A DNA stretch of 64,000 bases from assembly GCA_002167745.1 (NCBI GenBank), contig NHCB01000015.1:43726-107725 (forward strand), given 5' to 3'. Shown piece by piece: positions 1 to 64,000 of this stretch. Source of the DNA: Betaproteobacteria bacterium TMED22 (lineage in GTDB: Bacteria; Pseudomonadota; Gammaproteobacteria; Burkholderiales; Eutrophovitaceae). Positions within the stretch are counted from its first letter, which is position 1, and each line of letters opens with the position of its first letter. A program made the translations under genes and the position numbers. The notes under the pieces are model-generated. The model saw only the letters and a list, made by a program, of their open reading frames with translations. It did no database searches and had not been told where the DNA came from.

Positions 1-227
1 GGCACTACGATTGAGAAGTACTCTAAGAATTCATCGTAACTCGCGGATACGATTGAGTATGCTCGCCACACAATCGTCCCGTCCTCTTTCCTGATACCAA
101 GACGCGAAAATTGTCCTGGTATAAAGCGGTACCCCGGATAACGGGTTAACTTGAAGCTGAATAAATTCGGCGCCCACGTTGTGATTTCGGTAATCGTTTC
201 CGCCGTGTATTTATCTTCTTTGGACAT
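1..227 (-). CDS. fpr: Ferredoxin-NADP reductase, N-terminal part (cut by window edge)
   Basis: The gene starts at ATG 227 and runs off the left edge, so only 75 residues are visible. The segment matches the N-terminus of bacterial Fpr-type ferredoxin/flavodoxin-NADP+ reductases: a TTW-x-LFSFK opening, a beta-barrel PGQF motif near residue 37-40, and the FAD-binding RAYS motif at residues 55-58, followed by S-x-x-Y-D-E-F-L-E-Y-FSI, close to the SPNYEEHLEFFSI stretch of known Fpr. Family members move electrons between NADPH and ferredoxin or flavodoxin in the cytoplasm and help in oxidative-stress defence. The NADP-binding domain lies outside the window. No strong ribosome binding site is visible. 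Confidence 0.85.
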   Translation of the reverse strand, partial: MSKEDKYTAETITEITTWAPNLFSFKLTRYPGYRFIPGQFSRLGIRKEDGTIVWRAYSIVSASYDEFLEYFSIVV

Positions 228-361
228 TATGTACCGTGAGTCATTGAAACAAGAAAGAGAAACTAAAGAGGTAGTGTGCGCATTTTAACGCATAAGGATA
301 TTGACATGTATAAAACCGTTAAATTCCATAACCCTCCAAAAATCGATTCTCCACCCGAAAA

Positions 362-1117
362 TTACATTGAAATACTAAACCCCCCATCCATGGTCAAAAC
401 ATGTCCATTTATATAAGCTGACTCATCGGACGCCAAAAATACCGCAGCAGCACCAATTTCATCAACCTGGCCCCAACGCCTTAAAGGAACTCGCGAACAT
501 ACCCAATCGTTAAAGTCTTTATCTGCTATTAAATGTTCATTCATCTCTGTTGCAAAATATCCGGGCGCGATCACGTTTGTAGTGATGCCTTGACCACCTA
601 ATTCAACTGCCAACTGTCGCGCTAAAGCATGCACGCCCCCCTTCGACGCAATATACGCAGATATTGTGGCGCGTCCTAGATCGGCGGTAATGGAGCCCGT
701 AAAAATAATACGCCCCCCACCCGATTGAATCATATGCCTTGAGGCCTCTTTGGCCATTGACCAGACACTGGTTAAGTTGGTATCCATAACACGCCGAAAA
801 TCATCCTCATTAAAATCAACGATTGGCGAGCGGTGTTGTATGCCCGCATTTGCAATAACAATATCCAACGCACCATGTGACGCAACAATCTGATCAATGG
901 TCTGTTTGACATTCTCGGATCGAGTCACATCAAATGCCACCACTGTCGCCAAGAACCCATTACTGGTTAACTCCACAGCGCGTTGCTCCAGGCTAGCCAA
1001 ATTCCGACCATTCAAAAAAACGTGCGCGCCTTGCTTTGCTAACGCCTCAGCCATACCCCAACCGAGTCCGCGCGAGGCTCCAGAAACCAAAGCTGTTTTT
1101 CCGTCTAAACGAAACAT
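362..1117 (-). CDS. Short-chain dehydrogenase/reductase (gluconate 5-dehydrogenase-like)
   Basis: This 251-residue protein is a classical SDR oxidoreductase. The cofactor motif SGASRGLG lies at residues 12-19, NAG at 90-92, and the catalytic set N114, S142, Y155 and K159 is complete. The overall pattern, including PLRRWGQVDEI and the C-terminal GH-x-LTMDGG, resembles gluconate 5-dehydrogenase or 3-oxoacyl-ACP reductase-like members, but the substrate cannot be read from sequence. An arginine in GRN near residue 37-39 is typical of NADP preference. The ATG start follows a purine-rich GGGGAGGGG. It lies upstream of fpr on the same strand with about 135 bases between; no functional link is evident. 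Confidence 0.85.
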   Translation of the reverse strand: MFRLDGKTALVSGASRGLGWGMAEALAKQGAHVFLNGRNLASLEQRAVELTSNGFLATVVAFDVTRSENVKQTIDQIVASHGALDIVIANAGIQHRSPIVDFNEDDFRRVMDTNLTSVWSMAKEASRHMIQSGGGRIIFTGSITADLGRATISAYIASKGGVHALARQLAVELGGQGITTNVIAPGYFATEMNEHLIADKDFNDWVCSRVPLRRWGQVDEIGAAAVFLASDESAYINGHVLTMDGGFSISM

Positions 1118-1206
1118 ACCCCTCCCCTTTGATCAATTAAATGAATTTTAATATTATCTATCTCGAAAACTAACCTTATAGCTAATAGAATCCGAAGCGA
1201 TCAGAC

Positions 1207-1236
1207 AAAAAAAAACGCCGCATACGCGACGTTTTT
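1207..1236 (-). terminator. Rho-independent terminator after the quinone oxidoreductase gene
   Basis: Read on the minus strand there is an interrupted GC-rich stem (AACG-x-CGC pairing with GCG-x-CGTT, one C-A mismatch) followed by an uninterrupted run of nine T. It sits 14 bases beyond the stop codon of the quinone oxidoreductase gene and before the SDR gene, as expected for an intrinsic terminator. A shorter T run on the plus strand could let it work both ways, but no plus-strand gene ends here. Confidence 0.75.
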
Positions 1237-1250
1237 ATTATTGCCAACAA

Positions 1251-2222
1251 TCAGGGTAAGAGAATCGTTGACCCCGTAGTTTTTCTAGCCTCAAGATCTT
1301 TATGAGCGTTAGCAGCATCAGTCAATGCGTAGCGTTGGTTAATATCAATTTTTACTTTACCAGACTTAACCACACTAAAAAGTTCTTTCGCACTGGCTTC
1401 TAAGTCAGCACGCTGAGCCGTGTAAATCATGATCGAAGGGCGTGTAACATAAAACGAGCCCTTCGCTAAAATGTTTATATCAACATCTTTAACCGGACCA
1501 GATCCATTACCAAACACTGTCAATAATCCTCGTGGTTGCAAGCAATCCAGTGAACCATGGAAGGTATCTTTACCAACCGAATCATAAACCACAGGCACAC
1601 CCCGCCCTTTAGTAATTGCGCGGACACGCTCAGCAAAGTTTTCTTTGGAATAATTTATTGTGTGATGGCATCCGTGTGCCTCCGCAATCTTCGCCTTTGC
1701 ATCGGAACCCACTGTGCCAATCACCGTAGCGCCAAGAGCATTAAGCCACTGACACGCAATTAAGCCTACCCCCCCCGCAGCGGCATGAAACACGACAGTT
1801 TCACCTTTTTGCACTCGATAAACACGCCGGATAAGCATTTGGACTGTTAACCCTTTTAGCATCATCGCAGCCGCGTCCTCATCAGACACGCCAGAGGGCA
1901 CTTTAACCAACTTTGCCGCAGGCATATTACGTTCTTGAGCATAAGCTCCTGGAGGTCCTCCAGCATAAGCTACGCGATCACCGGGCTTAACATTCGTAAC
2001 ACCCGTCCCAACCGCTTCTACAACACCGGCACCCTCAAGACCAACACCACTAGGCAACGGTAGCGGATAGAGACCAGACCGATGGTACGTGTCAATATAA
2101 TTTAACCCGATAGCAGTATGGCGGACTCTAGCTTCTCCGCGCTTAGGTTTACCTACAGTCACTTCCTGAACGGACAAAACTCCTGGGCCACCTGTTTTGT
2201 CAAATCTTACTACTGTTGTCAT
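1251..2222 (-). CDS. NADPH:quinone oxidoreductase, zinc-free MDR family
   Basis: This 323-residue protein belongs to the medium-chain dehydrogenase/reductase superfamily, quinone oxidoreductase (QOR) branch. It has the GroES-like N-terminal domain with the LNYIDTYHRSGLYPLPLP signature and G-x-EGAG-x-V, then a Rossmann domain with AAAGGVG, where the zinc-alcohol-dehydrogenase ligands are missing. E. coli QorA-type enzymes reduce quinones with NADPH, but physiological substrates are often unknown. I place the start at ATG 2222, because GGAGG lies 7 bases upstream; a TTG four codons earlier is in frame but sits on that ribosome binding site. A terminator follows, so it is probably monocistronic. 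Confidence 0.9.
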   Translation of the reverse strand: MTTVVRFDKTGGPGVLSVQEVTVGKPKRGEARVRHTAIGLNYIDTYHRSGLYPLPLPSGVGLEGAGVVEAVGTGVTNVKPGDRVAYAGGPPGAYAQERNMPAAKLVKVPSGVSDEDAAAMMLKGLTVQMLIRRVYRVQKGETVVFHAAAGGVGLIACQWLNALGATVIGTVGSDAKAKIAEAHGCHHTINYSKENFAERVRAITKGRGVPVVYDSVGKDTFHGSLDCLQPRGLLTVFGNGSGPVKDVDINILAKGSFYVTRPSIMIYTAQRADLEASAKELFSVVKSGKVKIDINQRYALTDAANAHKDLEARKTTGSTILLP

Positions 2223-2333
2223 ATCTGCCTCCAATATATCAATTACCGAATAAAAAATCTCACGCTTTACAATCCGTCGATCATGATCCCTTCGTACTTT
2301 CGCCCCACAATTAAACGTTTGCCTACCTTACTA

Positions 2334-3572
2334 CTATGATGCCAGTTTTTTTGTTCTTACATGCTGATGAACAAACTTTGATATTTGCGGATAGATCATT
2401 GTTCTAAACTTTCTACCACTGAATATACCGTAATGTCCAACACCTCTAGCCAATAAATGTTGACGACGAGTTTTAGGAATGCCAGAGCATAATGCCTGGG
2501 CCGCTTCTGTCTGACCGTTTCCAGAAATATCGTCTAACTCGCCTTCAATAGTAAAGAGTGCAGTTTTTTTAATCGCAGATGGATCCACTCTCGCTTCTCT
2601 TATATCCCATAAACCTTTCGGCAACAAAAAGTCCTGAAACACAATACGAACCGTGTCTAAGTAATATTCAGCAGGCATATCTAGTACAGCGTTATATTCA
2701 TCGTAGAACTGTCGGTGCGCCTCAGCACTATCTTGGTCACCTTGCATGAGATGCTTATAAAACTCCCAATGCGCATTAAGATGTCGATCAGGATTCATCG
2801 CCATAAAGCTTGCGTGCTGCATAAAACCTGGGTAGACCATACGTGAAAACCCGGGATAGTTTTGTGGCACTCGCATGATCATTTGATTGGTAAACCACTG
2901 GTGGGAATGTTCATCGGCAAATTGATTCACAGCTGTTGGACTGAGTCGCGCATCTATTGGACCACCCATCATGATCATCGCATCTGGTACATGCGGATTA
3001 CGTTCAGAAGCCAACAAAGAAATTGCGGCCAGAACAGGAACCGTTGGTTGACAGACAGACATAACATTAAGATTTGGCGCCAAAGAGCAAATAAACTCCT
3101 TAATGTAATCAACATAGTCATCAAGACAAAACTGTCCGTCAGATAAAGGCACCATCTTTGCGTCAACCCAATCGGTCACCCAGACATCGTGTTCGGCTAA
3201 AGTTGTTCTAACCGTGTCACGTAATAAAGTTGCGAAGTGCCCGGATAGCGGCGCCACAATGAGTAACTTAGGACCCTTAAACTTCGCATCTTTTCTAAAA
3301 TGTATTAATTTACAAAATGGCTTATCAATTACAATTTCCTCATGCACCGCAACTGCTTTACCCTCAACCTCAACCGTTTCAATGTCCCAGCTAGGCTTGT
3401 GGTACCGCTGCATTACGCGTGTGAAGAGTTCACTGTTTGCGCCGACGGCTCTGACAAACGGTAGATCCCTTAACGGATTGAAGGGGCTATGAGTAGTTTC
3501 TTTCAAAACATTCGCTGCGGTCACTATTGGTGAAAGTAGCGAGCGTTGTAATTCATGTAACGCATACAACAT
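2334..3572 (-). CDS. phaZ: Intracellular polyhydroxyalkanoate depolymerase
   Basis: This 412-residue protein matches the intracellular PHB depolymerases (PhaZ, PHB_depo_C family), which hydrolyse the native storage polyester inside the cell to release hydroxybutyrate units. It has the alpha/beta-hydrolase layout with a cysteine nucleophile in SVCQP (near residue 174), an acidic residue in GELDD (near 347) and a histidine in GVGHYG (near 380). This Cys-Asp-His set is the one known for the Ralstonia-type enzyme, where serine is replaced by cysteine. Length is normal for the family. The start is ATG 3572, with AAGGA 7 bases upstream. No PHA synthase or phasin gene is visible nearby, so the synthesis genes must be elsewhere if storage occurs. 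Confidence 0.92.
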   Translation of the reverse strand: MLYALHELQRSLLSPIVTAANVLKETTHSPFNPLRDLPFVRAVGANSELFTRVMQRYHKPSWDIETVEVEGKAVAVHEEIVIDKPFCKLIHFRKDAKFKGPKLLIVAPLSGHFATLLRDTVRTTLAEHDVWVTDWVDAKMVPLSDGQFCLDDYVDYIKEFICSLAPNLNVMSVCQPTVPVLAAISLLASERNPHVPDAMIMMGGPIDARLSPTAVNQFADEHSHQWFTNQMIMRVPQNYPGFSRMVYPGFMQHASFMAMNPDRHLNAHWEFYKHLMQGDQDSAEAHRQFYDEYNAVLDMPAEYYLDTVRIVFQDFLLPKGLWDIREARVDPSAIKKTALFTIEGELDDISGNGQTEAAQALCSGIPKTRRQHLLARGVGHYGIFSGRKFRTMIYPQISKFVHQHVRTKKLAS

Positions 3573-3677
3573 CAAAGGATCCTTAAAATAGATTTACTTA
3601 GCTTATTCTGTCAGAAAAACAAAAGTGAAACAGATAATTTGAAATTCGAAAACGTTGGACCAAGAATGCGTTCACGA

Positions 3678-4688
3678 CTAAATCGAAAATCCCTCTTGCA
3701 TCAATCCAATTTGTTCTCTTATATGCCCTAGATGTTCTTCCCAATATCGTTGGGAACCGAACCACGGGAATGCCACCTTAAAAGCCGGATCATTCCACCG
3801 CTGCGCCAACCATCCAGCATAATTAATAATGCGCAATGTCCTCAATGGCTCTATCAATGAGACCTGCCCATAGTCAAACTCCATGAATTGCTCATAGCCC
3901 ATCAGGACTTTGCGTAATTGTAACGCCATAGCATCTCTATCTCCGGACAGCAACATCCATAAATCCTGTATCGCTGGTCCCATCACAGCATCATCTAAGT
4001 CGACAAAACTTGGGCCATCTTCCATCCACAGAATGTTACCTGGATGACAGTCCCCCAAAAGACGAATGAGCGCACTATCTTGATTTTGATCGAACGCACC
4101 ATCAATCGTCGTTAATGCAAGATCTACAAGACCTTGATAAGGCTCTCTTAATTCGACAGGGATAAATTCATTTTCCATAATATATCTTGTAGGCATTCGG
4201 CCAAATTGCTCGATGTTAATAGTCGGTCGATATTCGAATGACTGCGTTGCAGACACGGCGTGAATGCGTCCAATCAATCGTCCGATCCAGCTTAGTACCG
4301 AATCGTCCTCTAAATTAGGCGCCCGCCCGCCCTTTTTTTCAAAAACAGAGAATTGAAAATGCTCTGCCTTAAATAGAGACCTTTGATTCTTCCTAATAGG
4401 AGCGATAACTGGCAGTTCGAAATCAACCAATTCAAAACTAAATTGATGCTCCTCGACTAATTGGTTTTTCGACCAACGACCCGGCCTATAGAATTTCGCT
4501 ACCACTTCGAATTCTTTATCCTCATCGTAGACACCAATTTGGTAGACCCGATTCTCGAAGCTATTCAATGGCATTAATGTTCCTGTGGTTTTCCAACCGA
4601 CGTTATCAAGAGCGTTAAGAATCAGGTCCGGGCCTAACCCGAAATAAGGTGTCTCTTCTGCTTGAAACTTCACTGGGCTGGCGACCAA
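3678..4688 (-). CDS. srkA: SrkA/RdoA-type stress-response kinase
   Basis: This protein of about 336 residues matches SrkA (YihE/RdoA), an aminoglycoside-phosphotransferase-fold Ser/Thr kinase linked in E. coli to Cpx envelope stress and protection from stress-induced death. Key residues are visible: the ATP-binding lysine in AKFYRPGRWS (K65), the catalytic loop GDCHPGNIL (D213, N218) and the Mg-binding DLDDA (about 230-234) followed by GP-x-QDLWMLL. The start is uncertain: the longest frame opens at TTG 4688, an in-frame GTG occurs at 4673, and neither has a clear ribosome binding site. The SDR gene on the same strand ends about 30 bases upstream, so translation may be coupled. In E. coli srkA precedes dsbA; here it does not. 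Confidence 0.88.
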   Translation of the reverse strand: MVASPVKFQAEETPYFGLGPDLILNALDNVGWKTTGTLMPLNSFENRVYQIGVYDEDKEFEVVAKFYRPGRWSKNQLVEEHQFSFELVDFELPVIAPIRKNQRSLFKAEHFQFSVFEKKGGRAPNLEDDSVLSWIGRLIGRIHAVSATQSFEYRPTINIEQFGRMPTRYIMENEFIPVELREPYQGLVDLALTTIDGAFDQNQDSALIRLLGDCHPGNILWMEDGPSFVDLDDAVMGPAIQDLWMLLSGDRDAMALQLRKVLMGYEQFMEFDYGQVSLIEPLRTLRIINYAGWLAQRWNDPAFKVAFPWFGSQRYWEEHLGHIREQIGLMQEGFSI

Positions 4689-4719
4689 CCGGATGACGCG
4701 CCTAAATACGCATTACAGG

Positions 4720-5403
4720 TCATCTTGGATAAGACCCGTTATTTACATCAACAGTGGTTCCAGAAACGTAAGCGGGACTTACTGCTCCCAGCCAAAAAAC
4801 TGTTTCTGCCACCTCATCGGGTAAACAAGGTCGTCCGCTATATACGCTGCTCATCACTGAATCCTTTCGAGATTCAGGCAGGGCTTCATACATCTTGGTT
4901 AATGTTGGGCCAGGCGCAACTGCATTCACAAGTACATTGTAACGAGCAAGATGCGAAGCATAACTCTTTGTAAGATTCAACAAAGCGGCTTTTGTCGCCC
5001 CGTACCATAGATCAGGATGGCCAGTGAATGCGGACACTGACCCAACGGAGACAATACGACCACCGCCTTGAGCTTTCATCCCTTTAGAGACAGACTCGAT
5101 AAGCCTCGCCGGCGCTAAAAGGTTTACATCTAAGATCTCTTTAATGTGATCCTCCGGTATCGCATCTACAGGATCGCAAAACAAAACTGCCGCATTATTA
5201 ATCAGCGTATCAATTGGCCCTAAACCATCAATCAGGTTCGGTATTTTTTCAAGCTGCCTGAGATCGAAATCTATAGATTCGCCAACAAAAAAATCGTCAA
5301 ATTTTTTATCCAAAGACAGTACATGCCAGCCCATCGATGAGAATTTTTTAGCAGTAGCCAACCCAATTCCTCTGCCTGCACCAGTCACTAATACTGTTTT
5401 CAT
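4720..5403 (-). CDS. Short-chain dehydrogenase/reductase
   Basis: This compact 227-residue classical SDR has the cofactor motif TGAGRGIG at residues 7-14, NNAA at 69-72, and the catalytic S122, Y134 and K138. The C-terminal V-NNGSYPR is the usual end of the substrate-binding side. The second strand ends in LDKKF, which gives an acidic residue favouring NAD(H) over NADP(H). It is shorter than the usual 245-255 residues because the segment after the first strand is trimmed. The substrate is unknown. It is followed about 30 bases later by srkA on the same strand and probably shares a transcript. Confidence 0.82.
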   Translation of the reverse strand: MKTVLVTGAGRGIGLATAKKFSSMGWHVLSLDKKFDDFFVGESIDFDLRQLEKIPNLIDGLGPIDTLINNAAVLFCDPVDAIPEDHIKEILDVNLLAPARLIESVSKGMKAQGGGRIVSVGSVSAFTGHPDLWYGATKAALLNLTKSYASHLARYNVLVNAVAPGPTLTKMYEALPESRKDSVMSSVYSGRPCLPDEVAETVFWLGAVSPAYVSGTTVDVNNGSYPR

Positions 5404-5475
5404 GAAAACTTTCTATAAATATTTTTATACGGCCCGAATGCGCACGTAACATCCAAGACATCAAATTACATTGTA

Positions 5476-6513
5476 TTATGCTTCACAATTCACGAACCTC
5501 TGCTCACCTTCAGCAACTTTTAATTCGTAACGTTGAATCCCGATTTCTCTCAGAAACTCATCTATATTAGCTAACACTTGATTATGGGATTCATAAGGCG
5601 CAACGGGAAAACTATAAGTTCTATCGAATGAATCATCGAACAACGACGACAACCGCGTCAGCACCTTATCGCCAGCACCTGAATCTATAAAAACATCCGG
5701 CTCTCCAAACTTGAGGCGCGCATGATTAAGCGCATTACTCGCAAATAGTTGAAAACCCACCTCCCGAGAAGCCCAATACCCCTCCTCCAAAGATTTAATA
5801 AGAGGTCTGGGTGCTCTCGGTAGCGCCAGCACCGAACAATCCGGTGTAGATAACTGAGCGCTCACAGTCTCGGTAAATTTCATTCCCCATCTTCCAATGT
5901 CTCCAGCAGACTCAAAAATGGATGGTGCCGAGGCGGGGTTTAAAGCCACTCCGCACAGAAATCGCAAGTGAGCAGTCTCTGCCCTTGATGAACTCTCTAT
6001 CGGATATTCTGGAAAATCTAACGTCGCGACACTCTTAGACTCATCATACCGGCTAGCGAATCGCCAAGACTCGAGCGGATATTGATTTAAGGCTTCGTGA
6101 TCGGTTAAGCAATTTGCTAACCCAAAGTTCCTACAATGACCGAGCACACCGAGACTCTCAAAAACCTCTTTGAGCGCATTCACGTCATGAATTACAGTAG
6201 ATAGCATAGTCGATTTCTGGGCACCCACGACCAAAATTACAGGCATCACAAATATATCCATCCGAAAAGATGTGTCCTCGTTATTCGCCGTCAATATCGC
6301 ATCCGTAGCCTGTCTTACGAGCTGCCCTGCGGCAATATCGCTCGGATGCCAGCAAGCCCGCTTGACTGCGTCTCCAAGCCCAGAATTAATTAAAGAATCT
6401 ACCAAATGCTTTAATGAAATGTCCGGGCTTGAGGACTTATCCGTTCCTGTCTCATTAGCGAGACTCATTAATTGCTCATAGGAACTTACGATTGAGGTCT
6501 GGTTATTATTCAT
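5476..6513 (-). CDS. Uncharacterised protein, 345 residues, family not recognised
   Basis: I do not recognise this protein. It is a complete open frame with an ATG start and codon use like its neighbours, so it is very likely a real gene. It looks soluble: no signal peptide and no clear transmembrane helix, although a hydrophobic stretch FVMPVILVVGA occurs near residue 87-97. It has scattered cysteines (ACW, GHC, NCL, LCG, DCS, and NCEA at the C-terminus) but no CxxC pair and no Walker, HExxH or Rossmann motif. It is transcribed away from acpH and lies 72 bases upstream of the SDR gene on the same strand. Confidence 0.75.
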   Translation of the reverse strand: MNNNQTSIVSSYEQLMSLANETGTDKSSSPDISLKHLVDSLINSGLGDAVKRACWHPSDIAAGQLVRQATDAILTANNEDTSFRMDIFVMPVILVVGAQKSTMLSTVIHDVNALKEVFESLGVLGHCRNFGLANCLTDHEALNQYPLESWRFASRYDESKSVATLDFPEYPIESSSRAETAHLRFLCGVALNPASAPSIFESAGDIGRWGMKFTETVSAQLSTPDCSVLALPRAPRPLIKSLEEGYWASREVGFQLFASNALNHARLKFGEPDVFIDSGAGDKVLTRLSSLFDDSFDRTYSFPVAPYESHNQVLANIDEFLREIGIQRYELKVAEGEQRFVNCEA

Positions 6514-6660
6514 TGAAAGAGGTTCCGATTTTCATTTTAGACGTGATTATAACGAGTGTGTATTCTTATAGACTCGTCTATGAGTTCGATAAATAAATTT
6601 AGTTGTACGAAATTTTTTAAAAACAGAATACTTATACCTTCTATAACCATCGATTGGATC

Positions 6661-7278
6661 ATGAATTACCTCGCCCATCTTTTTTTATCGCCACATCACG
6701 AGGATTGGCAACTTGGCAGTCTCCTTGGAGACTTTATTAAAGGCCCCATAAATGAGCAGCTAAAGACCGTTCATGGTTGGAACGTTGTTAATGGCATCAA
6801 ACTCCATAGAAAGATTGATGCATTCTCAGGTCAATCAAATATTTTTAAACGTAGCGCTGCTAGGATCAACCCTACATATAAACGATTCTCTGGAATCCTG
6901 ATCGATATGTATTTTGACCATATTATTGCCAAACACTGGTCGCAGTTACACGAAACAGGCTTGAGTGAATTCAGTGATTACGTCTACGAAGTAGTACTCA
7001 AAGACCGTCCCGAGAACCCACAAAATTTTAGGCGAGTCGCTCAGCTTATTATAAGTGAAGATTGGTTTCGAGCTTACACATCCATAGACGGCATTACTCG
7101 ACAAATTGAACGACTAGGCTCCAGGCTAAAACGCGGTAACGCGTTATTAGGTGGCGCAAAGGATCTATCTAACCAATTAAGTTACTTTGAAACAGATTTT
7201 TTTGACTTCATTAGGGAGGCCGAAGGTTTTACCAAAGATTACATAACGAAATTGGAGTTGGCCCCATATTCACGCTAA
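6661..7278 (+). CDS. acpH: Acyl carrier protein phosphodiesterase
   Basis: This 205-residue protein matches AcpH (DUF479, HD-like fold), which hydrolyses the 4'-phosphopantetheine arm from holo-ACP and so turns over the fatty-acid carrier. Visible family features are the N-terminal MNYLAHLFLS, LLGDFIKG with the metal-binding aspartate, GIKLHRKID, and D-x-YFDHIIAKHW, all aligning closely to E. coli AcpH (MNFLAHL, NLLADFVRG, GIHMHRRID, DHFLSRHW). The frame stays open 35 codons upstream, but ATG 6661 fits the family N-terminus exactly and gives the usual length. It is divergent from the unknown gene at 5476-6513. Confidence 0.92.
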   Translation: MNYLAHLFLSPHHEDWQLGSLLGDFIKGPINEQLKTVHGWNVVNGIKLHRKIDAFSGQSNIFKRSAARINPTYKRFSGILIDMYFDHIIAKHWSQLHETGLSEFSDYVYEVVLKDRPENPQNFRRVAQLIISEDWFRAYTSIDGITRQIERLGSRLKRGNALLGGAKDLSNQLSYFETDFFDFIREAEGFTKDYITKLELAPYSR

Positions 7279-7285
7279 ACAAGAA

Positions 7286-7666
7286 TTAACTCTCGTGCGT
7301 TTCAAAATTTCCTGGCATAACAATTTCTATGAGCTCTAAATCGTCACTGTGAGCGACTTCTTTATGAACGATACCTGGTGGCTGATGGACACATGTTCCT
7401 GCAGTTAACCGTTTTCGGCCAACACCCTCATATTCAAACTCCGCCCACCCCTTCAAGATATAAACCATTTGAAAGCTCACGTCATGATGATGCCGACGAG
7501 GAACTGGATGCTCGCCAGGCACTGCTCTGATCACGTGTGCAACGACAGCCCCATTCGTTGCATCTTGGATGCCCAAGTCACGATACTCAAAAAACGGTCG
7601 CAACCCATCCCGCTTAAATTTGGATTCACTTAAATGATTACATGAAAATTTTGTTGTCTCGTTCAC
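7286..7666 (-). CDS. Small cupin-domain protein
   Basis: This 126-residue single-domain cupin has the first metal-binding motif as RRHHH-D-x-SFQMVY-x-LKGWAEF-x-YEG and the second as CVHQPPGIVHKE. The histidine cluster near residues 58-61 and the His in GIVHK are the expected metal ligands. The GTG start at 7666 has GGGGGAG immediately upstream. Such small cupins range from isomerases and dioxygenases to sensors, so a function cannot be assigned. It converges on acpH with 7 bases between the stop codons, and its other neighbour is the DUF599 gene upstream on the same strand. Confidence 0.8.
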   Translation of the reverse strand: MNETTKFSCNHLSESKFKRDGLRPFFEYRDLGIQDATNGAVVAHVIRAVPGEHPVPRRHHHDVSFQMVYILKGWAEFEYEGVGRKRLTAGTCVHQPPGIVHKEVAHSDDLELIEIVMPGNFETHES

Positions 7667-7724
7667 GACTCCCCCTATGAAATGCCTACACGTAACTCAC
7701 TTCCCAAGATTGCTAATCTTTACA

Positions 7725-8423
7725 TTAATTATTGCCTATCATTGCTTTGAGCGCGTCAGACTTAAATTCCCTGTGATAAAGAATCCCTATAACTACAACC
7801 GTTGATGCTATAAATAACCATGAATTAAGAAACCACGGTAATACCGACAAACCAAAGTAATACGCTCTTAATCCATCATTAAAAGTATCCGAAGCAGTAC
7901 TCGCCATTCGAGCCCCACGCCGCACAAAATCCTCTCGCACCTGACAGTCAGCATCCGTATCAGGCGCGGCTCCTACCATTACGGAGCAGAAAAAATGTTG
8001 TCTTAAAGACCAGGTAAATTTAAAAAATGCATAAATAAAAATCGCTAACAAAACAACAATTTTGCAATTCCAAGCAAACGTGTCATTTTTCACTGCAAAA
8101 GGCAAGTCTGCGAGGATCTCTATTGCTCGATCAGTAGTGCCTAGCAGGGCTAGAAGAGCTCCTAATATAAGGATGGTCGTTGAAGCGAAGAAGGTGGCGC
8201 CGTTTGACAACGTAAGGATAATATTCGCATCGACAATTTTCAGATCTCTACGAATAGTGCCACGCCACCAATCCTCACGAAAACGCACCATGACACTCAT
8301 CAAGCTCGGCATCCCATTGGTAGCGGCACGCCGGGCAAATTTAGCATAGCCCAGCCACCCAAAATAAAATATCGCTATTGCAAAGTAGTCAATGACAGTA
8401 AATGTAGAGCTATCAAACGTCAT
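7725..8423 (-). CDS. DUF599 family integral membrane protein
   Basis: This 232-residue protein matches DUF599. Family hallmarks are the arginine-rich cytoplasmic segment M-x-x-VRFREDWWRGTIRRD (about 43-61), followed by D-x-N-I-x-x-LSNGA-x-FFASTTILILGALLALLG, then FFKFTWSLRQHFF and a final hydrophobic pair. About four transmembrane helices are visible (residues near 8-25, 72-94, 120-138 and 195-220). No biochemical function is established for the family. The gene stands alone between a cupin and a divergent crotonase gene. Confidence 0.82.
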   Translation of the reverse strand: MTFDSSTFTVIDYFAIAIFYFGWLGYAKFARRAATNGMPSLMSVMVRFREDWWRGTIRRDLKIVDANIILTLSNGATFFASTTILILGALLALLGTTDRAIEILADLPFAVKNDTFAWNCKIVVLLAIFIYAFFKFTWSLRQHFFCSVMVGAAPDTDADCQVREDFVRRGARMASTASDTFNDGLRAYYFGLSVLPWFLNSWLFIASTVVVIGILYHREFKSDALKAMIGNN

Positions 8424-8463
8424 AAGTGATCCATATTCGTTATCGGCATGCCTAACTCATTGT

Positions 8464-8493
8464 TTCAATGAATTAATAGAAATACAATATAAT
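8464..8493 (+). promoter_or_regulatory. Possible sigma-70 promoter for the ECHDC3-like gene
   Basis: A perfect TATAAT at 8488-8493 lies about 50 bases before the start codon of the crotonase gene. The best upstream partner is TTCAAT at 8464-8469 with an 18-base spacer, a weak match to TTGACA. The region is AT-rich, so the -10 box could be fortuitous. Confidence 0.35.
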
Positions 8494-8544
8494 CATGTTT
8501 CAGCGCTATACTACGCTAAAGAACTAGGTTAGGAGAAGGATGAT

Positions 8545-9354
8545 ATGGCTGCAGAGAATTCAGCAGAACGCATTGTTGATGAGACAGTGCTACTGAGGAC
8601 GGACAGTGACGGTGTCGCCACTCTCACACTGAATCGTCCTGATGCTTACAACGCGCTTTCTGAAGAATTATTGGCAGCACTGCAAACCGAATTAAACGCC
8701 ATATGTAACGATTCAGCAGTTCGTGTTGTAGTCCTTGAAGGCAACGGTTCGGCATTTTGTGCTGGACACGATTTGAAGCAAATGCGTGCGAATCCATCCA
8801 GAGAATATTACGATTCATTGTTTAACACTTGCAGTCAGTTCATGCTAACGCTCATGCGGATTCCTCAACCGGTAATCGCCAAAGTGCATGGTATTGCGAC
8901 TGCTGCAGGCTGCCAACTTGTAGGAACTTGTGATCTCGCTATTGCATCTGACAAAGCACAGTTCGCCACGTCTGGGATAAACTACGGTTTATTTTGTTCA
9001 ACACCTGCCGTTGCTGTCTCGCGAAACATTCATCGGAAAAAAGCGGCTGAGCTCCTGTTCACCGGAGAGTTCATTGATGCGAGTACAGCTGAATCTCTCG
9101 GCTTAATCAATAAGTCTGTTGCTGCAGAAAACTTAGATGCAGCAGTGCTTGAGATGGCTGAATCAATCATCCGTAAGTCGGCCATTGCCGTTGCGACAGG
9201 TAAAAGAATGCTTTACCGGCAAATGGAAATGGGCATTGATGATGCGTATAAATTTGCTGCGGAAACTATGGCTTGCAATATGATGGCATTTGATGCTGGC
9301 GAAGGAATAGACGCCTTCATTGAAAAACGTTCAGCGAACTGGAAACACGTCTAA
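8545..9354 (+). CDS. ECHDC3-like enoyl-CoA hydratase/isomerase family protein
   Basis: This 269-residue crotonase-fold protein closely resembles ECHDC3: GIATAAGCQLV-x-TCDLAIASDKAQFAT and INYGLFCSTP-x-VA-x-SR. The oxyanion-hole segment is present (SAFCAGHDLKQM, residues 69-80). The two glutamates that catalyse hydration in true enoyl-CoA hydratase are absent: the position of the first is Q124 and of the second is G144. It therefore probably binds an acyl-CoA but is not a standard hydratase. ATG 8545 has AGGAGAAGGA just upstream. It is monocistronic and converges on the phosphatidyltransferase gene with no gap. The true reaction is unknown. Confidence 0.88.
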   Translation: MAAENSAERIVDETVLLRTDSDGVATLTLNRPDAYNALSEELLAALQTELNAICNDSAVRVVVLEGNGSAFCAGHDLKQMRANPSREYYDSLFNTCSQFMLTLMRIPQPVIAKVHGIATAAGCQLVGTCDLAIASDKAQFATSGINYGLFCSTPAVAVSRNIHRKKAAELLFTGEFIDASTAESLGLINKSVAAENLDAAVLEMAESIIRKSAIAVATGKRMLYRQMEMGIDDAYKFAAETMACNMMAFDAGEGIDAFIEKRSANWKHV

Positions 9355-9897
9355 TTAAACCGTTCTTTCGGCGCGAATGCGACGCCACTCAAGACAATAT
9401 ACGACACTAGTAATACACAGCGTACCTAGCAAAATAAGCCAAATCAGATGAGCCAGCCATTTGCCGGAAAAGAGACCGGCGGCCTGTCCTATGGCAAGAC
9501 CAATAGCTAAAAATGCGAGGAATGCATGGAATTTCCCCCATGAGTTAGGCGCGACAGGGGTCTCCCTCAGTTTGCCGTCGAGCAACCCTACACTTAACAT
9601 GACAATATCTCTTAACACGAGTGGCACTCCGATCCACATCGCCAGGAGGCCATCCCACGCGAGCATAGACGCAGACGTAATAACCAATAGCTTATCGGCC
9701 ACCGGATCAAGTAATACTCCTGCTGTGGAAATCGCATTAAATCGGCGAGCAATATAACCATCTAGGCCATCCGATAAACCTAAGCCTAAAAAGATCCAAA
9801 ACGCGAGTTGATAATCATGACTAGACAATAGAATCGCAAGCAAGGGGACAGACAGTAGTCGTCCAAGAGTAATGGCATTCGGAAGTGCACTAATCAT
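9355..9897 (-). CDS. CDP-alcohol phosphatidyltransferase family protein
   Basis: This 180-residue membrane protein carries the complete CDP-alcohol phosphatidyltransferase signature D-G-x-DG-x-x-AR-x8-G-x3-D-x3-D (SDGLDGYIARR, then G-V-L-LDPVAD). The family condenses CDP-diacylglycerol with an alcohol acceptor. Size and the NAITLGR opening suggest a PgsA-like phosphatidylglycerophosphate synthase or cardiolipin-synthase-like member; which cannot be told from sequence. About five hydrophobic helices are seen. I use ATG 9897 because AGGAG lies 7 bases upstream; a TTG eight codons earlier overlaps that site. Confidence 0.85.
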   Translation of the reverse strand: MISALPNAITLGRLLSVPLLAILLSSHDYQLAFWIFLGLGLSDGLDGYIARRFNAISTAGVLLDPVADKLLVITSASMLAWDGLLAMWIGVPLVLRDIVMLSVGLLDGKLRETPVAPNSWGKFHAFLAFLAIGLAIGQAAGLFSGKWLAHLIWLILLGTLCITSVVYCLEWRRIRAERTV

Positions 9898-9990
9898 CGC
9901 GACTCCTAAATAACAACGCAAACAATCACGCCTAAACAGGGCTAGATACTTATCCTATTCGCCTGAATGTATCCCCAGTCAATCCCAGAA

Positions 9991-11901
9991 TCAAGTGTTT
10001 TGCGATAAATCTAGAATCAAGTTATTTAACTTACCCACAAACGTCGCTGGATCTTCCAATGTTCCACCATCGGCTAACATGGCTTGATCCAAGACAATAG
10101 AGCTCCAGTCCGAGAAACGACCTTCATCTTTTTCACCTGCCATTTTCTTTACGATAGGGTGATTGACGTTAATCTCTAGAATCGGCTCAATAGCAGGCAC
10201 CTCCTGCCCCGCTGCCTTGAGCATTCGCGATAAATTCATACTCATCTCATCTTCATCTGACACCAAACATGATGGAGAGTCTACGAGTCGATTTGATACA
10301 CGGACGTCCTTGACCTTACCGGCTAATGATTTCTTAATTCGGTCAATCAAATCGCTACTTTCCGAACTATCCTCATCTTTCTTAGCCTCTGCAGCATCAT
10401 CAATTGAGCCTAAGTCGAGAGAACCTTTAGCCACCGATACGAGTTTTTTACCATCGAATTCCTGAAGATTAGACACAGCCCATTCATCGACACGATCAGA
10501 AAGCAAAAGAACTTCAATATCTTTTTTCTTAAATATTTCGAGATGAGGACTTGATTTCGCTGCAGCATGAGTCTCTGCAGTAATATAGTAGATCTTATCC
10601 TGGCCCTCTTTCATGCGACCGATATAATCGTGCAACGCCACCACTTGATTAGCGTCACTGTCTGCGGTACTTGAGAACCGCAATAATTTAGCGATACGCT
10701 CTTTGTTGCTCCAATCTTCTCCGACTCCTTCTTTAAGCACAGAACCAAATTCAGTCCAAAAAGTCGTGAACTTGTCTTGCTGATTTTCAGCCATGTCTTC
10801 GATCATGCCTAACACCCGATTGACGCATCCCTTACGAATCGCCTCGACATCTCTAGATTCCTGCAATATCTCCCGCGACACATTTAACGGCAAGTCTGCA
10901 GAGTCCACAACACCTTTAACAAACCGAAGATAGCCTGGCAATAGTTGTTCCGCGTCCTCCATAATAAATACGCGACGAACGTATAACTTCAATCCACGCT
11001 TATGCTCTCTATTCCATAGATCATATGGCGCCTTACTTGGCACGTACAACAGTTGGGTGTATTCACTTTTACCTTCTACTCGAGCGTGAGCCCAAGCTAA
11101 AGGATTCTCCGTATCATGGGAAATATGCTTGTAAAAATCCTGATATTGCTCGTCTGTGACTTCACTCTTTGGTCGCGCCCATATTGCTGAAGCTTGGTTG
11201 ATCTGATCAGACTCGTCTTGAAGGACATATTTACTTTCTTTCTCATCCCACTCTTCTTTCCGCATGAAAATCGGAAGATTAATATGGTCAGAATAACGCT
11301 GAGCGATTGTTTTAAGACGATACCCCTCTAGTAAGTCATCCTCATCCGGCCTCAAATGAAGAATGATTTGCGTACCCCGGCTGTTTTTTGGAACAGTTTC
11401 AACTGTAAAATCGCCCTCCCCCGCAGACTCCCAACAAACTGCTTCGGACTCCGGCAATCCTGCTCGTCGTGAGATTAACGTCACTTTATCCGCCACGATA
11501 AATGATGAATAAAATCCCACCCCGAATTGCCCAATCAGTGTGGCATCTTGCGCCTGATCTCCGGTAAGTTGATTAAAAAATTCTTTCGTCCCAGATTTAG
11601 CAATCGTTCCGATATTCTGAATCACTTCATCTCGAGACATTCCGATTCCATTATCTGAGATGGAAACGGTTCGTTTTTCTCGATCAACAGAGATATCTAT
11701 TTTAAGATCGGCATCATCACCCATGAGCGAAGCATCCGTGAGTGATTCAAATCGAAGCTTATCGCACGCGTCGGAAGCGTTTGAAATAAGCTCCCTTAGA
11801 AAGATTTCCTTGTTGGAATACAAGGAGTGAATCATAAGTTTTAATAGCTGACTTACTTCGGTTTGAAACCCGAGCGTTTCCTTTAAAACAGAATCTGACA
11901 T
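9991..11901 (-). CDS. htpG: Molecular chaperone HtpG (Hsp90)
   Basis: This 636-residue protein is bacterial Hsp90, an ATP-dependent cytosolic chaperone that remodels late folding intermediates and works with DnaK. The GHKL ATPase domain is complete: E37 in [18 protein letters not shown] at 83-88 and GQFGVGFYS at 124-132. The middle domain has G[14 protein letters not shown] with the catalytic arginine, and the C-terminal dimerisation domain is present. Length is normal. GGAG lies upstream of ATG 11901. A near-consensus heat-shock promoter precedes the gene at 11948-11975, so it is probably transcribed alone from a sigma-32 promoter, away from the nuo operon's tail. Confidence 0.97.
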
Positions 11902-11947
11902 TGAATCTCACTCCATTAAAATAAATTATGTACTTTATAGACAATCG

Positions 11948-11975
11948 AGATGGGGGCAAGAATACAGAATTCAAG
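11948..11975 (-). promoter_or_regulatory. Sigma-32 heat-shock promoter of htpG
   Basis: On the minus strand CTTGAA (11975-11970) is followed after 14 bases by CCCCATCT (11955-11948). This matches the sigma-32 (RpoH) consensus CTTGAA-N13-17-CCCCATNT at every defined position. It lies about 45 bases before the htpG start codon, the right place for its promoter. Confidence 0.85.
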
Positions 11976-12009
11976 CCCTATGAAGCCCCTTGGACTTAGT
12001 TTGCAGTTT

Positions 12010-12558
12010 CTAAACAGATTTTTTAAGGAATTGCTCAGTCCATAACAAGGCGATAATAGTTTTCGCATCCTGTATCTGCGCATTGAGAGCCTGTTGCAAC
12101 AATCTCCCCTTAGGTACTTTAGAGGTCTCCAAAAATTCCTCGTCATCCAATTTTTGCTCGCAATACGTCAAGTCGCGCGCTAAGTAGACGTATATCAACT
12201 CATCAGAGTAACCGATACATGGCATTAAGCTCCCAATAAAATCCCAACGGAGAGCTTCATAACCTGTTTCCTCCAGCAGCTCTCTTTGCGCCGCAATTTC
12301 CGGGTCTTCTTTTTTATCGATTTTTCCAGCAGGCAGTTCAAGCATGTGCTGTTTGACTGGGTAGCGATACTGTCTCTCGACTAATACCGTTCCATCTTCA
12401 AACAAGGGGACAATGACCGATGCTCCAGGATGAACCACGTACTCTCGGGTTGCCTCAGCACCGCTGGGTAACGTTACCGCATCCTCGCGCAGGTTAAGCA
12501 TTTTTCCGGTGTAGACTAACCGAGAATTAAGCTGCTTTTCAGTGAAGTCTTGAGCCAT
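12010..12558 (-). CDS. NUDIX hydrolase, ADP-ribose pyrophosphatase-like
   Basis: This 182-residue protein carries a complete Nudix box at residues 78-100 (G-x5-E-x7-RELLEE-x-G), preceded by LELPAGK, the pattern of the ADP-ribose pyrophosphatase (NudF-like) group, which cleaves ADP-ribose and related nucleoside diphosphate sugars to AMP. Catalytic glutamates in REL-x-EE are present. It starts three bases after the nuoN stop, so it is the last cistron of the complex I operon. A nudix gene next to nuoN is known in several beta- and gammaproteobacteria; a link to NAD(H)-derived ADP-ribose is plausible but inferred. Confidence 0.87.
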   Translation of the reverse strand: MAQDFTEKQLNSRLVYTGKMLNLREDAVTLPSGAEATREYVVHPGASVIVPLFEDGTVLVERQYRYPVKQHMLELPAGKIDKKEDPEIAAQRELLEETGYEALRWDFIGSLMPCIGYSDELIYVYLARDLTYCEQKLDDEEFLETSKVPKGRLLQQALNAQIQDAKTIIALLWTEQFLKKSV

Positions 12559-12561
12559 TAA

Positions 12562-14022
12562 TCAAAAAGTTCTAACCGAACTCTCGATGAGTGATTGACA
12601 AAGAGCAAGCAACCACCCAGGAAATAGACCCAACCCAAGTAATAACAACCCATTTACACCAAATATGGCCAGCCCTGTCCGATAAGTCACCGCGTTATCT
12701 AATGGCTCCGTCGCGTCGAAATACATGATTTTTACGACCCTCAGATAGTAGAATGCTCCGATCAGAGATGACATAACAGCAAGCACAGCAAGTCCCACAT
12801 AACCTGAATCTACAATCGCCTGGATTACAAAGAGCTTCGACCAAAAACCTATCGTAGGCGGTATCCCCGCCATGGAGAATAAAATAATCATTAAGAGAAA
12901 AGCACACCAAGGATTGCTTTGGCTCAGACCGCTCAAGTCGCTCAGCTCCTCTGCCTCAAAGCCATCTCGAGATAACAACACAATTACCCCAAACCCACCC
13001 AACGCCATCAAAACATATGTCAAGACATAGAACAGTGAGGCACTATAGCCGGTAATAGAGCCGGTCATGAACCCAACCAGCAGAAATCCCATATGAGCTA
13101 TAGTTGAATAAGCTAACATTCGCTTAAAGTTCGTTTGCGCGATGGCTACGACGTTGCCAATCACTAGGGATGCGACCGCGAGAACGGTAAGCATTTGACT
13201 CCAATCCTGCTGTAACGATGGATGCCCTAACGCTTCAGCGAGCAAACGTAATACAAAAGCGAAGGCTGCAATTTTTGGTGCGGTCGCTATCAACAACGTC
13301 ACTGAAGTAGGGGAACCTTGATAAACGTCGGGCACCCACATATGGAACGGCACAGCTCCGAGCTTAAATCCAATACCAACGATCAAGAAGACCACCCCAA
13401 GCCGAAGTAAAGTTTCGTCGGCATCATTCGCAAGAATCGAAGATACAATCGCCTCAATATTCAAATTACCAGTCGCGCCATAAATCATCGACATCCCATA
13501 GAGCAACATACCAGAAGCTATAGCCCCTAAAATAAAGTACTTAATAGCAGCCTCAGAACTGCGTGCAGAATCACGCTGAAGCGCAACCATCGCATACAAA
13601 CTTAAACTTAAAAGCTCAAGACCCAGGTATAGACTCAGTAAATGATTAGATGAGATCATCACCATCATTCCCAAAGCAGCAAATAATGTCAGGGAAAAGT
13701 ACTCGCCTCGATGAAGCCCTCGAGATTGCAAATAGTTTTTAGAATAAACGAGACCGACCGCAATGAGTACGCATAAAAATGATTTTAAGGCCGCGCCAAG
13801 CGCATCTGAAACGATCAACCCGTTCATAATCACGTTTGGCTCTGCGTCATAAAAAACCCATGGCAAGATGCTCGTCAGAATTAGAACTATCAAAGACAAG
13901 AAAAATGTAACGTCACGCCGCTGCTCACTTAAAAATAAGTCGAGTAACAAAATAACACTCACCCCAATGAGTAGAAATATTTCGGGTACAAGCGTATATA
14001 AATCTAATAATTGAAAGTCCAT
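12562..14022 (-). CDS. nuoN: NADH-quinone oxidoreductase subunit N
   Basis: This 486-residue polytopic membrane protein is an antiporter-like proton-pumping subunit of complex I. It has about 14 hydrophobic segments and the family motifs SSNHLLSLYLGLELLSLSLY (with the conserved TM5 glutamate), KYFILGA, GFKLGAVPFH with the TM7 lysine, and NFKRMLAYSTIAHMGF. Length matches E. coli NuoN. It is cistron 14 of the nuo operon, 36 bases after nuoM, and is followed at once by the NUDIX gene. Confidence 0.96.
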   Translation of the reverse strand: MDFQLLDLYTLVPEIFLLIGVSVILLLDLFLSEQRRDVTFFLSLIVLILTSILPWVFYDAEPNVIMNGLIVSDALGAALKSFLCVLIAVGLVYSKNYLQSRGLHRGEYFSLTLFAALGMMVMISSNHLLSLYLGLELLSLSLYAMVALQRDSARSSEAAIKYFILGAIASGMLLYGMSMIYGATGNLNIEAIVSSILANDADETLLRLGVVFLIVGIGFKLGAVPFHMWVPDVYQGSPTSVTLLIATAPKIAAFAFVLRLLAEALGHPSLQQDWSQMLTVLAVASLVIGNVVAIAQTNFKRMLAYSTIAHMGFLLVGFMTGSITGYSASLFYVLTYVLMALGGFGVIVLLSRDGFEAEELSDLSGLSQSNPWCAFLLMIILFSMAGIPPTIGFWSKLFVIQAIVDSGYVGLAVLAVMSSLIGAFYYLRVVKIMYFDATEPLDNAVTYRTGLAIFGVNGLLLLGLGLFPGWLLALCQSLIESSVRTF

Positions 14023-14058
14023 GTATGGCGTATATATCTATTAAATTCGACTGCTCTA

Positions 14059-15546
14059 TTAGTTCTTAGTTACTGAGGTAAGCTCTAAAATTGTAGCCAC
14101 CGACACTCCGATCAACTCTGTAAACGGTTTGGGATAAAGCCCTACCCCAATAACTATTAACGCTAAAACAAATAACATAGTGAATTCGCGGACATTAAGA
14201 TCCTTCAATCCCGCTACTTTCTCACTTCCTACATCCCCAAATACCACCCTCTTATACATCCACAGTGTGTACGCAGCGCCCAGTATAAGCGTCATTGCCG
14301 CAGCGAATGCAAACCAAAAGTTACTGGCCATTGCACCCATGATGACAAGAAACTCGCCAACGAACCCGCTTGTCCCCGGTAAGCCTGCGTTCGCCATCGC
14401 AAAAACTAGAAAAAGTGCTGCAAACATCGGCATCGAATTAACTACCCCACCGTAATCTGCTATTTCTCGTGAGTGCAACCGATCGTATAAAACACCAACA
14501 CACAGGAATAAGGCTGCCGAGATAAATCCATGTGACACCATTTGGATAACCGCTCCTTGCATACCTTCAGAATTAAATATGAAAATACCGAGCGTAACAA
14601 ACCCCATATGGGAAATAGACGAATACGCAATTAGCTTTTTCATATCCCTTTGAATGAGCGCCACGAAACCAATATATACGATCGCGATTAAAGAAAGAGC
14701 GATCACAAATGGGGCTAACTGCTGCGCAGCGTCCGGCACGATGGGCAATGAAAGTCGTAAAAATCCATACCCTCCCAGCTTCAACATTACAGCTGCCAGT
14801 ACAACAGATCCTCCAGTAGGCGCTTCAACGTGCGCATCTGGCAACCAAGTATGAACTGGCCACATAGGAATCTTGACCGCAAACGCCGCGAAGAGCGCAA
14901 GAAATATCATTACTTGAACACTTTGCGGAATCGAAGTCGCATAAAAGTCCGAAATGGCAAAACTACTGCCACTAGCTCTGTACAAGTAGATTAGCGCTAC
15001 TAGCGTTAACAGTGAGCCCGCAAGCGTATAAAGAAAAAATTTAACCGCTGCATAAACTCGATTGGGGCCACCCCACACGCCGATAATAAGAAACATTGGA
15101 ATAAGGGTGGCTTCAAAAAAGACATAAAACAACATTGCGTCGAGGGAACAAAAAACTCCGTTGATCATGCCAGAGAGAATCAAGAATGCAGCATAATAAT
15201 GAGAAACTCTCTTTGTAATGACTTCCCAGCCAGCGACAACAACAAATATTGTAGTCACCACATTTAATAAAATAAGAATCAGTGATATCCCATCTATCCC
15301 GAGATGGTAATTAATATTAAATGTATCGATCCAAGGCAAAAACTCCACAAATTGAAAGGCAGTCTCCGAACGATCAAACTGCAGCCATAGGGGAATGACA
15401 ACCAACGCTCCAAGGATAGAGCCCAGCAAAGATAACCACTTAGTTATAACCTCTCTGCCCTCTCCACCAACGGCCAGCACAAGGATGCCGAAGACTATAG
15501 GCAACCAAATAATGAGCGACAGAGAACCGGTAGTGTTAGTCAACAT
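14059..15546 (-). CDS. nuoM: NADH-quinone oxidoreductase subunit M
   Basis: This 495-residue membrane protein is the second antiporter-like pump of complex I. Conserved features are DGISL, the TM5 glutamate in FFEATLIPMFLIIG-x-WGG, KFFLYTLAGS, the TM7 lysine in AVKIPMWP-x-HTWLPDAHVEAPT, and KLIAYSSISHMGF. About 14 hydrophobic segments span the protein. It follows nuoL with a 9-base gap. The ribosome binding site is weak, an A-rich stretch before ATG 15546, so coupling to nuoL translation is likely. Confidence 0.97.
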   Translation of the reverse strand: MLTNTTGSLSLIIWLPIVFGILVLAVGGEGREVITKWLSLLGSILGALVVIPLWLQFDRSETAFQFVEFLPWIDTFNINYHLGIDGISLILILLNVVTTIFVVVAGWEVITKRVSHYYAAFLILSGMINGVFCSLDAMLFYVFFEATLIPMFLIIGVWGGPNRVYAAVKFFLYTLAGSLLTLVALIYLYRASGSSFAISDFYATSIPQSVQVMIFLALFAAFAVKIPMWPVHTWLPDAHVEAPTGGSVVLAAVMLKLGGYGFLRLSLPIVPDAAQQLAPFVIALSLIAIVYIGFVALIQRDMKKLIAYSSISHMGFVTLGIFIFNSEGMQGAVIQMVSHGFISAALFLCVGVLYDRLHSREIADYGGVVNSMPMFAALFLVFAMANAGLPGTSGFVGEFLVIMGAMASNFWFAFAAAMTLILGAAYTLWMYKRVVFGDVGSEKVAGLKDLNVREFTMLFVLALIVIGVGLYPKPFTELIGVSVATILELTSVTKN

Positions 15547-15555
15547 ATTTTCTTT

Positions 15556-17529
15556 TTATTTTCCGAAGAGCCAGAATGTGACTAGACCAAAGGCTCCTAA
15601 TATCATTACAAATGCATAATGAGAGACAAAACCCGTTTGCATACGACGAAGTAAGATCCCCGTCATACCTACTAACTTTGCCGATCCATTGACTAACAAA
15701 CCATCAATGATTTTTTGATCGCCCAATCGCCACAGTAAACCACCCAGTGACCTCGACCCCAATGCAAAGCACCATTCATTGAATTTATCTAAAAAGTACT
15801 TCTCTTCAAGTAACCGTGTAATCGGAGCAAACACTGAGAGTCTTGCTCTCGCGCGATGCGAATAAAGAAAAAGAAACCAAGCTACGAAGACCCCACCCAG
15901 CGCTAACCAGAAAGGCAATGTTTGGAATCCGTGCAGCCCCATGGCCAACCAACCGTGGAAATGCTCTCCAAATTTTTCGACCACATCATGAGAACTTAAA
16001 ACAAATATAACGTCATCAAAATAACCTCCAAAGAGAATAGACTCGATCGAGATTGCTCCGCTGACTATTGAAAGAACCGCTAAAACGACCAGAGGCATCC
16101 AGACAACCATTGGTGATTCATGAGGATCGTGGTGTTGGTGTCCAGCATGATCATGCTGACCCGAACCGCCGCGGTATTCACCTTCAAATACCAAAAAATA
16201 CATCCGAAAACTATAAAGTGCAGTAATAAAAACCCCGATCAAAACTGCGGCATATGCAAATCCTGAACCCGGGATGGTAGACAAATGTACGGCCTCAATG
16301 ATGCTATCTTTTGAATAGAAGCCCGAGAAAAAGGGAAATCCAATTAATGCCAATGACCCGATTAAAGACACCAACCACGTGATGGGCATTTTACGTCTTA
16401 GACCACCCATGTATCGCATATCTTGTTGATGATGCATTCCGATAATCACGGACCCCGCCGCGAGAAAGAGTAATGCTTTAAAAAACGCATGCGTCATCAA
16501 ATGAAACATCGCGGCAGAATATGCAGACACACCTAGAGCAACGGTCATATATCCCAGCTGCGATAATGTTGAATATGCAACGACCCGCTTGATATCGTTT
16601 TGCACCAAACCCAGAAGTCCCATAAAAAGAGCAGTGATAGAACCAATCACCAACACAAAGGAAAGCGCTGCCTCTGAATACTCAAACAAGGGAGACATAC
16701 GTGCGACCATAAATATGCCTGCTGTCACCATCGTTGCCGCGTGAATTAATGCAGAAATTGGTGTCGGGCCCTCCATTGAATCAGGCAGCCATACGTGGAG
16801 CGGGAATTGAGCCGATTTACCCATCGCCCCTACGAATAAACAAATACAAATAACCGTAACCAACGACCATCCAACCCCATTAAATAATTCAATTTGTTGG
16901 TTAGCTAAATTCTCACTTTGATCAAATACAGCAGCATAATCGAGGCTCCCCGCGTAATGCAGCACCAATGCGATTCCTAGGAGAAATCCAAAGTCGCCCA
17001 CACGGTTAACAAGAAATGCCTTGAGGTTTGCGTATATCGCAGAATCTTTTTTATACCAAAACCCAATAAGCAAATAGGAAACCAACCCAACCGCCTCCCA
17101 ACCAAAAAACAACTGAAGGAAATTGTTACTCATAACCAGCATGAGCATGGCAAACGTAAATAAGGATATGTAGCTGAAGAATCTTTGATAACCAGGATCT
17201 TCCCTCATGTAGCCGATGGTGTATATGTGCACCATAAGTGACACGCTTGTGACGACAATCATCATGAGCGCGGACAAACGATCAATCAAGAATCCTACCT
17301 CAAAACTCACATCACCAATCAATGCCCAGGTATAAACAGTGCCATTGAAAACATGACCACCTAGAACGTCTCTGAAGATTATTAATGACGTGATCAAAGA
17401 GACTGTGACGCCTACAATGGTTACAGTGTGCGAGCCAGTCCGACCCATCTGCCTCCCCAAAAAACCCGCCAATAACGCGCCGAAAAGAGGAGACAGCGCT
17501 GCTAGGAGATATAAATTCATACTTGTCAT
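15556..17529 (-). CDS. nuoL: NADH-quinone oxidoreductase subunit L
   Basis: This 657-residue protein is the distal proton-pumping subunit of complex I, with the extra C-terminal lateral helix region expected of NuoL. Motifs include FGWEAVGLVSYLLIGFW (TM5 glutamate), KAFLVNRVGDFGF, GKSAQFPLHVWLPDSMEGPTP (TM7 lysine), and DIKRVVAYSTLSQLGYM. A histidine-rich loop with HDHAGHQHHDPHE lies around residues 458-470. ATG 17529 follows the nuoK stop by 7 bases; an in-frame ATG at 17520 is an alternative start. Confidence 0.97.
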   Translation of the reverse strand: MTSMNLYLLAALSPLFGALLAGFLGRQMGRTGSHTVTIVGVTVSLITSLIIFRDVLGGHVFNGTVYTWALIGDVSFEVGFLIDRLSALMMIVVTSVSLMVHIYTIGYMREDPGYQRFFSYISLFTFAMLMLVMSNNFLQLFFGWEAVGLVSYLLIGFWYKKDSAIYANLKAFLVNRVGDFGFLLGIALVLHYAGSLDYAAVFDQSENLANQQIELFNGVGWSLVTVICICLFVGAMGKSAQFPLHVWLPDSMEGPTPISALIHAATMVTAGIFMVARMSPLFEYSEAALSFVLVIGSITALFMGLLGLVQNDIKRVVAYSTLSQLGYMTVALGVSAYSAAMFHLMTHAFFKALLFLAAGSVIIGMHHQQDMRYMGGLRRKMPITWLVSLIGSLALIGFPFFSGFYSKDSIIEAVHLSTIPGSGFAYAAVLIGVFITALYSFRMYFLVFEGEYRGGSGQHDHAGHQHHDPHESPMVVWMPLVVLAVLSIVSGAISIESILFGGYFDDVIFVLSSHDVVEKFGEHFHGWLAMGLHGFQTLPFWLALGGVFVAWFLFLYSHRARARLSVFAPITRLLEEKYFLDKFNEWCFALGSRSLGGLLWRLGDQKIIDGLLVNGSAKLVGMTGILLRRMQTGFVSHYAFVMILGAFGLVTFWLFGK

Positions 17530-17536
17530 AAGGCCA

Positions 17537-17842
17537 TTAGCCTCTCATCTCGCCAATGTCATCAACGTTAATTGTTTTGAGATTTCTAAATAAAACAACC
17601 AAAATGGCGAGTCCAATCGCCGCTTCAGCTGCAGCTACAGTCAGAATAAAAAAAACAAAAATTTGACCCGATAGATCGCCCAAATAATGTGAGAAGGCCA
17701 CAAAGTTGATGTTAACTGCGAGTAACATTAACTCAATAGACATGAGGATAATAATGATGTTTTTACGATTCAAAAATATACCAGCAATGCTGATTGAGAA
17801 AAGAATGGCAGCTAAAACCAGATAATGAGACAGAGTAATCAC
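17537..17842 (-). CDS. nuoK: NADH-quinone oxidoreductase subunit K
   Basis: This 101-residue subunit has three transmembrane helices and belongs to the proton-translocating membrane arm of complex I. The conserved membrane glutamates are visible in [11 protein letters not shown] (TM2) and [11 protein letters not shown] (TM3). The GTG start at 17842 overlaps the nuoJ stop codon in a GTGA tetranucleotide, so the two are translationally coupled. Confidence 0.96.
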
Positions 17843-18456
17843 GAAGGATCCTCTCGACGTCCACCTTCTGTCGGCATTGACACGATTTTCAAGCGATTCT
17901 CTCGGTTCGCTGAGAATTGCTCATCTGTGCTCACGAGCTTCATATCCTTACGACGCCTAAGCGTTAAGGCAATAGCAGCGACAATAGCTACGAGTAATAT
18001 CACCGCCGCCAACTCAAAAGCGTATAAATACTCCGTGTATAACAGACGTCCTAATTGGAGCGTATTACCCTCAACCGTAATCGCTGCTGGAACCTCTAGA
18101 GGCTTACTAAACGAAACGCGGCCGCCGATCAACACAATCAACTCGGCCAGAAAAATTCCAGACACAACTAACGCTGGTAACAAATAATTCCAGTACCCTT
18201 CCCTCATTCGATTCAAATTAATGTCTAACATCATCACAACAAATAAGAAAAGAACCATAACGGCGCCGACATAAACCAATATGAGGGAAATAGCCAAAAA
18301 CTCTGCCTCGAGCATTAACCAGATACCTGCTGCCGTAAAAAAGGCTAGAACCAAAGACAAAGCTGCATGGACTGGGTTTCTGGAAAATATGACGCTTAGC
18401 GCAGCCCCAATTAACACTGTAGCAAACATATAGAAAGAAAAATTTTCAAAGCTCAT
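17839..18456 (-). CDS. nuoJ: NADH-quinone oxidoreductase subunit J
   Basis: This 205-residue subunit has five hydrophobic helices, with the [14 protein letters not shown] opening after TM1 and the pi-bulge helix [18 protein letters not shown], both hallmarks of NuoJ/ND6. It helps transmit conformational change from the quinone site to the antiporters. The polar C-terminal tail (about 165-205) is of usual length for the family. It overlaps nuoK by four bases. Confidence 0.96.
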
Positions 18457-18491
18457 TACGTTTGTATTTATTTTTTATTAATCTAAGATGT

Positions 18492-18983
18492 CTATCGATA
18501 TTTCGCATCAGATTCTCGATCCTCAGCGATTTCATCCTCGTAACGATCACCGACCGCCAGCAACATCTCCTTCGTGTAGACCAAATCTCCTCGCTGCTCA
18601 CCGTGGTACTCAAAGACTCTGGTCTCCACAATTGAGTCCACGGGACAGGACTCCTCACAAAAACCACAAAAAATACATTTTGTAAGGTCAATATCATAGC
18701 GGGTGGTTCGTCGACTTCCGTCGTCACGTTGCTCAGACTCAATAGTAATCGCTAAAGCCGGACATACCGCCTCACATAATTTACATCCAATACAACGCTC
18801 CTCACCGTTCGGATATCGTCTCAAAGCATGAAGACCACGAAATCTCGAGCTTTGGGGTGTCTTTTCTTCTGGAAACTGAACCGTTATTTTTGGCGCAAAA
18901 AAATATTTCAATGTAAGCATCAAACCCTTACGCAATTCAGTAAGTAAAAACGTCTTTGATGCATCACGAATAAATCCAAACAT
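18492..18983 (-). CDS. nuoI: NADH-quinone oxidoreductase subunit I
   Basis: This 163-residue peripheral-arm subunit carries two [4Fe-4S] clusters (N6a and N6b). Both ferredoxin motifs are intact: [13 protein letters not shown] near residue 60 and [14 protein letters not shown] near 99. A short N-terminal amphipathic helix region ([13 protein letters not shown]) anchors it against the membrane arm. It passes electrons from NuoG towards NuoB. The gene lies 26 bases after nuoH. Confidence 0.97.
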
Positions 18984-19009
18984 ATTTATTGATACCTATC
19001 TGTAAAAAA

Positions 19010-20035
19010 TTACCAAGGCCACCAATCCATCCTCATTAGCACACCAATGAGAACTAGCCACACAATGGTTACTGGAATAAACACCTTCCATCCTAACCGC
19101 ATAATCTGATCGTAACGGTACCGAGGAAATGTCGCACGAAACCACAAGAAGAAAAAGAGCATGAACGCAACCTTAGCAGCCAACCACCCAAAGCCGTCTG
19201 GAATTCCTGGTATTGGCGATAGCCACCCACCTAGAAACATGAGTGACGCAAGCGCCGCAATTAAAATCATATTGGCGTATTCCGCTAAGAAAAATACCGC
19301 AAAGGTGGTGCCAGAATACTCCACGTGAAACCCCGCAACAATCTCTGACTCGCCCTCAGCAACATCGAAGGGTGCCCGGTTCGTTTCGGCGACGCCCGAT
19401 ATGAAGTACACAACAAACATCGGGAACAACGGAATCAAATTCCAACCCAGAAAACCTAAACTGGTTCGTTGCGTTTCAACGATAGTGGTTAAATTCAAAC
19501 TCCCAGACATCATCAATACACAAACTAACGCAAAACCCATAGCAATTTCATAAGCAACGATTTGCGCTCCGCTTCTCATCGCACCGATTAGAGCGTACTT
19601 TGAGTTCGATGCCCAGCCAGCAACAATCACGCCATAAACACCCATTGATGTTATCGCCAAAACATAGAGAAGTCCTGCATCAATATTCGATAAGACCAAA
19701 CCATCCGCAAAAGGCATTACCGCCCAAGCGGCTAGAGCAGGCATTAACGACAGCATAGGTGCGATAACGAAAAGAAACTTATTCGCTCCATTGGGAATAA
19801 TAATTTCTTTTGTTAGTAGCTTTAATACGTCAGCAAACGGTTGCAATAACCCTTTTGGACCCACACGATTAGGGCCTAAGCGCAGTTGAATAAACCCAAT
19901 GACTTTTCGCTCAGCAAGAGTGAGATAGGCTACACAAAGAGTAACTGGGATAAGTATTGCCAAAACCTTTATTAGGGTCCAACTAAAATACGCTAGTTGA
20001 TCACCAAGGTAAGGAGTTAAGAAATCTACAATCAC
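19010..20035 (-). CDS. nuoH: NADH-quinone oxidoreductase subunit H
   Basis: This 341-residue polytopic subunit forms most of the quinone-binding chamber at the junction of the peripheral and membrane arms. Signature stretches are [36 protein letters not shown], and the acidic loop [21 protein letters not shown]. Eight hydrophobic helices are seen. The GTG start at 20035 overlaps the nuoG stop as GTGA, indicating coupled translation. Confidence 0.97.
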
Positions 20036-22389
20036 GCCGCCGTACCAACTGACTGGAGCTTGGTAAGCCGGACTGTGCCGGTGACGCCACCAATTACCTT
20101 AGATGCTCGACTATTCATTGGAACACGGACCACAGAAGACATCAGATTCGAATCAACTTTAGCAGGCAAATCAAAATGATTTCCTCCCTGCTCCACTCGC
20201 ACGATATCTTGATCCGATATATCGAGTTCACTGGATAAATCCGAGCTCACCCACACAAAGTCATACATCGCCTCTTTGGTCAATTGCAGTGCTGGCGCTC
20301 GCCTAACAATCGAATCAACGCTGTACATCGGAACATCTGATAACCGTTCAATTTCATCCTTAGCGTTACGAGTCGCATGAATTTGCATTGACGAAGGGTC
20401 AAACTTGACTTGTAATTTATTGGGTAGTCCGTCCAAATGGCGTTTCAATTCGGCACGAACATCTTCGATTGACTGATATTCAAAATCAGTGAAGCTAAAT
20501 AACTTCCCAAGAGCGGCGATGAGTCTCCAAGCCGGTCGACTGAGCCCCTTTGTTGGCGCAACTGGCCCAAAAGTCTGAGGCCTACCTTCTAAATTGATGA
20601 ACGTACCGGCAGTTTCTGAAAATGGACTGACTGGCAACATCACTGTGGCATATTCACATACTTCGCCCTTGAATGCATTTAAGGCTACGACTAACTGTGC
20701 CGACTTCAATGCCTCAATAGCAAGGCCCGGCATACATGAATCTTCACTCATCTCTGCATGTAATAAAAAGTACGCATCCATTGGAGTAGCTATCATCGCC
20801 CCGGCATTAAGTCCATTCGATCCAGGCAAGCTATTAACGATTTCTGCGCCCAACGAATTAGCGCCCTCGGAGAGTAAGCCTACTTTCGCGTCAACTAATT
20901 GACCAAGTAAGTGGCTCAACTTCTCAATGTTTGATCGGTCCGGATGATTTCGACACAAAGCGCCAAGTAGGATCAATTTCTGCTGCCCCGACATAAGCAA
21001 TTGCGCAATCTGGTCCGCATCATTTCCGACCGCGCAATCATCTAATTCTTCTGGCAGCGCGCGACCAAGAACAACGCTAACGGCTTTCAAAATCTGACAC
21101 ATAAGATCCGTTATTTGGCTAGGCGGTACTAAATAATCCTTTGCGGCTGAGGCCAATGAATCACTATTCATTGAATTGACAAATGCGAGAGACGTACCAT
21201 TTTTCTTTACCGCTTGCCTTATTCGATGCGCGAGGAGCGGTTGCTCTTTTCGGATATTGGATCCAATAACTAAAATACGGTCTAAATTCTCAACGTCTGT
21301 AACAGACATGCCTAACCATGGCATTAAGCCATTTGAAGACGCCTCGTAATCGGTTTGCCTCAGTCGATAGTCAATATTTTCCGAACCTATAGCTCGAATG
21401 AACTTTTGAAACAAATACAGCTCTTCTGTGGTCGCCTGCGGCACTGCGAATGCGCCAATGCGCTCAGGCTTTATGTTTGCAGAGGCCAATTTTTCTTTAA
21501 TGTGATCTAGAGCAACCGCCCAATCCACCTCTTCCCACCGACCATCGGTTTTGATCATAGGTAAGAGTAAGCGATCGGAAGCATTCAATCCTTCATAAGA
21601 AAACCGGTCTCGATCTGAAATCCAGCACTCATTAATCTCAGTATTTTCATAAGGAACCACCCTAATAACTGTATCCCCTTTAATCTGGGCAGTTAAATTA
21701 GACCCTAGAGCATCATGCGGACTAACAGTCTTTCTTCGGGCTAGCTCCCAGGTTCGCGCCGCATATCTAAAAGGTTTCGACGTTAGTGCTCCTACTGGAC
21801 ATACATCAATCATATTGCCAGACAGCTCAGAGTCAACGGTAGAACCAACAAATGACATAATTTCCGAATGTTCCCCACGACCAGCCATACCTAGCTCCAT
21901 GACTCCCGCAATTTCCTGACCAAACCGAACGCAGCGGGTACAGTGAATACAGCGCGACATCTCAGAGGCAGACACGAGAGGACCAAGCTCCTTCGTACTT
22001 ACTGTCCGCTTTGCCTCCTTAAATCGAGAGCCCGACCCTCCGTAACCAACCGCTAAGTCTTGCAGCTGGCACTCTCCCCCTTGATCGCAGATTGGGCAAT
22101 CCAACGGATGATTAATCAACAAAAATTCCATTACTCCCTTCTGAGCAGTTTTTGCTTGCTCAGAACGGGTGTGCACTTTCATATCCTGTGTGGCAGGTGT
22201 TGCGCAAGCAGGCAAAGGCTTAGGCGCTTTTTCAACCTCAACTAAACACATGCGGCAGTTCGCGGCAATTGACAATTTCTTGTGGTAACAAAAATGTGGC
22301 ACATGAACACCAAGCTTGTTTGCCGCGTCCATCACGGTGCTACCGCTCTCTACCTCAACGGTTTTACCGTCGACCTCAAGGGTAATCAT
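20032..22389 (-). CDS. nuoG: NADH-quinone oxidoreductase subunit G
   Basis: This 785-residue iron-sulfur subunit has an N-terminal [2Fe-2S] domain ([15 protein letters not shown], later CATPA), a His-Cys [4Fe-4S] site ([14 protein letters not shown]) and a further [4Fe-4S] site (CIHCTRC, later CPVGAL), then a degenerate molybdopterin-oxidoreductase-like domain. The extra N7 cluster of E. coli NuoG appears absent: the region after residue 215 ([14 protein letters not shown]) lacks the CxxCxxxC set. This resembles the mitochondrial and betaproteobacterial type. The start overlaps the nuoF stop as ATGA. Confidence 0.96.
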
Positions 22390-23693
22390 ATTGCTTCAAC
22401 CTGACTTTTTTTATGTTTGATAAGGTATTCAAACTCCGGGCGAAAGTGCTTTATGAAACTCTTGACAGGTAGAGCCGCCGCATCTCCTAAGGCACAAATA
22501 GTCCTGCCTCCGATGTTATCGGACAAAGACAAAAGTTTATCGATATCATCATCCTCACCGGTTCCATTTTGAATACGCTTAACCAACCGATATAACCAAC
22601 CCGTGCCCTCTCGACATGGCGTACATTGCCCACAGGACTCTTCATGGTAAAAATAGGATAAACGCAATAAACAACGAACCATACATCGCGTCTCATCCAT
22701 TACAATGACTGCTCCAGAACCAAGCATCGAACCAGCTTTAGCTATCGAGTCATAATCCATATCGGTAGCCATCATCACTTCCGCTGGAAGAACAGGCATC
22801 GAAGAACCACCTGGAATTACTGCCTTAAGACGCCTCCCGTCACGCATGCCTCCTGCCATTTCTAACAGTTCGGCAAAAGGAGTTCCGAGACGTACCTCAT
22901 AATTGCCTGGTTTTGCCACATCGCCAGATACAGAAAAAATCTTTGTTCCGCCATTATTCGGCTTACCCAAAGACAAGTATGTCTCAGCGCCCTCAAGGAT
23001 CAAGGAGGGCACAGCAGCAAATGTTTCCGTGTTATTGATGGTCGTAGGGCATCCATATAACCCATAAGATGCCGGGAATGGAGGCTTAAATCTTGGCTGT
23101 CCTTTTTTGCCCTCGATAGACTCTAATAAAGCAGTTTCTTCTCCGCATATATAAGCGCCAAAACCATGATGTGCGTGTAGCTCAAATGAAAACTGCGAGC
23201 CCAGTATATGACTCCCTAGATAACCCGCCGCTCGTGCCTCTTCTAAAGCCTCCTCAAAGCGCTCATAAACTTCCCAAATTTCCCCATGAATATAGTTATA
23301 TCCCACGGAAGCCCCGATCGCATAAGCCGCAATTGCCATCCCTTCGATCACTATGTGCGGGTTATATCTTAAGAGATCACGATCTTTAAATGTTCCGGGT
23401 TCGCCTTCATCTGAATTACAAACGACGTACTTTTGGCCTTCCCCCTTTGGCATGAAGCTCCACTTGAGCCCCGTCGGAAAACCCGCTCCGCCACGCCCGC
23501 GAAGCGCGGACTTCTTTACCTCGGCAATTACATCTTCTGAAGATATTCCTTCACTAAGAATTTTTCGAAGCGCTTTATAACCACCTCTTTTCTCATATTC
23601 TGTGAGGGTCCAGTTGAGGCCATCAACCCCCTTCATAATCACCGCATCCGGACCGTAACTATCAATGGGGAATGGAGGATTTGACGTTATCAT
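22386..23693 (-). CDS. nuoF: NADH-quinone oxidoreductase subunit F (NADH-binding)
   Basis: This 435-residue subunit is the electron entry point of complex I: it binds NADH and FMN and carries cluster N3. [13 protein letters not shown] (about 66-78) is the nucleotide-binding loop, [12 protein letters not shown]-x-KDR the FMN site, and [13 protein letters not shown] with ICALGDAAA supplies four cluster cysteines. Length is normal. ATG 23693 overlaps the nuoE stop by four bases. Confidence 0.97.
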
Positions 23694-24184
23694 CTCGCTT
23701 TCAACTCCTCAACTAACGAATCAACATCGGCTAAGGCAATTTTCCCTCGCATCTCTCGATCATTAATGATCACCACGGGAGCATCTCCACAAGCGCCCAT
23801 GCATTCGGCCTCCTTCAAAGTCACCGAACCATCCGGAGAGGTCTGATTAAAATCGATCCCAAGTTTCGCCTTCAACTGATCAACCATCTTATTCGCACCT
23901 TGCAATGCACACGGCAAATTAGTACAAATTGCTACCTTTGATCGACCGGGTTTTTCCAAGTTATACATGCCATAAAACGTTGCCACCTCCCAAACCGCAA
24001 TCGGTCGCATACCCAGATATTGTGAAATATCTTCAACGACTGACTCAGAGACCCATCCGACCTCGTTTTGTGCTATCGCTAGCGCAGCCATTACAGCTGA
24101 CGATTTACGATCCGCGGGATACTTCGCGATCTCTTTGTCAATCGCACGATAAGCTTCTGAGCTTAAAAGTTTTCTGTCGCTCAC
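23690..24184 (-). CDS. nuoE: NADH-quinone oxidoreductase subunit E
   Basis: This 164-residue thioredoxin-fold subunit of the NADH dehydrogenase module holds the [2Fe-2S] cluster N1a. The ligand pattern C-x4-C (CTNLPC) followed by C-x3-C (CMGAC) is intact. The N-terminal helical part ([21 protein letters not shown]) is typical. Translation starts at GTG 24184, which overlaps the nuoD stop as GTGA. Confidence 0.96.
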
Positions 24185-25434
24185 CGGTCAATCTCCCCAA
24201 ACACAACATCCTGAGTCCCAATTATAGCGACCAAGTCAGCAATCATATGACCTCGAGTCATCTCGTCTATAGCTGACAAGTGAGCGAATCCAGGCGCTCT
24301 AATTTTTAAACGGTATGGCTTATTAGCACCATCGGAAACCAAATAAATACCAAACTCACCCTTAGGCGCCTCCACTGCACAGTAAGTCTCTCCAGGTGGA
24401 ACATGCATACCTTCCGTAAACAACTTAAAGTGATGAATCAGATCTTCCATGTTCACTTTCATGTCCTCTCGCGAAGGCGGCGCGACTTTGGTGTTACCGG
24501 TAATCACTGGTCCCGGGTTACCTCGCAACCAATCAATGCATTGTCTAACGATACGATTTGACTGTCGCATCTCTTCAATTCGCACCAAATAACGATCGTA
24601 ACAATCTCCGTTCGTTCCAATCGGAACATCAAAATCTACCAGATCGTAAGCATCATAAGGTTGTTTCTTTCGCAAATCCCAAGCAACGCCCGAACCACGA
24701 ATCATTGGTCCGGTGAACCCCAAGGCCGCGGCCCTTTCTGGAGAAACCACACCAATACCCACAGTTCGCTGTTTCCAAATACGATTGTCCGTCAAGAGGG
24801 TCTCGTATTCATCCACCTTTGTGGGAAATTTAGTCGTAAAATCCTCAATAAAATCGAGCAATGAGCCCTGTCGATTTTCGTTCAACCGATTAATTTCTTT
24901 TTGGTTACGAAATTTTGATGCTTCGTATTTGGGCATGAAGTCTGGTAAATCTCGGTAAACGCCACCCGGCCGATAATAGGCCGAGTGTAATCGTGCTCCT
25001 GACACCGCCTCATAACAATCCATGAGATCTTCACGTTCACGAAAGCAATAGAGGAACACTGTCATTGCCCCAACATCTAACGCGTGTGCACCCAGCCACA
25101 ATAAATGGTTCAATATACGAGTCACCTCGTCAAACATAACTCGTATGTATTGCGCTCGAATCGGCACATCGACACCGAGTAACTTCTCGATTGCCATAAC
25201 GTAAGCGTGCTCATTACACATCATCGAGACATAGTCCAATCGATCCATGTAAGGCACCGACTGCAAGTATGTTTTGTGTTCGGCTAACTTTTCCGTTCCG
25301 CGATGAAGCAACCCAATATGGGGATCAATACGCTCAATGACCTCTCCATCCAACTCAAGCACTAAACGCAGAACTCCATGCGCAGCGGGATGCTGTGGTC
25401 CAAAATTCATTGTGTAATTCTTAATTTCAGCCAT
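24181..25434 (-). CDS. nuoD: NADH-quinone oxidoreductase subunit D (49 kDa)
   Basis: This 417-residue subunit, related to the hydrogenase large subunit, lines the quinone-reduction site with NuoB. Motifs include [14 protein letters not shown] near the N-terminus, [27 protein letters not shown] and the C-terminal DVVFGEIDR. It is an independent gene here, separated from nuoC by 38 bases, unlike the fused nuoCD of E. coli and Pseudomonas. This helps place the organism. Confidence 0.97.
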
Positions 25435-25472
25435 CTTTTGGCCCTCTACCAGAGAAGCACTTTATAACAAGC

Positions 25473-26069
25473 CTAAACGTCGCCATAAGAATCCTCCCTG
25501 ATAACTCTCGGCACAATTTCACGGGGTTCAATCGTTACTGGCTGGTACACCACTCGCTTCTCTACCGGGTCATAACGCATCTCTACATGACCTGACACCG
25601 GAAAGTCCTTCCTGAGCGGATGGCCAACGAACCCATAATCAGTCAACAAACGCCTAAGATCAGGGTGCTCATCAAAAACAATTCCATACAGGTCAAAAGT
25701 TTCACGCTCGAACCAATTAGCACTTGGCCAAATATCTACGACAGAGGGAACAGCAGGTTGCTCATCATCCTCGCAATAGACACGTATTCGAAGGCGATGA
25801 TTTAAATTAGTCGACAATAAATGATAAATTACTGCGAATCGATAAGGCGTTTGGTTGTTTGACGGATAGTCAGCGTAATCCACACCGCACACATCTATCA
25901 GTTGGTTAAAGTTAAGTGCTGGCGAATCCCGCAATGCAAGCATGATTGAAGACAGCTCTCCTGCCGACGTGACAAGGGTAACTTCATCGCGCCCAGAACA
26001 AATCGCCTCGTCCGTCACTTTCAGACTAGACTTGAGTGACTCGACCAAATTTGTATTAACTTGATTCAC
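25473..26069 (-). CDS. nuoC: NADH-quinone oxidoreductase subunit C (30 kDa)
   Basis: This 198-residue peripheral subunit is recognised by the 30 kDa subunit signature [12 protein letters not shown][27 protein letters not shown] around residues 119-155. It connects NuoB and NuoD and carries no cofactor. The start is GTG 26069, with AGGA 5 bases upstream. It lies 28 bases after nuoB. Confidence 0.96.
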
Positions 26070-26097
26070 CTAATTCCTAAATATTCTGTTGTACAGA

Positions 26098-26574
26098 TCA
26101 ACGGGCAATCGTGTTCGTCCTTTTGATCTTATTCTGCAGTTGAACAATCCCGTACAATAACGCCTCTGCGGTAGGCGGACATCCCGGGACATAAACGTCT
26201 ACGGGAACAATACGGTCACATCCTCGCACCACAGAATACGAATAGTGATAATAACCGCCGCCGTTGGCGCATGACCCCATCGAAATAACCCAGCGAGGCT
26301 CAGCCATTTGGTCGTAAACCCTTCTCAGCGCTGGCGCCATCTTATTACACAACGTTCCAGCTACAATCATGAGATCGGATTGACGCGGGCTAGGCCGAAA
26401 AACAACACCGAATCGATCTAGGTCATAGCGCGAAGCTCCCGCGTGCATCATCTCAACAGCACAGCAAGCTAAACCAAAAGTCATGGGCCATAAAGATCCG
26501 GTCCGCGTCCAATTCACAACCGCATCGACACTGGTCGTTACAAAACCCTTTTCTTGTATTTCCTCGATAATCAT
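26098..26574 (-). CDS. nuoB: NADH-quinone oxidoreductase subunit B
   Basis: This 158-residue subunit carries the terminal [4Fe-4S] cluster N2 that reduces quinone. The ligands are visible: the adjacent cysteine pair in [10 protein letters not shown] in [16 protein letters not shown], and C in [12 protein letters not shown]. It bridges the peripheral arm to NuoD and NuoH. Length and spacing match proteobacterial NuoB. The gene follows nuoA by 16 bases. Confidence 0.97.
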
Positions 26575-26590
26575 ATTTGCAGTGGCCTAA

Positions 26591-26959
26591 TTAATCCCAA
26601 TCCAGGGCTCCCTTCTTCCATTCATAGACAAATCCCACAACCAACAAAGCGAGAAAAATCATCATTGCAATAAACCCCGCCAATCCAATTTGATCTAGCG
26701 CGATGGCCCATGGAAATAAGAACGCGATTTCAAGATCGAAAATGATAAATAAAATAGCCACGAGATAATAGCGAACATCGAACTTTGTACGCGCGTCTTC
26801 AAACGCATCAAAACCACATTCATAGGCCGATAATTTCGCTTGGTCAGGATTATGTGACCCGAAGGTGCGACTGAGAACGGCGCCAGCTAAAGGCAAAATC
26901 ACGCCCACGGCAACGCCGACGATGATAAACAATAATATTGGGAAGTAATCACCTATCAT
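26591..26959 (-). CDS. nuoA: NADH-quinone oxidoreductase subunit A
   Basis: This 122-residue subunit has three transmembrane helices and is the first cistron of the complex I operon. The family loop with the conserved cysteine is present ([20 protein letters not shown]), as is [12 protein letters not shown] in TM2. It lies about 100 bases downstream of a tRNA-Leu gene; a possible promoter sits between them at 27007-27035. Confidence 0.96.
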
Positions 26960-27006
26960 TCAAATACCTTGTACCACATCAAAACATGGCTAACTTACTT
27001 ATCAGA

Positions 27007-27035
27007 CCTATATTTAACTATTAGTTCGAGCTCAA
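27007..27035 (-). promoter_or_regulatory. Possible sigma-70 promoter of the nuo operon
   Basis: On the minus strand TTGAGC (27035-27030) and TATAGG (27012-27007) are separated by 17 bases, giving fair -35 and -10 boxes between the tRNA-Leu gene and nuoA. I saw no intrinsic terminator between the tRNA and nuoA, so read-through from tpiA-secG is also possible. Confidence 0.4.
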
Positions 27036-27062
27036 GAGAATTGATTACTCAAAATATAATTT

Positions 27063-27147
27063 TGGTGCCGACGGCGAGACTCGAACTCGCACGACTTTCG
27101 CCACCGCCCCCTCAAGACGGCGTGTCTACCAGTTCCACCACGTCGGC
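27063..27147 (-). tRNA. leuU: tRNA-Leu (anticodon GAG)
   Basis: The 85-base minus-strand sequence folds as a type II tRNA. The acceptor stem GCCGACG pairs with CGTCGGC, the D-arm is GTGGAACTGGTAGACAC, and the anticodon loop TTGAGGG gives GAG on a five-pair stem. A variable arm follows, then the T-arm GCGAGTTCGAGTCTCGC, discriminator A and an encoded CCA. Its position right after secG is the one known in E. coli (leuU) and Pseudomonas. Confidence 0.97.
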
Positions 27148-27197
27148 AATCTCATCCCAAAAACCACCACTGTCATTGTAACGCTCTTCACAAGTGA

Positions 27198-27557
27198 TCA
27201 GTTTGGAATCTCATCAACTTTTGACCCTGAACCCTCAATTAAGGAAGAGTCTGGCACCTCTAATTCATCTGAGGAAGTTGCTGGCGCGGTAATCGTTGCT
27301 CCTGACATAACACCGACTGATCGGGTTTCCTCAAACTGCAGGAAACTCAGGCTCATACTCGTTATGAAAAAAATAGTTGCAAAAACGGCTGTCACTCGAC
27401 TCAAAAAATTAGCTGATCCGCTAGATCCAAATAAGCTCCCCGATGACCCACCCCCGAAGGCAGCGCCCATATCCGCACCCTTACCATGCTGCATTAAAAC
27501 AAGCCCAATCACACCGAGGGCTGCCAGCACGTGCACTACCAAAACAATAGAACTCAT
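27198..27557 (-). CDS. secG: Preprotein translocase subunit SecG
   Basis: This 119-residue inner-membrane protein of the SecYEG translocon assists SecA-driven export. Two hydrophobic helices (about 3-20 and 53-71) flank the conserved loop LMQHGKGADMGAAFGGGSSGSLFGSSGSANFLSR, the SecG signature. The C-terminal tail (about 75-119) is acidic and Ser/Thr-rich, as often seen in the family. It follows tpiA by 31 bases and precedes tRNA-Leu, a conserved proteobacterial order. Confidence 0.95.
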   Translation of the reverse strand: MSSIVLVVHVLAALGVIGLVLMQHGKGADMGAAFGGGSSGSLFGSSGSANFLSRVTAVFATIFFITSMSLSFLQFEETRSVGVMSGATITAPATSSDELEVPDSSLIEGSGSKVDEIPN

Positions 27558-27588
27558 AATATTCCGTCAATCATCAAAATGATGCCGC

Positions 27589-28341
27589 TTAAATTGCTAG
27601 ACGACAAATTGTCAAAAAATCAATCAGGTTAAGTGAAGCACCACCAATTAACCCACCATCAACGTCTGCTTGCCGAAACAATTTCTCAGCATTATCAGGC
27701 TTAACACTGCCACCGTATAAAATCCTCAGCGAGCTAGCAGCGGCTTCGTCAAGCAAGGCAACTTGTTCCCTCAAATACTCATGTACTTCTTGCGCCTGCT
27801 CAGGCGATGCAGTCAAACCTGTTCCTATCGCCCATACTGGCTCATACGCCAACACTAATCGCCCTAAATTCTCTAGCCCAATCTGCTCTATGACCGCCTC
27901 TAGCTGAGCAGAAATGATCCCGAAGGTCTCTTCCGCCTCTCTTTGTTTTAACGTTTCACCAACACAAACAATCGGCGTAATACCTACACTGAGCAGCTTT
28001 CTTGCTTTGATCCCTACTAATTCGTTGGTTTCCGCATAAAAACTGCGACGCTCAGAATGCCCAACAAGTCCAAACGAGACCTCAAAATCGGCGAGCATGC
28101 TACCTGAAATTTCGCCCGTGTATGCTCCCGCATCGTGCTCACTGACATTTTGCCCCCCCCAACTAATATTCCCCGCAGCAAGGTGCTCCCGCGTTTGCGC
28201 AAGATAAAGATAAGGCACGCACACCGAAACATCTAAACCCGACAAATCATCAGCTGCCGACAAACCAACCAGAAGCGCCTCGTTATCGGAGAGAGACCCA
28301 TTCATTTTCCAATTACCGACAACAAGTTGCTTACGATTCAT
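27589..28341 (-). CDS. tpiA: Triosephosphate isomerase
   Basis: This 250-residue TIM-barrel enzyme interconverts dihydroxyacetone phosphate and glyceraldehyde 3-phosphate. The N-terminal VGNWKMNG holds the substrate lysine, GHSERR the electrophilic histidine, and AYEPVWAIGTGLTAS the catalytic glutamate and loop 6. LYGGSVKP and GGLIGGASL form the phosphate site. ATG 28341 fits the family N-terminus; a GTG four codons upstream is also in frame. It is the first gene of tpiA-secG-tRNA-Leu. Confidence 0.97.
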   Translation of the reverse strand: MNRKQLVVGNWKMNGSLSDNEALLVGLSAADDLSGLDVSVCVPYLYLAQTREHLAAGNISWGGQNVSEHDAGAYTGEISGSMLADFEVSFGLVGHSERRSFYAETNELVGIKARKLLSVGITPIVCVGETLKQREAEETFGIISAQLEAVIEQIGLENLGRLVLAYEPVWAIGTGLTASPEQAQEVHEYLREQVALLDEAAASSLRILYGGSVKPDNAEKLFRQADVDGGLIGGASLNLIDFLTICRLAI

Positions 28342-28465
28342 CCCTAAAACCACTCAAGTAAAACTACTTAATTTTACCTTTTTACTGGGTTTCTGGTCAA
28401 TGTCGGCAATTACGGTGTAATCGAATCAAAACTCAAAATGAACTGGCTAAACCAAGAACTACGCA

Positions 28466-29308
28466 TCAGCCAAATCGACCGGTGATGTAATCCTCTGTTA
28501 AGCGGTGGGCCGGACGAGTAAAGATTTCGTTGGTTTCGCCTACCTCCACAAGTTTCCCAAGATGAAAATAAGCAGTCCGATCAGACACCCGCGCCGCCTG
28601 TTGCATGGAATGCGTCACAATCACAATCGTATATTGTTTACGCAATTCGGAAATTAGCTCCTCTACTTTAGCCGTCGCGATGGGATCCAAGGCAGAACAA
28701 GGCTCGTCCATCAATATGACCTCGGGACCAACAGCGACTGCCCGAGCGATACATAATCGCTGCTGCTGACCACCTGATAGACTTGTACCTGGTTGGTCTA
28801 AACGATCTTTCACTTCACTCCACAACCCCGCCCGCTCGAGCGAACGTTCCACAATCTCATCAAGCTCAACACTATCCTTGGCAAGACCATGAATTCGAGG
28901 ACCGTAAGCAATGTTTTCAAAAATAGACTTCGGAAAAGGATTTGGTTTTTGAAAAACCATACCGACTCGAGCTCTTAATGAAACCACATCAATCTTAGGG
29001 TCATTGATATCGTCCCCGTCGATATTTATATCCCCCTCCATACGACAAATATCGATAGTGTCATTCATCCTGTTATAGCATCGAAGTAATGTCGACTTAC
29101 CGCAGCCTGACGGCCCTACGAATGCGATTACTTCGCTCGTCCCTACGTCCAGGGTCACATTATCAACTGCCAGTTTATCCCCGTAGTACACACTGACATT
29201 GCGTGCGGTCATTCTTGGATTCTTAACGTGCACCTCACCGACCGTTTCGTCAGGCACCTCTCTATCTTGAAAATCCATTGGCTTAATATCAATCACTTCA
29301 TCAGTCAT
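28466..29308 (-). CDS. pstB: Phosphate ABC transporter ATP-binding protein
   Basis: This 280-residue ATPase drives the Pst high-affinity phosphate importer on the cytoplasmic side. It has Walker [10 protein letters not shown], a Q-loop in [12 protein letters not shown], the ABC signature LSGGQQQR, Walker [14 protein letters not shown], and the switch histidine in IVTHSM. The N-terminal 30 residues are acidic and precede the usual PstB start. I use ATG 29308, which lies 22 bases after the pstA stop; a longer frame would overlap pstA by 47 bases. No phoU follows; the next gene is tpiA. Confidence 0.95.
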
Positions 29309-29330
29309 ATGTTTAATCCATTTTTTGTCA

Positions 29331-30641
29331 TTACCATCGACGTTCAAGTTTTTTACGAAGGATGATTGCACCGGCATTCATCGTAATTAAAAAGGCTAGC
29401 AGAACAATAATAGCCGCGCTGGTTTTTTGAATGAACATACGCTCCGCGAAATCAGCCCACATAAAAATCTGCACGGGTAGGGCTGTGGCCGGCTCGGTCA
29501 CACCACCAGGCACATCCACAATAAACGCAACCATCCCTATCATCAAAAGTGGAGCCGTCTCGCCAAGGGCCTGGGCCATGCCGATAATGGTGCCAGTCAA
29601 CATGCCTGGCAGGGCAGGCGGAATCACATGGTGCAAGATTGTCTGCATCTTCGATGCCCCTACTCCTAATGCAGCGTCTCGAATACTCGGGGGCACCGCC
29701 CTAATAGCCGCGCGAGACGAGATAATGATCGTCGGCAAAGTCATCAGCGCTAAAACAATGCCGCCCACGAGCGGAATCGAACGCGGCATCCCAAAAGCGA
29801 TGATGAAAATTGCAAGGCCCATAATCCCGAATACAACCGATGGGACTGCAGCCAAATTATTGATATTGATTTCTATAATTTCTGTAACCCGATTTTTAGG
29901 TGCAATCTCCTCTAAATACACAGCTGTTGCCACACCCAAGGGAAAGGCAATTAATAAACAGACTCCTAGGGTCCATATAGAGCCAATCAAAGCTCCTTTA
30001 ATACCCGCGATCTCAGCATCTCGGGAAGCCGACCCAGAAAAAAGATAATCACTAAATTCATAGGAAATTAGAGAAGCTTGATTTAGTCTGTCTACAAACT
30101 CAATGATTTGATTGTTGATTCGCCTATCTGACTCTGGCGTTTCCCGAGAAATAAACCCGCGCATAAATGAATCAATATCGTCATCAACCGCAAATTTAAC
30201 CGCAACCTTTTGCCCAATTAGCTCAGGATGTTTTACCGCAAATTCTGCCAACCGGCTTGGTGAACTTGAGGATAATATCGAACGCGCAGCGCGTTTAGCT
30301 TTTCGGCCTTCTGGGTTCCCAAGTGCGCTCATCAACGACTCATTAACAAGACCGCGCGCATCACCAGTATACAATGAATCCGGGCTCATATCTCCTTGCG
30401 GGTCCATCCGATTCTTGTCTAAGAAAACCTCTAACGTTACGTAATGCTGGAACATGCCAGGTATGCCTTTAGAGAAAATACCCGTAAACAAAAGCACCAA
30501 AAATAAAATCGAGCATGTTATTGCCGCTATACCTAGATACTGAAAGCGCCGCTCACTCCGCCCACGCTTTTTCAATGATGCAGCTACCCGCTCGGCAGCC
30601 TCTTGAGAACTCAGTAGGCCGCCATCTGTTGATCTAGTCAT
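29331..30641 (-). CDS. pstA: Phosphate ABC transporter permease PstA, long form
   Basis: This 436-residue inner-membrane permease has the core PstA domain in its second half: an EAA-type loop ([28 protein letters not shown]) and helices from about residue 215 onward. The first half holds one transmembrane helix (about 36-57) and a large soluble domain of about 150 residues, as in the long PstA proteins with a DUF3333 region found in many gammaproteobacteria. E. coli PstA is about 296 residues. GGGAGC precedes ATG 30641, and the start overlaps the end of pstC by eight bases. Confidence 0.92.
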
Positions 30642-32019
30642 ATTGCTCCCGATATCTCTTCACAATTTGTAGCGCGAAAAAGTTTAGCGCTAAGGTGACA
30701 ACGATCAAAACCAAAGCTAAGGCAAAAGCAGAGAGTGTTTTTGCAGATTCAAACTCCTGATCACCACTTAATATAGTCACAATTTGTGACGTCACTGTTG
30801 TCACAGCATCCAAAGGATTAAAGGATAAGTTTGCGGCTAAGCCGGCCGCCATCACCACGATCATTGTTTCACCAATCGCACGGGATACAGCGAGAATAAT
30901 AGCAGCAACGATTCCGGGTAGGGCAGCGGGTAGCACGACCTGACGGATTGCCTCACTTTTTGTTGATCCCAAACCGTAGGCCGCGTCTCGCAAAGATTGA
31001 GGGACCGCGTTAATCACATCGTCAGACAACGAGGAAACAAATGGAATTATCATAATCCCCATAACAAGCCCTGCTGCTAAGGCAGACTCTGAAGCGACCT
31101 CGATACCCAAGGAAGCCCCAACCGATCTAACAAAGGGGGCAACAGTTAATGCGGCGAAAAACCCATAAACTACGGTTGGAACACCTGCCAAAACTTCAAG
31201 TAATGGCTTAACAACTGAGCGCGTCTTCAAGCTTGCGTACTCCGCGAGATAAATAGCACTGAATAAACCAATGGGCACAGCAACTGTAATCGCAACCGCT
31301 GATATTAAAAAAGTTCCAGCGAACATGGGCAGCATGCCATACGTTGCAGTGCCACCACCCGAACCAGCTCGCTCCGCTCCTTCGAATTGAGGGTTCCACT
31401 CAACCCCGAAAATAAAATCCTGAATCGGTATTAATTTAAAAAATCGAATCGACTCAAACAATACAGAAAGCACTATGCCAATGGTCGTAAATATCGCGAT
31501 CGAAGAGCACGCTATGAGTGCCCATAAAATAATACGCTCCACGCCATTACGCGCTCGGAATGTCGGGCTGATTTGCCTATAGGCAAAAATTCCGGCGACC
31601 AAAGAGCATCCGATGGTAACTGAAGCAATAACCAGATCAGCGACTTTTTGCCACCCGATCCAAGCACTAGCAGCTGCCTCAACCCAGGGCTCTTGAACCC
31701 CAAAACGAACACCCTCGACTAGATTCATGACTTTAGTAAACGCTATCGCACGCACTACCACGTCCCCATCGAGCACATCCGATGGGTAGAACTGCTTGAG
31801 CATGGATTTAAAGAGGAAATCATCTCCCAAAGACAGGAAAATTAGGAGAAGGAGTGCAGGCACCGTGGCAACCAAACCTGTCCAGAATCCATAATATCTT
31901 GGCAGTGAATGCAACTTAACCGAGCCGAGCGCCCATTGCCTTCTACCCCAGTGTTGTCCCAGGTAAAAATAAATCGCGCCAATAATGAGCAACGGAAGAA
32001 TTAGACTTGTTAACGACAC
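30634..32019 (-). CDS. pstC: Phosphate ABC transporter permease PstC, long form
   Basis: This 461-residue permease partners PstA. The C-terminal core contains the EAA-type loop LRDAAYGLGSTKSEAIRQVVLPAALPGIVAA and the motif GETMIVVMAAGLAANL. The N-terminal extension holds extra helices (about 1-20 and 47-66) and a soluble segment before the core; E. coli PstC is about 319 residues. The GTG start at 32019 has AAGGA about 10 bases upstream. A hairpin separates it from pstS, so it is probably expressed less than the binding protein. Confidence 0.92.
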   Translation of the reverse strand: MSLTSLILPLLIIGAIYFYLGQHWGRRQWALGSVKLHSLPRYYGFWTGLVATVPALLLLIFLSLGDDFLFKSMLKQFYPSDVLDGDVVVRAIAFTKVMNLVEGVRFGVQEPWVEAAASAWIGWQKVADLVIASVTIGCSLVAGIFAYRQISPTFRARNGVERIILWALIACSSIAIFTTIGIVLSVLFESIRFFKLIPIQDFIFGVEWNPQFEGAERAGSGGGTATYGMLPMFAGTFLISAVAITVAVPIGLFSAIYLAEYASLKTRSVVKPLLEVLAGVPTVVYGFFAALTVAPFVRSVGASLGIEVASESALAAGLVMGIMIIPFVSSLSDDVINAVPQSLRDAAYGLGSTKSEAIRQVVLPAALPGIVAAIILAVSRAIGETMIVVMAAGLAANLSFNPLDAVTTVTSQIVTILSGDQEFESAKTLSAFALALVLIVVTLALNFFALQIVKRYREQYD

Positions 32020-32045
32020 CGTAATGCGTCCTTTAAAATGAGAAA

Positions 32046-32073
32046 GAGCCAGCTTTCAGCCAAAAGCTGGCTC
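32046..32073 (-). promoter_or_regulatory. Hairpin between pstS and pstC
   Basis: A perfect 11-base-pair inverted repeat (GAGCCAGCTTT and its complement) with a 6-base loop lies between the pstS stop and the pstC start. On the minus strand it is followed by TTTCTCATTTT, an imperfect T tract. It may act as a leaky terminator or an mRNA-stabilising end, giving more binding protein than transporter, a common arrangement in ABC importers. Confidence 0.7.
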
Positions 32074-32102
32074 CTTAACCAAACACCTCTGACCATTTAA
32101 TC

Positions 32103-33140
32103 TTACTTGAGGTCGCCCTTCTTGAGAACTGGTAGATCATTCATCCGATCCATCATTTCTTTTCGTTCAACCTTGGACATAGGTATCATACCAGCATCCG
32201 CAAGAACGCCATCATCACCCCAATGTTTCGTCCACTCTGTCATGTATTTTTCGATCCCTGGAACAACGCCGATATGAGCGTGCTTCACATAGAAGTATAG
32301 GGCTCTAGAAGCCTTGTACTTTCCTGATCCGATCGCGTCAAACGTTGGCGCCACACCATCAAGAACGGCACCCTGAACGGTATCAGTATTTTGATCTAAA
32401 TAAGAGAATCCAAAGATTCCAAAAGCATTAGGATCTTCGTTTAACTTTTGAACGATCAAGTTATCTTGCTCACCAGCCTCGATATAAGCGCCATCCGTAC
32501 GCATTGCCCGACATTTTTTACCCTTTTTATCGCCACGCTCCACAGATAATGCTTTCGCGACCTTATCTTTACCACAGTAAGACTTTTGATTAATCAGTTC
32601 AGCAAATGACGCGCGTGTTCCCGATGTGGTTGGTGGTCCATAAACTCGGATGGCAATATCCGGATACGCAGCGTTTAATTCAGACCACTTCTTATAAGGA
32701 TTTGGTATCCATTTTTTGCCAGAAGCATCTGGTACTTCAGCAGTTAATGCCTTACCCAAATCGGCTCTAGAAATCTCTAGAAGGGGTGATTTTTTCGAAT
32801 TAGACAACACAATCCCGTCGTAACCCACTTTAATTTCGGTAACGGCAACGCCATTCGCATCGCAGTATTTAAGCTCTTTAGCCTTCATTCGAGATGATGC
32901 ATTTCCGATATCAATAAATTGCGTTCCAATTCCATCACATACACCTTTTTTACCCACAGAAGATCCACCGGACTCAACAATAGGGGTTTTTATGGCAGGA
33001 TTTTGACCTAGTTTTTCTGCAACAATCGTCGCAAAAGGAAATACCGTTGAAGAACCGGCTAACGATACATAATCACGCGCAACAGCTGGTGCAGTCATAG
33101 CGACAGAAACGACAGCTGCGGTTAAAAGACGAAAAGACAT
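32103..33140 (-). CDS. pstS: Periplasmic phosphate-binding protein PstS
   Basis: This 345-residue protein starts with a Sec signal peptide (MSFRLLTAAVVSVAMTAPAV, cleavage after AVA near residue 21). The mature part is a PstS-like solute-binding protein with the phosphate-contact stretches AGSSTVFP and ESGGSSVG near the N-terminus and TSGTRASF in the second lobe. It captures phosphate in the periplasm for PstCAB. AAGGAG lies 8 bases before ATG 33140, and a probable Pho box with a -10 element lies about 75-105 bases upstream. Confidence 0.94.
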   Translation of the reverse strand: MSFRLLTAAVVSVAMTAPAVARDYVSLAGSSTVFPFATIVAEKLGQNPAIKTPIVESGGSSVGKKGVCDGIGTQFIDIGNASSRMKAKELKYCDANGVAVTEIKVGYDGIVLSNSKKSPLLEISRADLGKALTAEVPDASGKKWIPNPYKKWSELNAAYPDIAIRVYGPPTTSGTRASFAELINQKSYCGKDKVAKALSVERGDKKGKKCRAMRTDGAYIEAGEQDNLIVQKLNEDPNAFGIFGFSYLDQNTDTVQGAVLDGVAPTFDAIGSGKYKASRALYFYVKHAHIGVVPGIEKYMTEWTKHWGDDGVLADAGMIPMSKVERKEMMDRMNDLPVLKKGDLK

Positions 33141-33213
33141 TTAAAACTCCTTAGTAAGGTTGTATAACGACAAAATAGGCTTGAAACGTTAAATTACTTT
33201 TAGCTCTGGTCTA

Positions 33214-33246
33214 TTTATACCTATGGTGTGTTACACCAAGGTTACA
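33214..33246 (-). promoter_or_regulatory. Probable Pho box and promoter of pstSCAB
   Basis: On the minus strand two direct copies of TGTAAC lie 11 bases apart (33246-33241 and 33235-33230, spacer CTTGG), the repeat period of PhoB boxes (consensus TGTCAT-N5-TGTCAT). Ten bases further is a TATAAA -10 element (33219-33214), the distance typical of PhoB-activated promoters lacking a -35 box. It precedes pstS, the gene expected to be under PhoB control. Confidence 0.75.
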
Positions 33247-33313
33247 ACCTAAATATTCTATTTTTTACGTCAAAAATATAAGATTTAGTAGGTATTGTTT
33301 TCGCGCATGATAT

Positions 33314-34678
33314 TCATTGCACTTCTTTAATTATTAAGCCAATAGCGTCGGATAACCCCTTGACTGCGTCCGCGACAGCATCCTTGCATTCACCTTCAAC
33401 CATAACTCGCAACAAAGGCTCTGTTCCTGATGCTCGGATGAGTACTCGATACTTAGATCCCAGCCTCTCTTCAGTCGCCTTGCCCAACGCCCGCACTCGC
33501 ATCATTTGCCGCTCATTCAACTTATCCTTGAGCCGAAGGTTATGAAGTATCTGAGGATATAGCTCTACCGAAGACAAGCACTGCCCCAAGGACTGACTGC
33601 GTTCGCGCAAAACGGCGAGAACCTGAAGCGAGGAGACAATGCCATCGCCTGTCGTGTGTTTATCAAGACAAATAATGTGGCCCGACCCCTCCCCACCTAA
33701 CACCCACTGATTCTCGATTAGTTTTTCGTAGACGTAACGATCTCCAACCGCTGAACGTACGAATGGGATATTTAATGCCTTAAATCCATTTTCGATTGCC
33801 AGATTGGTCATCAAGGTACCAACTACGCCGCCTTGATTATGCATTTTTCGATGGCTGGCAATCACATACAAAAGTTGATCGCCATCAAAAATCGTCCCGT
33901 CAGAATCAATCATTGTTAGCCTGTCACCATCGCCATCAAAACTAATACCAATCTCTGCCCTTTCTGAGCAGACTCGTTCTCGCAAGGCATCGGGGTATAA
34001 GGTGCCACAATTGAGATTAATGTTGGTGCCATCCGGAGCATCGCACATGACAATAACCGTTGCGCCAAGCTCTTCAAATACAGCTGGTGCAACCCGATAC
34101 GTCGCGCCATGCGCGCAGTCCAGCACTATCCGCATCCCGGACAGATCACAGTTTTGAGGGAAAGTGCTTTTACAAAACTCCGTATATCGCCCAGCCGCAT
34201 CAACCACTCTTTTAACCTTACCTATATCCTCAGAAATGACGCTATCCGCCCCCTTAATCAGGTGCTGCTCAATGTCAAATTCAATAGCGTCTGACAGCTT
34301 ATTACCTTCGGCCGAAAAGAATTTCACTCCGTTGTCCTCGTAAGGGTTGTGCGATGCCGAAATTACAATTCCAGCATTCAAACGCAAAACTCGCGTCAAA
34401 TAGGCTACCCCCGGCGTTGGGAGAGGTCCTGCAAGAAGTACGTCAACACCAGCGGCCACCAAACCCGATTGAAGCGCTGACTCGAGCATGTAACCAGACA
34501 ATCGCGTATCTTTTCCAACCAGCACCTTCGCTCGACCAGACGAATCCGCCGAGGATTGCTTTGAAAAGACTTTCCCCGCAGCAAAGCCCAAACGCATCAT
34601 AAATTCAGGCGTTATGGGGTCCTCTCCCACCACACCCCTTATACCGTCGGTTCCAAAATATTTTCTACTTCTAGTCAC
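33314..34678 (-). CDS. glmM: Phosphoglucosamine mutase
   Basis: This 454-residue phosphohexomutase converts glucosamine 6-phosphate to glucosamine 1-phosphate, on the path to UDP-GlcNAc for peptidoglycan and LPS. The N-terminal FGTDGIRG is typical. ISASHNPYEDNG holds the phosphoserine (S109), FDGDGDRL the Mg site, GGEGSGH the sugar loop and RASGTEPLLRVM the phosphate-binding loop. The GTG start at 34678 overlaps the folP stop as GTGA, and this pairing is conserved in proteobacteria. Confidence 0.96.
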   Translation of the reverse strand: MTRSRKYFGTDGIRGVVGEDPITPEFMMRLGFAAGKVFSKQSSADSSGRAKVLVGKDTRLSGYMLESALQSGLVAAGVDVLLAGPLPTPGVAYLTRVLRLNAGIVISASHNPYEDNGVKFFSAEGNKLSDAIEFDIEQHLIKGADSVISEDIGKVKRVVDAAGRYTEFCKSTFPQNCDLSGMRIVLDCAHGATYRVAPAVFEELGATVIVMCDAPDGTNINLNCGTLYPDALRERVCSERAEIGISFDGDGDRLTMIDSDGTIFDGDQLLYVIASHRKMHNQGGVVGTLMTNLAIENGFKALNIPFVRSAVGDRYVYEKLIENQWVLGGEGSGHIICLDKHTTGDGIVSSLQVLAVLRERSQSLGQCLSSVELYPQILHNLRLKDKLNERQMMRVRALGKATEERLGSKYRVLIRASGTEPLLRVMVEGECKDAVADAVKGLSDAIGLIIKEVQ

Positions 34679-35529
34679 TTACATTGCTCCGAAAGCGTTC
34701 CCTCTGAAAAAAACTGCCAAGCCACAAGGGCGTCTCTTGTTTCATTGACATCATGCACGCGAACAATATCAGCCCCTTGGCCCACAGCAAAAATCGCTGC
34801 TGCGACACTGGATCCCAATCGGTCTGCAGGATCTTGCTTTTCGGTAATAAGCCCTAACATCGACTTTCGCGATAACCCTACCAGTATAGGGCAACCGAGC
34901 TCACGGAACTTGGTTAACTTCGTCAATAAGGACACGTTGTGCTCTAACTTCTTACCGAAACCAAATCCTGGATCAACCACAATTTGACCTGAACCTACTC
35001 CAGCCCGAACTAAAGCCGTGACCTTTTTGTTCAAGTAATCGAACACTTCTTCAACAACGTTGCTGTACCTCGGATTATCTTGCATGTCTCCTGGCGAACC
35101 CTGCATGTGCATCACACAAATTCCCACCCCAGTTCTCGCCACCAGAGAAGCCACCTCCGGAGTCTGCGCGCCCGAGACATCATTCACCAAACAGGCGCCG
35201 CCATCAATCGCCTCTTGCATTACTTCAAGTTTTTGCGTATCGATAGAAACCGGAATATCCAATCGAGATAATTCCTTTATTACCGGAATAACCCTTGACC
35301 GCTCTAAAGACAAAGATATTTGTTTTGCTCCAGGCCGAGTCGATTCTCCGCCCACATCTATTATGTCCGCACCAGCAGCAAGTAACTTCTTCGCTTGCTG
35401 AACAGCGACTTCAGGATCAAGGTTTTTACCTCCATCAGAAAACGAATCTGGGGTGATGTTCAGCACACCCATGATCATTGGCCGGCTTAACTGGAAGCGA
35501 CGAGTGCCCCAAGTGACATCATGTTCCAT
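34675..35529 (-). CDS. folP: Dihydropteroate synthase
   Basis: This 284-residue TIM-barrel enzyme joins p-aminobenzoate to the pterin pyrophosphate in folate synthesis and is the sulfonamide target. Both signatures are visible: MGVLNITPDSFSDGG (residues 20-34) and DVGGESTRPGA (58-68). Later come VNDVSG, DPGFGFGK, GLSRKSMLG and the C-terminal RVHDV. It lies between ftsH (77 bases upstream) and glmM (4-base overlap), a conserved gammaproteobacterial order. Confidence 0.96.
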   Translation of the reverse strand: MEHDVTWGTRRFQLSRPMIMGVLNITPDSFSDGGKNLDPEVAVQQAKKLLAAGADIIDVGGESTRPGAKQISLSLERSRVIPVIKELSRLDIPVSIDTQKLEVMQEAIDGGACLVNDVSGAQTPEVASLVARTGVGICVMHMQGSPGDMQDNPRYSNVVEEVFDYLNKKVTALVRAGVGSGQIVVDPGFGFGKKLEHNVSLLTKLTKFRELGCPILVGLSRKSMLGLITEKQDPADRLGSSVAAAIFAVGQGADIVRVHDVNETRDALVAWQFFSEGTLSEQCK

Positions 35530-35606
35530 TAGCTTCTCTCACTTGGAGCCCTTCATTTTCAACTGCCAAAGTCGCATAGGACTAAGTGTTTAACAAAACC
35601 GATAAA

Positions 35607-37496
35607 CTAAGCTTCCTCTGCCGGTCTCGTTGTTGCCTCCGGACTAGACACGTCAGGCGGGGTTTTCGGCTCCTCTGGCTTTTGGGTCGGCTTAGGCGGC
35701 CTTGGCTGGCGCCCCTCCATAATGTCGTTAACCTGATCAGCATCGATCGTTTCCCATTCAAGCAAAGTCTGAGCCATCAATTCAACTTTATCCCGATTTT
35801 CCTCGATCAAACTACGAGCTAACGCGTATCGCTCGTCTATTATTTTCTTTATTTCGTTGTCAACTCTTTGCATCGTTGCTTCAGAAACGTTTTTCGTTGT
35901 TGTCACTGAACGCCCTAGAAACACCTCGCCTTCGTTTTCTCCAAACACCATGGTTCCGAGTTCCTCACTCATTCCCCATTGAGTGACCATACGTCGGGCC
36001 ATATCTGTAGCCCGCTCAAAATCATTAGAAGCCCCGGTTGTCATTTGCTTCATGAAGACCTCTTCTGCAATACGTCCCCCAAACAGCACTGCTATATTTT
36101 GCAGAATTTGCTCTTTATCCATGCTGTAACGATCCTCCTGAGGCAGTTGCATCGTCAGGCCTAGCGCGCGTCCTCTAGGAATAATCGTAACTTTATGAAC
36201 CGGATCAGTCCTCGGTAGTAACCTGGCTACAACCGCGTGCCCAGACTCGTGATAAGCCGTATTCTTTCTTTCCTCCTCAGGCATCACCATTGAACGTCGC
36301 TCGGCACCCATCATTATTTTATCTTTTGCGCTTTCGAAATCGGACATCTCAACGAGACGCTTGCTTGCTCGCGCCGCAAATAATGCTGCCTCATTGACCA
36401 AATTAGCTAAATCTGCCCCTGAAAAACCTGGTGTCCCACGCGCCAAAATATCCGCCTTTACATCTGGGTCCATCGGTACTTTCCGCATGTGCACCATGAG
36501 TATTTGTTCTCGCCCGCGAATGTCTGGGAGTGGGACAACGACCTGACGGTCAAAACGACCAGGACGGAGTAAAGCGGGATCTAAAACGTCGGGTCGGTTA
36601 GTAGCCGCAATCACAATGACACCCATTCCAGTTTCAAATCCATCCATTTCAACGAGTAACTGATTTAGTGTTTGCTCTCGTTCATCGTTTCCACCTCCGA
36701 GACCAGCGCCTCGCTGACGCCCTACAGCGTCAATTTCGTCAATAAATAATATACAAGGAGAATTTTTTCTAGCATTTTCAAACATGTCCCGTACGCGAGC
36801 AGCACCAACACCCACGAACATTTCTACAAAATCCGAACCAGATATAGAAAAGAAAGGAACCTTCGCCTCGCCAGCAATCGCCTTAGCGAGGAGCGTTTTA
36901 CCAGTACCCGGAGAGCCCACCATCAAAACACCTCTAGGAATACGACCTCCGAGTTTTTGAAATTTACCGGGATCCCTAAGGAAGTCCACCAACTCAGAAA
37001 CCTCTTCTTTTGCCTCATCACATCCCGCAACGTCTACAAAAGTTATCCCGTTGTTTGTGTCATCGAGCAATCTCGCCTTGCTTTTGCCGAAAGAAAATGC
37101 GCCGCCTTTACCGCCCCCTTGCATTTGACGCATAAAAAAGATCCAAACACCAATTAACAGAAGCATTGGGAACCAGGAAACAAAAATATTCATCAAAAGG
37201 GAAGGTTCCTCTTCTGGCTTCGCCTCCACTTCAATTCCCGCTTTTAATAAGTCAGATACCAACCAAGGATCTGAGGGGGAATAAACGCTGTATCGTTGTC
37301 CGTCTGACTTCTGGACCGTAAGGTTACGGCCATCAATGGTAACGCCATCGACACCGCCGGAATTAACGTCTTGGATGAAGCGGGAATATGGGACAGACGA
37401 CTGTTGCTGTTGACGCGCACTGAATTGATTAAAACCCGTCATTAAAACGAGTGCGATTACAAGCCATACTGCTATATTTTTAAACGTATTATTCAA
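35607..37496 (-). CDS. ftsH: ATP-dependent zinc metalloprotease FtsH
   Basis: This 629-residue membrane protease degrades misfolded membrane proteins and regulators such as sigma-32 and LpxC. TM1 (8-21) and TM2 (103-121) flank a periplasmic domain. The AAA+ domain has Walker A GSPGTGKT (194-201), Walker B LFIDEID (250-256) and the arginine fingers in RPGRFDR. The zinc site is HESGH (416-420). Walker A has Ser where most FtsH have Pro. The start is TTG 37496, supported by AGGAG six bases upstream. The C-terminal tail is proline-rich. It lies 90 bases after rlmE. Confidence 0.96.
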
Positions 37497-37586
37497 TTTT
37501 TACTCCTACCTTCCAATCATTCGGACTTTTTCCGAAACCGTATTAACTCACTATTCTAGACCGATTTCACTCAACTATAGTTCCAA

Positions 37587-38201
37587 TCAGCCTATTTTGT
37601 TCAATCCAACGATAAAAAATTCGCTGGATCGATCACGTGACGCTTGAGGCTTTCTTCGGTGAACTTTGCGAAAAACAGATCTAACGCTGTTACAAAATTC
37701 CTGACTGCCTTCACCCTCAAAACACTTAACGACTATGCTACCGCCCCTTCTCACATAATTTTGTGCAAAATCTAACGCCAATTCTGCCAAATTCAGCCAT
37801 CGCGACTGATCCACCGACTTCACCCCAGTAATATTGGGGGCCATATCAGAAATTACAAGGTCAACTCCGCGATTTGTTAATTCCGCTTCAATCGCATCCA
37901 GCGTTTTCTGTTCTCCGAAATCACCACAAATGACTTTTACCAAAGGTAATTCTCGTATCTCTAATAAATCAACGGCAACCACCAAACCATCCCCTTGCAT
38001 TTGCTTTGATACGACCTGGCTCCAGCCCCCTGGCGCAGCACCCAAATCTACAACCACCATACCAGGCTGTGCTAATTCATCTTTTTCTAGAAGCTCAATT
38101 AATTTAAACGAAGCTCGCGAACGCCAACCTTCCGTATTCGCCCTTTTAACAAATGGGTCAGATACATGCTCCTGCATCCAATTCTTTTTACGTTTTGGCA
38201 T
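37587..38201 (-). CDS. rlmE: 23S rRNA 2'-O-ribose methyltransferase (U2552)
   Basis: This 204-residue RrmJ/FtsJ-family enzyme methylates U2552 of 23S rRNA in the 50S subunit with S-adenosylmethionine. The SAM loop VVDLGAAPGGWSQVV is clear, as are RASFKLIELLEK (with the first catalytic Lys), SDMAPN (Asp) and VVKCFEGEG (second Lys), completing the K-D-K-E tetrad. It is divergent from yhbY and upstream of ftsH, as in E. coli. Confidence 0.96.
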   Translation of the reverse strand: MPKRKKNWMQEHVSDPFVKRANTEGWRSRASFKLIELLEKDELAQPGMVVVDLGAAPGGWSQVVSKQMQGDGLVVAVDLLEIRELPLVKVICGDFGEQKTLDAIEAELTNRGVDLVISDMAPNITGVKSVDQSRWLNLAELALDFAQNYVRRGGSIVVKCFEGEGSQEFCNSVRSVFRKVHRRKPQASRDRSSEFFIVGLNKIG

Positions 38202-38272
38202 TTGTGAGTAACTTATTCAATCCATTGAGATTACAATAACGACTCTAATTCAAACACACTTTAGGAACAGCA

Positions 38273-38557
38273 GTGAACCCTGTAGCAGAAAAACTTAAAC
38301 GCGAACTCAAGGCTAAAGCCCACCACCTGAATCCTGTTGTCACGATTGGTGATAAGGGGCTCAGCAAACCAGTGCTGAAGGAGCTCAATCTAGCATTGAA
38401 CGCGCATCACCTAATTAAAGTACGAATCCACTCTGACGATCGCAACGAACGCAACGCCATCATGTCTGAAATCGCAAAGTCCCTGGATGCAACACCTATT
38501 AATCATATCGGAAAGGTCTTAGTTATTTACCGAAAAAATGAAGAAAAGGCTGAGTAG
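38273..38557 (+). CDS. yhbY: CRS1/YhbY RNA-binding protein
   Basis: This 94-residue single-domain protein of the CRM/YhbY family associates with pre-50S ribosomal particles. The signature motif is seen as VVTIGDKGLSKPVLKELNLALNAHHLIKVR, followed by GKVLVIYRK. The GTG start at 38273 is supported by AGGA six bases upstream. It lies divergent from rlmE and converges on greA, which is the same neighbourhood known in E. coli and Pseudomonas. Confidence 0.93.
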   Translation: MNPVAEKLKRELKAKAHHLNPVVTIGDKGLSKPVLKELNLALNAHHLIKVRIHSDDRNERNAIMSEIAKSLDATPINHIGKVLVIYRKNEEKAE

Positions 38558-38602
38558 TTACAGATGTTTCGTACAATTTTGATGCTAATTCAAGATTAAG
38601 TT

Positions 38603-39079
38603 TCAAACATATTGTACCGCTAATATCTCGTACTCTCTGACTCCACCGGGCGCGTCAACCTCTGCAACATCACCCTCCTGCTTACCAATTAGCGCCCGCG
38701 CGATAGGAGAATTAACCGAAATCTTTCCGCCCTTTATGTCTGCCTCATCCTCTCCCACAATTTGATAAGTCACCTCTTGATCAGACTCTAAATCAGACAA
38801 ATTTACCGTGGCACCAAAAACGCAACGTCCTTCCGCGTCAAGTTCAGCAGGATCGATAATTTGTGCATTAGATAATTTTCCTTCTAACTCAAGAATACGA
38901 CCTTCAATAAAACTCTGACGCTCTTTTGCAGCATCATATTCGGCATTTTCAGACAAATCACCGTGGGCTCTAGCTTCTGAAATCGCATTGATAACTGCGG
39001 GTCTCTCTTCGCTTTTCAATTGATGCAATTCGTTCCGAAGCTTCTCCGCCCCTGATATTGTGAGAGGTACCTTTGACAT
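38603..39079 (-). CDS. greA: Transcription elongation factor GreA
   Basis: This 158-residue factor rescues backtracked RNA polymerase by stimulating transcript cleavage. The N-terminal coiled-coil contains the tip acidic residues in [17 protein letters not shown] (about 34-50). The C-terminal FKBP-like domain ends with [14 protein letters not shown] and EYEILAV. AAGGA lies about 8 bases before ATG 39079. It follows carB by 42 bases and may share the carAB transcript. Confidence 0.96.
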
Positions 39080-39121
39080 ACCGACAATCCTTAATAGTTT
39101 AGATAAACGAGTACAGAATAC

Positions 39122-42100
39122 TCAGTTAATAGAGGCATGGGAATCTTGAACAGAATAAACCTTCATATCCGTCATCTGACTGATTCCATAGCTCGCCGCT
39201 CTTGCCCCAGCAACGGTTGTGAAGTAAGTAACACGGCCCTGTAACGCTGTTCTCCTTATTGAATAAGAGTCTCTAATAGAGGTCTGACTATCATCTACAG
39301 TGTTAATAATCATTGCAATCTCGCCGTTCTTAATCATATCCACTACGTGCGGCCGCCCCTCGGTTACCTTATTTACTCGTTCAGCACGGAGTCCATGTTC
39401 GGCGAGTGACTTTGCGGTGCCGTTTGTAGCTATTAATTCAAAACCTATTTCGGATAGCCGGCGAGCTATATCAATAAGATTATTCTTATCTTGATCGCGA
39501 ACGCTCATGAACGCTTTACCGGAGGTAGGCAACAAAACGCCAGCGGCTAACTGTGATTTTACAAAAGCTTCAGAAAAAGATTTACCTACACCCATAACCT
39601 CTCCAGTAGACCGCATCTCTGGACCGAGGATCGTATCAACGCCGGGAAATTTAATAAAGGGAAATACCGCCTCTTTCACGGAATAATACGGTGGTACGAT
39701 CTCGGATGTTGCTCCTATTTGCGCCAATGTTTTGCCTGCCATACAGCTTGCTGCGACCTTAGCTAGAGGACGACCAATAGCTTTTGACACATAAGGTACT
39801 GTTCGCGACGCACGCGGATTAACCTCGAGAACAAAGACATCTTCATTCTGAATAGCGAATTGTATATTCATCAACCCAACGACTTTTAGCCCCTTCGCGA
39901 GCTCAACGGTTTGACGTCGCAGCTCATCCTGAAGCGCTGAAGACAGGCTGTACGGCGGGAGCGAACAAGCAGAATCTCCGCTATGAACGCCCGCCTGCTC
40001 AATGTGCTCCATAATCCCGCCAATCACCACATCATCACCATCAGAAATCGCATCAACATCGACCTCTATCGCATCATTTAAAAAACGATCTAAAAGAACA
40101 GGACTATCATTACTGACTTTAACAGCCTCTCTCATATACCGTTCAAGATCAGATTGCTGATGTACGATCTCCATTGCTCTACCCCCTAAAACATAGGATG
40201 GACGCACGACAAGTGGATAGCCAATTTCCTGAGCCAGTTGTATCGCCTCCTCGGGGTCTCTAGCCGTTCTATTGGGAGGTTGCTTTAAACCAAGATCCGA
40301 TAGTAACTTTTGAAATTTTTCCCGGTCCTCAGCCCAATCAATCATTTCTGGGCTAGTGCCGATGATTGGAACACCCGCGGCATGTAACCCCGCGGCCAAT
40401 TTAAGTGGCGTTTGACCACCATACTGAACAATGACACCCTTAGGTCTCTCTACGTCGACAACTGCTAACACATCTTCCAGTGTAAGTGGCTCAAAATACA
40501 ACCGATCAGATATATCGTAATCGGTAGAAACAGTCTCCGGATTGCAATTCACCATGATCGTTTCAAAACCATCTTCGCGAAGCGCTAGGGAAGCGTGAAC
40601 GCAACAATAGTCGAACTCAATGCCCTGTCCAATTCTATTTGGTCCGCCACCGAGAACCATGATTTTGTCGCGGCTCGAGGGCCTTGATTCACACTCCTCC
40701 TCATATGTGGAGTACATATACGCCGTATTCGTATCAAACTCCGCAGCGCAAGTATCCACCCTCTTGAACACTGGACGTATCGAGAGCGAATTTCGTAAAT
40801 CACGCACGTCACCCTCATTGAGACCTAACAATTTTGCTATTCGTCTGTCCGAAAAACCCTTTTGCTTTATACGCCTCAGTGTTGTTTTATCGAGGTCTTT
40901 AATAGCCGCATTCGCAATTTCACGTTCTTCCAGTATTAAGTCCTCTATAAAAACAAGGAACCATGGATCAATATGCGTTATGTCATAAATTTCATCTGAA
41001 CCCAAACCAAGACGGAAAGCATCGGCAACATACAAAATTCGCTCTGGTCCTGGCTCTGTAATCTCACGCCTTACGACTTCAATGTCATCTGAACGCTCGT
41101 CTAACCCGTCAATTCCAGTTTCTAGCCCGCGCAGAGCCTTTTGGAAAGACTCTTGAAAAGTCCTTCCGATGGCCATCACCTCTCCAACAGATTTCATCTG
41201 GGTTGTGAGTCGTGAATCTGCTCGCGGAAACTTCTCAAAAGCAAACCGAGGTATCTTCGTGACCACGTAATCAATAGTCGGCTCGAATGAGGCAGGCGTT
41301 TCTCCACCAGTTATATCGTTCTTGAGCTCATCCAACGTAAAACCAACTGCGAGCTTTGCCGCGACCTTAGCAATCGGGAAACCGGTCGCTTTAGACGCTA
41401 GAGCTGAGGAACGAGAAACTCGCGGATTCATCTCTATGACCGTCATACGACCGTCATCAGGATTAATTGCAAATTGCACATTTGAGCCGCCGGTATCTAC
41501 GCCAATCTCACGCAAAACTGCTATAGAAGCATTCCGCATAATTTGATATTCTTTGTCCGTGAGTGTCTGCGCTGGCGCAACAGTAATCGAGTCTCCGGTA
41601 TGCACGCCCATTGCATCCAAGTTCTCTATCGAACAGATGATAATGCAGTTGTCCGACCGGTCACGGACGACCTCCATCTCATACTCTTTCCAACCGATCA
41701 CCGACTCCTCGATTAAAACTTCCTTAGTTGGAGAAGCGTCCAAGCCTCTTTCGATGATATCGACGAACTCTTCCTTGTTATATGCAATACCACCACCGGC
41801 TCCGCCCATTGTAAAAGAGGGCCTAATAATCGCCGGATAACCAATCAATGCCTGAACTTGAATCGCCTCCTCCAAGCTATGCGCTATCATTGACCGTGGA
41901 CTATCAAGGCCGATTTTAGTCATGGCCGCCTTAAATTTCTCTCGATCCTCAGCCTTATCGATCGCCTCTTTACTAGCGCCGATCATATCGACAGAGTACT
42001 TCTCTAATACTCCATGTTTAGCCAGATCTAGGGCACAATTAAGGGCGGTCTGGCCACCCATGGTGGGCAGCAATGCATCCGGCTGCTCAGTGGCGATAAT

Positions 42101-42328
42101 TTTCTCTAAGACCTGCCAAGTTATCGGCTCTATATATGTTACGTCTGCTAACTCCGGATCAGTCATTATCGTAGCCGGATTTGAGTTAACCAGAATTACT
42201 CGATAACCCTCTTCCCTGAGAGCTTTACATGCCTGAGCACCAGAATAGTCAAACTCACAAGCCTGCCCAATCACAATCGGACCCGCGCCTATGATAAGTA
42301 TTGATTGAATATCTTCTCTTTTTGGCAT
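39122..42328 (-). CDS. carB: Carbamoyl-phosphate synthase large subunit
   Basis: This 1068-residue protein makes carbamoyl phosphate from bicarbonate, ammonia and two ATP for arginine and pyrimidine synthesis. Two homologous ATP-grasp halves are visible, starting at [20 protein letters not shown] and at [19 protein letters not shown], each with an [18 protein letters not shown]-like or [16 protein letters not shown] stretch. An oligomerisation region lies between them, and a C-terminal MGS-like allosteric domain carries [11 protein letters not shown] 42328 matches the family start. It follows carA by 31 bases. Confidence 0.97.
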
Positions 42329-42359
42329 GAATCGTCCCAACGCTCCCTAAAGCTTATTT

Positions 42360-43502
42360 TTAATTATTTTTGGTTTGATCAATATTTTTCGTAAAACGGT
42401 CAAACAGGTAATCGACATCATGAGGGCCAGGACTCGCCTCAGGATGACCTTGAAATGAAAAGGCAGGCGAGTCAAGGTGCTCAATGCCTTGTAAACTTCC
42501 GTCAAATAAAGAGATATGCGTAGCTTGAATCTCATTCGGTAGCGAATCTTGATCAACCTCAAACCCATGATTTTGACTAGTGATCAGAACCTGTCCTGTG
42601 CGAAGATCTTTGACTGGATGATTAGCGCCATGGTGACCAAATTTCATTTTTCGAGTTTTAGCGCCACTCGCGATCGCGAGCAATTGATGCCCAAGACAAA
42701 TCCCGAATATTGGTACGCCGTCGATCAATAATTGCTTAATCGCCTCAACCGCATAAATACAAGGTTCTGGATCACCTGGGCCGTTTGACAAAAAGACACC
42801 GTCGGGACTCAATTTGAGGACTTCTTTTGCACTGGTCGTCGCTGGAACAACGGTCACACGACAACCCCTCGAAACCAACATCCGGAGTATATTACTTTTT
42901 ACGCCGAAATCGTAAGCGACCACATGTCTCTTTGCTTCGGTTTTGCTAACAGCCTCTGGATTTAATGACCACTGCGGCTGATTCCACTCATAGGGACTAT
43001 CACAAGTCACCTCGATCGCCAGATCACTTCCTCCTAGCCCAGGAAAAGAGCGAACACGTGCCATGAGCTCCTCATCGTTGACCACTCCAGTTCCTATCGC
43101 TCCTCGCAAGGCGCCCTTCTCGCGGAGCAATCTAGTTAACTTTCGAGTATCAATGCCGGCGATCGCTGGAACATTTTGCGCTTTCATCCACTCACTCAGC
43201 GAACTCGTGGACCGAAAATTACTTGCTCTCAAAGGTAAATCGCGGATAACGAGTCCCGCTGCGCGCGCGCAAATTGACTCCATGTCCTCGTCATTACAAC
43301 CAACACTCCCCACATGAGGATACGTTAGTGTCACAATCTGATTTTGATAGGAGGCGTCAGTAAGGATTTCCTGATAACCAGTCATCGAAGTATTAAAAAC
43401 AACCTCACCAACGGCGGGTTTATCCGCTCCAATAGACAAACCCTGAAATACGGTTCCATCCTCGAGGACCAAGATCGCTGGATCACATTTTTGATACGAC
43501 AA
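42360..43502 (-). CDS. carA: Carbamoyl-phosphate synthase small subunit
   Basis: This 380-residue glutaminase subunit feeds ammonia to CarB. The N-terminal half has [13 protein letters not shown] and [20 protein letters not shown]. The class I amidotransferase half has the nucleophile in GICLGHQLL (near residue 270) and the His-Glu of [12 protein letters not shown] choose TTG 43502: it gives the family length and has GGAGG four bases upstream. The frame stays open to another TTG at 43631, but that codon lies in the -35 box of a good promoter, so the extra 43 residues are probably untranslated leader. Confidence 0.93.
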
Positions 43503-43595
43503 TCGACCTCCAAGGATAAATTTTGAGTGGGGGACGCCGTGCCCTTGGGACACTTGCAAAAAGCGGGTGGAATCGTTGAACGTTCCCCCCGCTGG
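43503..43595 (-). promoter_or_regulatory. Probable structured 5' leader of carAB
   Basis: Between the predicted transcription start near 43595 and the carA start lie about 93 bases with two short GC-rich hairpins: CCCC-AGC-GGGG near the 5' end and GTG-T-CCC-AA-GGGCAC in the middle. A CTTTTTGC stretch separates them. carAB leaders and promoters are common points of pyrimidine and arginine control; which, if any, applies here cannot be read from the sequence. Confidence 0.4.
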
Positions 43596-43601
43596 GGTCC
43601 C

Positions 43602-43631
43602 ATTATACAGGCGTATAGAACAATCGATCAA
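43602..43631 (-). promoter_or_regulatory. Sigma-70-type promoter of carAB
   Basis: On the minus strand TTGATC (43631-43626) and a perfect TATAAT (43607-43602) are 18 bases apart, a good housekeeping promoter. It starts inside the gap between dapB and carA and explains why the open frame upstream of carA need not be coding. Confidence 0.65.
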
Positions 43632-43710
43632 TCTCTATGACCGGCTAAATGCTTAAAATAATAATTCCCGACAAAGTCAGTGTCATTATTTTAAAACGTC
43701 AAAAACCTTA

Positions 43711-44514
43711 TTAACCGTCTAAAACATCCTGCATATCGAAAAGGCCATCTTTTTTCCCGGATAAAAACTTCGCAGCTCTCAAAGCACCCACCGCAAAATT
43801 ACTCCGGTCAGAAGCTTTATGAATGATCTCAATTCGTTCTCCCGTTCCAGCAAATACAGCAGTGTGCTCTCCAATAATATCTCCAGCTCTCACCGTAGAA
43901 AAACCAATTGTCTTTGACTTACGGGAGCCCGTATGGCCCTCACGCGCATAAACTGCACAATCGGAAAGGTCTCTTCCCAACGATTCTGCGATAACCTCCC
44001 CCATCCTTAACGCTGTTCCAGATGGTGCATCAACTTTATGCTTGTGATGAGCTTCGACAATCTCAACGTCATACTCATCACCCAAGGCAGTTGACGCTAT
44101 TTTTAATAGTCTCAACAACACGTTAACACCAAGACTCATGTTTGGCGCCATCACAAGAGGTATGGTTGCCGAAGCCGTGCTTATAGATTCTTTCTGAGCG
44201 CTAGTAAACCCTGTTGTTCCGATAACCATCGCAGTATTGTTGGACATGCACACGCTCATGTGATCAATCGTTCCTTCCGGCCGAGTAAAATCTATCAATA
44301 CATCCGCGCTACTCGTGACAGCATCGATATCTGAGGATATAACCACCCCGGAGTCAAACCCAAGTAGTCCTCCCGCATCCTTACCTAAGCAAGAATTACC
44401 TGGGACCTCAAGAGCGCCAACTAAGGCCAGGGCGTCATCATCTCTAATACAACCAATTAACGCGCGCCCCATTTTCCCAGATGCGCCGCAAACGGCAATT
44501 TTCAGTTTATCCAT
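43711..44514 (-). CDS. dapB: 4-hydroxy-tetrahydrodipicolinate reductase
   Basis: This 267-residue enzyme catalyses the NAD(P)H-dependent second step of the lysine/diaminopimelate branch. The nucleotide loop VCGASGKMGRAL is at residues 8-19. GTTGFT, the active-site EAHHKHKVDAPSGTA with its paired histidines and lysine, and GDIIGEH are all present. GGAG lies 8 bases before ATG 44514. It lies 61 bases after bamE on the same strand. Confidence 0.96.
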   Translation of the reverse strand: MDKLKIAVCGASGKMGRALIGCIRDDDALALVGALEVPGNSCLGKDAGGLLGFDSGVVISSDIDAVTSSADVLIDFTRPEGTIDHMSVCMSNNTAMVIGTTGFTSAQKESISTASATIPLVMAPNMSLGVNVLLRLLKIASTALGDEYDVEIVEAHHKHKVDAPSGTALRMGEVIAESLGRDLSDCAVYAREGHTGSRKSKTIGFSTVRAGDIIGEHTAVFAGTGERIEIIHKASDRSNFAVGALRAAKFLSGKKDGLFDMQDVLDG

Positions 44515-44575
44515 AACAAATCTCCGCTCTCCGCCCCTGGCAGTCTATAGATAGTCGATACAATTTACGTCTTGC

Positions 44576-44926
44576 TTATTGGTCCGTCCAGCCCTCTACT
44601 GTCACATCACCTTCTAATCGTTTCAGTTGATCTTGCTCAAAGACAACGACAATTGTTCGCTCTCGCCTAACATCGCCAGCTGCTCCAGCTAAATAAACAT
44701 AATTCCAATTATCAGGCGTCAGGGGATCAATCACCAGCGGCGTACCTAAGATAAAGGTAACCTGGTCCTTTGTCATATCCGGCTTTAGCTTCATCAACAT
44801 TTCTTCATCTAGATAGTTGCCCTGCCGAACCTCTAGTTTGTAAGGTGACAAGAAGCATGATGACAAAGTGAGCACAAGAGCTAAAGCGCTCAAACACTGG
44901 AGGATAGCTACATACATCCGATTCAT
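44576..44926 (-). CDS. bamE: Outer-membrane assembly lipoprotein BamE
   Basis: This 116-residue lipoprotein is part of the BAM complex that inserts beta-barrel proteins into the outer membrane. A lipoprotein signal peptide ends in the lipobox LSSC (Cys24). The mature part has the SmpA/OmlA fold: YKLEVRQGNYLDEE, then LKPDMTKDQV-x-FILGTPLV-x-DP and WNYVYL. It is divergent from fur with about 80 bases between, the arrangement (omlA-fur) known in Pseudomonas and Xanthomonas. Confidence 0.95.
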   Translation of the reverse strand: MNRMYVAILQCLSALALVLTLSSCFLSPYKLEVRQGNYLDEEMLMKLKPDMTKDQVTFILGTPLVIDPLTPDNWNYVYLAGAAGDVRRERTIVVVFEQDQLKRLEGDVTVEGWTDQ

Positions 44927-45005
44927 ATTATTTTTAGACCTGAAAGGTTAGTCAATAAGTAACAAAGACGTTATGATAGGCTAAACTCAAAGAAATTACA
45001 CTGCG

Positions 45006-45437
45006 ATGAAAACACCACTAGATCTCAAAAATATGGGGCTCAAGGCCACCCTACCTCGCCTAAAAATTCTAAATGTATTTGAGACGTCATCGGCAGGACA
45101 CCTTTCCGCAGAGGACGTATACAGAGTGCTCCTAGATGACGAGATGGACATAGGACTAGCCACCATCTATCGAGTACTCACTCAATTTGAGCAGGCAGGC
45201 ATTCTCATTCGACATCACTTTGAATCCGGTAAGGCTGTTTATGAACTTGACCAAGGAGAGCATCACGACCATTTGGTGTGTAATCAATGTGGTCGCGTAG
45301 AGGAGTTCTATGATGAAGAAATCGAACTCAAGCAAACTAAAATTGCTAAAGATAGGGGATTCGAAATCATCGGCCATTCTTTGCAGATATACGCCGACTG
45401 CACAAAACTAAACTGTCCTCATAAAGGAAAGACGTAA
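45006..45437 (+). CDS. fur: Ferric uptake regulator
   Basis: This 143-residue winged-helix metalloregulator represses iron-uptake genes with Fe2+ as co-repressor. The N-terminal DNA-binding part contains GLKATLPRLKIL and GLATIYRVL-x-QFEQAGI. Metal sites include the HHF and GEHHDHLVCNQCG stretches (His cluster plus a Cys pair). The second C-terminal Cys pair is replaced by a spaced pattern, DCTKLNC. No obvious Fur box is seen before the gene. It converges on recN with a 20-base gap. Confidence 0.96.
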   Translation: MKTPLDLKNMGLKATLPRLKILNVFETSSAGHLSAEDVYRVLLDDEMDIGLATIYRVLTQFEQAGILIRHHFESGKAVYELDQGEHHDHLVCNQCGRVEEFYDEEIELKQTKIAKDRGFEIIGHSLQIYADCTKLNCPHKGKT

Positions 45438-45457
45438 GAAGAAACAGAAGTAACGAG

Positions 45458-47116
45458 TTACGATAATGACGAATTAATAAGTTCGCGAGCATGGGCTTTA
45501 GCTTGCTCTGTAACAACCTCTCCGGCTAACATTCTCGCGATTTCATCAACGCAATCTTTTGGATTAAGTTTTTGCAGCAGCGTACTCGAAGCTGTTTTTG
45601 ACTGAGTTTTGGAGACCTTCCAATGCGAGTCGCCTAGGGCCGCCACCTGAGGTAAATGGGTCACACACAGCACTTGAGCGCGGCGGCCAACTGTTTTAAG
45701 CATTCTCCCAACCGTTTCAGCCACTGCACCGCCCACCCCCGAGTCTACCTCATCGAATATTACCGTTGGAACGGCAGAATCTTGATGGACTACGGATTGT
45801 ATCGCCAAAGAAATTCTCGACAACTCACCGCCCGATGCCACTTTACCCACTAGCTTAGCTTCAGCACCAGGATTAGTAGACACATAAAAGGCTATTTGCT
45901 CAAGGCCCGTAGCCCCGGGTTCGCCTTTGGGAATTAGTCGAGCCTCAAATCGAACCCCAGACATTGCTATATCTGCAAGTGCGTCATTAACCTTTTGCGT
46001 CAATTCAATAGATGACCTTCCTCGATCCGAGCTTAATTGACGAGCCGTCTCAAAATATTTCTCTCTCGTTTGAGCCTCTGCCCTACGAAGCTCCTCTAAA
46101 TTAGCATGTGAAGACACCTTTTTTAGCTCAGCCTGAACACTCAAATTCAACTCATCTAACTCATCCGGCTTTACACTATATTTACGCGCATACCTCTGTA
46201 CTTCAGCAATTCTTCTGTCAAGGACATCGGCTAAACCGGGATCAAAATCCAACGATTCCGCGTACCGACGTAGGTCTCGGTTAAGTTCTTCAAGTTGGAT
46301 CTCCAGGCCCTCCAGGTCTTTCAGCATTGCATCAACTTGCGGATCTATCTCTACCACTCGAGTGAGGCTAGATCGAATATTAGTCAGAATAGTTAGGATA
46401 TTTTGCTCGTCGTCACCGAGCATATGAACCGATTGATTTGCTGCGTCGATCAATTCACTCATGTTGCTGACCTTACGATGCTGGTCCAAGGTTTGAATCC
46501 ATTCCTCGCCAGAAAATCCCAAAGCATCCAGATCCCTTTGCGTCTCTAGCAACTCTTCAGTTCTTTGTTTTATGGCTTCGGATTGTTCTAAACATTGATT
46601 CAACTTAGTTTTTTCAGATTGCCAGCTCCTCCAAGCTCCTTCGACCGACTTAACTGCGTTCGACAAATGGCCAAAAGAATCTAAAACCTGACTATGTGTG
46701 GAGGAATCAACCAAAGAGTAGTGTTCATGCTGGCCATGAATATCGATTAGCAGGCCTCCTAACGTTCTAAGTTGTTTTACCGTAACGGGTATCCCGTTAA
46801 TCCAAGCTCGCGATCGGCCTGCCGTATCAATTACTCGTCTTAATACACAATCTTCATCGCCTAAATCACCCTCTTCCAAATACGAACAAACATCAGGCAA
46901 GTTGGATATGTCGAACTCCGCAACAATATCGGCTCGACTTGCGCCAGACCTGATACTACCCGCATCAGAACGACCACCTAAGATTAGGCTAATCGCGCCA
47001 AGTAAAATGGATTTACCCGCTCCCGTCTCTCCCGTGAGCACAGTAAAACCCGGATCTAGGCCGAGCTCAATAGAATCGATTAACACGTAATCCTTGACTG
47101 TTAAACGGACCAACAT
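45458..47116 (-). CDS. recN: DNA repair protein RecN
   Basis: This 552-residue SMC-like ATPase acts in double-strand break repair. It has Walker A GETGAGKSILL near residue 30, long central coiled coils with a hydrophilic hinge, and the C-terminal signature SGGELSRISLAIQ with Walker B VIFDEVDSGVGG. ATG 47116 fits the family N-terminus (MLVRLTVKDYVLID); the longer open frame upstream overlaps nadK and is rejected. It lies 19 bases after nadK. No SOS box was evident to me near the start. Confidence 0.95.
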   Translation of the reverse strand: MLVRLTVKDYVLIDSIELGLDPGFTVLTGETGAGKSILLGAISLILGGRSDAGSIRSGASRADIVAEFDISNLPDVCSYLEEGDLGDEDCVLRRVIDTAGRSRAWINGIPVTVKQLRTLGGLLIDIHGQHEHYSLVDSSTHSQVLDSFGHLSNAVKSVEGAWRSWQSEKTKLNQCLEQSEAIKQRTEELLETQRDLDALGFSGEEWIQTLDQHRKVSNMSELIDAANQSVHMLGDDEQNILTILTNIRSSLTRVVEIDPQVDAMLKDLEGLEIQLEELNRDLRRYAESLDFDPGLADVLDRRIAEVQRYARKYSVKPDELDELNLSVQAELKKVSSHANLEELRRAEAQTREKYFETARQLSSDRGRSSIELTQKVNDALADIAMSGVRFEARLIPKGEPGATGLEQIAFYVSTNPGAEAKLVGKVASGGELSRISLAIQSVVHQDSAVPTVIFDEVDSGVGGAVAETVGRMLKTVGRRAQVLCVTHLPQVAALGDSHWKVSKTQSKTASSTLLQKLNPKDCVDEIARMLAGEVVTEQAKAHARELINSSLS

Positions 47117-47135
47117 GGAAGATCTTCCCGCAAAA

Positions 47136-48005
47136 TTACGACCCCATTGTCCCAGCCCAGTGTAGCTTCTCTCGAAGCGTACCAAAATAATCGTGTCCAC
47201 TTGGATGAACCAGCCTAACTCTCGGAGTCGCCACTTCAATCCTTAACCTGCCACCCTCACCAATGTTTAAATGGGTATGACTGTCGATGTGCACACGGGC
47301 ATCGATAGCCTCTATCAACTCAATCTCTATCTTGGAGGTCCCTGAAATAACGATAGGCCTATTCGACAAAGAATGTGGGCACACAGGAACAAGTAGAATG
47401 CAATCCACTCCCGGCGCGATAATGGGACCACCAGCGGAAAGTGCATAAGCAGTGGACCCAGTTGGAGTTGAAACGACCAGCCCGTCAGACCTAAGGTTAT
47501 AGGCAAACTCACCATCAATAGTTACTTTCATCTGAATCAGACTGCCACTCTCTCCCTTGCCAATTGAAACATCGTTCAAAGCCCAAATCCCGATCTCAGG
47601 CTCGCTCTCCGTGCTCACCTCAAGGACAGCGCGGTTATCCGTAATATATTCCCCCCTTTGAACCGCACGCAAACTGGCCACCATCTTATTCAAAGAAATG
47701 TCTGCCAGAAAGCCTAGTCGGCCCAGGTTGATGCCTAGCAAAGGCACATTATGCATAGCTACCGTCCGCGCTAGACCGAGCAACGTGCCATCGCCGCCAA
47801 GCACCACTACTAAATCGCTACGGCTGACCACATCATCTATCGGTCCGCATTCCACGTTAATTTCAGTAAGTTGCTGCGCAGTCATATCGTCAACTAAACA
47901 ATCAACGCCCTCTCCTTGCAAAAAACCAATAATCTGGGAGACTGGACGCTGAACCTCAGCACTCTTATATTTACCGACTATACAAACTCGATTAAATTTA
48001 TTCAT
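47136..48005 (-). CDS. nadK: NAD kinase
   Basis: This 289-residue enzyme phosphorylates NAD+ to NADP+. The family motif GGDGTLL (near residue 69), NLGRLGFL, ALND, and the glycine-rich TPTGSTAYALSAGGP are all present. ATG 48005 matches the family start (MNKFNRVCIVGK); a GTG five codons upstream is in frame. It is divergent from hrcA (94-base gap) and upstream of recN, a common order in proteobacteria. Confidence 0.96.
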   Translation of the reverse strand: MNKFNRVCIVGKYKSAEVQRPVSQIIGFLQGEGVDCLVDDMTAQQLTEINVECGPIDDVVSRSDLVVVLGGDGTLLGLARTVAMHNVPLLGINLGRLGFLADISLNKMVASLRAVQRGEYITDNRAVLEVSTESEPEIGIWALNDVSIGKGESGSLIQMKVTIDGEFAYNLRSDGLVVSTPTGSTAYALSAGGPIIAPGVDCILLVPVCPHSLSNRPIVISGTSKIEIELIEAIDARVHIDSHTHLNIGEGGRLRIEVATPRVRLVHPSGHDYFGTLREKLHWAGTMGS

Positions 48006-48099
48006 ATTTACGTTATACACGAGACATGATTCGCATCATCGCAAATTCTACAGGATAAAAAAAACCAAATCGAAGACAAAAAGTTTGTAGAATGAAACC

Positions 48100-49116
48100 A
48101 TGATGAACGAAAGATCGCGAATTTTACTGAAATCGCTTATCGAGAAGCACATTTCAGATGGCCAGCCTATAGGATCTCGACAGCTAGCTAAATCCTCGGG
48201 TTTAGAACTGAGTCCGGCCAGTATTCGAAACATTATGGCTGATCTTGAAGAAATGGGTTTTATAGCGAGTCCGCACACCTCAGCAGGCCGAATCCCAACA
48301 CCACTAGGATACCGCTTGTTTGTTGACTCACTGCTCACCGTCCAGCCACTGGACACAATAGAGTTGCATGAGATCGAGGACCAATTCCGACCGGATAGTG
48401 CTAATCGACTGATTTCCACAGCGTCTCAGCTACTATCTAATCTCACTCAGTTCGCCGGCGTGGTAAAATCACCAGCGCGCCAAAGTAGCTCATTTCGACA
48501 TATCGAGTTTGTTTCCCTATCCGACCAACGCATTTTACTGATTGTAGTCACTCCGGACGGAGACGTTCAAAATAAAGTACTCGAAGCTTCCCGCCAATTT
48601 ACAGAATCGGAGTTAACAGAAGCAACCAACTACCTGAACCAAAATTACGCGGGAATGTCCTTTAGTGCGATCAAATCTCGCATACAGTCGGAGCTGAAAC
48701 AACTCAAGGAGAACATCTCTCAGTTAATGTCCTTGGCGATATCAGCCGGAGAAGAAAGCTCACTAAAAACCGAAGAATACATCGTATCAGGAGAAAAGAA
48801 CTTATTAAGCGTCCATGATCTGTCAACGAATATCAATAGTCTGAGAACCCTTTTTGATATGTTTGATAAAAAAACGGGCATTCTTCAACTACTTGACACA
48901 AGCGATCAGGCCAATGGCGTACAAATATATATTGGTGGGGAATCTGGCCTAGTGCCGCTAGATGAATGCAGCGTAGTCACAGCACCGTATGAAGTAGATG
49001 GTCAGGTGGTCGGAACTGTTGGCGTTATCGGCCCCACAAGAATGGCCTATGAAAGAGTCATTCCCATAGTAGATATCACAGCAAAACTTTTATCCGGGGC
49101 GCTGTCCCAACCGTAG
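48100..49116 (+). CDS. hrcA: Heat-inducible transcription repressor HrcA
   Basis: This 338-residue repressor binds CIRCE operators, usually before groESL and sometimes dnaK or hrcA, and is tuned by GroEL. The N-terminal winged helix has QPIGSRQLAKSSGLELSPASIRNIMADLEEMGFI-x-SPHTSAGRIPT, the classical HrcA motif. The GAF-like core and the C-terminal G-x-IGPTRM-x-YERVIP are present. It starts at ATG 48100 (a second ATG follows directly). No CIRCE palindrome (TTAGCACTC-N9-GAGTGCTAA) is visible before it or elsewhere in the window. Confidence 0.95.
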   Translation: MMNERSRILLKSLIEKHISDGQPIGSRQLAKSSGLELSPASIRNIMADLEEMGFIASPHTSAGRIPTPLGYRLFVDSLLTVQPLDTIELHEIEDQFRPDSANRLISTASQLLSNLTQFAGVVKSPARQSSSFRHIEFVSLSDQRILLIVVTPDGDVQNKVLEASRQFTESELTEATNYLNQNYAGMSFSAIKSRIQSELKQLKENISQLMSLAISAGEESSLKTEEYIVSGEKNLLSVHDLSTNINSLRTLFDMFDKKTGILQLLDTSDQANGVQIYIGGESGLVPLDECSVVTAPYEVDGQVVGTVGVIGPTRMAYERVIPIVDITAKLLSGALSQP

Positions 49117-49152
49117 TCTTCGATTTAACCGTAATTTCCGAAAAAAAGTCAT

Positions 49153-50256
49153 ATGAAACTCCGAAAAGAATCAGAATATACCCACGGCTCTCTTGCACAC
49201 GTAGGTGTGCTACTGGTAAATCTCGGAACTCCAGAAGCACCCACTAAGCAATCCGTAAAAGAGTACCTCAGCGAATTTTTATGGGACCCGCGAGTCGTTG
49301 AAATTCCTAGGGCGATATGGTGGCTTATCCTAAACGGAATTATTTTGAGAATAAGACCAAAAGCCTCCGCAAAAAAATACGCCGTCATTTGGTCTGATGA
49401 AGGCTCACCGCTGAGGATCTACACTAAAAAACAGGCGGAATTACTGCAATCAAAGTTTGATCAGAAGTCGTACCCCAAGGTCATCGTGCGATCAGCAATG
49501 CGTTACGGTAAGCCTTCTGTCGATGACGGGCTTACCCAGCTGCGGGCTGAAGGATGCGACCAAATATTGGTTGCTCCGCTTTATCCTCAGTACAACTCAA
49601 GCACAACCGGCAGTATCTATGATGCAGTTTTCCATAGTCTTAAGACTGTTCGGAACCTTCCTGGGATACGATTAATAAAACATTTTCATGACCATAACGG
49701 CTATATCCAAGCCCTCTCACACAAGGTGAAAGATTACTGGGCGACTCACGGAAAGCCTGACAAGTTAATTCTCTCTTATCACGGTGTACCAAAATTCAGT
49801 CTTACCAAAGGCGACCCCTACCATTGTGAGTGTTATAAAACCAGTAGACTCCTGGCGGAACAATTGGATTTTAAGCCCGAAGATGTAATTACTACGTTTC
49901 AATCCCGTTTCGGCAGAGCTGAGTGGCTTAAGCCTTATACCATTGATGTCATGAAGGATCTGGGCGTCAAAAAATTAGGTAGGATGGATGTTTTTTGTCC
50001 TGGTTTCGTAGCAGATTGCTTAGAAACGCTTGAAGAAATCAATATGGAAAATCGAGAAGAGTTTTTAACTCACGGCGGAGGCGAATTCCACTACATTCCA
50101 TGTTTAAACGACAGTCCAATCTGGGTGCAAGGGCTACACCAAATCATTTCAGAACACCTAGGAGGATGGTTAGGTCAAGCGAAGTCTTCTGATGAAGCCG
50201 ATGCTGAGGCGACCACGAGCCGGACAGAAGCTCTGAAACTTGGAGCGACGAATTGA
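49153..50256 (+). CDS. hemH: Ferrochelatase
   Basis: This 367-residue enzyme inserts Fe2+ into protoporphyrin IX, the last step of heme synthesis. Features are VLLVNLGTPEAPT near the N-terminus, FLWDPRVVEIPR, the catalytic histidine in LSYHGVPKF, FQSRFGRAEWLKPYT, and the acidic metal path in FCPGFVADCLETLEEI. It follows hrcA by 36 bases on the same strand. The C-terminal 30 residues are polar and not conserved. Confidence 0.95.
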   Translation: MKLRKESEYTHGSLAHVGVLLVNLGTPEAPTKQSVKEYLSEFLWDPRVVEIPRAIWWLILNGIILRIRPKASAKKYAVIWSDEGSPLRIYTKKQAELLQSKFDQKSYPKVIVRSAMRYGKPSVDDGLTQLRAEGCDQILVAPLYPQYNSSTTGSIYDAVFHSLKTVRNLPGIRLIKHFHDHNGYIQALSHKVKDYWATHGKPDKLILSYHGVPKFSLTKGDPYHCECYKTSRLLAEQLDFKPEDVITTFQSRFGRAEWLKPYTIDVMKDLGVKKLGRMDVFCPGFVADCLETLEEINMENREEFLTHGGGEFHYIPCLNDSPIWVQGLHQIISEHLGGWLGQAKSSDEADAEATTSRTEALKLGATN

Positions 50257-50287
50257 TCTACTTGGCGTTCCACTGAACGCATTAAAC

Positions 50288-50878
50288 TCACATCAAGCTA
50301 AGCCCCACACGACGTCCATAGTTCGTACTAGACTCGTAGTCAGCTTTTAGTGCTCGATACTTCTCTTTGAGATTTCTAACAATAGCGCTAACCATTGTTT
50401 CAAGCTCTTCACATGTTTTTTGAGGTGTCATGCCAAGTACAGCCTCCTCAACCTCAGACGCGGCCATCATAGCAAGATCTACCTGGTGCTTTTGAATTAC
50501 TTTTAACGCGCCCTCAAATGCTTCCCACCGGTCTATTAGCGTCTTGCTGGCTTCGCTCTTATCCCGCCATACGGGTTTCGTGTGCGTGATTCCAAGAGAT
50601 ACCTGCACAGAATCCACAACACACTGCGCATTTACCTCTTTTTGCTTAAATCGCCATTGCAAATCCCATTTGGTCTTAGCTGGGTGGCGTCTCCCGTCCT
50701 CACCAAAAGGGCCTTTAGAATCCATTTCGGCGCTTAAAATAAGCGAAGATTGGCCTAGGATACTGTATGAACTCGCCCCGATATGAACCAAGGGGGCTGA
50801 AAAAACTGAATTAACACTCCCATAAAACATTACAAAAATTACCGAGATTATTAGATTAAAACTCTGTCGTCGCCACAT
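50288..50878 (-). CDS. Secreted DUF922-like protein with degenerate metalloprotease motif
   Basis: This 196-residue protein begins with an export signal (about 1-28, cleavage near FSA). The mature part resembles DUF922, described as predicted secreted zinc proteases: Y-x-ILGQS, a T-K-WDLQWRF-x-x-x-x-x-x-AQC segment, WEAFEGAL, and a C-terminal DYESSTNYGRRVGLSL. Where the family has HExxH, this protein has HQVDL (residues 131-135), so the catalytic Glu and second His are missing. It is probably not an active protease of this kind. ATG 50878 has GGAGG five bases upstream. It converges on hemH and is divergent from grpE. Confidence 0.7.
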   Translation of the reverse strand: MWRRQSFNLIISVIFVMFYGSVNSVFSAPLVHIGASSYSILGQSSLILSAEMDSKGPFGEDGRRHPAKTKWDLQWRFKQKEVNAQCVVDSVQVSLGITHTKPVWRDKSEASKTLIDRWEAFEGALKVIQKHQVDLAMMAASEVEEAVLGMTPQKTCEELETMVSAIVRNLKEKYRALKADYESSTNYGRRVGLSLM

Positions 50879-50954
50879 AAGTCCTCCACTATTGCCTAAC
50901 CTCACAATAAACTAGGTTATCAGAATATAGCGTCAAATTTCCGTTTAAAACACC

Positions 50955-50982
50955 CTTGAAATTATAATTTTCACCCTCATTT
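50955..50982 (+). promoter_or_regulatory. Sigma-32 heat-shock promoter of grpE-dnaK-dnaJ
   Basis: CCCTTGAA (core CTTGAA at 50955-50960) is followed after 14 bases by CCTCATTTA (from 50975), against the RpoH consensus CTTGAA-N13-17-CCCCATNTA with one mismatch. It lies about 30 bases before the grpE start codon, so it is well placed as the chaperone operon's heat-shock promoter. Confidence 0.8.
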
Positions 50983-51013
50983 AAGCGACTTAGAGTTAAT
51001 GGAGTACTTTTTG

Positions 51014-51607
51014 ATGACTGAAAAAGAAACAGAACATAAAAACGAAGAGATCGAACCCTCAGAAACAAATACTCAATCAACGACCGAACCTGAATCTCCT
51101 CCCATCGGCACTGATGAGATAGAAGAATCTGAGACTACAGACGCACCAAAGAGCCTAGAAGAACAACTCGAGGAGGCAATTGCTGAATCTAACAAAAATA
51201 AGGACTCCTGGTTGCGGGCGACGGCAGAACTAGAAAATGTTCGCAAAAGATCTCAATTAGACGTGGCTAACGCCCACAAATACGCGCTAGAACGCTTTTC
51301 ATCCGAGCTTCTTGTTGTAAAGGACAGTCTTGAAGCTGCACTGAAAACCGAAAATGTGACTTTTGAAGCAATTAAAGATGGTGTCGATTTAACTTTAAAA
51401 CAATTGTCGAAAGTTTTTGAAACCTTCGGCATCAGCGAGATTGATCCACTTGGAGAGACGCTCGATCCGCATAAACATCAAGCGATGAGTGCGGTGGATT
51501 CAGATAAGTCGGCAAACACTATTCTAAGTGTTTTCCAAAAAGGATATCTACTTAACGACCGTCTAATCAGACCAGCGTTAGTCAGTGTGGCGAAAACGAA
51601 AGATTAA
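51014..51607 (+). CDS. grpE: Nucleotide exchange factor GrpE
   Basis: This 197-residue co-chaperone releases ADP from DnaK. An acidic, Ser/Thr-rich N-terminal region (about 1-50) precedes a long coiled coil ([31 protein letters not shown]) and the beta domain with [24 protein letters not shown] 51014 has GGAG nine bases upstream; an ATG five codons earlier overlaps that site. It heads grpE-dnaK-dnaJ behind a sigma-32 promoter. Confidence 0.95.
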
Positions 51608-51675
51608 AAGGGTTGAAAAACCAGCAATCGACCCAATTTACAAATAAACAATTTCAGAATTTAAGGATTACAGAC

Positions 51676-53601
51676 ATGGGCAGAATTATCGGTATTGATT
51701 TAGGAACTACGAACTCATGCATCGCGGTTATGGACGGCGGCGAGGCTAAAGTGCTCGAAAATGCGGAAGGAGGCCGAACAACTCCTTCAATTATTGCTTA
51801 CACCGAGGAAGATGAGGTGCTTGTAGGCGCCCCAGCTAAAAGGCAAGCCGTTACAAACCCAAAAAACACGCTATATGCGGTAAAGCGATTGATCGGACGT
51901 CGATTTAAAGATGCGGAAGTCGCAAAAGCAAAGGAAAATTCTCCATTTTCCATTGTCGGCGCAAAGAATGGGGACGCCTGGGTTGAAGTGAGAGGAAAAC
52001 AAAGTGCGCCGCCTGAGATCTCGGCACAGGTACTAATGAAAATGAAGAAAACCGCCGAGGACTATCTTGGCGAAGAAGTTACAGAGGCAGTCATCACGGT
52101 ACCCGCGTACTTTAACGATTCACAGAGACAAGCCACTAAGGATGCAGGAAAAATTGCAGGATTGGACGTCAAACGAATCATTAATGAACCGACCGCTGCC
52201 GCACTAGCTTTTGGTATGGATAAGAAACAGGGGGATCGGAAAATTGCTATCTATGATCTAGGAGGTGGGACCTTCGACGTTTCAATTATCGAAATTGCTG
52301 AGGTCGACGGAGAGCATCAGTTCGAAGTACTCTCAACGAACGGAGATACTTTCCTTGGTGGAGAGGACTTTGATCAACGCATCATAGATTACCTGGCGGA
52401 TGAATTTAAAAAAGAACAAGGCGTCGACCTGCGGGGTGACGTTTTAGCGCTCCAGCGCCTGAAGGAAGCTGCTGAAAAAGCAAAAATCGAATTATCCTCG
52501 AGCCAGCAAACGGAGGTGAACTTACCCTATGTTACGGCCGATGCATCGGGACCGAAACACCTCAACGTCAAGATAACGAGAGCTAAGCTTGAAAGTCTCG
52601 TCGACGATCTAATAAGCCGAACAATAGAGCCTTGCCGCGTCGCAGTCAAAGATGCCGGAGTCAAAACTTCTGACATAGATGATGTCATTCTTGTTGGCGG
52701 CATGACAAGAATGCCAAAAGTTCAAGAAACAGTTAAAGGCTTCTTTGACAAAGAACCACGAAGAGACGTTAATCCTGACGAAGCTGTAGCTGTAGGAGCA
52801 GCAATTCAAGGCGGAGTGATGCGCGGCGACGTGAAAGATGTGTTGCTGCTTGATGTTACACCTCTGTCTCTAGGAATTGAGACGCTAGGCGGCGTTATGA
52901 CCAAGTTAATCGAAAAAAACACCACGATACCAACGAAAGCGAATCAAGTATTTTCGACTGCTGAAGACAACCAAACAGCGGTAACAATTCATGTTCTTCA
53001 AGGAGAGCGTGAAATGTCCAAAGACAATAAATCTCTGGGTCAATTCAACTTAACAGATATTCCCTCAGCGGCCCGAGGAATGCCTCAGATCGAGGTTAAT
53101 TTTGATATTGATGCCAATGGAATCCTGCATGTCTCAGCCAAAGATAAGGCGACCGGCAAAGAAAATAAGATCACCATCAAAGCGAATTCTGGCCTATCGG
53201 ATGAGGAAATCGAAAAAATGGTCAAGGATGCCGAAGCGCATGCCGAAGACGATAAAAAAGCAAGAGAACTAGTTGACGTGAGAAATCAATGTGACTCGTT
53301 AATTCACAGCGTTAGAAAAACCCTCGCGGAAAACGAGGATAAGGTTTCGGAAGAGGAAAAAACAAATATTGAAAATGCAGCAAAAGAGGCCGAAGAAGCA
53401 CTAAAGAATGGCGACAAGGAAGACATCGAAGCTAAGTCACAAGCTTTATCAGCGCTCGCTCAATCTTTAGCTGAAAAAATGTATGCGGAACAAACCGATG
53501 CAACTCCAACCGGTGAAAGTCAAAACGGTACACCAGAAGATGAAGGAGATGTGGTTGATGCCGAATTTGAAGAAGTCAAAGACGATAAAAAAGCGTCTTA
53601 A
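51676..53601 (+). CDS. dnaK: Molecular chaperone DnaK (Hsp70)
   Basis: This 641-residue Hsp70 binds exposed hydrophobic stretches and cycles with DnaJ and GrpE. The ATPase domain has [43 protein letters not shown] and VGGMTRMP. The interdomain linker is [19 protein letters not shown], then the substrate domain and helical lid. The C-terminus [16 protein letters not shown] is the usual acidic tail. ATG 51676, with AAGGA upstream, gives the family N-terminus. It lies 68 bases after grpE. Confidence 0.97.
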
Positions 53602-53631
53602 TAGTGTACAACACATAATGTAGGAAACGCA

Positions 53632-53658
53632 TGGTCGAGAAGGGAAACCTTTCGACCA
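53632..53658 (+). promoter_or_regulatory. Hairpin between dnaK and dnaJ
   Basis: TGGTCGA-G-AAGG and CCTT-TCGACCA form an 11-pair stem with one bulged G and a GAAA tetraloop. No T run follows, so it is not a standard terminator. It could set relative dnaK and dnaJ levels through RNA processing or partial termination. Confidence 0.65.
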
Positions 53659-53698
53659 CTTTGCGTGTATAAAAAGAACTCAAAGTAGAAAAGAAACT

Positions 53699-54820
53699 AT
53701 GGCAAAACGAGATTATTACGAAGTACTCGGAGTGAACCGGGACGCATCCGATAGCGACCTTAAAAAAGTCTACCGTCGTCTTGCCATGAAATTTCATCCA
53801 GATAAAAATCCTGACGATCCAGAAGCTGAAAATCGCTTCACTGAGGCTAAAGAAGCTTATGAAATTCTTTCAGACCCCGAAAAAAGAGCCGTTTACGACC
53901 AGTACGGCCATGCCGGTCTTGACCAACAATCTGGAGGAAGGGGTGCAAGTGGTTTCGGAGGTTTTTCCGATTCATTCGGCGATATCTTTGGGGATATCTT
54001 TGGCGGTGGGCGCGGAGGCGGACGCTCAAATGTGTATCGCGGTTCCGATTTAAAATACAATCTAGAAATTTCGCTTGAGGAAGCAGCAAGAGGGACGGAA
54101 ACAAAAATTCGAATTCCCTCTTACACTGTATGTTCAACTTGTAACGGGTCAGGCGCAAAGCCAGGAACGAAGCCAATAACTTGTTCTACATGCCAAGGGC
54201 AAGGTCAAGTAAGAGTAACCCAAGGTTTTTTTTCCGTCACTCAAACTTGTCCGGACTGTCAAGGAAGCGGGAAAATGATCGAGACCCCGTGCGAAGTATG
54301 TAACGGGCAAGGAAGAATCAGAGACCATAAGACGCTATCTGTCAAAATTCCTGCCGGGGTAGATCAAGGCGATCGAATTAGACTCTCTGCAGAAGGCGAA
54401 GCTGGCGTCAATGGAGGTCCCTCTGGAGACCTTTATGTGGTCATCAATATCCCTGAACATGACGTTTTTTCACGAGATGGGAATAACCTTCACTGCGAAA
54501 TGCCGATCAGCTTCAGTGTCGCAGCCTTAGGTGGTGAAATTCAAATTCCTACCCTCGATGGATCTGCCAAAATAAAAGTTCCAGCAGAAACTCAAACGGG
54601 AAAAGTTTTTAGATTGCGTGGAAAAGGAATTAAAGGCGTGCGCAGCAGTGGGTATGGTGATTTGATGTGTCACGTCGTTGTAGAAACTCCTGTCAATCTA
54701 ACCGAGAGACAAAAAGAACTACTCACGGATCTTGAAGAACTCAATCAATCAAACTCAAATTTGCACAGTCCAAAAGCAAAATCTTGGATGGATAAAGTTA
54801 GAAGTTTCTTCGAGGGCTAA
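53699..54820 (+). CDS. dnaJ: Chaperone protein DnaJ (Hsp40)
   Basis: This 373-residue co-chaperone stimulates the DnaK ATPase and presents substrates. The J domain (1-70) has the HPD motif in [11 protein letters not shown] Gly/Phe-rich region (about 75-113) follows, then four CxxCxGxG zinc repeats ([32 protein letters not shown]) and the two C-terminal beta domains. The stop codon TAA overlaps the cysS stop on the other strand within CTAA. Length is typical. Confidence 0.97.
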
Positions 54821-56190
54821 GATCTGCGCCAGGTGGTTTTTCCTGAGCTATCTTCCAATACGATTCCGGCATCTAATAAGTGTTGTCTCAATTGGTCTGC
54901 CTCTGCGAAATTTCTATTTGCACGAGCCTCGTCTCTCTTTGCGATTAACCCTTCAATATCGCCAGTCGACAAATCAGATACTACGCTGGATTGAAGAAAT
55001 TCAGATGGGTCACGCTTTAGAAGACCCAAGATCCCTGAGAGCCCTTTTAGTAATCGAGCTATTTCAACACTTCCGCCTCGATTTAACTCACTCGCCAAAT
55101 CAAATAACACCGAAATCGCCTCTGCTGTATTAAAGTCATCGTCCAATGCCAATTTAAATTTCGCAGCACTGGGATGGATCCAATCAATATCATGAGTTAA
55201 CTCAGAACCATCAACATTCTTTAACGCGATATACAAGCGACTCAGACTTGCTTTCGCATCGTTCAAATGTTGGTCAGAATAATTCAAAGGACTTCTGTAA
55301 TGGGCTCTAAGAACAAAATAACGGACCACCTCTGCGTCATACTTCTTGAGGATCTCTCTGACTGTAAAAAAATTACCTAAAGATTTCGACATTTTTTGAT
55401 CATCAACACGAACGAATCCATTGTGCATCCAATAATTTACATAATCGTGATTATGGGCACCTTCAGACTGGGCAATTTCGTTTTCATGATGAGGAAATTG
55501 CAAGTCTTGTCCACCTCCATGAATATCAAAATGTGCGCCTAAATATCGCTCACTCATCGCCGAACATTCGATGTGCCAGCCGGGCCGACCCATACCCCAA
55601 GGCGACGACCAAGAGGGTTCCTCTGGCTTGGCTCCTTTCCACAAAACAAAGTCCATTGGATGCCTCTTATCATGGTTTATATCGACTCGTTCCCCAGCTC
55701 TCAGAGCTTCCAGCGACTTGCCAGACAAACGGCCATACCGCTCAAATTTATTTACAGAGTAGTACACGTCACCATTATCATTCCCGTATGCAAACCCCTT
55801 TTCAAATAGCTTCTCGATGAGTGAGATCATTTGTGGAATATTATCTGAAGCCTTTGGTTCGGCGTCTGGCGGCGTCACTCCTAGTGCTAACGCGTCTTCG
55901 TTCATCGCCTCAATATATCGCTCAGTTAACTCTAGAAATGATTCTTGGTTTTCATTCGCTCGATTAATGATCTTGTCATCAATATCCGTGATGTTACGAA
56001 TGTAAAGAACCTCATAGCCAGAAGCCTGGAGCCACCTTCGAACCAGGTCAAAAACAATCATTACTCGAGCGTGTCCTAAATGGCAAAAATCATAAACAGT
56101 CATCCCGCAAACATACATTCGGACGGAATTGTCTTGAATGGGTTTAAAAACGTCCTTATTACGCGTTAGAGAATTGAAAATTTTCAGCAT
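54817..56190 (-). CDS. cysS: Cysteinyl-tRNA synthetase
   Basis: This 457-residue class I synthetase charges tRNA-Cys in the cytoplasm. It has the HIGH-like motif in [15 protein letters not shown], with C28 as a zinc ligand, and further zinc ligands in WHIECSAM and [15 protein letters not shown] is the KMSKS loop. A C-terminal helical domain recognises the anticodon. Length matches the E. coli enzyme (461). It converges on dnaJ with a 4-base overlap and is divergent from ppiB. Confidence 0.96.
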
Positions 56191-56370
56191 ATTGATGTTT
56201 CTGTAGATAACAAAGTACTGGAGTTATACTCTCGTTGAAAGACTCACTTTCACTGAGATTTAAAGATGCGAAGTATAACAGAGGGGAGTCATCTTTCTGC
56301 TTGAAATCATTTATGCGCTAAATGACAAAACCATTGTATGCAGTTTCTGATATCGTTAGAGAAGCTAGTA

Positions 56371-56406
56371 CATGAAACTAAATTCATCATGCATTGTTTC
56401 ATGATG
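56371..56406. repeat. Overlapping inverted repeats before ppiB
   Basis: In the 265-base gap between cysS and ppiB, CATGAAAC (56371-56378) pairs with GTTTCATG (56396-56403), while CATCATG (56385-56391) pairs with CATGATG (56400-56406). The two pairings share bases and exclude each other. The site lies 50-85 bases before ppiB. It may be an operator or a switching leader; no known motif was recognised, and the rest of the gap shows nothing else clear. Confidence 0.45.
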
Positions 56407-56455
56407 GTAGGGTAATTAAAATTTAAAATTCATACAACATCACAGAGAGAAGTTA

Positions 56456-56956
56456 ATGACCACACAAGTCAAATTAAAAACATCAATGGGAGACATTGTC
56501 ATTGAACTCAACGAAGAAAAAGCACCTAAAACAGTAGAAAATTTTCTGCAATATGTAGATTCTAATTTCTACAGCGGCACTATCTTTCATAGGATCATAA
56601 ATGGCTTCATGATTCAAGGTGGCGGCATGGACTCAAATATGAAAGAAAAAGATACACAAGCTCCCATCGAGAATGAGGCCAATAACGGGCTTAAGAACGA
56701 TGCATATACCATTGCAATGGCACGAACGAGCGATATAAATTCCGCTACATCGCAATTCTTCATTAATGTCTCAAATAATGATTTCCTAAATTTTTCCTCG
56801 GAGACACCACAGGGCTTCGGGTACTGCGTTTTTGGTAAAGTGGTGGAGGGAGAATCCGTTGTTGATCAAATGAAAAATGTCCCTACAGGAACCAGTGGAT
56901 TCCACCAAGATGTGCCAAATGAAACGGTCACAATCGAGAGCACCTCTCGAATTTAA
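56456..56956 (+). CDS. ppiB: Peptidyl-prolyl cis-trans isomerase B (cyclophilin)
   Basis: This 166-residue cytosolic cyclophilin catalyses proline isomerisation. It has [20 protein letters not shown] near the N-terminus, the catalytic region [14 protein letters not shown] (with its arginine), [18 protein letters not shown] and [12 protein letters not shown]. There is no signal peptide, which separates it from periplasmic PpiA. AGAGAGAAG lies before ATG 56456. The gene precedes lpxH by 29 bases; cysS, ppiB and lpxH also cluster in Pseudomonas. Confidence 0.95.
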
Positions 56957-56985
56957 TGATATCCAATCGCTCACTAAAACAGTGA

Positions 56986-57720
56986 ATGATGGATAGCACT
57001 AAATTCATTTTTATTTCCGATCTTCACTTATCTCCCTCAGAGGCTGTAAAAATAGATATTTTTTTGCGATTTCTGAAAAGATGCTCGGAAAAAGAAAGTC
57101 ACTTGTTTATTCTTGGTGATTTATTTGACTACTGGGTTGGAGATGATGATATTGACAACCCCTTACATCAACAGATTCTGCCGGCGTTACGAGCATTAAC
57201 GTGTAAAGGCGCGAAACTCAGCATGATGCGAGGCAACAGAGACTTTTTAATCAGCGAAAAGCTATCTAAGCTCACGGATGCAGCTATACTGCCAGATCCA
57301 TATGTAATTGAGCTTCATGGTCAACGAACGCTCTTGAGTCACGGAGACCAATGGTGTACCGATGACGAAGAATATCAAGCCATTAGATCAACGGTTCGAA
57401 CAAATAAATGGATCGATAGTTTTTTAAAACTTCCCTTACCAGAGAGACATAGTCGAGCAAAGAACTATCGACAAATAAGCGAGACTTCAAAAGAAGCTAA
57501 AGAGTTGGAGATTATGGACGTGTCCGCTAAAACAGTGGAAGACGCATTTAAAACTTACAATTGTCAAAGAATTATTCATGGGCATACTCATCGTCATGCG
57601 CACCACGAACACCTTATTAACACTCAATTACGAGAAAGATTTGTTCTCTCAGATTGGAATAATCGAGGACAAGCGTTAATTTTTAACGAATCAGATTACT
57701 CTGACCAATTTTTTACCTAG
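56986..57720 (+). CDS. lpxH: UDP-2,3-diacylglucosamine diphosphatase
   Basis: This 244-residue calcineurin-like metallophosphoesterase makes lipid X (2,3-diacylglucosamine 1-phosphate) in lipid A synthesis, peripheral to the inner membrane. The metal-binding motifs are complete: FISDLHLSP, LGDLFDYWVGDDD, MRGNRDFL, SHGDQWCTDD and the late HGHTHRHAHHE. Its presence shows a Gram-negative lipid A pathway. The start is ATG 56986 or the next codon 56989. It is probably co-transcribed with ppiB and converges on purF. Confidence 0.95.
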   Translation: MMDSTKFIFISDLHLSPSEAVKIDIFLRFLKRCSEKESHLFILGDLFDYWVGDDDIDNPLHQQILPALRALTCKGAKLSMMRGNRDFLISEKLSKLTDAAILPDPYVIELHGQRTLLSHGDQWCTDDEEYQAIRSTVRTNKWIDSFLKLPLPERHSRAKNYRQISETSKEAKELEIMDVSAKTVEDAFKTYNCQRIIHGHTHRHAHHEHLINTQLRERFVLSDWNNRGQALIFNESDYSDQFFT

Positions 57721-57746
57721 AAAATTAACGATTACCTAACTTTTTC

Positions 57747-59264
57747 CTAGCCATTGATGACATCTAAATCTAGATCTGCTGTAGCCTGAAGTACCGACGA
57801 GAGCTTCTCGTCATTTCGCTCACCCTCGACAGAATTCAAGTAATCAGTTGACACCGTACCTGTGACATAATCACCAGTAAAACAGGATGTTTCGAACTGC
57901 GTAATTTTCGGATTTATGGAGGCACAACCTGCTATAAGATCTTCGATTGTCTGATAGATGATACGATCAACACCAATCTCAGCCGCTATCTCCGTTTCAT
58001 CTCGATCATGAGCAATCAGCTCTTTAGAACTTGGCATATCGATACCATACACATTCGGGAAACGAACAGGTGGCGCCGCAGATGCGAAATACACCTGAGT
58101 GGCTCCCGCATCTCTTGCCATTTGCACTATCTCTCGACTGGTTGTCCCTCGCACAATCGAATCATCAACAAGGAGAACATTCTTACCTTTAAATTCTGAG
58201 CCAATTGCATTGAGTTTTTGCCGAACGGATTTTTTTCTGACCTCTTGCCCAGGCATGATGAATGTTCGGCCTATGTATCTATTTTTAATAAACCCCTCTC
58301 GGTATGGAACTCCTAAACCATCCGCCATTTCCATCGCTGAAGGCCGGCTAGAATCCGGGATAGGTATAACAACGTCTATTTTTAATTCTGAGAATCGAGC
58401 CTTTATTCTTCTTGCGAGACTCTCTCCCATTCTCATCCTAGTTTCATGTACTGAGATTCCGTCAATAACAGAATCAGGCCGAGCTAGATAAACGTATTCA
58501 AAAATACACGGATATCGGACCGGACTAGCAGCGCACTGTTGCTCACTAACTATCCCATCATTTGAAATAAACAACGCTTCTCCAGGCTCAATATCACGGA
58601 TATACTTAAAGCCTAGCGTATCTAGTGCCACGGTTTCTGACGCCACCAAATATTCTTTCTCAGAACCTTTTTGTCTTACACCGTAGACTAAAGGTCTGAT
58701 TCCAAATGGATCACGAAATGCCAACAAGCCATATCCAGAGATCATAGCCACTACTGAATATGCGCCCTGAACTCTTTGATGGACACCGCTAACGGCATCA
58801 AAAATAGCGCCAGTGCTCAGGTTCACACCTGCGCTAGACTTTTGTAATTCATGGGCAAATACATTCAGTAGAACCTCAGAATCAGAATTAGTGTTGACGT
58901 GTCTGAGATCTTGTCGAAAAAGTTCGACCTTTAGCTTCTGTGCGTTTGTTAGATTTCCATTATGCCCAAGGACTATGCCAAACGGCGAATTCACATACAT
59001 TGGCTGAATTTCATCGAAAGCGCTTGCCGAGCCGGCAGTTGGATAGCGACAATGTCCAATACCTACACTTCCAACTAGTAAACGCATATTTCTAGTTCGG
59101 AACACATCTCGAACCAAACCACCACCTTTATGCATATGAAAGCTAGGGCCATCTGCCGTAACGATGCCGGCGGCATCTTGACCTCGATGTTGCAAGACTT
59201 GCAATCCATCATAGAGCAACTGATTAACTGGTGACTTTGCTACCGCTCCAAGTAAACCACACAT
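57747..59264 (-). CDS. purF: Amidophosphoribosyltransferase
   Basis: This 505-residue enzyme catalyses the first committed step of purine synthesis, PRPP plus glutamine to phosphoribosylamine. The start at ATG 59264 puts the catalytic cysteine at position 2 (MCGLLGAV), as Ntn-type glutaminases require; GGGAGAGG lies just upstream. The C-terminal PRTase domain has the PRPP loop VLLVDDSIVRGTT. It follows cvpA by 46 bases, the classic cvpA-purF pairing. Confidence 0.97.
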   Translation of the reverse strand: MCGLLGAVAKSPVNQLLYDGLQVLQHRGQDAAGIVTADGPSFHMHKGGGLVRDVFRTRNMRLLVGSVGIGHCRYPTAGSASAFDEIQPMYVNSPFGIVLGHNGNLTNAQKLKVELFRQDLRHVNTNSDSEVLLNVFAHELQKSSAGVNLSTGAIFDAVSGVHQRVQGAYSVVAMISGYGLLAFRDPFGIRPLVYGVRQKGSEKEYLVASETVALDTLGFKYIRDIEPGEALFISNDGIVSEQQCAASPVRYPCIFEYVYLARPDSVIDGISVHETRMRMGESLARRIKARFSELKIDVVIPIPDSSRPSAMEMADGLGVPYREGFIKNRYIGRTFIMPGQEVRKKSVRQKLNAIGSEFKGKNVLLVDDSIVRGTTSREIVQMARDAGATQVYFASAAPPVRFPNVYGIDMPSSKELIAHDRDETEIAAEIGVDRIIYQTIEDLIAGCASINPKITQFETSCFTGDYVTGTVSTDYLNSVEGERNDEKLSSVLQATADLDLDVING

Positions 59265-59310
59265 CAAAACCTCTCCCAATTAATTGCTATGTTGATTATA
59301 TACATGCTGT

Positions 59311-59814
59311 CTATGATTTTGGTGGCATATCCCATTCAAGTTCAGGAATTTTAATTTGCAGAAACGAGGCCACAACTTCCAATGGAAACCGCATTTCCGC
59401 ATTTTGCCACTCAAGTCTTCTTGATAAATCTGTCGAGCTCATGATGATGACCGCTAGAGCCGCAATCAAAACCCCTCGGCCCATCCCGAATAAAGACCCT
59501 AAAGCTCGGTCCATCCCTGTAAGTGCAGATGATTTAACTAACCTTGACAGCTTTACCGTTAGAAAATGAAATGCAAACAGGCACAAAATTAGAATCGCAA
59601 CAAAGACGACAATCAACCTTAATCTCGGACTAATGATTAACTGGTCAAAAATTTCAGAAACAGGACCAACGAAAATTTTAGATATCCAAAAAGCTAAAAA
59701 CCAAGTAGCAAGAGAAAAAATCTCTCTCGTAAAACCTCGAAAAAAACCGTAAACAGTTGAAATTAATATAACGGTCATGAATCCATAATCAAACCACGTG
59801 AGATTCAGCTCCAT
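59311..59814 (-). CDS. cvpA: CvpA family membrane protein
   Basis: This 167-residue protein has four hydrophobic segments and the CvpA features near the N-terminus, WFDYGFM, then V-x-GFFRGFTREIFSLATWF. In E. coli cvpA is needed for colicin V production and lies just before purF, as here; its molecular activity remains unclear. Late motifs include RALGSLFGMGRGVLI. It lies 14 bases after the SPOR-domain gene. Confidence 0.92.
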   Translation of the reverse strand: MELNLTWFDYGFMTVILISTVYGFFRGFTREIFSLATWFLAFWISKIFVGPVSEIFDQLIISPRLRLIVVFVAILILCLFAFHFLTVKLSRLVKSSALTGMDRALGSLFGMGRGVLIAALAVIIMSSTDLSRRLEWQNAEMRFPLEVVASFLQIKIPELEWDMPPKS

Positions 59815-59828
59815 ATTTATTAATTAAC

Positions 59829-60386
59829 CTAACGTTTTGTTTGAGAGATTTGAGCGTCACCGTAAGTCAGCTTTCTCGCGTTTAGGCGCTCGAGCGTTAG
59901 CTCCGCTTGACTCTTAGAAGAAAAAACACCTACCAAAACCAACGTTCTTGGACCTTTGGTCGTCTCAATTCTCTCGGTAATAACTGAAAAACCTCCGTTT
60001 TCTAACTTCTCAACATAATCTTTGACGCCACTTTCGTTGGAAAAGAGTCCTAATCTAACAACATACCCAGATCGGCCATTACTCGTTCGAGCCGCTTCGG
60101 CCGCCTGTTGGTTTGGGACAGAACTTGCAGAATGCTCACCACCCTTCCCCTGATTCACAACATCAGACTCATTGCTTGGTCCGGAATCTCTAACTGTTGT
60201 AGGGTCCTGAGATCCAAATGTGGAAATAATATTAATATCCACTTCATCACCAATTTGTCGCGGTTCATTATCAAGAACTAAAGGCACCAAGGTAACAACA
60301 AGAAGGACCAACACAATAGCTCCTACGAGACGTCTTCTCGCTCGCTTCTTAAGCTCCAACTCCTCTATTTCATCTATTACTTGCAT
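59829..60386 (-). CDS. SPOR-domain cell-division protein, DedD-like
   Basis: This 185-residue protein has a cytoplasmic basic N-terminus (KKRARRR), one transmembrane helix (about 20-40), a low-complexity periplasmic linker, and a C-terminal SPOR domain (about 107-182) with YVVRLGLFSN and VLVGVFSSKSQAE. SPOR domains bind denuded peptidoglycan at the septum. The position between folC and cvpA is that of E. coli dedD, so DedD function is likely but rests on context. Confidence 0.85.
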   Translation of the reverse strand: MQVIDEIEELELKKRARRRLVGAIVLVLLVVTLVPLVLDNEPRQIGDEVDINIISTFGSQDPTTVRDSGPSNESDVVNQGKGGEHSASSVPNQQAAEAARTSNGRSGYVVRLGLFSNESGVKDYVEKLENGGFSVITERIETTKGPRTLVLVGVFSSKSQAELTLERLNARKLTYGDAQISQTKR

Positions 60387-60409
60387 AAGATAATGGACAG
60401 TTATTTTTT

Positions 60410-61696
60410 CTACAATTCATTATGAACTAAGCTAGAAACATATGGATGCTCCAAAGCAGCCGATACCGTCATGAAAGATCCGCACACGATAATTCTATCA
60501 TTTGAGTCGCTGACCTCGAGACATTTATCGATAGCATAACCCACCGAGTTGCATGGCGTCACTTTGTCGACGCTAATACTGTCAGAGATTCGTTTGACCA
60601 CAGCATCCGGATCAGCCGATCGAGCGTCCTCCAACCGACACACGAGCAACTGATCAGCGACCGTATCAAGCAGATCTAACATCTCACCGTATTGCTTATT
60701 CCCCATCACGGCAAAAATTACTCTTGTTGTACCTTTAAAAGATGCCCGATTCAGTTCCTCAACTAAAATTCTGATCGAATCTACGTTATGCGCTACATCC
60801 AGTACAAATAAGGGCCGCGAAGGCAACACCTGGAATCGGCCCATTCGTTCCGCTACCAAGATTCCTTCACGGATTGAAGAAGCATCGATGGGTAGCCTTC
60901 CCTTTAATAACGTAGCTGCCTCAATAGCCAAACTTGCATTTACTAATTGATGCTCTCCTTGCATCAGTGGAAACGTGAGATTCATCCTTACTCCATTGGT
61001 CGACCAAAATGTCCAACCCGTTGATTCCCGCACGAAACCAAAGTCTCTGGCGATGACCCGAAGATCACCCCGAACATTCAAGATAACATTGAAAATTGAT
61101 TCAGGGGGATCTTCATCTCCACATATAGAGTAAGCCCCATCTCCGCGGAAAATACCTGCCTTTTCAAAACCAATGTCTTCCCGCGTTTCGCCCAAATATT
61201 CCAGATGATCGAGTCCTATATTAGTGACAATGGAGCAAATAGGGTCCAAAACGTTAGCCGCATCCAAGCGTCCGCCGAGGCCAACCTCCAATATGACTAT
61301 CTCAACACGTTGCCTCAAAAAAATATTTAAGGCTGCCAGAAATGCGTATTCAAAATAAGTCAGACTAACACCTTGACGAGCCGAATCTACTTCCTCTAGA
61401 GAGGAAACGATCACATCATCGCTCATCTCCTCATCATTGACTCTTATTCTCTCATTGAAACGAATAAGATGCGGTGAGGAAAATAGGCCCACTCGATATC
61501 CAGCTTTCGAATAAATAGACTCTAGCATGGCACAAGTTGATCCCTTACCGTTCGTACCACCAACAGTAATAACCGGACATTCTGGATGCAAAGACATGTC
61601 CTGAACGACTTGAGAAAGTCGGTCTAAACCTAAATCAATTTCTTTATAGTGGGTTGAATTGATTCGACACAACCAATCTGCAAGCGACTTACTCAA
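60410..61696 (-). CDS. folC: Bifunctional folylpolyglutamate/dihydrofolate synthase
   Basis: This 428-residue Mur-ligase-like enzyme adds glutamate to folates and makes dihydrofolate from dihydropteroate. Features are IDLGLDRL, the P-loop VGGTNGKGSTCAML, SSPHLIRFNERI, EVGLGGRLDAANV and ITNIGLDHLEYLG-like SIVTNIGLDHL, with the C-terminal domain holding DVAHNVDS. The start is TTG 61696 with no clear ribosome binding site; an in-frame stop lies 24 bases upstream. It lies 43 bases after accD. Confidence 0.95.
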   Translation of the reverse strand: MSKSLADWLCRINSTHYKEIDLGLDRLSQVVQDMSLHPECPVITVGGTNGKGSTCAMLESIYSKAGYRVGLFSSPHLIRFNERIRVNDEEMSDDVIVSSLEEVDSARQGVSLTYFEYAFLAALNIFLRQRVEIVILEVGLGGRLDAANVLDPICSIVTNIGLDHLEYLGETREDIGFEKAGIFRGDGAYSICGDEDPPESIFNVILNVRGDLRVIARDFGFVRESTGWTFWSTNGVRMNLTFPLMQGEHQLVNASLAIEAATLLKGRLPIDASSIREGILVAERMGRFQVLPSRPLFVLDVAHNVDSIRILVEELNRASFKGTTRVIFAVMGNKQYGEMLDLLDTVADQLLVCRLEDARSADPDAVVKRISDSISVDKVTPCNSVGYAIDKCLEVSDSNDRIIVCGSFMTVSAALEHPYVSSLVHNEL

Positions 61697-61739
61697 CGGA
61701 TCAATAATAGCTAATTAAAATGAAGAACAAACCATTAAA

Positions 61740-62612
61740 TCAATTCGCACGGATACGGGTAAATAGTGACAGTAAATTACCCAATCGATCCCTCATTTCA
61801 CGACGGTCCACAATCATATCAATCGCCCCATGGTCTAACAAAAACTCAGAACGTTGAAATCCCTCAGGCAAAGTTTGTCTTACAGTTTGCTCGATCACAC
61901 GGGGACCAGCAAAACCAATGAGGGCTCCCGGTTCTGCAATAACAACATCTCCAATCATAGCGAAACTCGCGGAAACACCTCCCATCGTAGGATCAGTCAA
62001 GACGGATATAAATGGCAGTCCTTGGGCAGATAACTGAGATAAAGCCGCAGTCGTCTTCGCCATCTGCATCAATGATGTAAGCCCTTCCTGCATACGGGCT
62101 CCTCCACTTGCGGAAAAGCAAATAAAAGGTATCTTCTTTGAACAGCTATATCTCACTCCAACCGCGAAACGCTCGCCAACCACGGAGCCCATCGAGCCCC
62201 CTAAGAATGAAAACTCAAACGCAGCACCCACGACATTAATACCCTTGATTGATCCTTGTTGTACAACAAGAGCATCGGTTTCATCTGTAGTCTCTTGAGC
62301 CGCAGTCAATCGATCTTTATATTTTTTACTATCGATGAACTTTAAAAAATCAACTGGCTTCGTGCTTTGGCCAATATCCAAGCATTTTTTACCTTCATCA
62401 AAGATGGAATCCAGTCGTTGACGTGCATTTAGCCTGCCATGATGAGAACATTTGGGGCAGACCTGAAAGCTCTTTTCCAGTTCAGCCTGATAAAGTACCG
62501 CTTCACATCTGGGACATTTACTCCACAATCCCTCGGGAACCGCCTTTCGTGAATTCTTTGTACCATCAAGCTTATTAATCTTTGGTGGTAATATTTTTTG
62601 GAGCCAACTCAT
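61740..62612 (-). CDS. accD: Acetyl-CoA carboxylase carboxyltransferase subunit beta
   Basis: This 290-residue subunit, with AccA, transfers CO2 from biotin to acetyl-CoA to start fatty acid synthesis. An N-terminal zinc ribbon is visible (CPRCEAVLY, then CPKCSHHGR), followed by the crotonase-like core with [20 protein letters not shown] and [21 protein letters not shown] lies nine bases before ATG 62612. It follows trpA by 34 bases, a common proteobacterial order. Confidence 0.97.
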
Positions 62613-62646
62613 TATCTAGTCACCTCCGAGGAATAAGCGCTCATTC

Positions 62647-63441
62647 CTAGTCTATCGCCTTGCGAATAGAGCGAATAAAGCCCTCAACATTCGTTACGAT
62701 ATTTTTAGCATCGGATTGCTCAATTTCCTCAACTAAACGACTACCTATCACGACAGCATCCGATAGTTTTGCTACCGCTTTTGCAGTCGCCTCATCACGA
62801 ATACCAAAGCCAACGCCGACGGGCACCTTTACGTGCCTCTTAATTTGCTCTACTCGTTTTGATACATCCTCTAAATCTAAATGGCCCGCGCCTGTTACGC
62901 CTTTTAAAGAGACATAATAAACATAGCCAGTCGCTAGAGCAGCTACGTCGGTGATTCTTGCCTCAAGTGTCGTTGGAGCAAGTAAAAAAATTGAATCGAT
63001 TTTATTTTCTTGAAGCGCCACGTTTAAAGCACCGCTCTCTTCAGGCGGATAATCGACCACCAAAACTCCATCAACCCCCACCTCTGCAGCACGTGCGACA
63101 AAAACATCAACTCCGAGAGCTTCGATGGGATTCGCGTATCCCATCAATACGACAGGAGTCTCTTGATCCGTTTCGCGGAACATTTTAACTAAATCGAGTA
63201 CATCGCTAAGGCTTGTCTTACCCGCCAACGCCCGTTCACTAGCCCGTTGAATAGTAGGTCCATCCGCAATCGGGTCAGAGAATGGAATTCCAAGCTCAAT
63301 AATATCTGAGCCGCTATCTACGAGAGCTGACATCAATTTCAGAGTTGTCCCTAAATTGGGATCCCCAGAGGTTATGAACGGAATTAACGCCTTACGATTA
63401 TTCTGGGACAGTTCTTCAAACTTTTTTTTGATTCGCGACAT
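62647..63441 (-). CDS. trpA: Tryptophan synthase alpha subunit
   Basis: This 264-residue TIM-barrel subunit cleaves indole-glycerol phosphate to indole, which channels to TrpB. The catalytic glutamate lies in IELGIPFSDPIADGPTIQ and the catalytic aspartate in VLVVDYPPEE. LIPFITSGDPN near the N-terminus and VGFGIRDE with VIGSRLV form the phosphate site. ATG 63441 gives the family start MSRI-x-x-KFEEL; the longer frame upstream overlaps trpB. It begins 7 bases after the trpB stop. Confidence 0.96.
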   Translation of the reverse strand: MSRIKKKFEELSQNNRKALIPFITSGDPNLGTTLKLMSALVDSGSDIIELGIPFSDPIADGPTIQRASERALAGKTSLSDVLDLVKMFRETDQETPVVLMGYANPIEALGVDVFVARAAEVGVDGVLVVDYPPEESGALNVALQENKIDSIFLLAPTTLEARITDVAALATGYVYYVSLKGVTGAGHLDLEDVSKRVEQIKRHVKVPVGVGFGIRDEATAKAVAKLSDAVVIGSRLVEEIEQSDAKNIVTNVEGFIRSIRKAID

Positions 63442-63448
63442 AGATGAC

Positions 63449-64000
63449 TTACAACCCCATATTAGAAGCAGTTGCGACAGTTGCCATATCCTTATCACCT
63501 CGACCAGAAACATTTACAAGCAGCACTTGATCAGAACTCATTTTAGGAGCAATTTTCATCGCATGCGCCACTGCATGAGCCGTCTCTAAAGCCGGCATAA
63601 TGCCCTCGACCTTCGTGCACTTATGAAAGGCCTCTAACGCCTCATCGTCATCCGCTGATACATATTCGGCACGCCCTATATCCTTTAACCATGAGTGCTC
63701 TGGCCCAACACCAGGATAGTCCAATCCCGCTGAAATCGAATGTGTCTCAATAATTTGTCCATCTGGATCTTGCATGAGATAAGTTCGGTTACCATGCAAC
63801 ACTCCTGGTGTCCCTGATGCAAGGGGCGCCGCATGCTTTCCAGTATCAATACCAGACCCACCAGCTTCCACACCAATCAAACGTACGCCTTCGTCTTTAA
63901 TATATGGATAAAAAACGCCTAAAGCATTTGATCCTCCCCCAACACACGCAATGACTGCGTCTGGCTGACGACCAATCATTTGTGGCATTTGTATTTTTAA
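63449..64000 (-). CDS. trpB: Tryptophan synthase beta subunit, C-terminal part (cut by window edge)
   Basis: The frame is open to the right edge, so only about 183 C-terminal residues are visible. They match TrpB closely: [21 protein letters not shown] (phosphate loop for PLP), [50 protein letters not shown] and [10 protein letters not shown] near the C-terminus. TrpB condenses indole with serine to make tryptophan. The PLP lysine lies outside the window. An internal ATG at 63988 is not the start. trpA follows directly. Confidence 0.96.

Follow-up and report, generated by a model that had tools for sequence, protein, structure and literature searches.

A putative clade-wide pseudo-protease form of DUF922 encoded between hemH and grpE

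The gene and its locus

In the window, by which we mean the whole stretch of 64,000 nucleotides analysed here, a DUF922 gene lies on the minus strand between two genes that, from their translations, we take to be hemH and grpE (Table 1). Its start codon is the ATG at 50878, with GGAGG upstream on the same strand. The product is a true member of the DUF922 sequence family, as it matches the PF06037 profile over nearly its full length (positions 3-153 of 153, E 6e-31, 108 bits against a cut-off of 27); similarity to the family is plain, and the family call of a preliminary description of this DNA is thereby borne out. The signal peptide claimed in the same description also holds up, in that residues 1-28 look by eye like one, and the product is probably exported. 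An NCBIfam search with the window protein returned nothing significant. The window genome, which is 95% complete, has this one DUF922 match only. Patterns drawn from the window protein alone found no viral relatives, and one plasmid-borne DUF922, a distant one, was found on a Gloeothece plasmid.

Table 1. Positions of the DUF922 gene, its neighbours and the residues discussed, in window coordinates
Feature	Position	Strand	Remarks
DUF922 (PF06037) gene, putative pseudo-protease	50288..50878	minus	196 aa; stop codon 50288-50290
Signal-peptide-like N-terminus, residues 1-28	50795..50878	minus	basic n-region, hydrophobic stretch, SVFSA/P; by eye
Cys86	50621..50623	minus	conserved with Cys156, putative disulfide; invariant in 15 diverse intact domains
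Degenerate HExxH site, residues 128-132 (IQKHQ)	50483..50497	minus	codons ATT CAA AAG CAC CAG; inside predicted helix 112-148
Cys156	50411..50413	minus	conserved with Cys86, putative disulfide; invariant in 15 diverse intact domains
Glu182	50333..50335	minus	Asp position in 74/74 HExxH rows; candidate third zinc ligand of DUF922
Tyr187 of TNYG	50318..50320	minus	His position of the TxHG subtype
hemH (ferrochelatase)	49153..50256	plus	convergent; conserved neighbour
grpE	50999..51607	plus	divergent; then dnaK, dnaJ; conserved neighbour
Sigma-32-like element, CTTGAAA ... CCCTCATTT	50955..50982	plus	upstream of grpE, in the stretch between it and the divergent DUF922 gene; pattern match and alignment

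The place of the gene is fixed. In the window, as in all 13 further loci of the family that were compared (G005, on a short contig, was left out), hemH and grpE flank it on the other strand, and the same holds for 4/4 loci of the sister family. The 39 other DUF922 loci had none of the window's neighbours within the stretch fetched, mostly 1.5 kb per side; loci L098-L130, with 300 bases per side, were left out of this comparison. The gene is present in 15 of the 17 genomes of the family, including all eight with a completeness of 90% or more and a contamination of 5% or less, and no premature stop occurs in any of the 15 copies. Within the window's genus it is found in seven of the eight genomes at least 80% complete; in the remaining one (G004) hemH was likewise unmatched. 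The two genomes of the family without the gene (86% and 66% complete) were both unmatched for hemH as well, so that these two assemblies probably lack the locus; the hemH search did not include its own positive control.

The sigma-32-like element points towards grpE. Its CTTGAAA and CCCTCA parts are conserved in seven aligned genomes of the genus, and the full pattern occurs in 4/16 stretches. Upstream of the DUF922 start, at 50913-50931, there is a short TAGRTTATCAGAATA-like block, largely conserved in the same seven genomes, that is possibly the DUF922 promoter.

The structure model of the window protein has a mean pLDDT of 86.5 and is confident outside the signal peptide. It predicts a beta hairpin (residues 68-104), then the long helix 112-148 that holds the degenerate site, then a second long helix (156-184). 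The model of an intact homologue, L043, shows the same order of elements, with a mean pLDDT of 84.8 and low confidence at the C-terminal end. (The contig of L043, CAMDKM010000046.1, is titled Bordetella parapertussis and has the hemH-DUF922-grpE locus of the sister family, f23; its species name seems mistaken.) Foldseek gave no PDB match to the window model at E <= 0.001. The best VIA-align matches were not significant, neither for the window model (Z 4.6 with 3tbi_B, rmsd 3.1, 77 aligned) nor for the intact model (Z 6.2 with 4uos, rmsd 4.1, 145 aligned), and zincins were not among the fold matches listed, which excludes nothing. By sequence, one PDB search found no solved relative at E up to 1, and the further searches, with best E-values of 0.053 (a designed helical protein) and 0.91, found nothing significant.

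The probable zinc site of DUF922 and its loss

DUF922 (PF06037) has been predicted to be a zincin family of Zn-dependent proteases, with HExxH in 100% of its members in the Trembl of 2010, and protease function was held to be most likely conserved in such HExxH families (Lenart et al. 2013, PMC3650047, in the part drawn on here). In an alignment of 17 sequences that includes the window protein, the HExxH columns fall on residues 128-132, which read I-Q-K-H-Q, and no HExxH occurs anywhere in the 196 residues. The preliminary description was right that the motif had been lost and had misplaced it: the HQVDL at 131-135 that it took for the site is three residues out of register in the alignments and in the column counts, and Gln132 falls on the column of the second His by coincidence only, relative to that reading. 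At residue 128 the genus has Ile in 8/8 copies, against His in 70/71 rows outside the two near families; at residue 129 it has Gln in 8/8, where those rows have Glu in 68/71. That Ile128 and Gln129 are common to all eight copies is more than chance. At residue 132 the genus has His in 7/8 copies and Gln solely in the window species, where the outside rows have His in 70/71. Of the two residues that the preliminary description had proposed as a possible clade signature, therefore, Gln132 is private to the window species; Leu135 is indeed shared by 8/8 copies of the genus, at a position outside the motif.

Is Gln132 real? A mistake of assembly or base calling, confined to one genome, would account for a change seen in one copy of eight (CAG, against CAT or CAC in the others), and each species is represented in the sample by a single genome. 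Nothing else in the frame is damaged, however, and we regard an error as most improbable; the loss of His128 and Glu129 throughout the genus would stand regardless.

The distribution of the site was taken from a census of 93 rows, made up of relatives and an order sample searched with a 16-row alignment, which favours near relatives, and of a phylum sample. Two of its rows, L131 and L132, are below the Pfam cut-off and have no alignable site. One intact row, L102 (HEKVH, then FDRVE), was left out of the DUF922 tree and of the column, co-loss and distal-Asp counts, and three matches of the phylum sample were left out: G621, a partial match above the cut-off, and G428 and G689, both below it. 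Outside the window's family, 72/75 rows (73/76 with L102) have the three H-E-H residues together with a distal Asp; since 37 of the 75 belong, by the tree, to the family f91, these rows are not independent. The three exceptions, L090 (HQIGH), L096 (YHQQI) and L130 (HAKGH), all from the phylum sample, look like separate losses of HExxH. As a side observation, two of these three (L090, 1501-1926; L096, 1501-1956; L130, 301-729; all on the minus strand) end in TRYG, with the Tyr found in the window's family. We also note that eight f91 genomes (G521, G452, G472, G567, G590, G592, G659 and G456) each have three or four matches to DUF922, some of them close together (G590:C42, G592:C30), all with HExxH and mostly with Glu at the position of the T of TxHG in the other subtype.

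Nearer to the window, the sister family is intact in 4/4 genomes (G038, G084, G127 and G165), with HEDGH or HEDRH, the distal Asp and TxHG. Within the window's family the site varies by genus. Genus g3 keeps HExxH in both of its copies; g4 has NExxH twice, DExxH and NVxxH; the one copy of g2 has YHDFH; and in the window's genus, g1, seven copies read IQxxH and that of the window IQKHQ. All seven copies of the three other genera retain the second His. The loss of His128 and Glu129 thus belongs to the clade and is genus-wide, and that of the second His is confined to the window species.

How often was the site lost? In a tree of hrcA, hemH and grpE (16 rows), g2 is outermost (support 99/99), followed by g4 (98/98), and g3 stands beside g1 with moderate support (82/83). 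By that tree, and provided that residues once lost do not return, the family lost HExxH three times, after the His of TxHG had become Tyr; an alternative placement of g3 would lower the count. The DUF922 tree itself (90 rows, motif columns kept in) leaves the order of the family's genera unresolved. Over its 90 rows it requires four changes between intact and broken labels, of which the starred branches force two.

Besides HExxH, intact domains share a distal Asp, in YD or FD. It is present in all 74 rows that bear HExxH, is missing from 11 of the 16 that do not, and is near-universal outside the two near families (69/71). The position is Glu182 in the window, and 8/8 copies of the genus have Glu where intact domains have Asp. 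Nothing but C, P, H, E, H, C and D is invariant across a set of 15 diverse intact domains. It is therefore likely, from conservation, that the zinc site of DUF922 consists of HExxH and the distal Asp. The preliminary description had expected a further His in the later region. The region does read TNYG, as it said, but the His of TxHG marks a subfamily, being found in only 24/71 rows outside the near families. As a universal third ligand this His fails on that count and also because it is missing in five rows with an intact HExxH. Its position is occupied by Tyr or Phe in 15/15 copies of the window's family, including the two with an intact HExxH. Among the 47 rows that end in [T/S]xxG, 27 keep both the His and HExxH, 15 have lost both, five have lost the His only and none HExxH only; the 47 rows are related, and an independent-pairs test of the co-loss, with three starred pairs, is not significant.

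The scaffold around the site is kept. W71, W75, C86, P102, W118, C156, Y181, T185 and G188 are invariant in 16/16 alignment rows, and cysteines stand at 86 and at 156 in 69/71 rows each outside the two near families.

Selection and the probable role of the product

Across seven genomes of the genus the pN/pS of the DUF922 gene is 0.251, the highest of eight genes compared, close to grpE (0.247) and recN (0.222) and above the more constrained neighbours hemH (0.144), nadK (0.125), dnaJ (0.105), hrcA (0.062) and dnaK (0.058); these ratios are rough, because pS is near saturation (0.65-0.70). YN00 gives a median of 0.148, from the 9 usable pairs of 28. The gene is under purifying selection, at the level of grpE and recN. 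By region, over eight genomes, the signal peptide evolves fastest (0.65), against 0.23 for the mature protein, 0.33 for helix 112-148 and 0.26 for residues 125-135; for residues 120-145 the YN00 value is 0.46, from the 7 computable pairs of 28.

One might think that a protease that has lost its site, in bacteria with small genomes, is simply superfluous and that its gene is slowly being lost. The variation of the site from genus to genus (HExxH; NExxH or DExxH, NVxxH and YHDFH; IQxxH; IQKHQ) would suit such a decay, as would the weaker constraint on the site helix than on the rest of the protein. The complete absence of stops in the family, a pN/pS like that of grpE and the retention of the gene in nearly all of the better genomes of the genus speak against it, and we consider decay distinctly unlikely. 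An outright pseudogene was disfavoured on the same grounds, no stops in 15 copies and a pN/pS like grpE's. A decoy or regulator of an active DUF922 paralogue was also considered, and is disfavoured by the single DUF922 match in the genome.

What, then, might the product do? The preliminary description called it a pseudo-protease, and this is still the best reading, since 8/8 copies of the genus have lost residues that a zincin needs, namely the first His and the catalytic Glu. By zincin chemistry, a protein that has lost both of these should no longer hydrolyse, whatever the metal. Our proposal, to which we give a probability of about 0.55, is that the gene product is a non-catalytic, exported binding protein descended from a predicted zinc metalloprotease. 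The ancestor would have had the site of HExxH and distal Asp. In the genus its first zinc His would have been replaced by Ile, its catalytic Glu by Gln and its distal Asp by Glu, and in the window species the second His by Gln; with these residues replaced, neither catalytic zinc nor hydrolysis of peptide bonds is to be expected. The protein would be exported, probably to the periplasm, with its DUF922 fold presumably held by a Cys86-Cys156 disulfide. It may act in the envelope as an adaptor, a holder or a scaffold, its former substrate cleft still recognising a protein or peptide partner there. Non-catalytic binding seems the likeliest function because the scaffold, the cysteines and the fixed place of the gene are kept, under purifying selection like that on grpE and recN. 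The regional ratios count against the proposal in one respect: helix 112-148 is less constrained than the whole, and so gives no hint of a tightly kept binding cleft there. The stronger constraint on hemH, nadK, dnaJ, hrcA and dnaK also speaks against it, as does the lack of an active DUF922 paralogue for it to regulate.

It is conceivable instead that other residues of a remodelled site now bind a metal or heme, for sensing, storage or stability. The second His, kept in 7/8 copies of the genus and 7/7 of the other three genera, might allow residual metal binding, and the Glu that replaces the distal Asp in 8/8 copies of the genus is a possible metal ligand. His32, His65 and His99 are each present in 8/8 copies of the genus; of these, His32 and His99 occur in none of the seven other copies of the family and in none of the four of the sister family. 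In addition, hemH is a fixed neighbour. The window species, however, lacks the second His too, and hemH is convergent and so not co-transcribed with the DUF922 gene. Non-catalytic metal binding of this kind seems to us unlikely. A bolder form of it, in which the dead protease was rebuilt in the genus as a metal- or heme-binding envelope protein with His32, His65 and His99, and His132 where kept, we hold to be quite doubtful; if true, it would be a conversion from protease to binder caught stepwise at one fixed gene position. Could the protein still be an enzyme, with another active site or another reaction? The polar residues conserved specifically in the genus, such as His32, His99, Glu122 and Glu172, would fit such an enzyme. 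But the near-universal first His and catalytic Glu are changed in 8/8 copies, no fold match points to another reaction, and we find this very unlikely.

Relation to known proteins, and meaning

How does the window protein compare with what has been described? It agrees with the DUF922 of the zincin prediction in its domain match, its conserved cysteines, its scaffold residues and its signal-peptide-like start, but where HExxH was reported in 100% of that family (PMC3650047, in the part drawn on here), the window's genus has the His and the Glu replaced. The closest comparison is with the intact orthologue of the sister family, which shares both the place between hemH and grpE and the DUF922 domain. 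Its identity to the window protein is 33% (L002) and 30% (L043) in the two compared. The orthologue has its HEDGH or HEDRH, Asp and TxHG in 4/4 genomes, whereas the window protein lacks all three. Pseudo-ADAMs and FtsHi proteins, in which HExxH is replaced by, for example, QSIGH, QTLGQ or NEAAM, have been described as non-catalytic (PMC11266112, in the sections consulted); they resemble the window protein in the replacement of HExxH and belong to other peptidase families, and DUF922 is not named in those sections. In Brucella suis a DUF922 protein was more abundant in the vesicles of a mutant (PMC11788153, from the portion used here). Our literature search, with subscription papers mostly outside its scope and several sources represented in part, met neither an assay of a DUF922 member nor any reference to a pseudo-protease in that family. 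A paper on a putative endopeptidase of Clostridioides difficile (PMC11460543) may be about a bacterial pseudo-zincin.

The known part, then, is DUF922 as a predicted protease family, and what the conservation of residues adds to it is a predicted clade-wide pseudo-protease form. DUF922 proteins are annotated as Zn-dependent proteases, and for the window's clade that label would be wrong. At one fixed locus there is a natural series, from intact sites in the sister family and g3, through altered ones in g2 and g4, to the fully altered site of the window. Such a series suits the testing of how metalloprotease chemistry is lost while the fold is kept.
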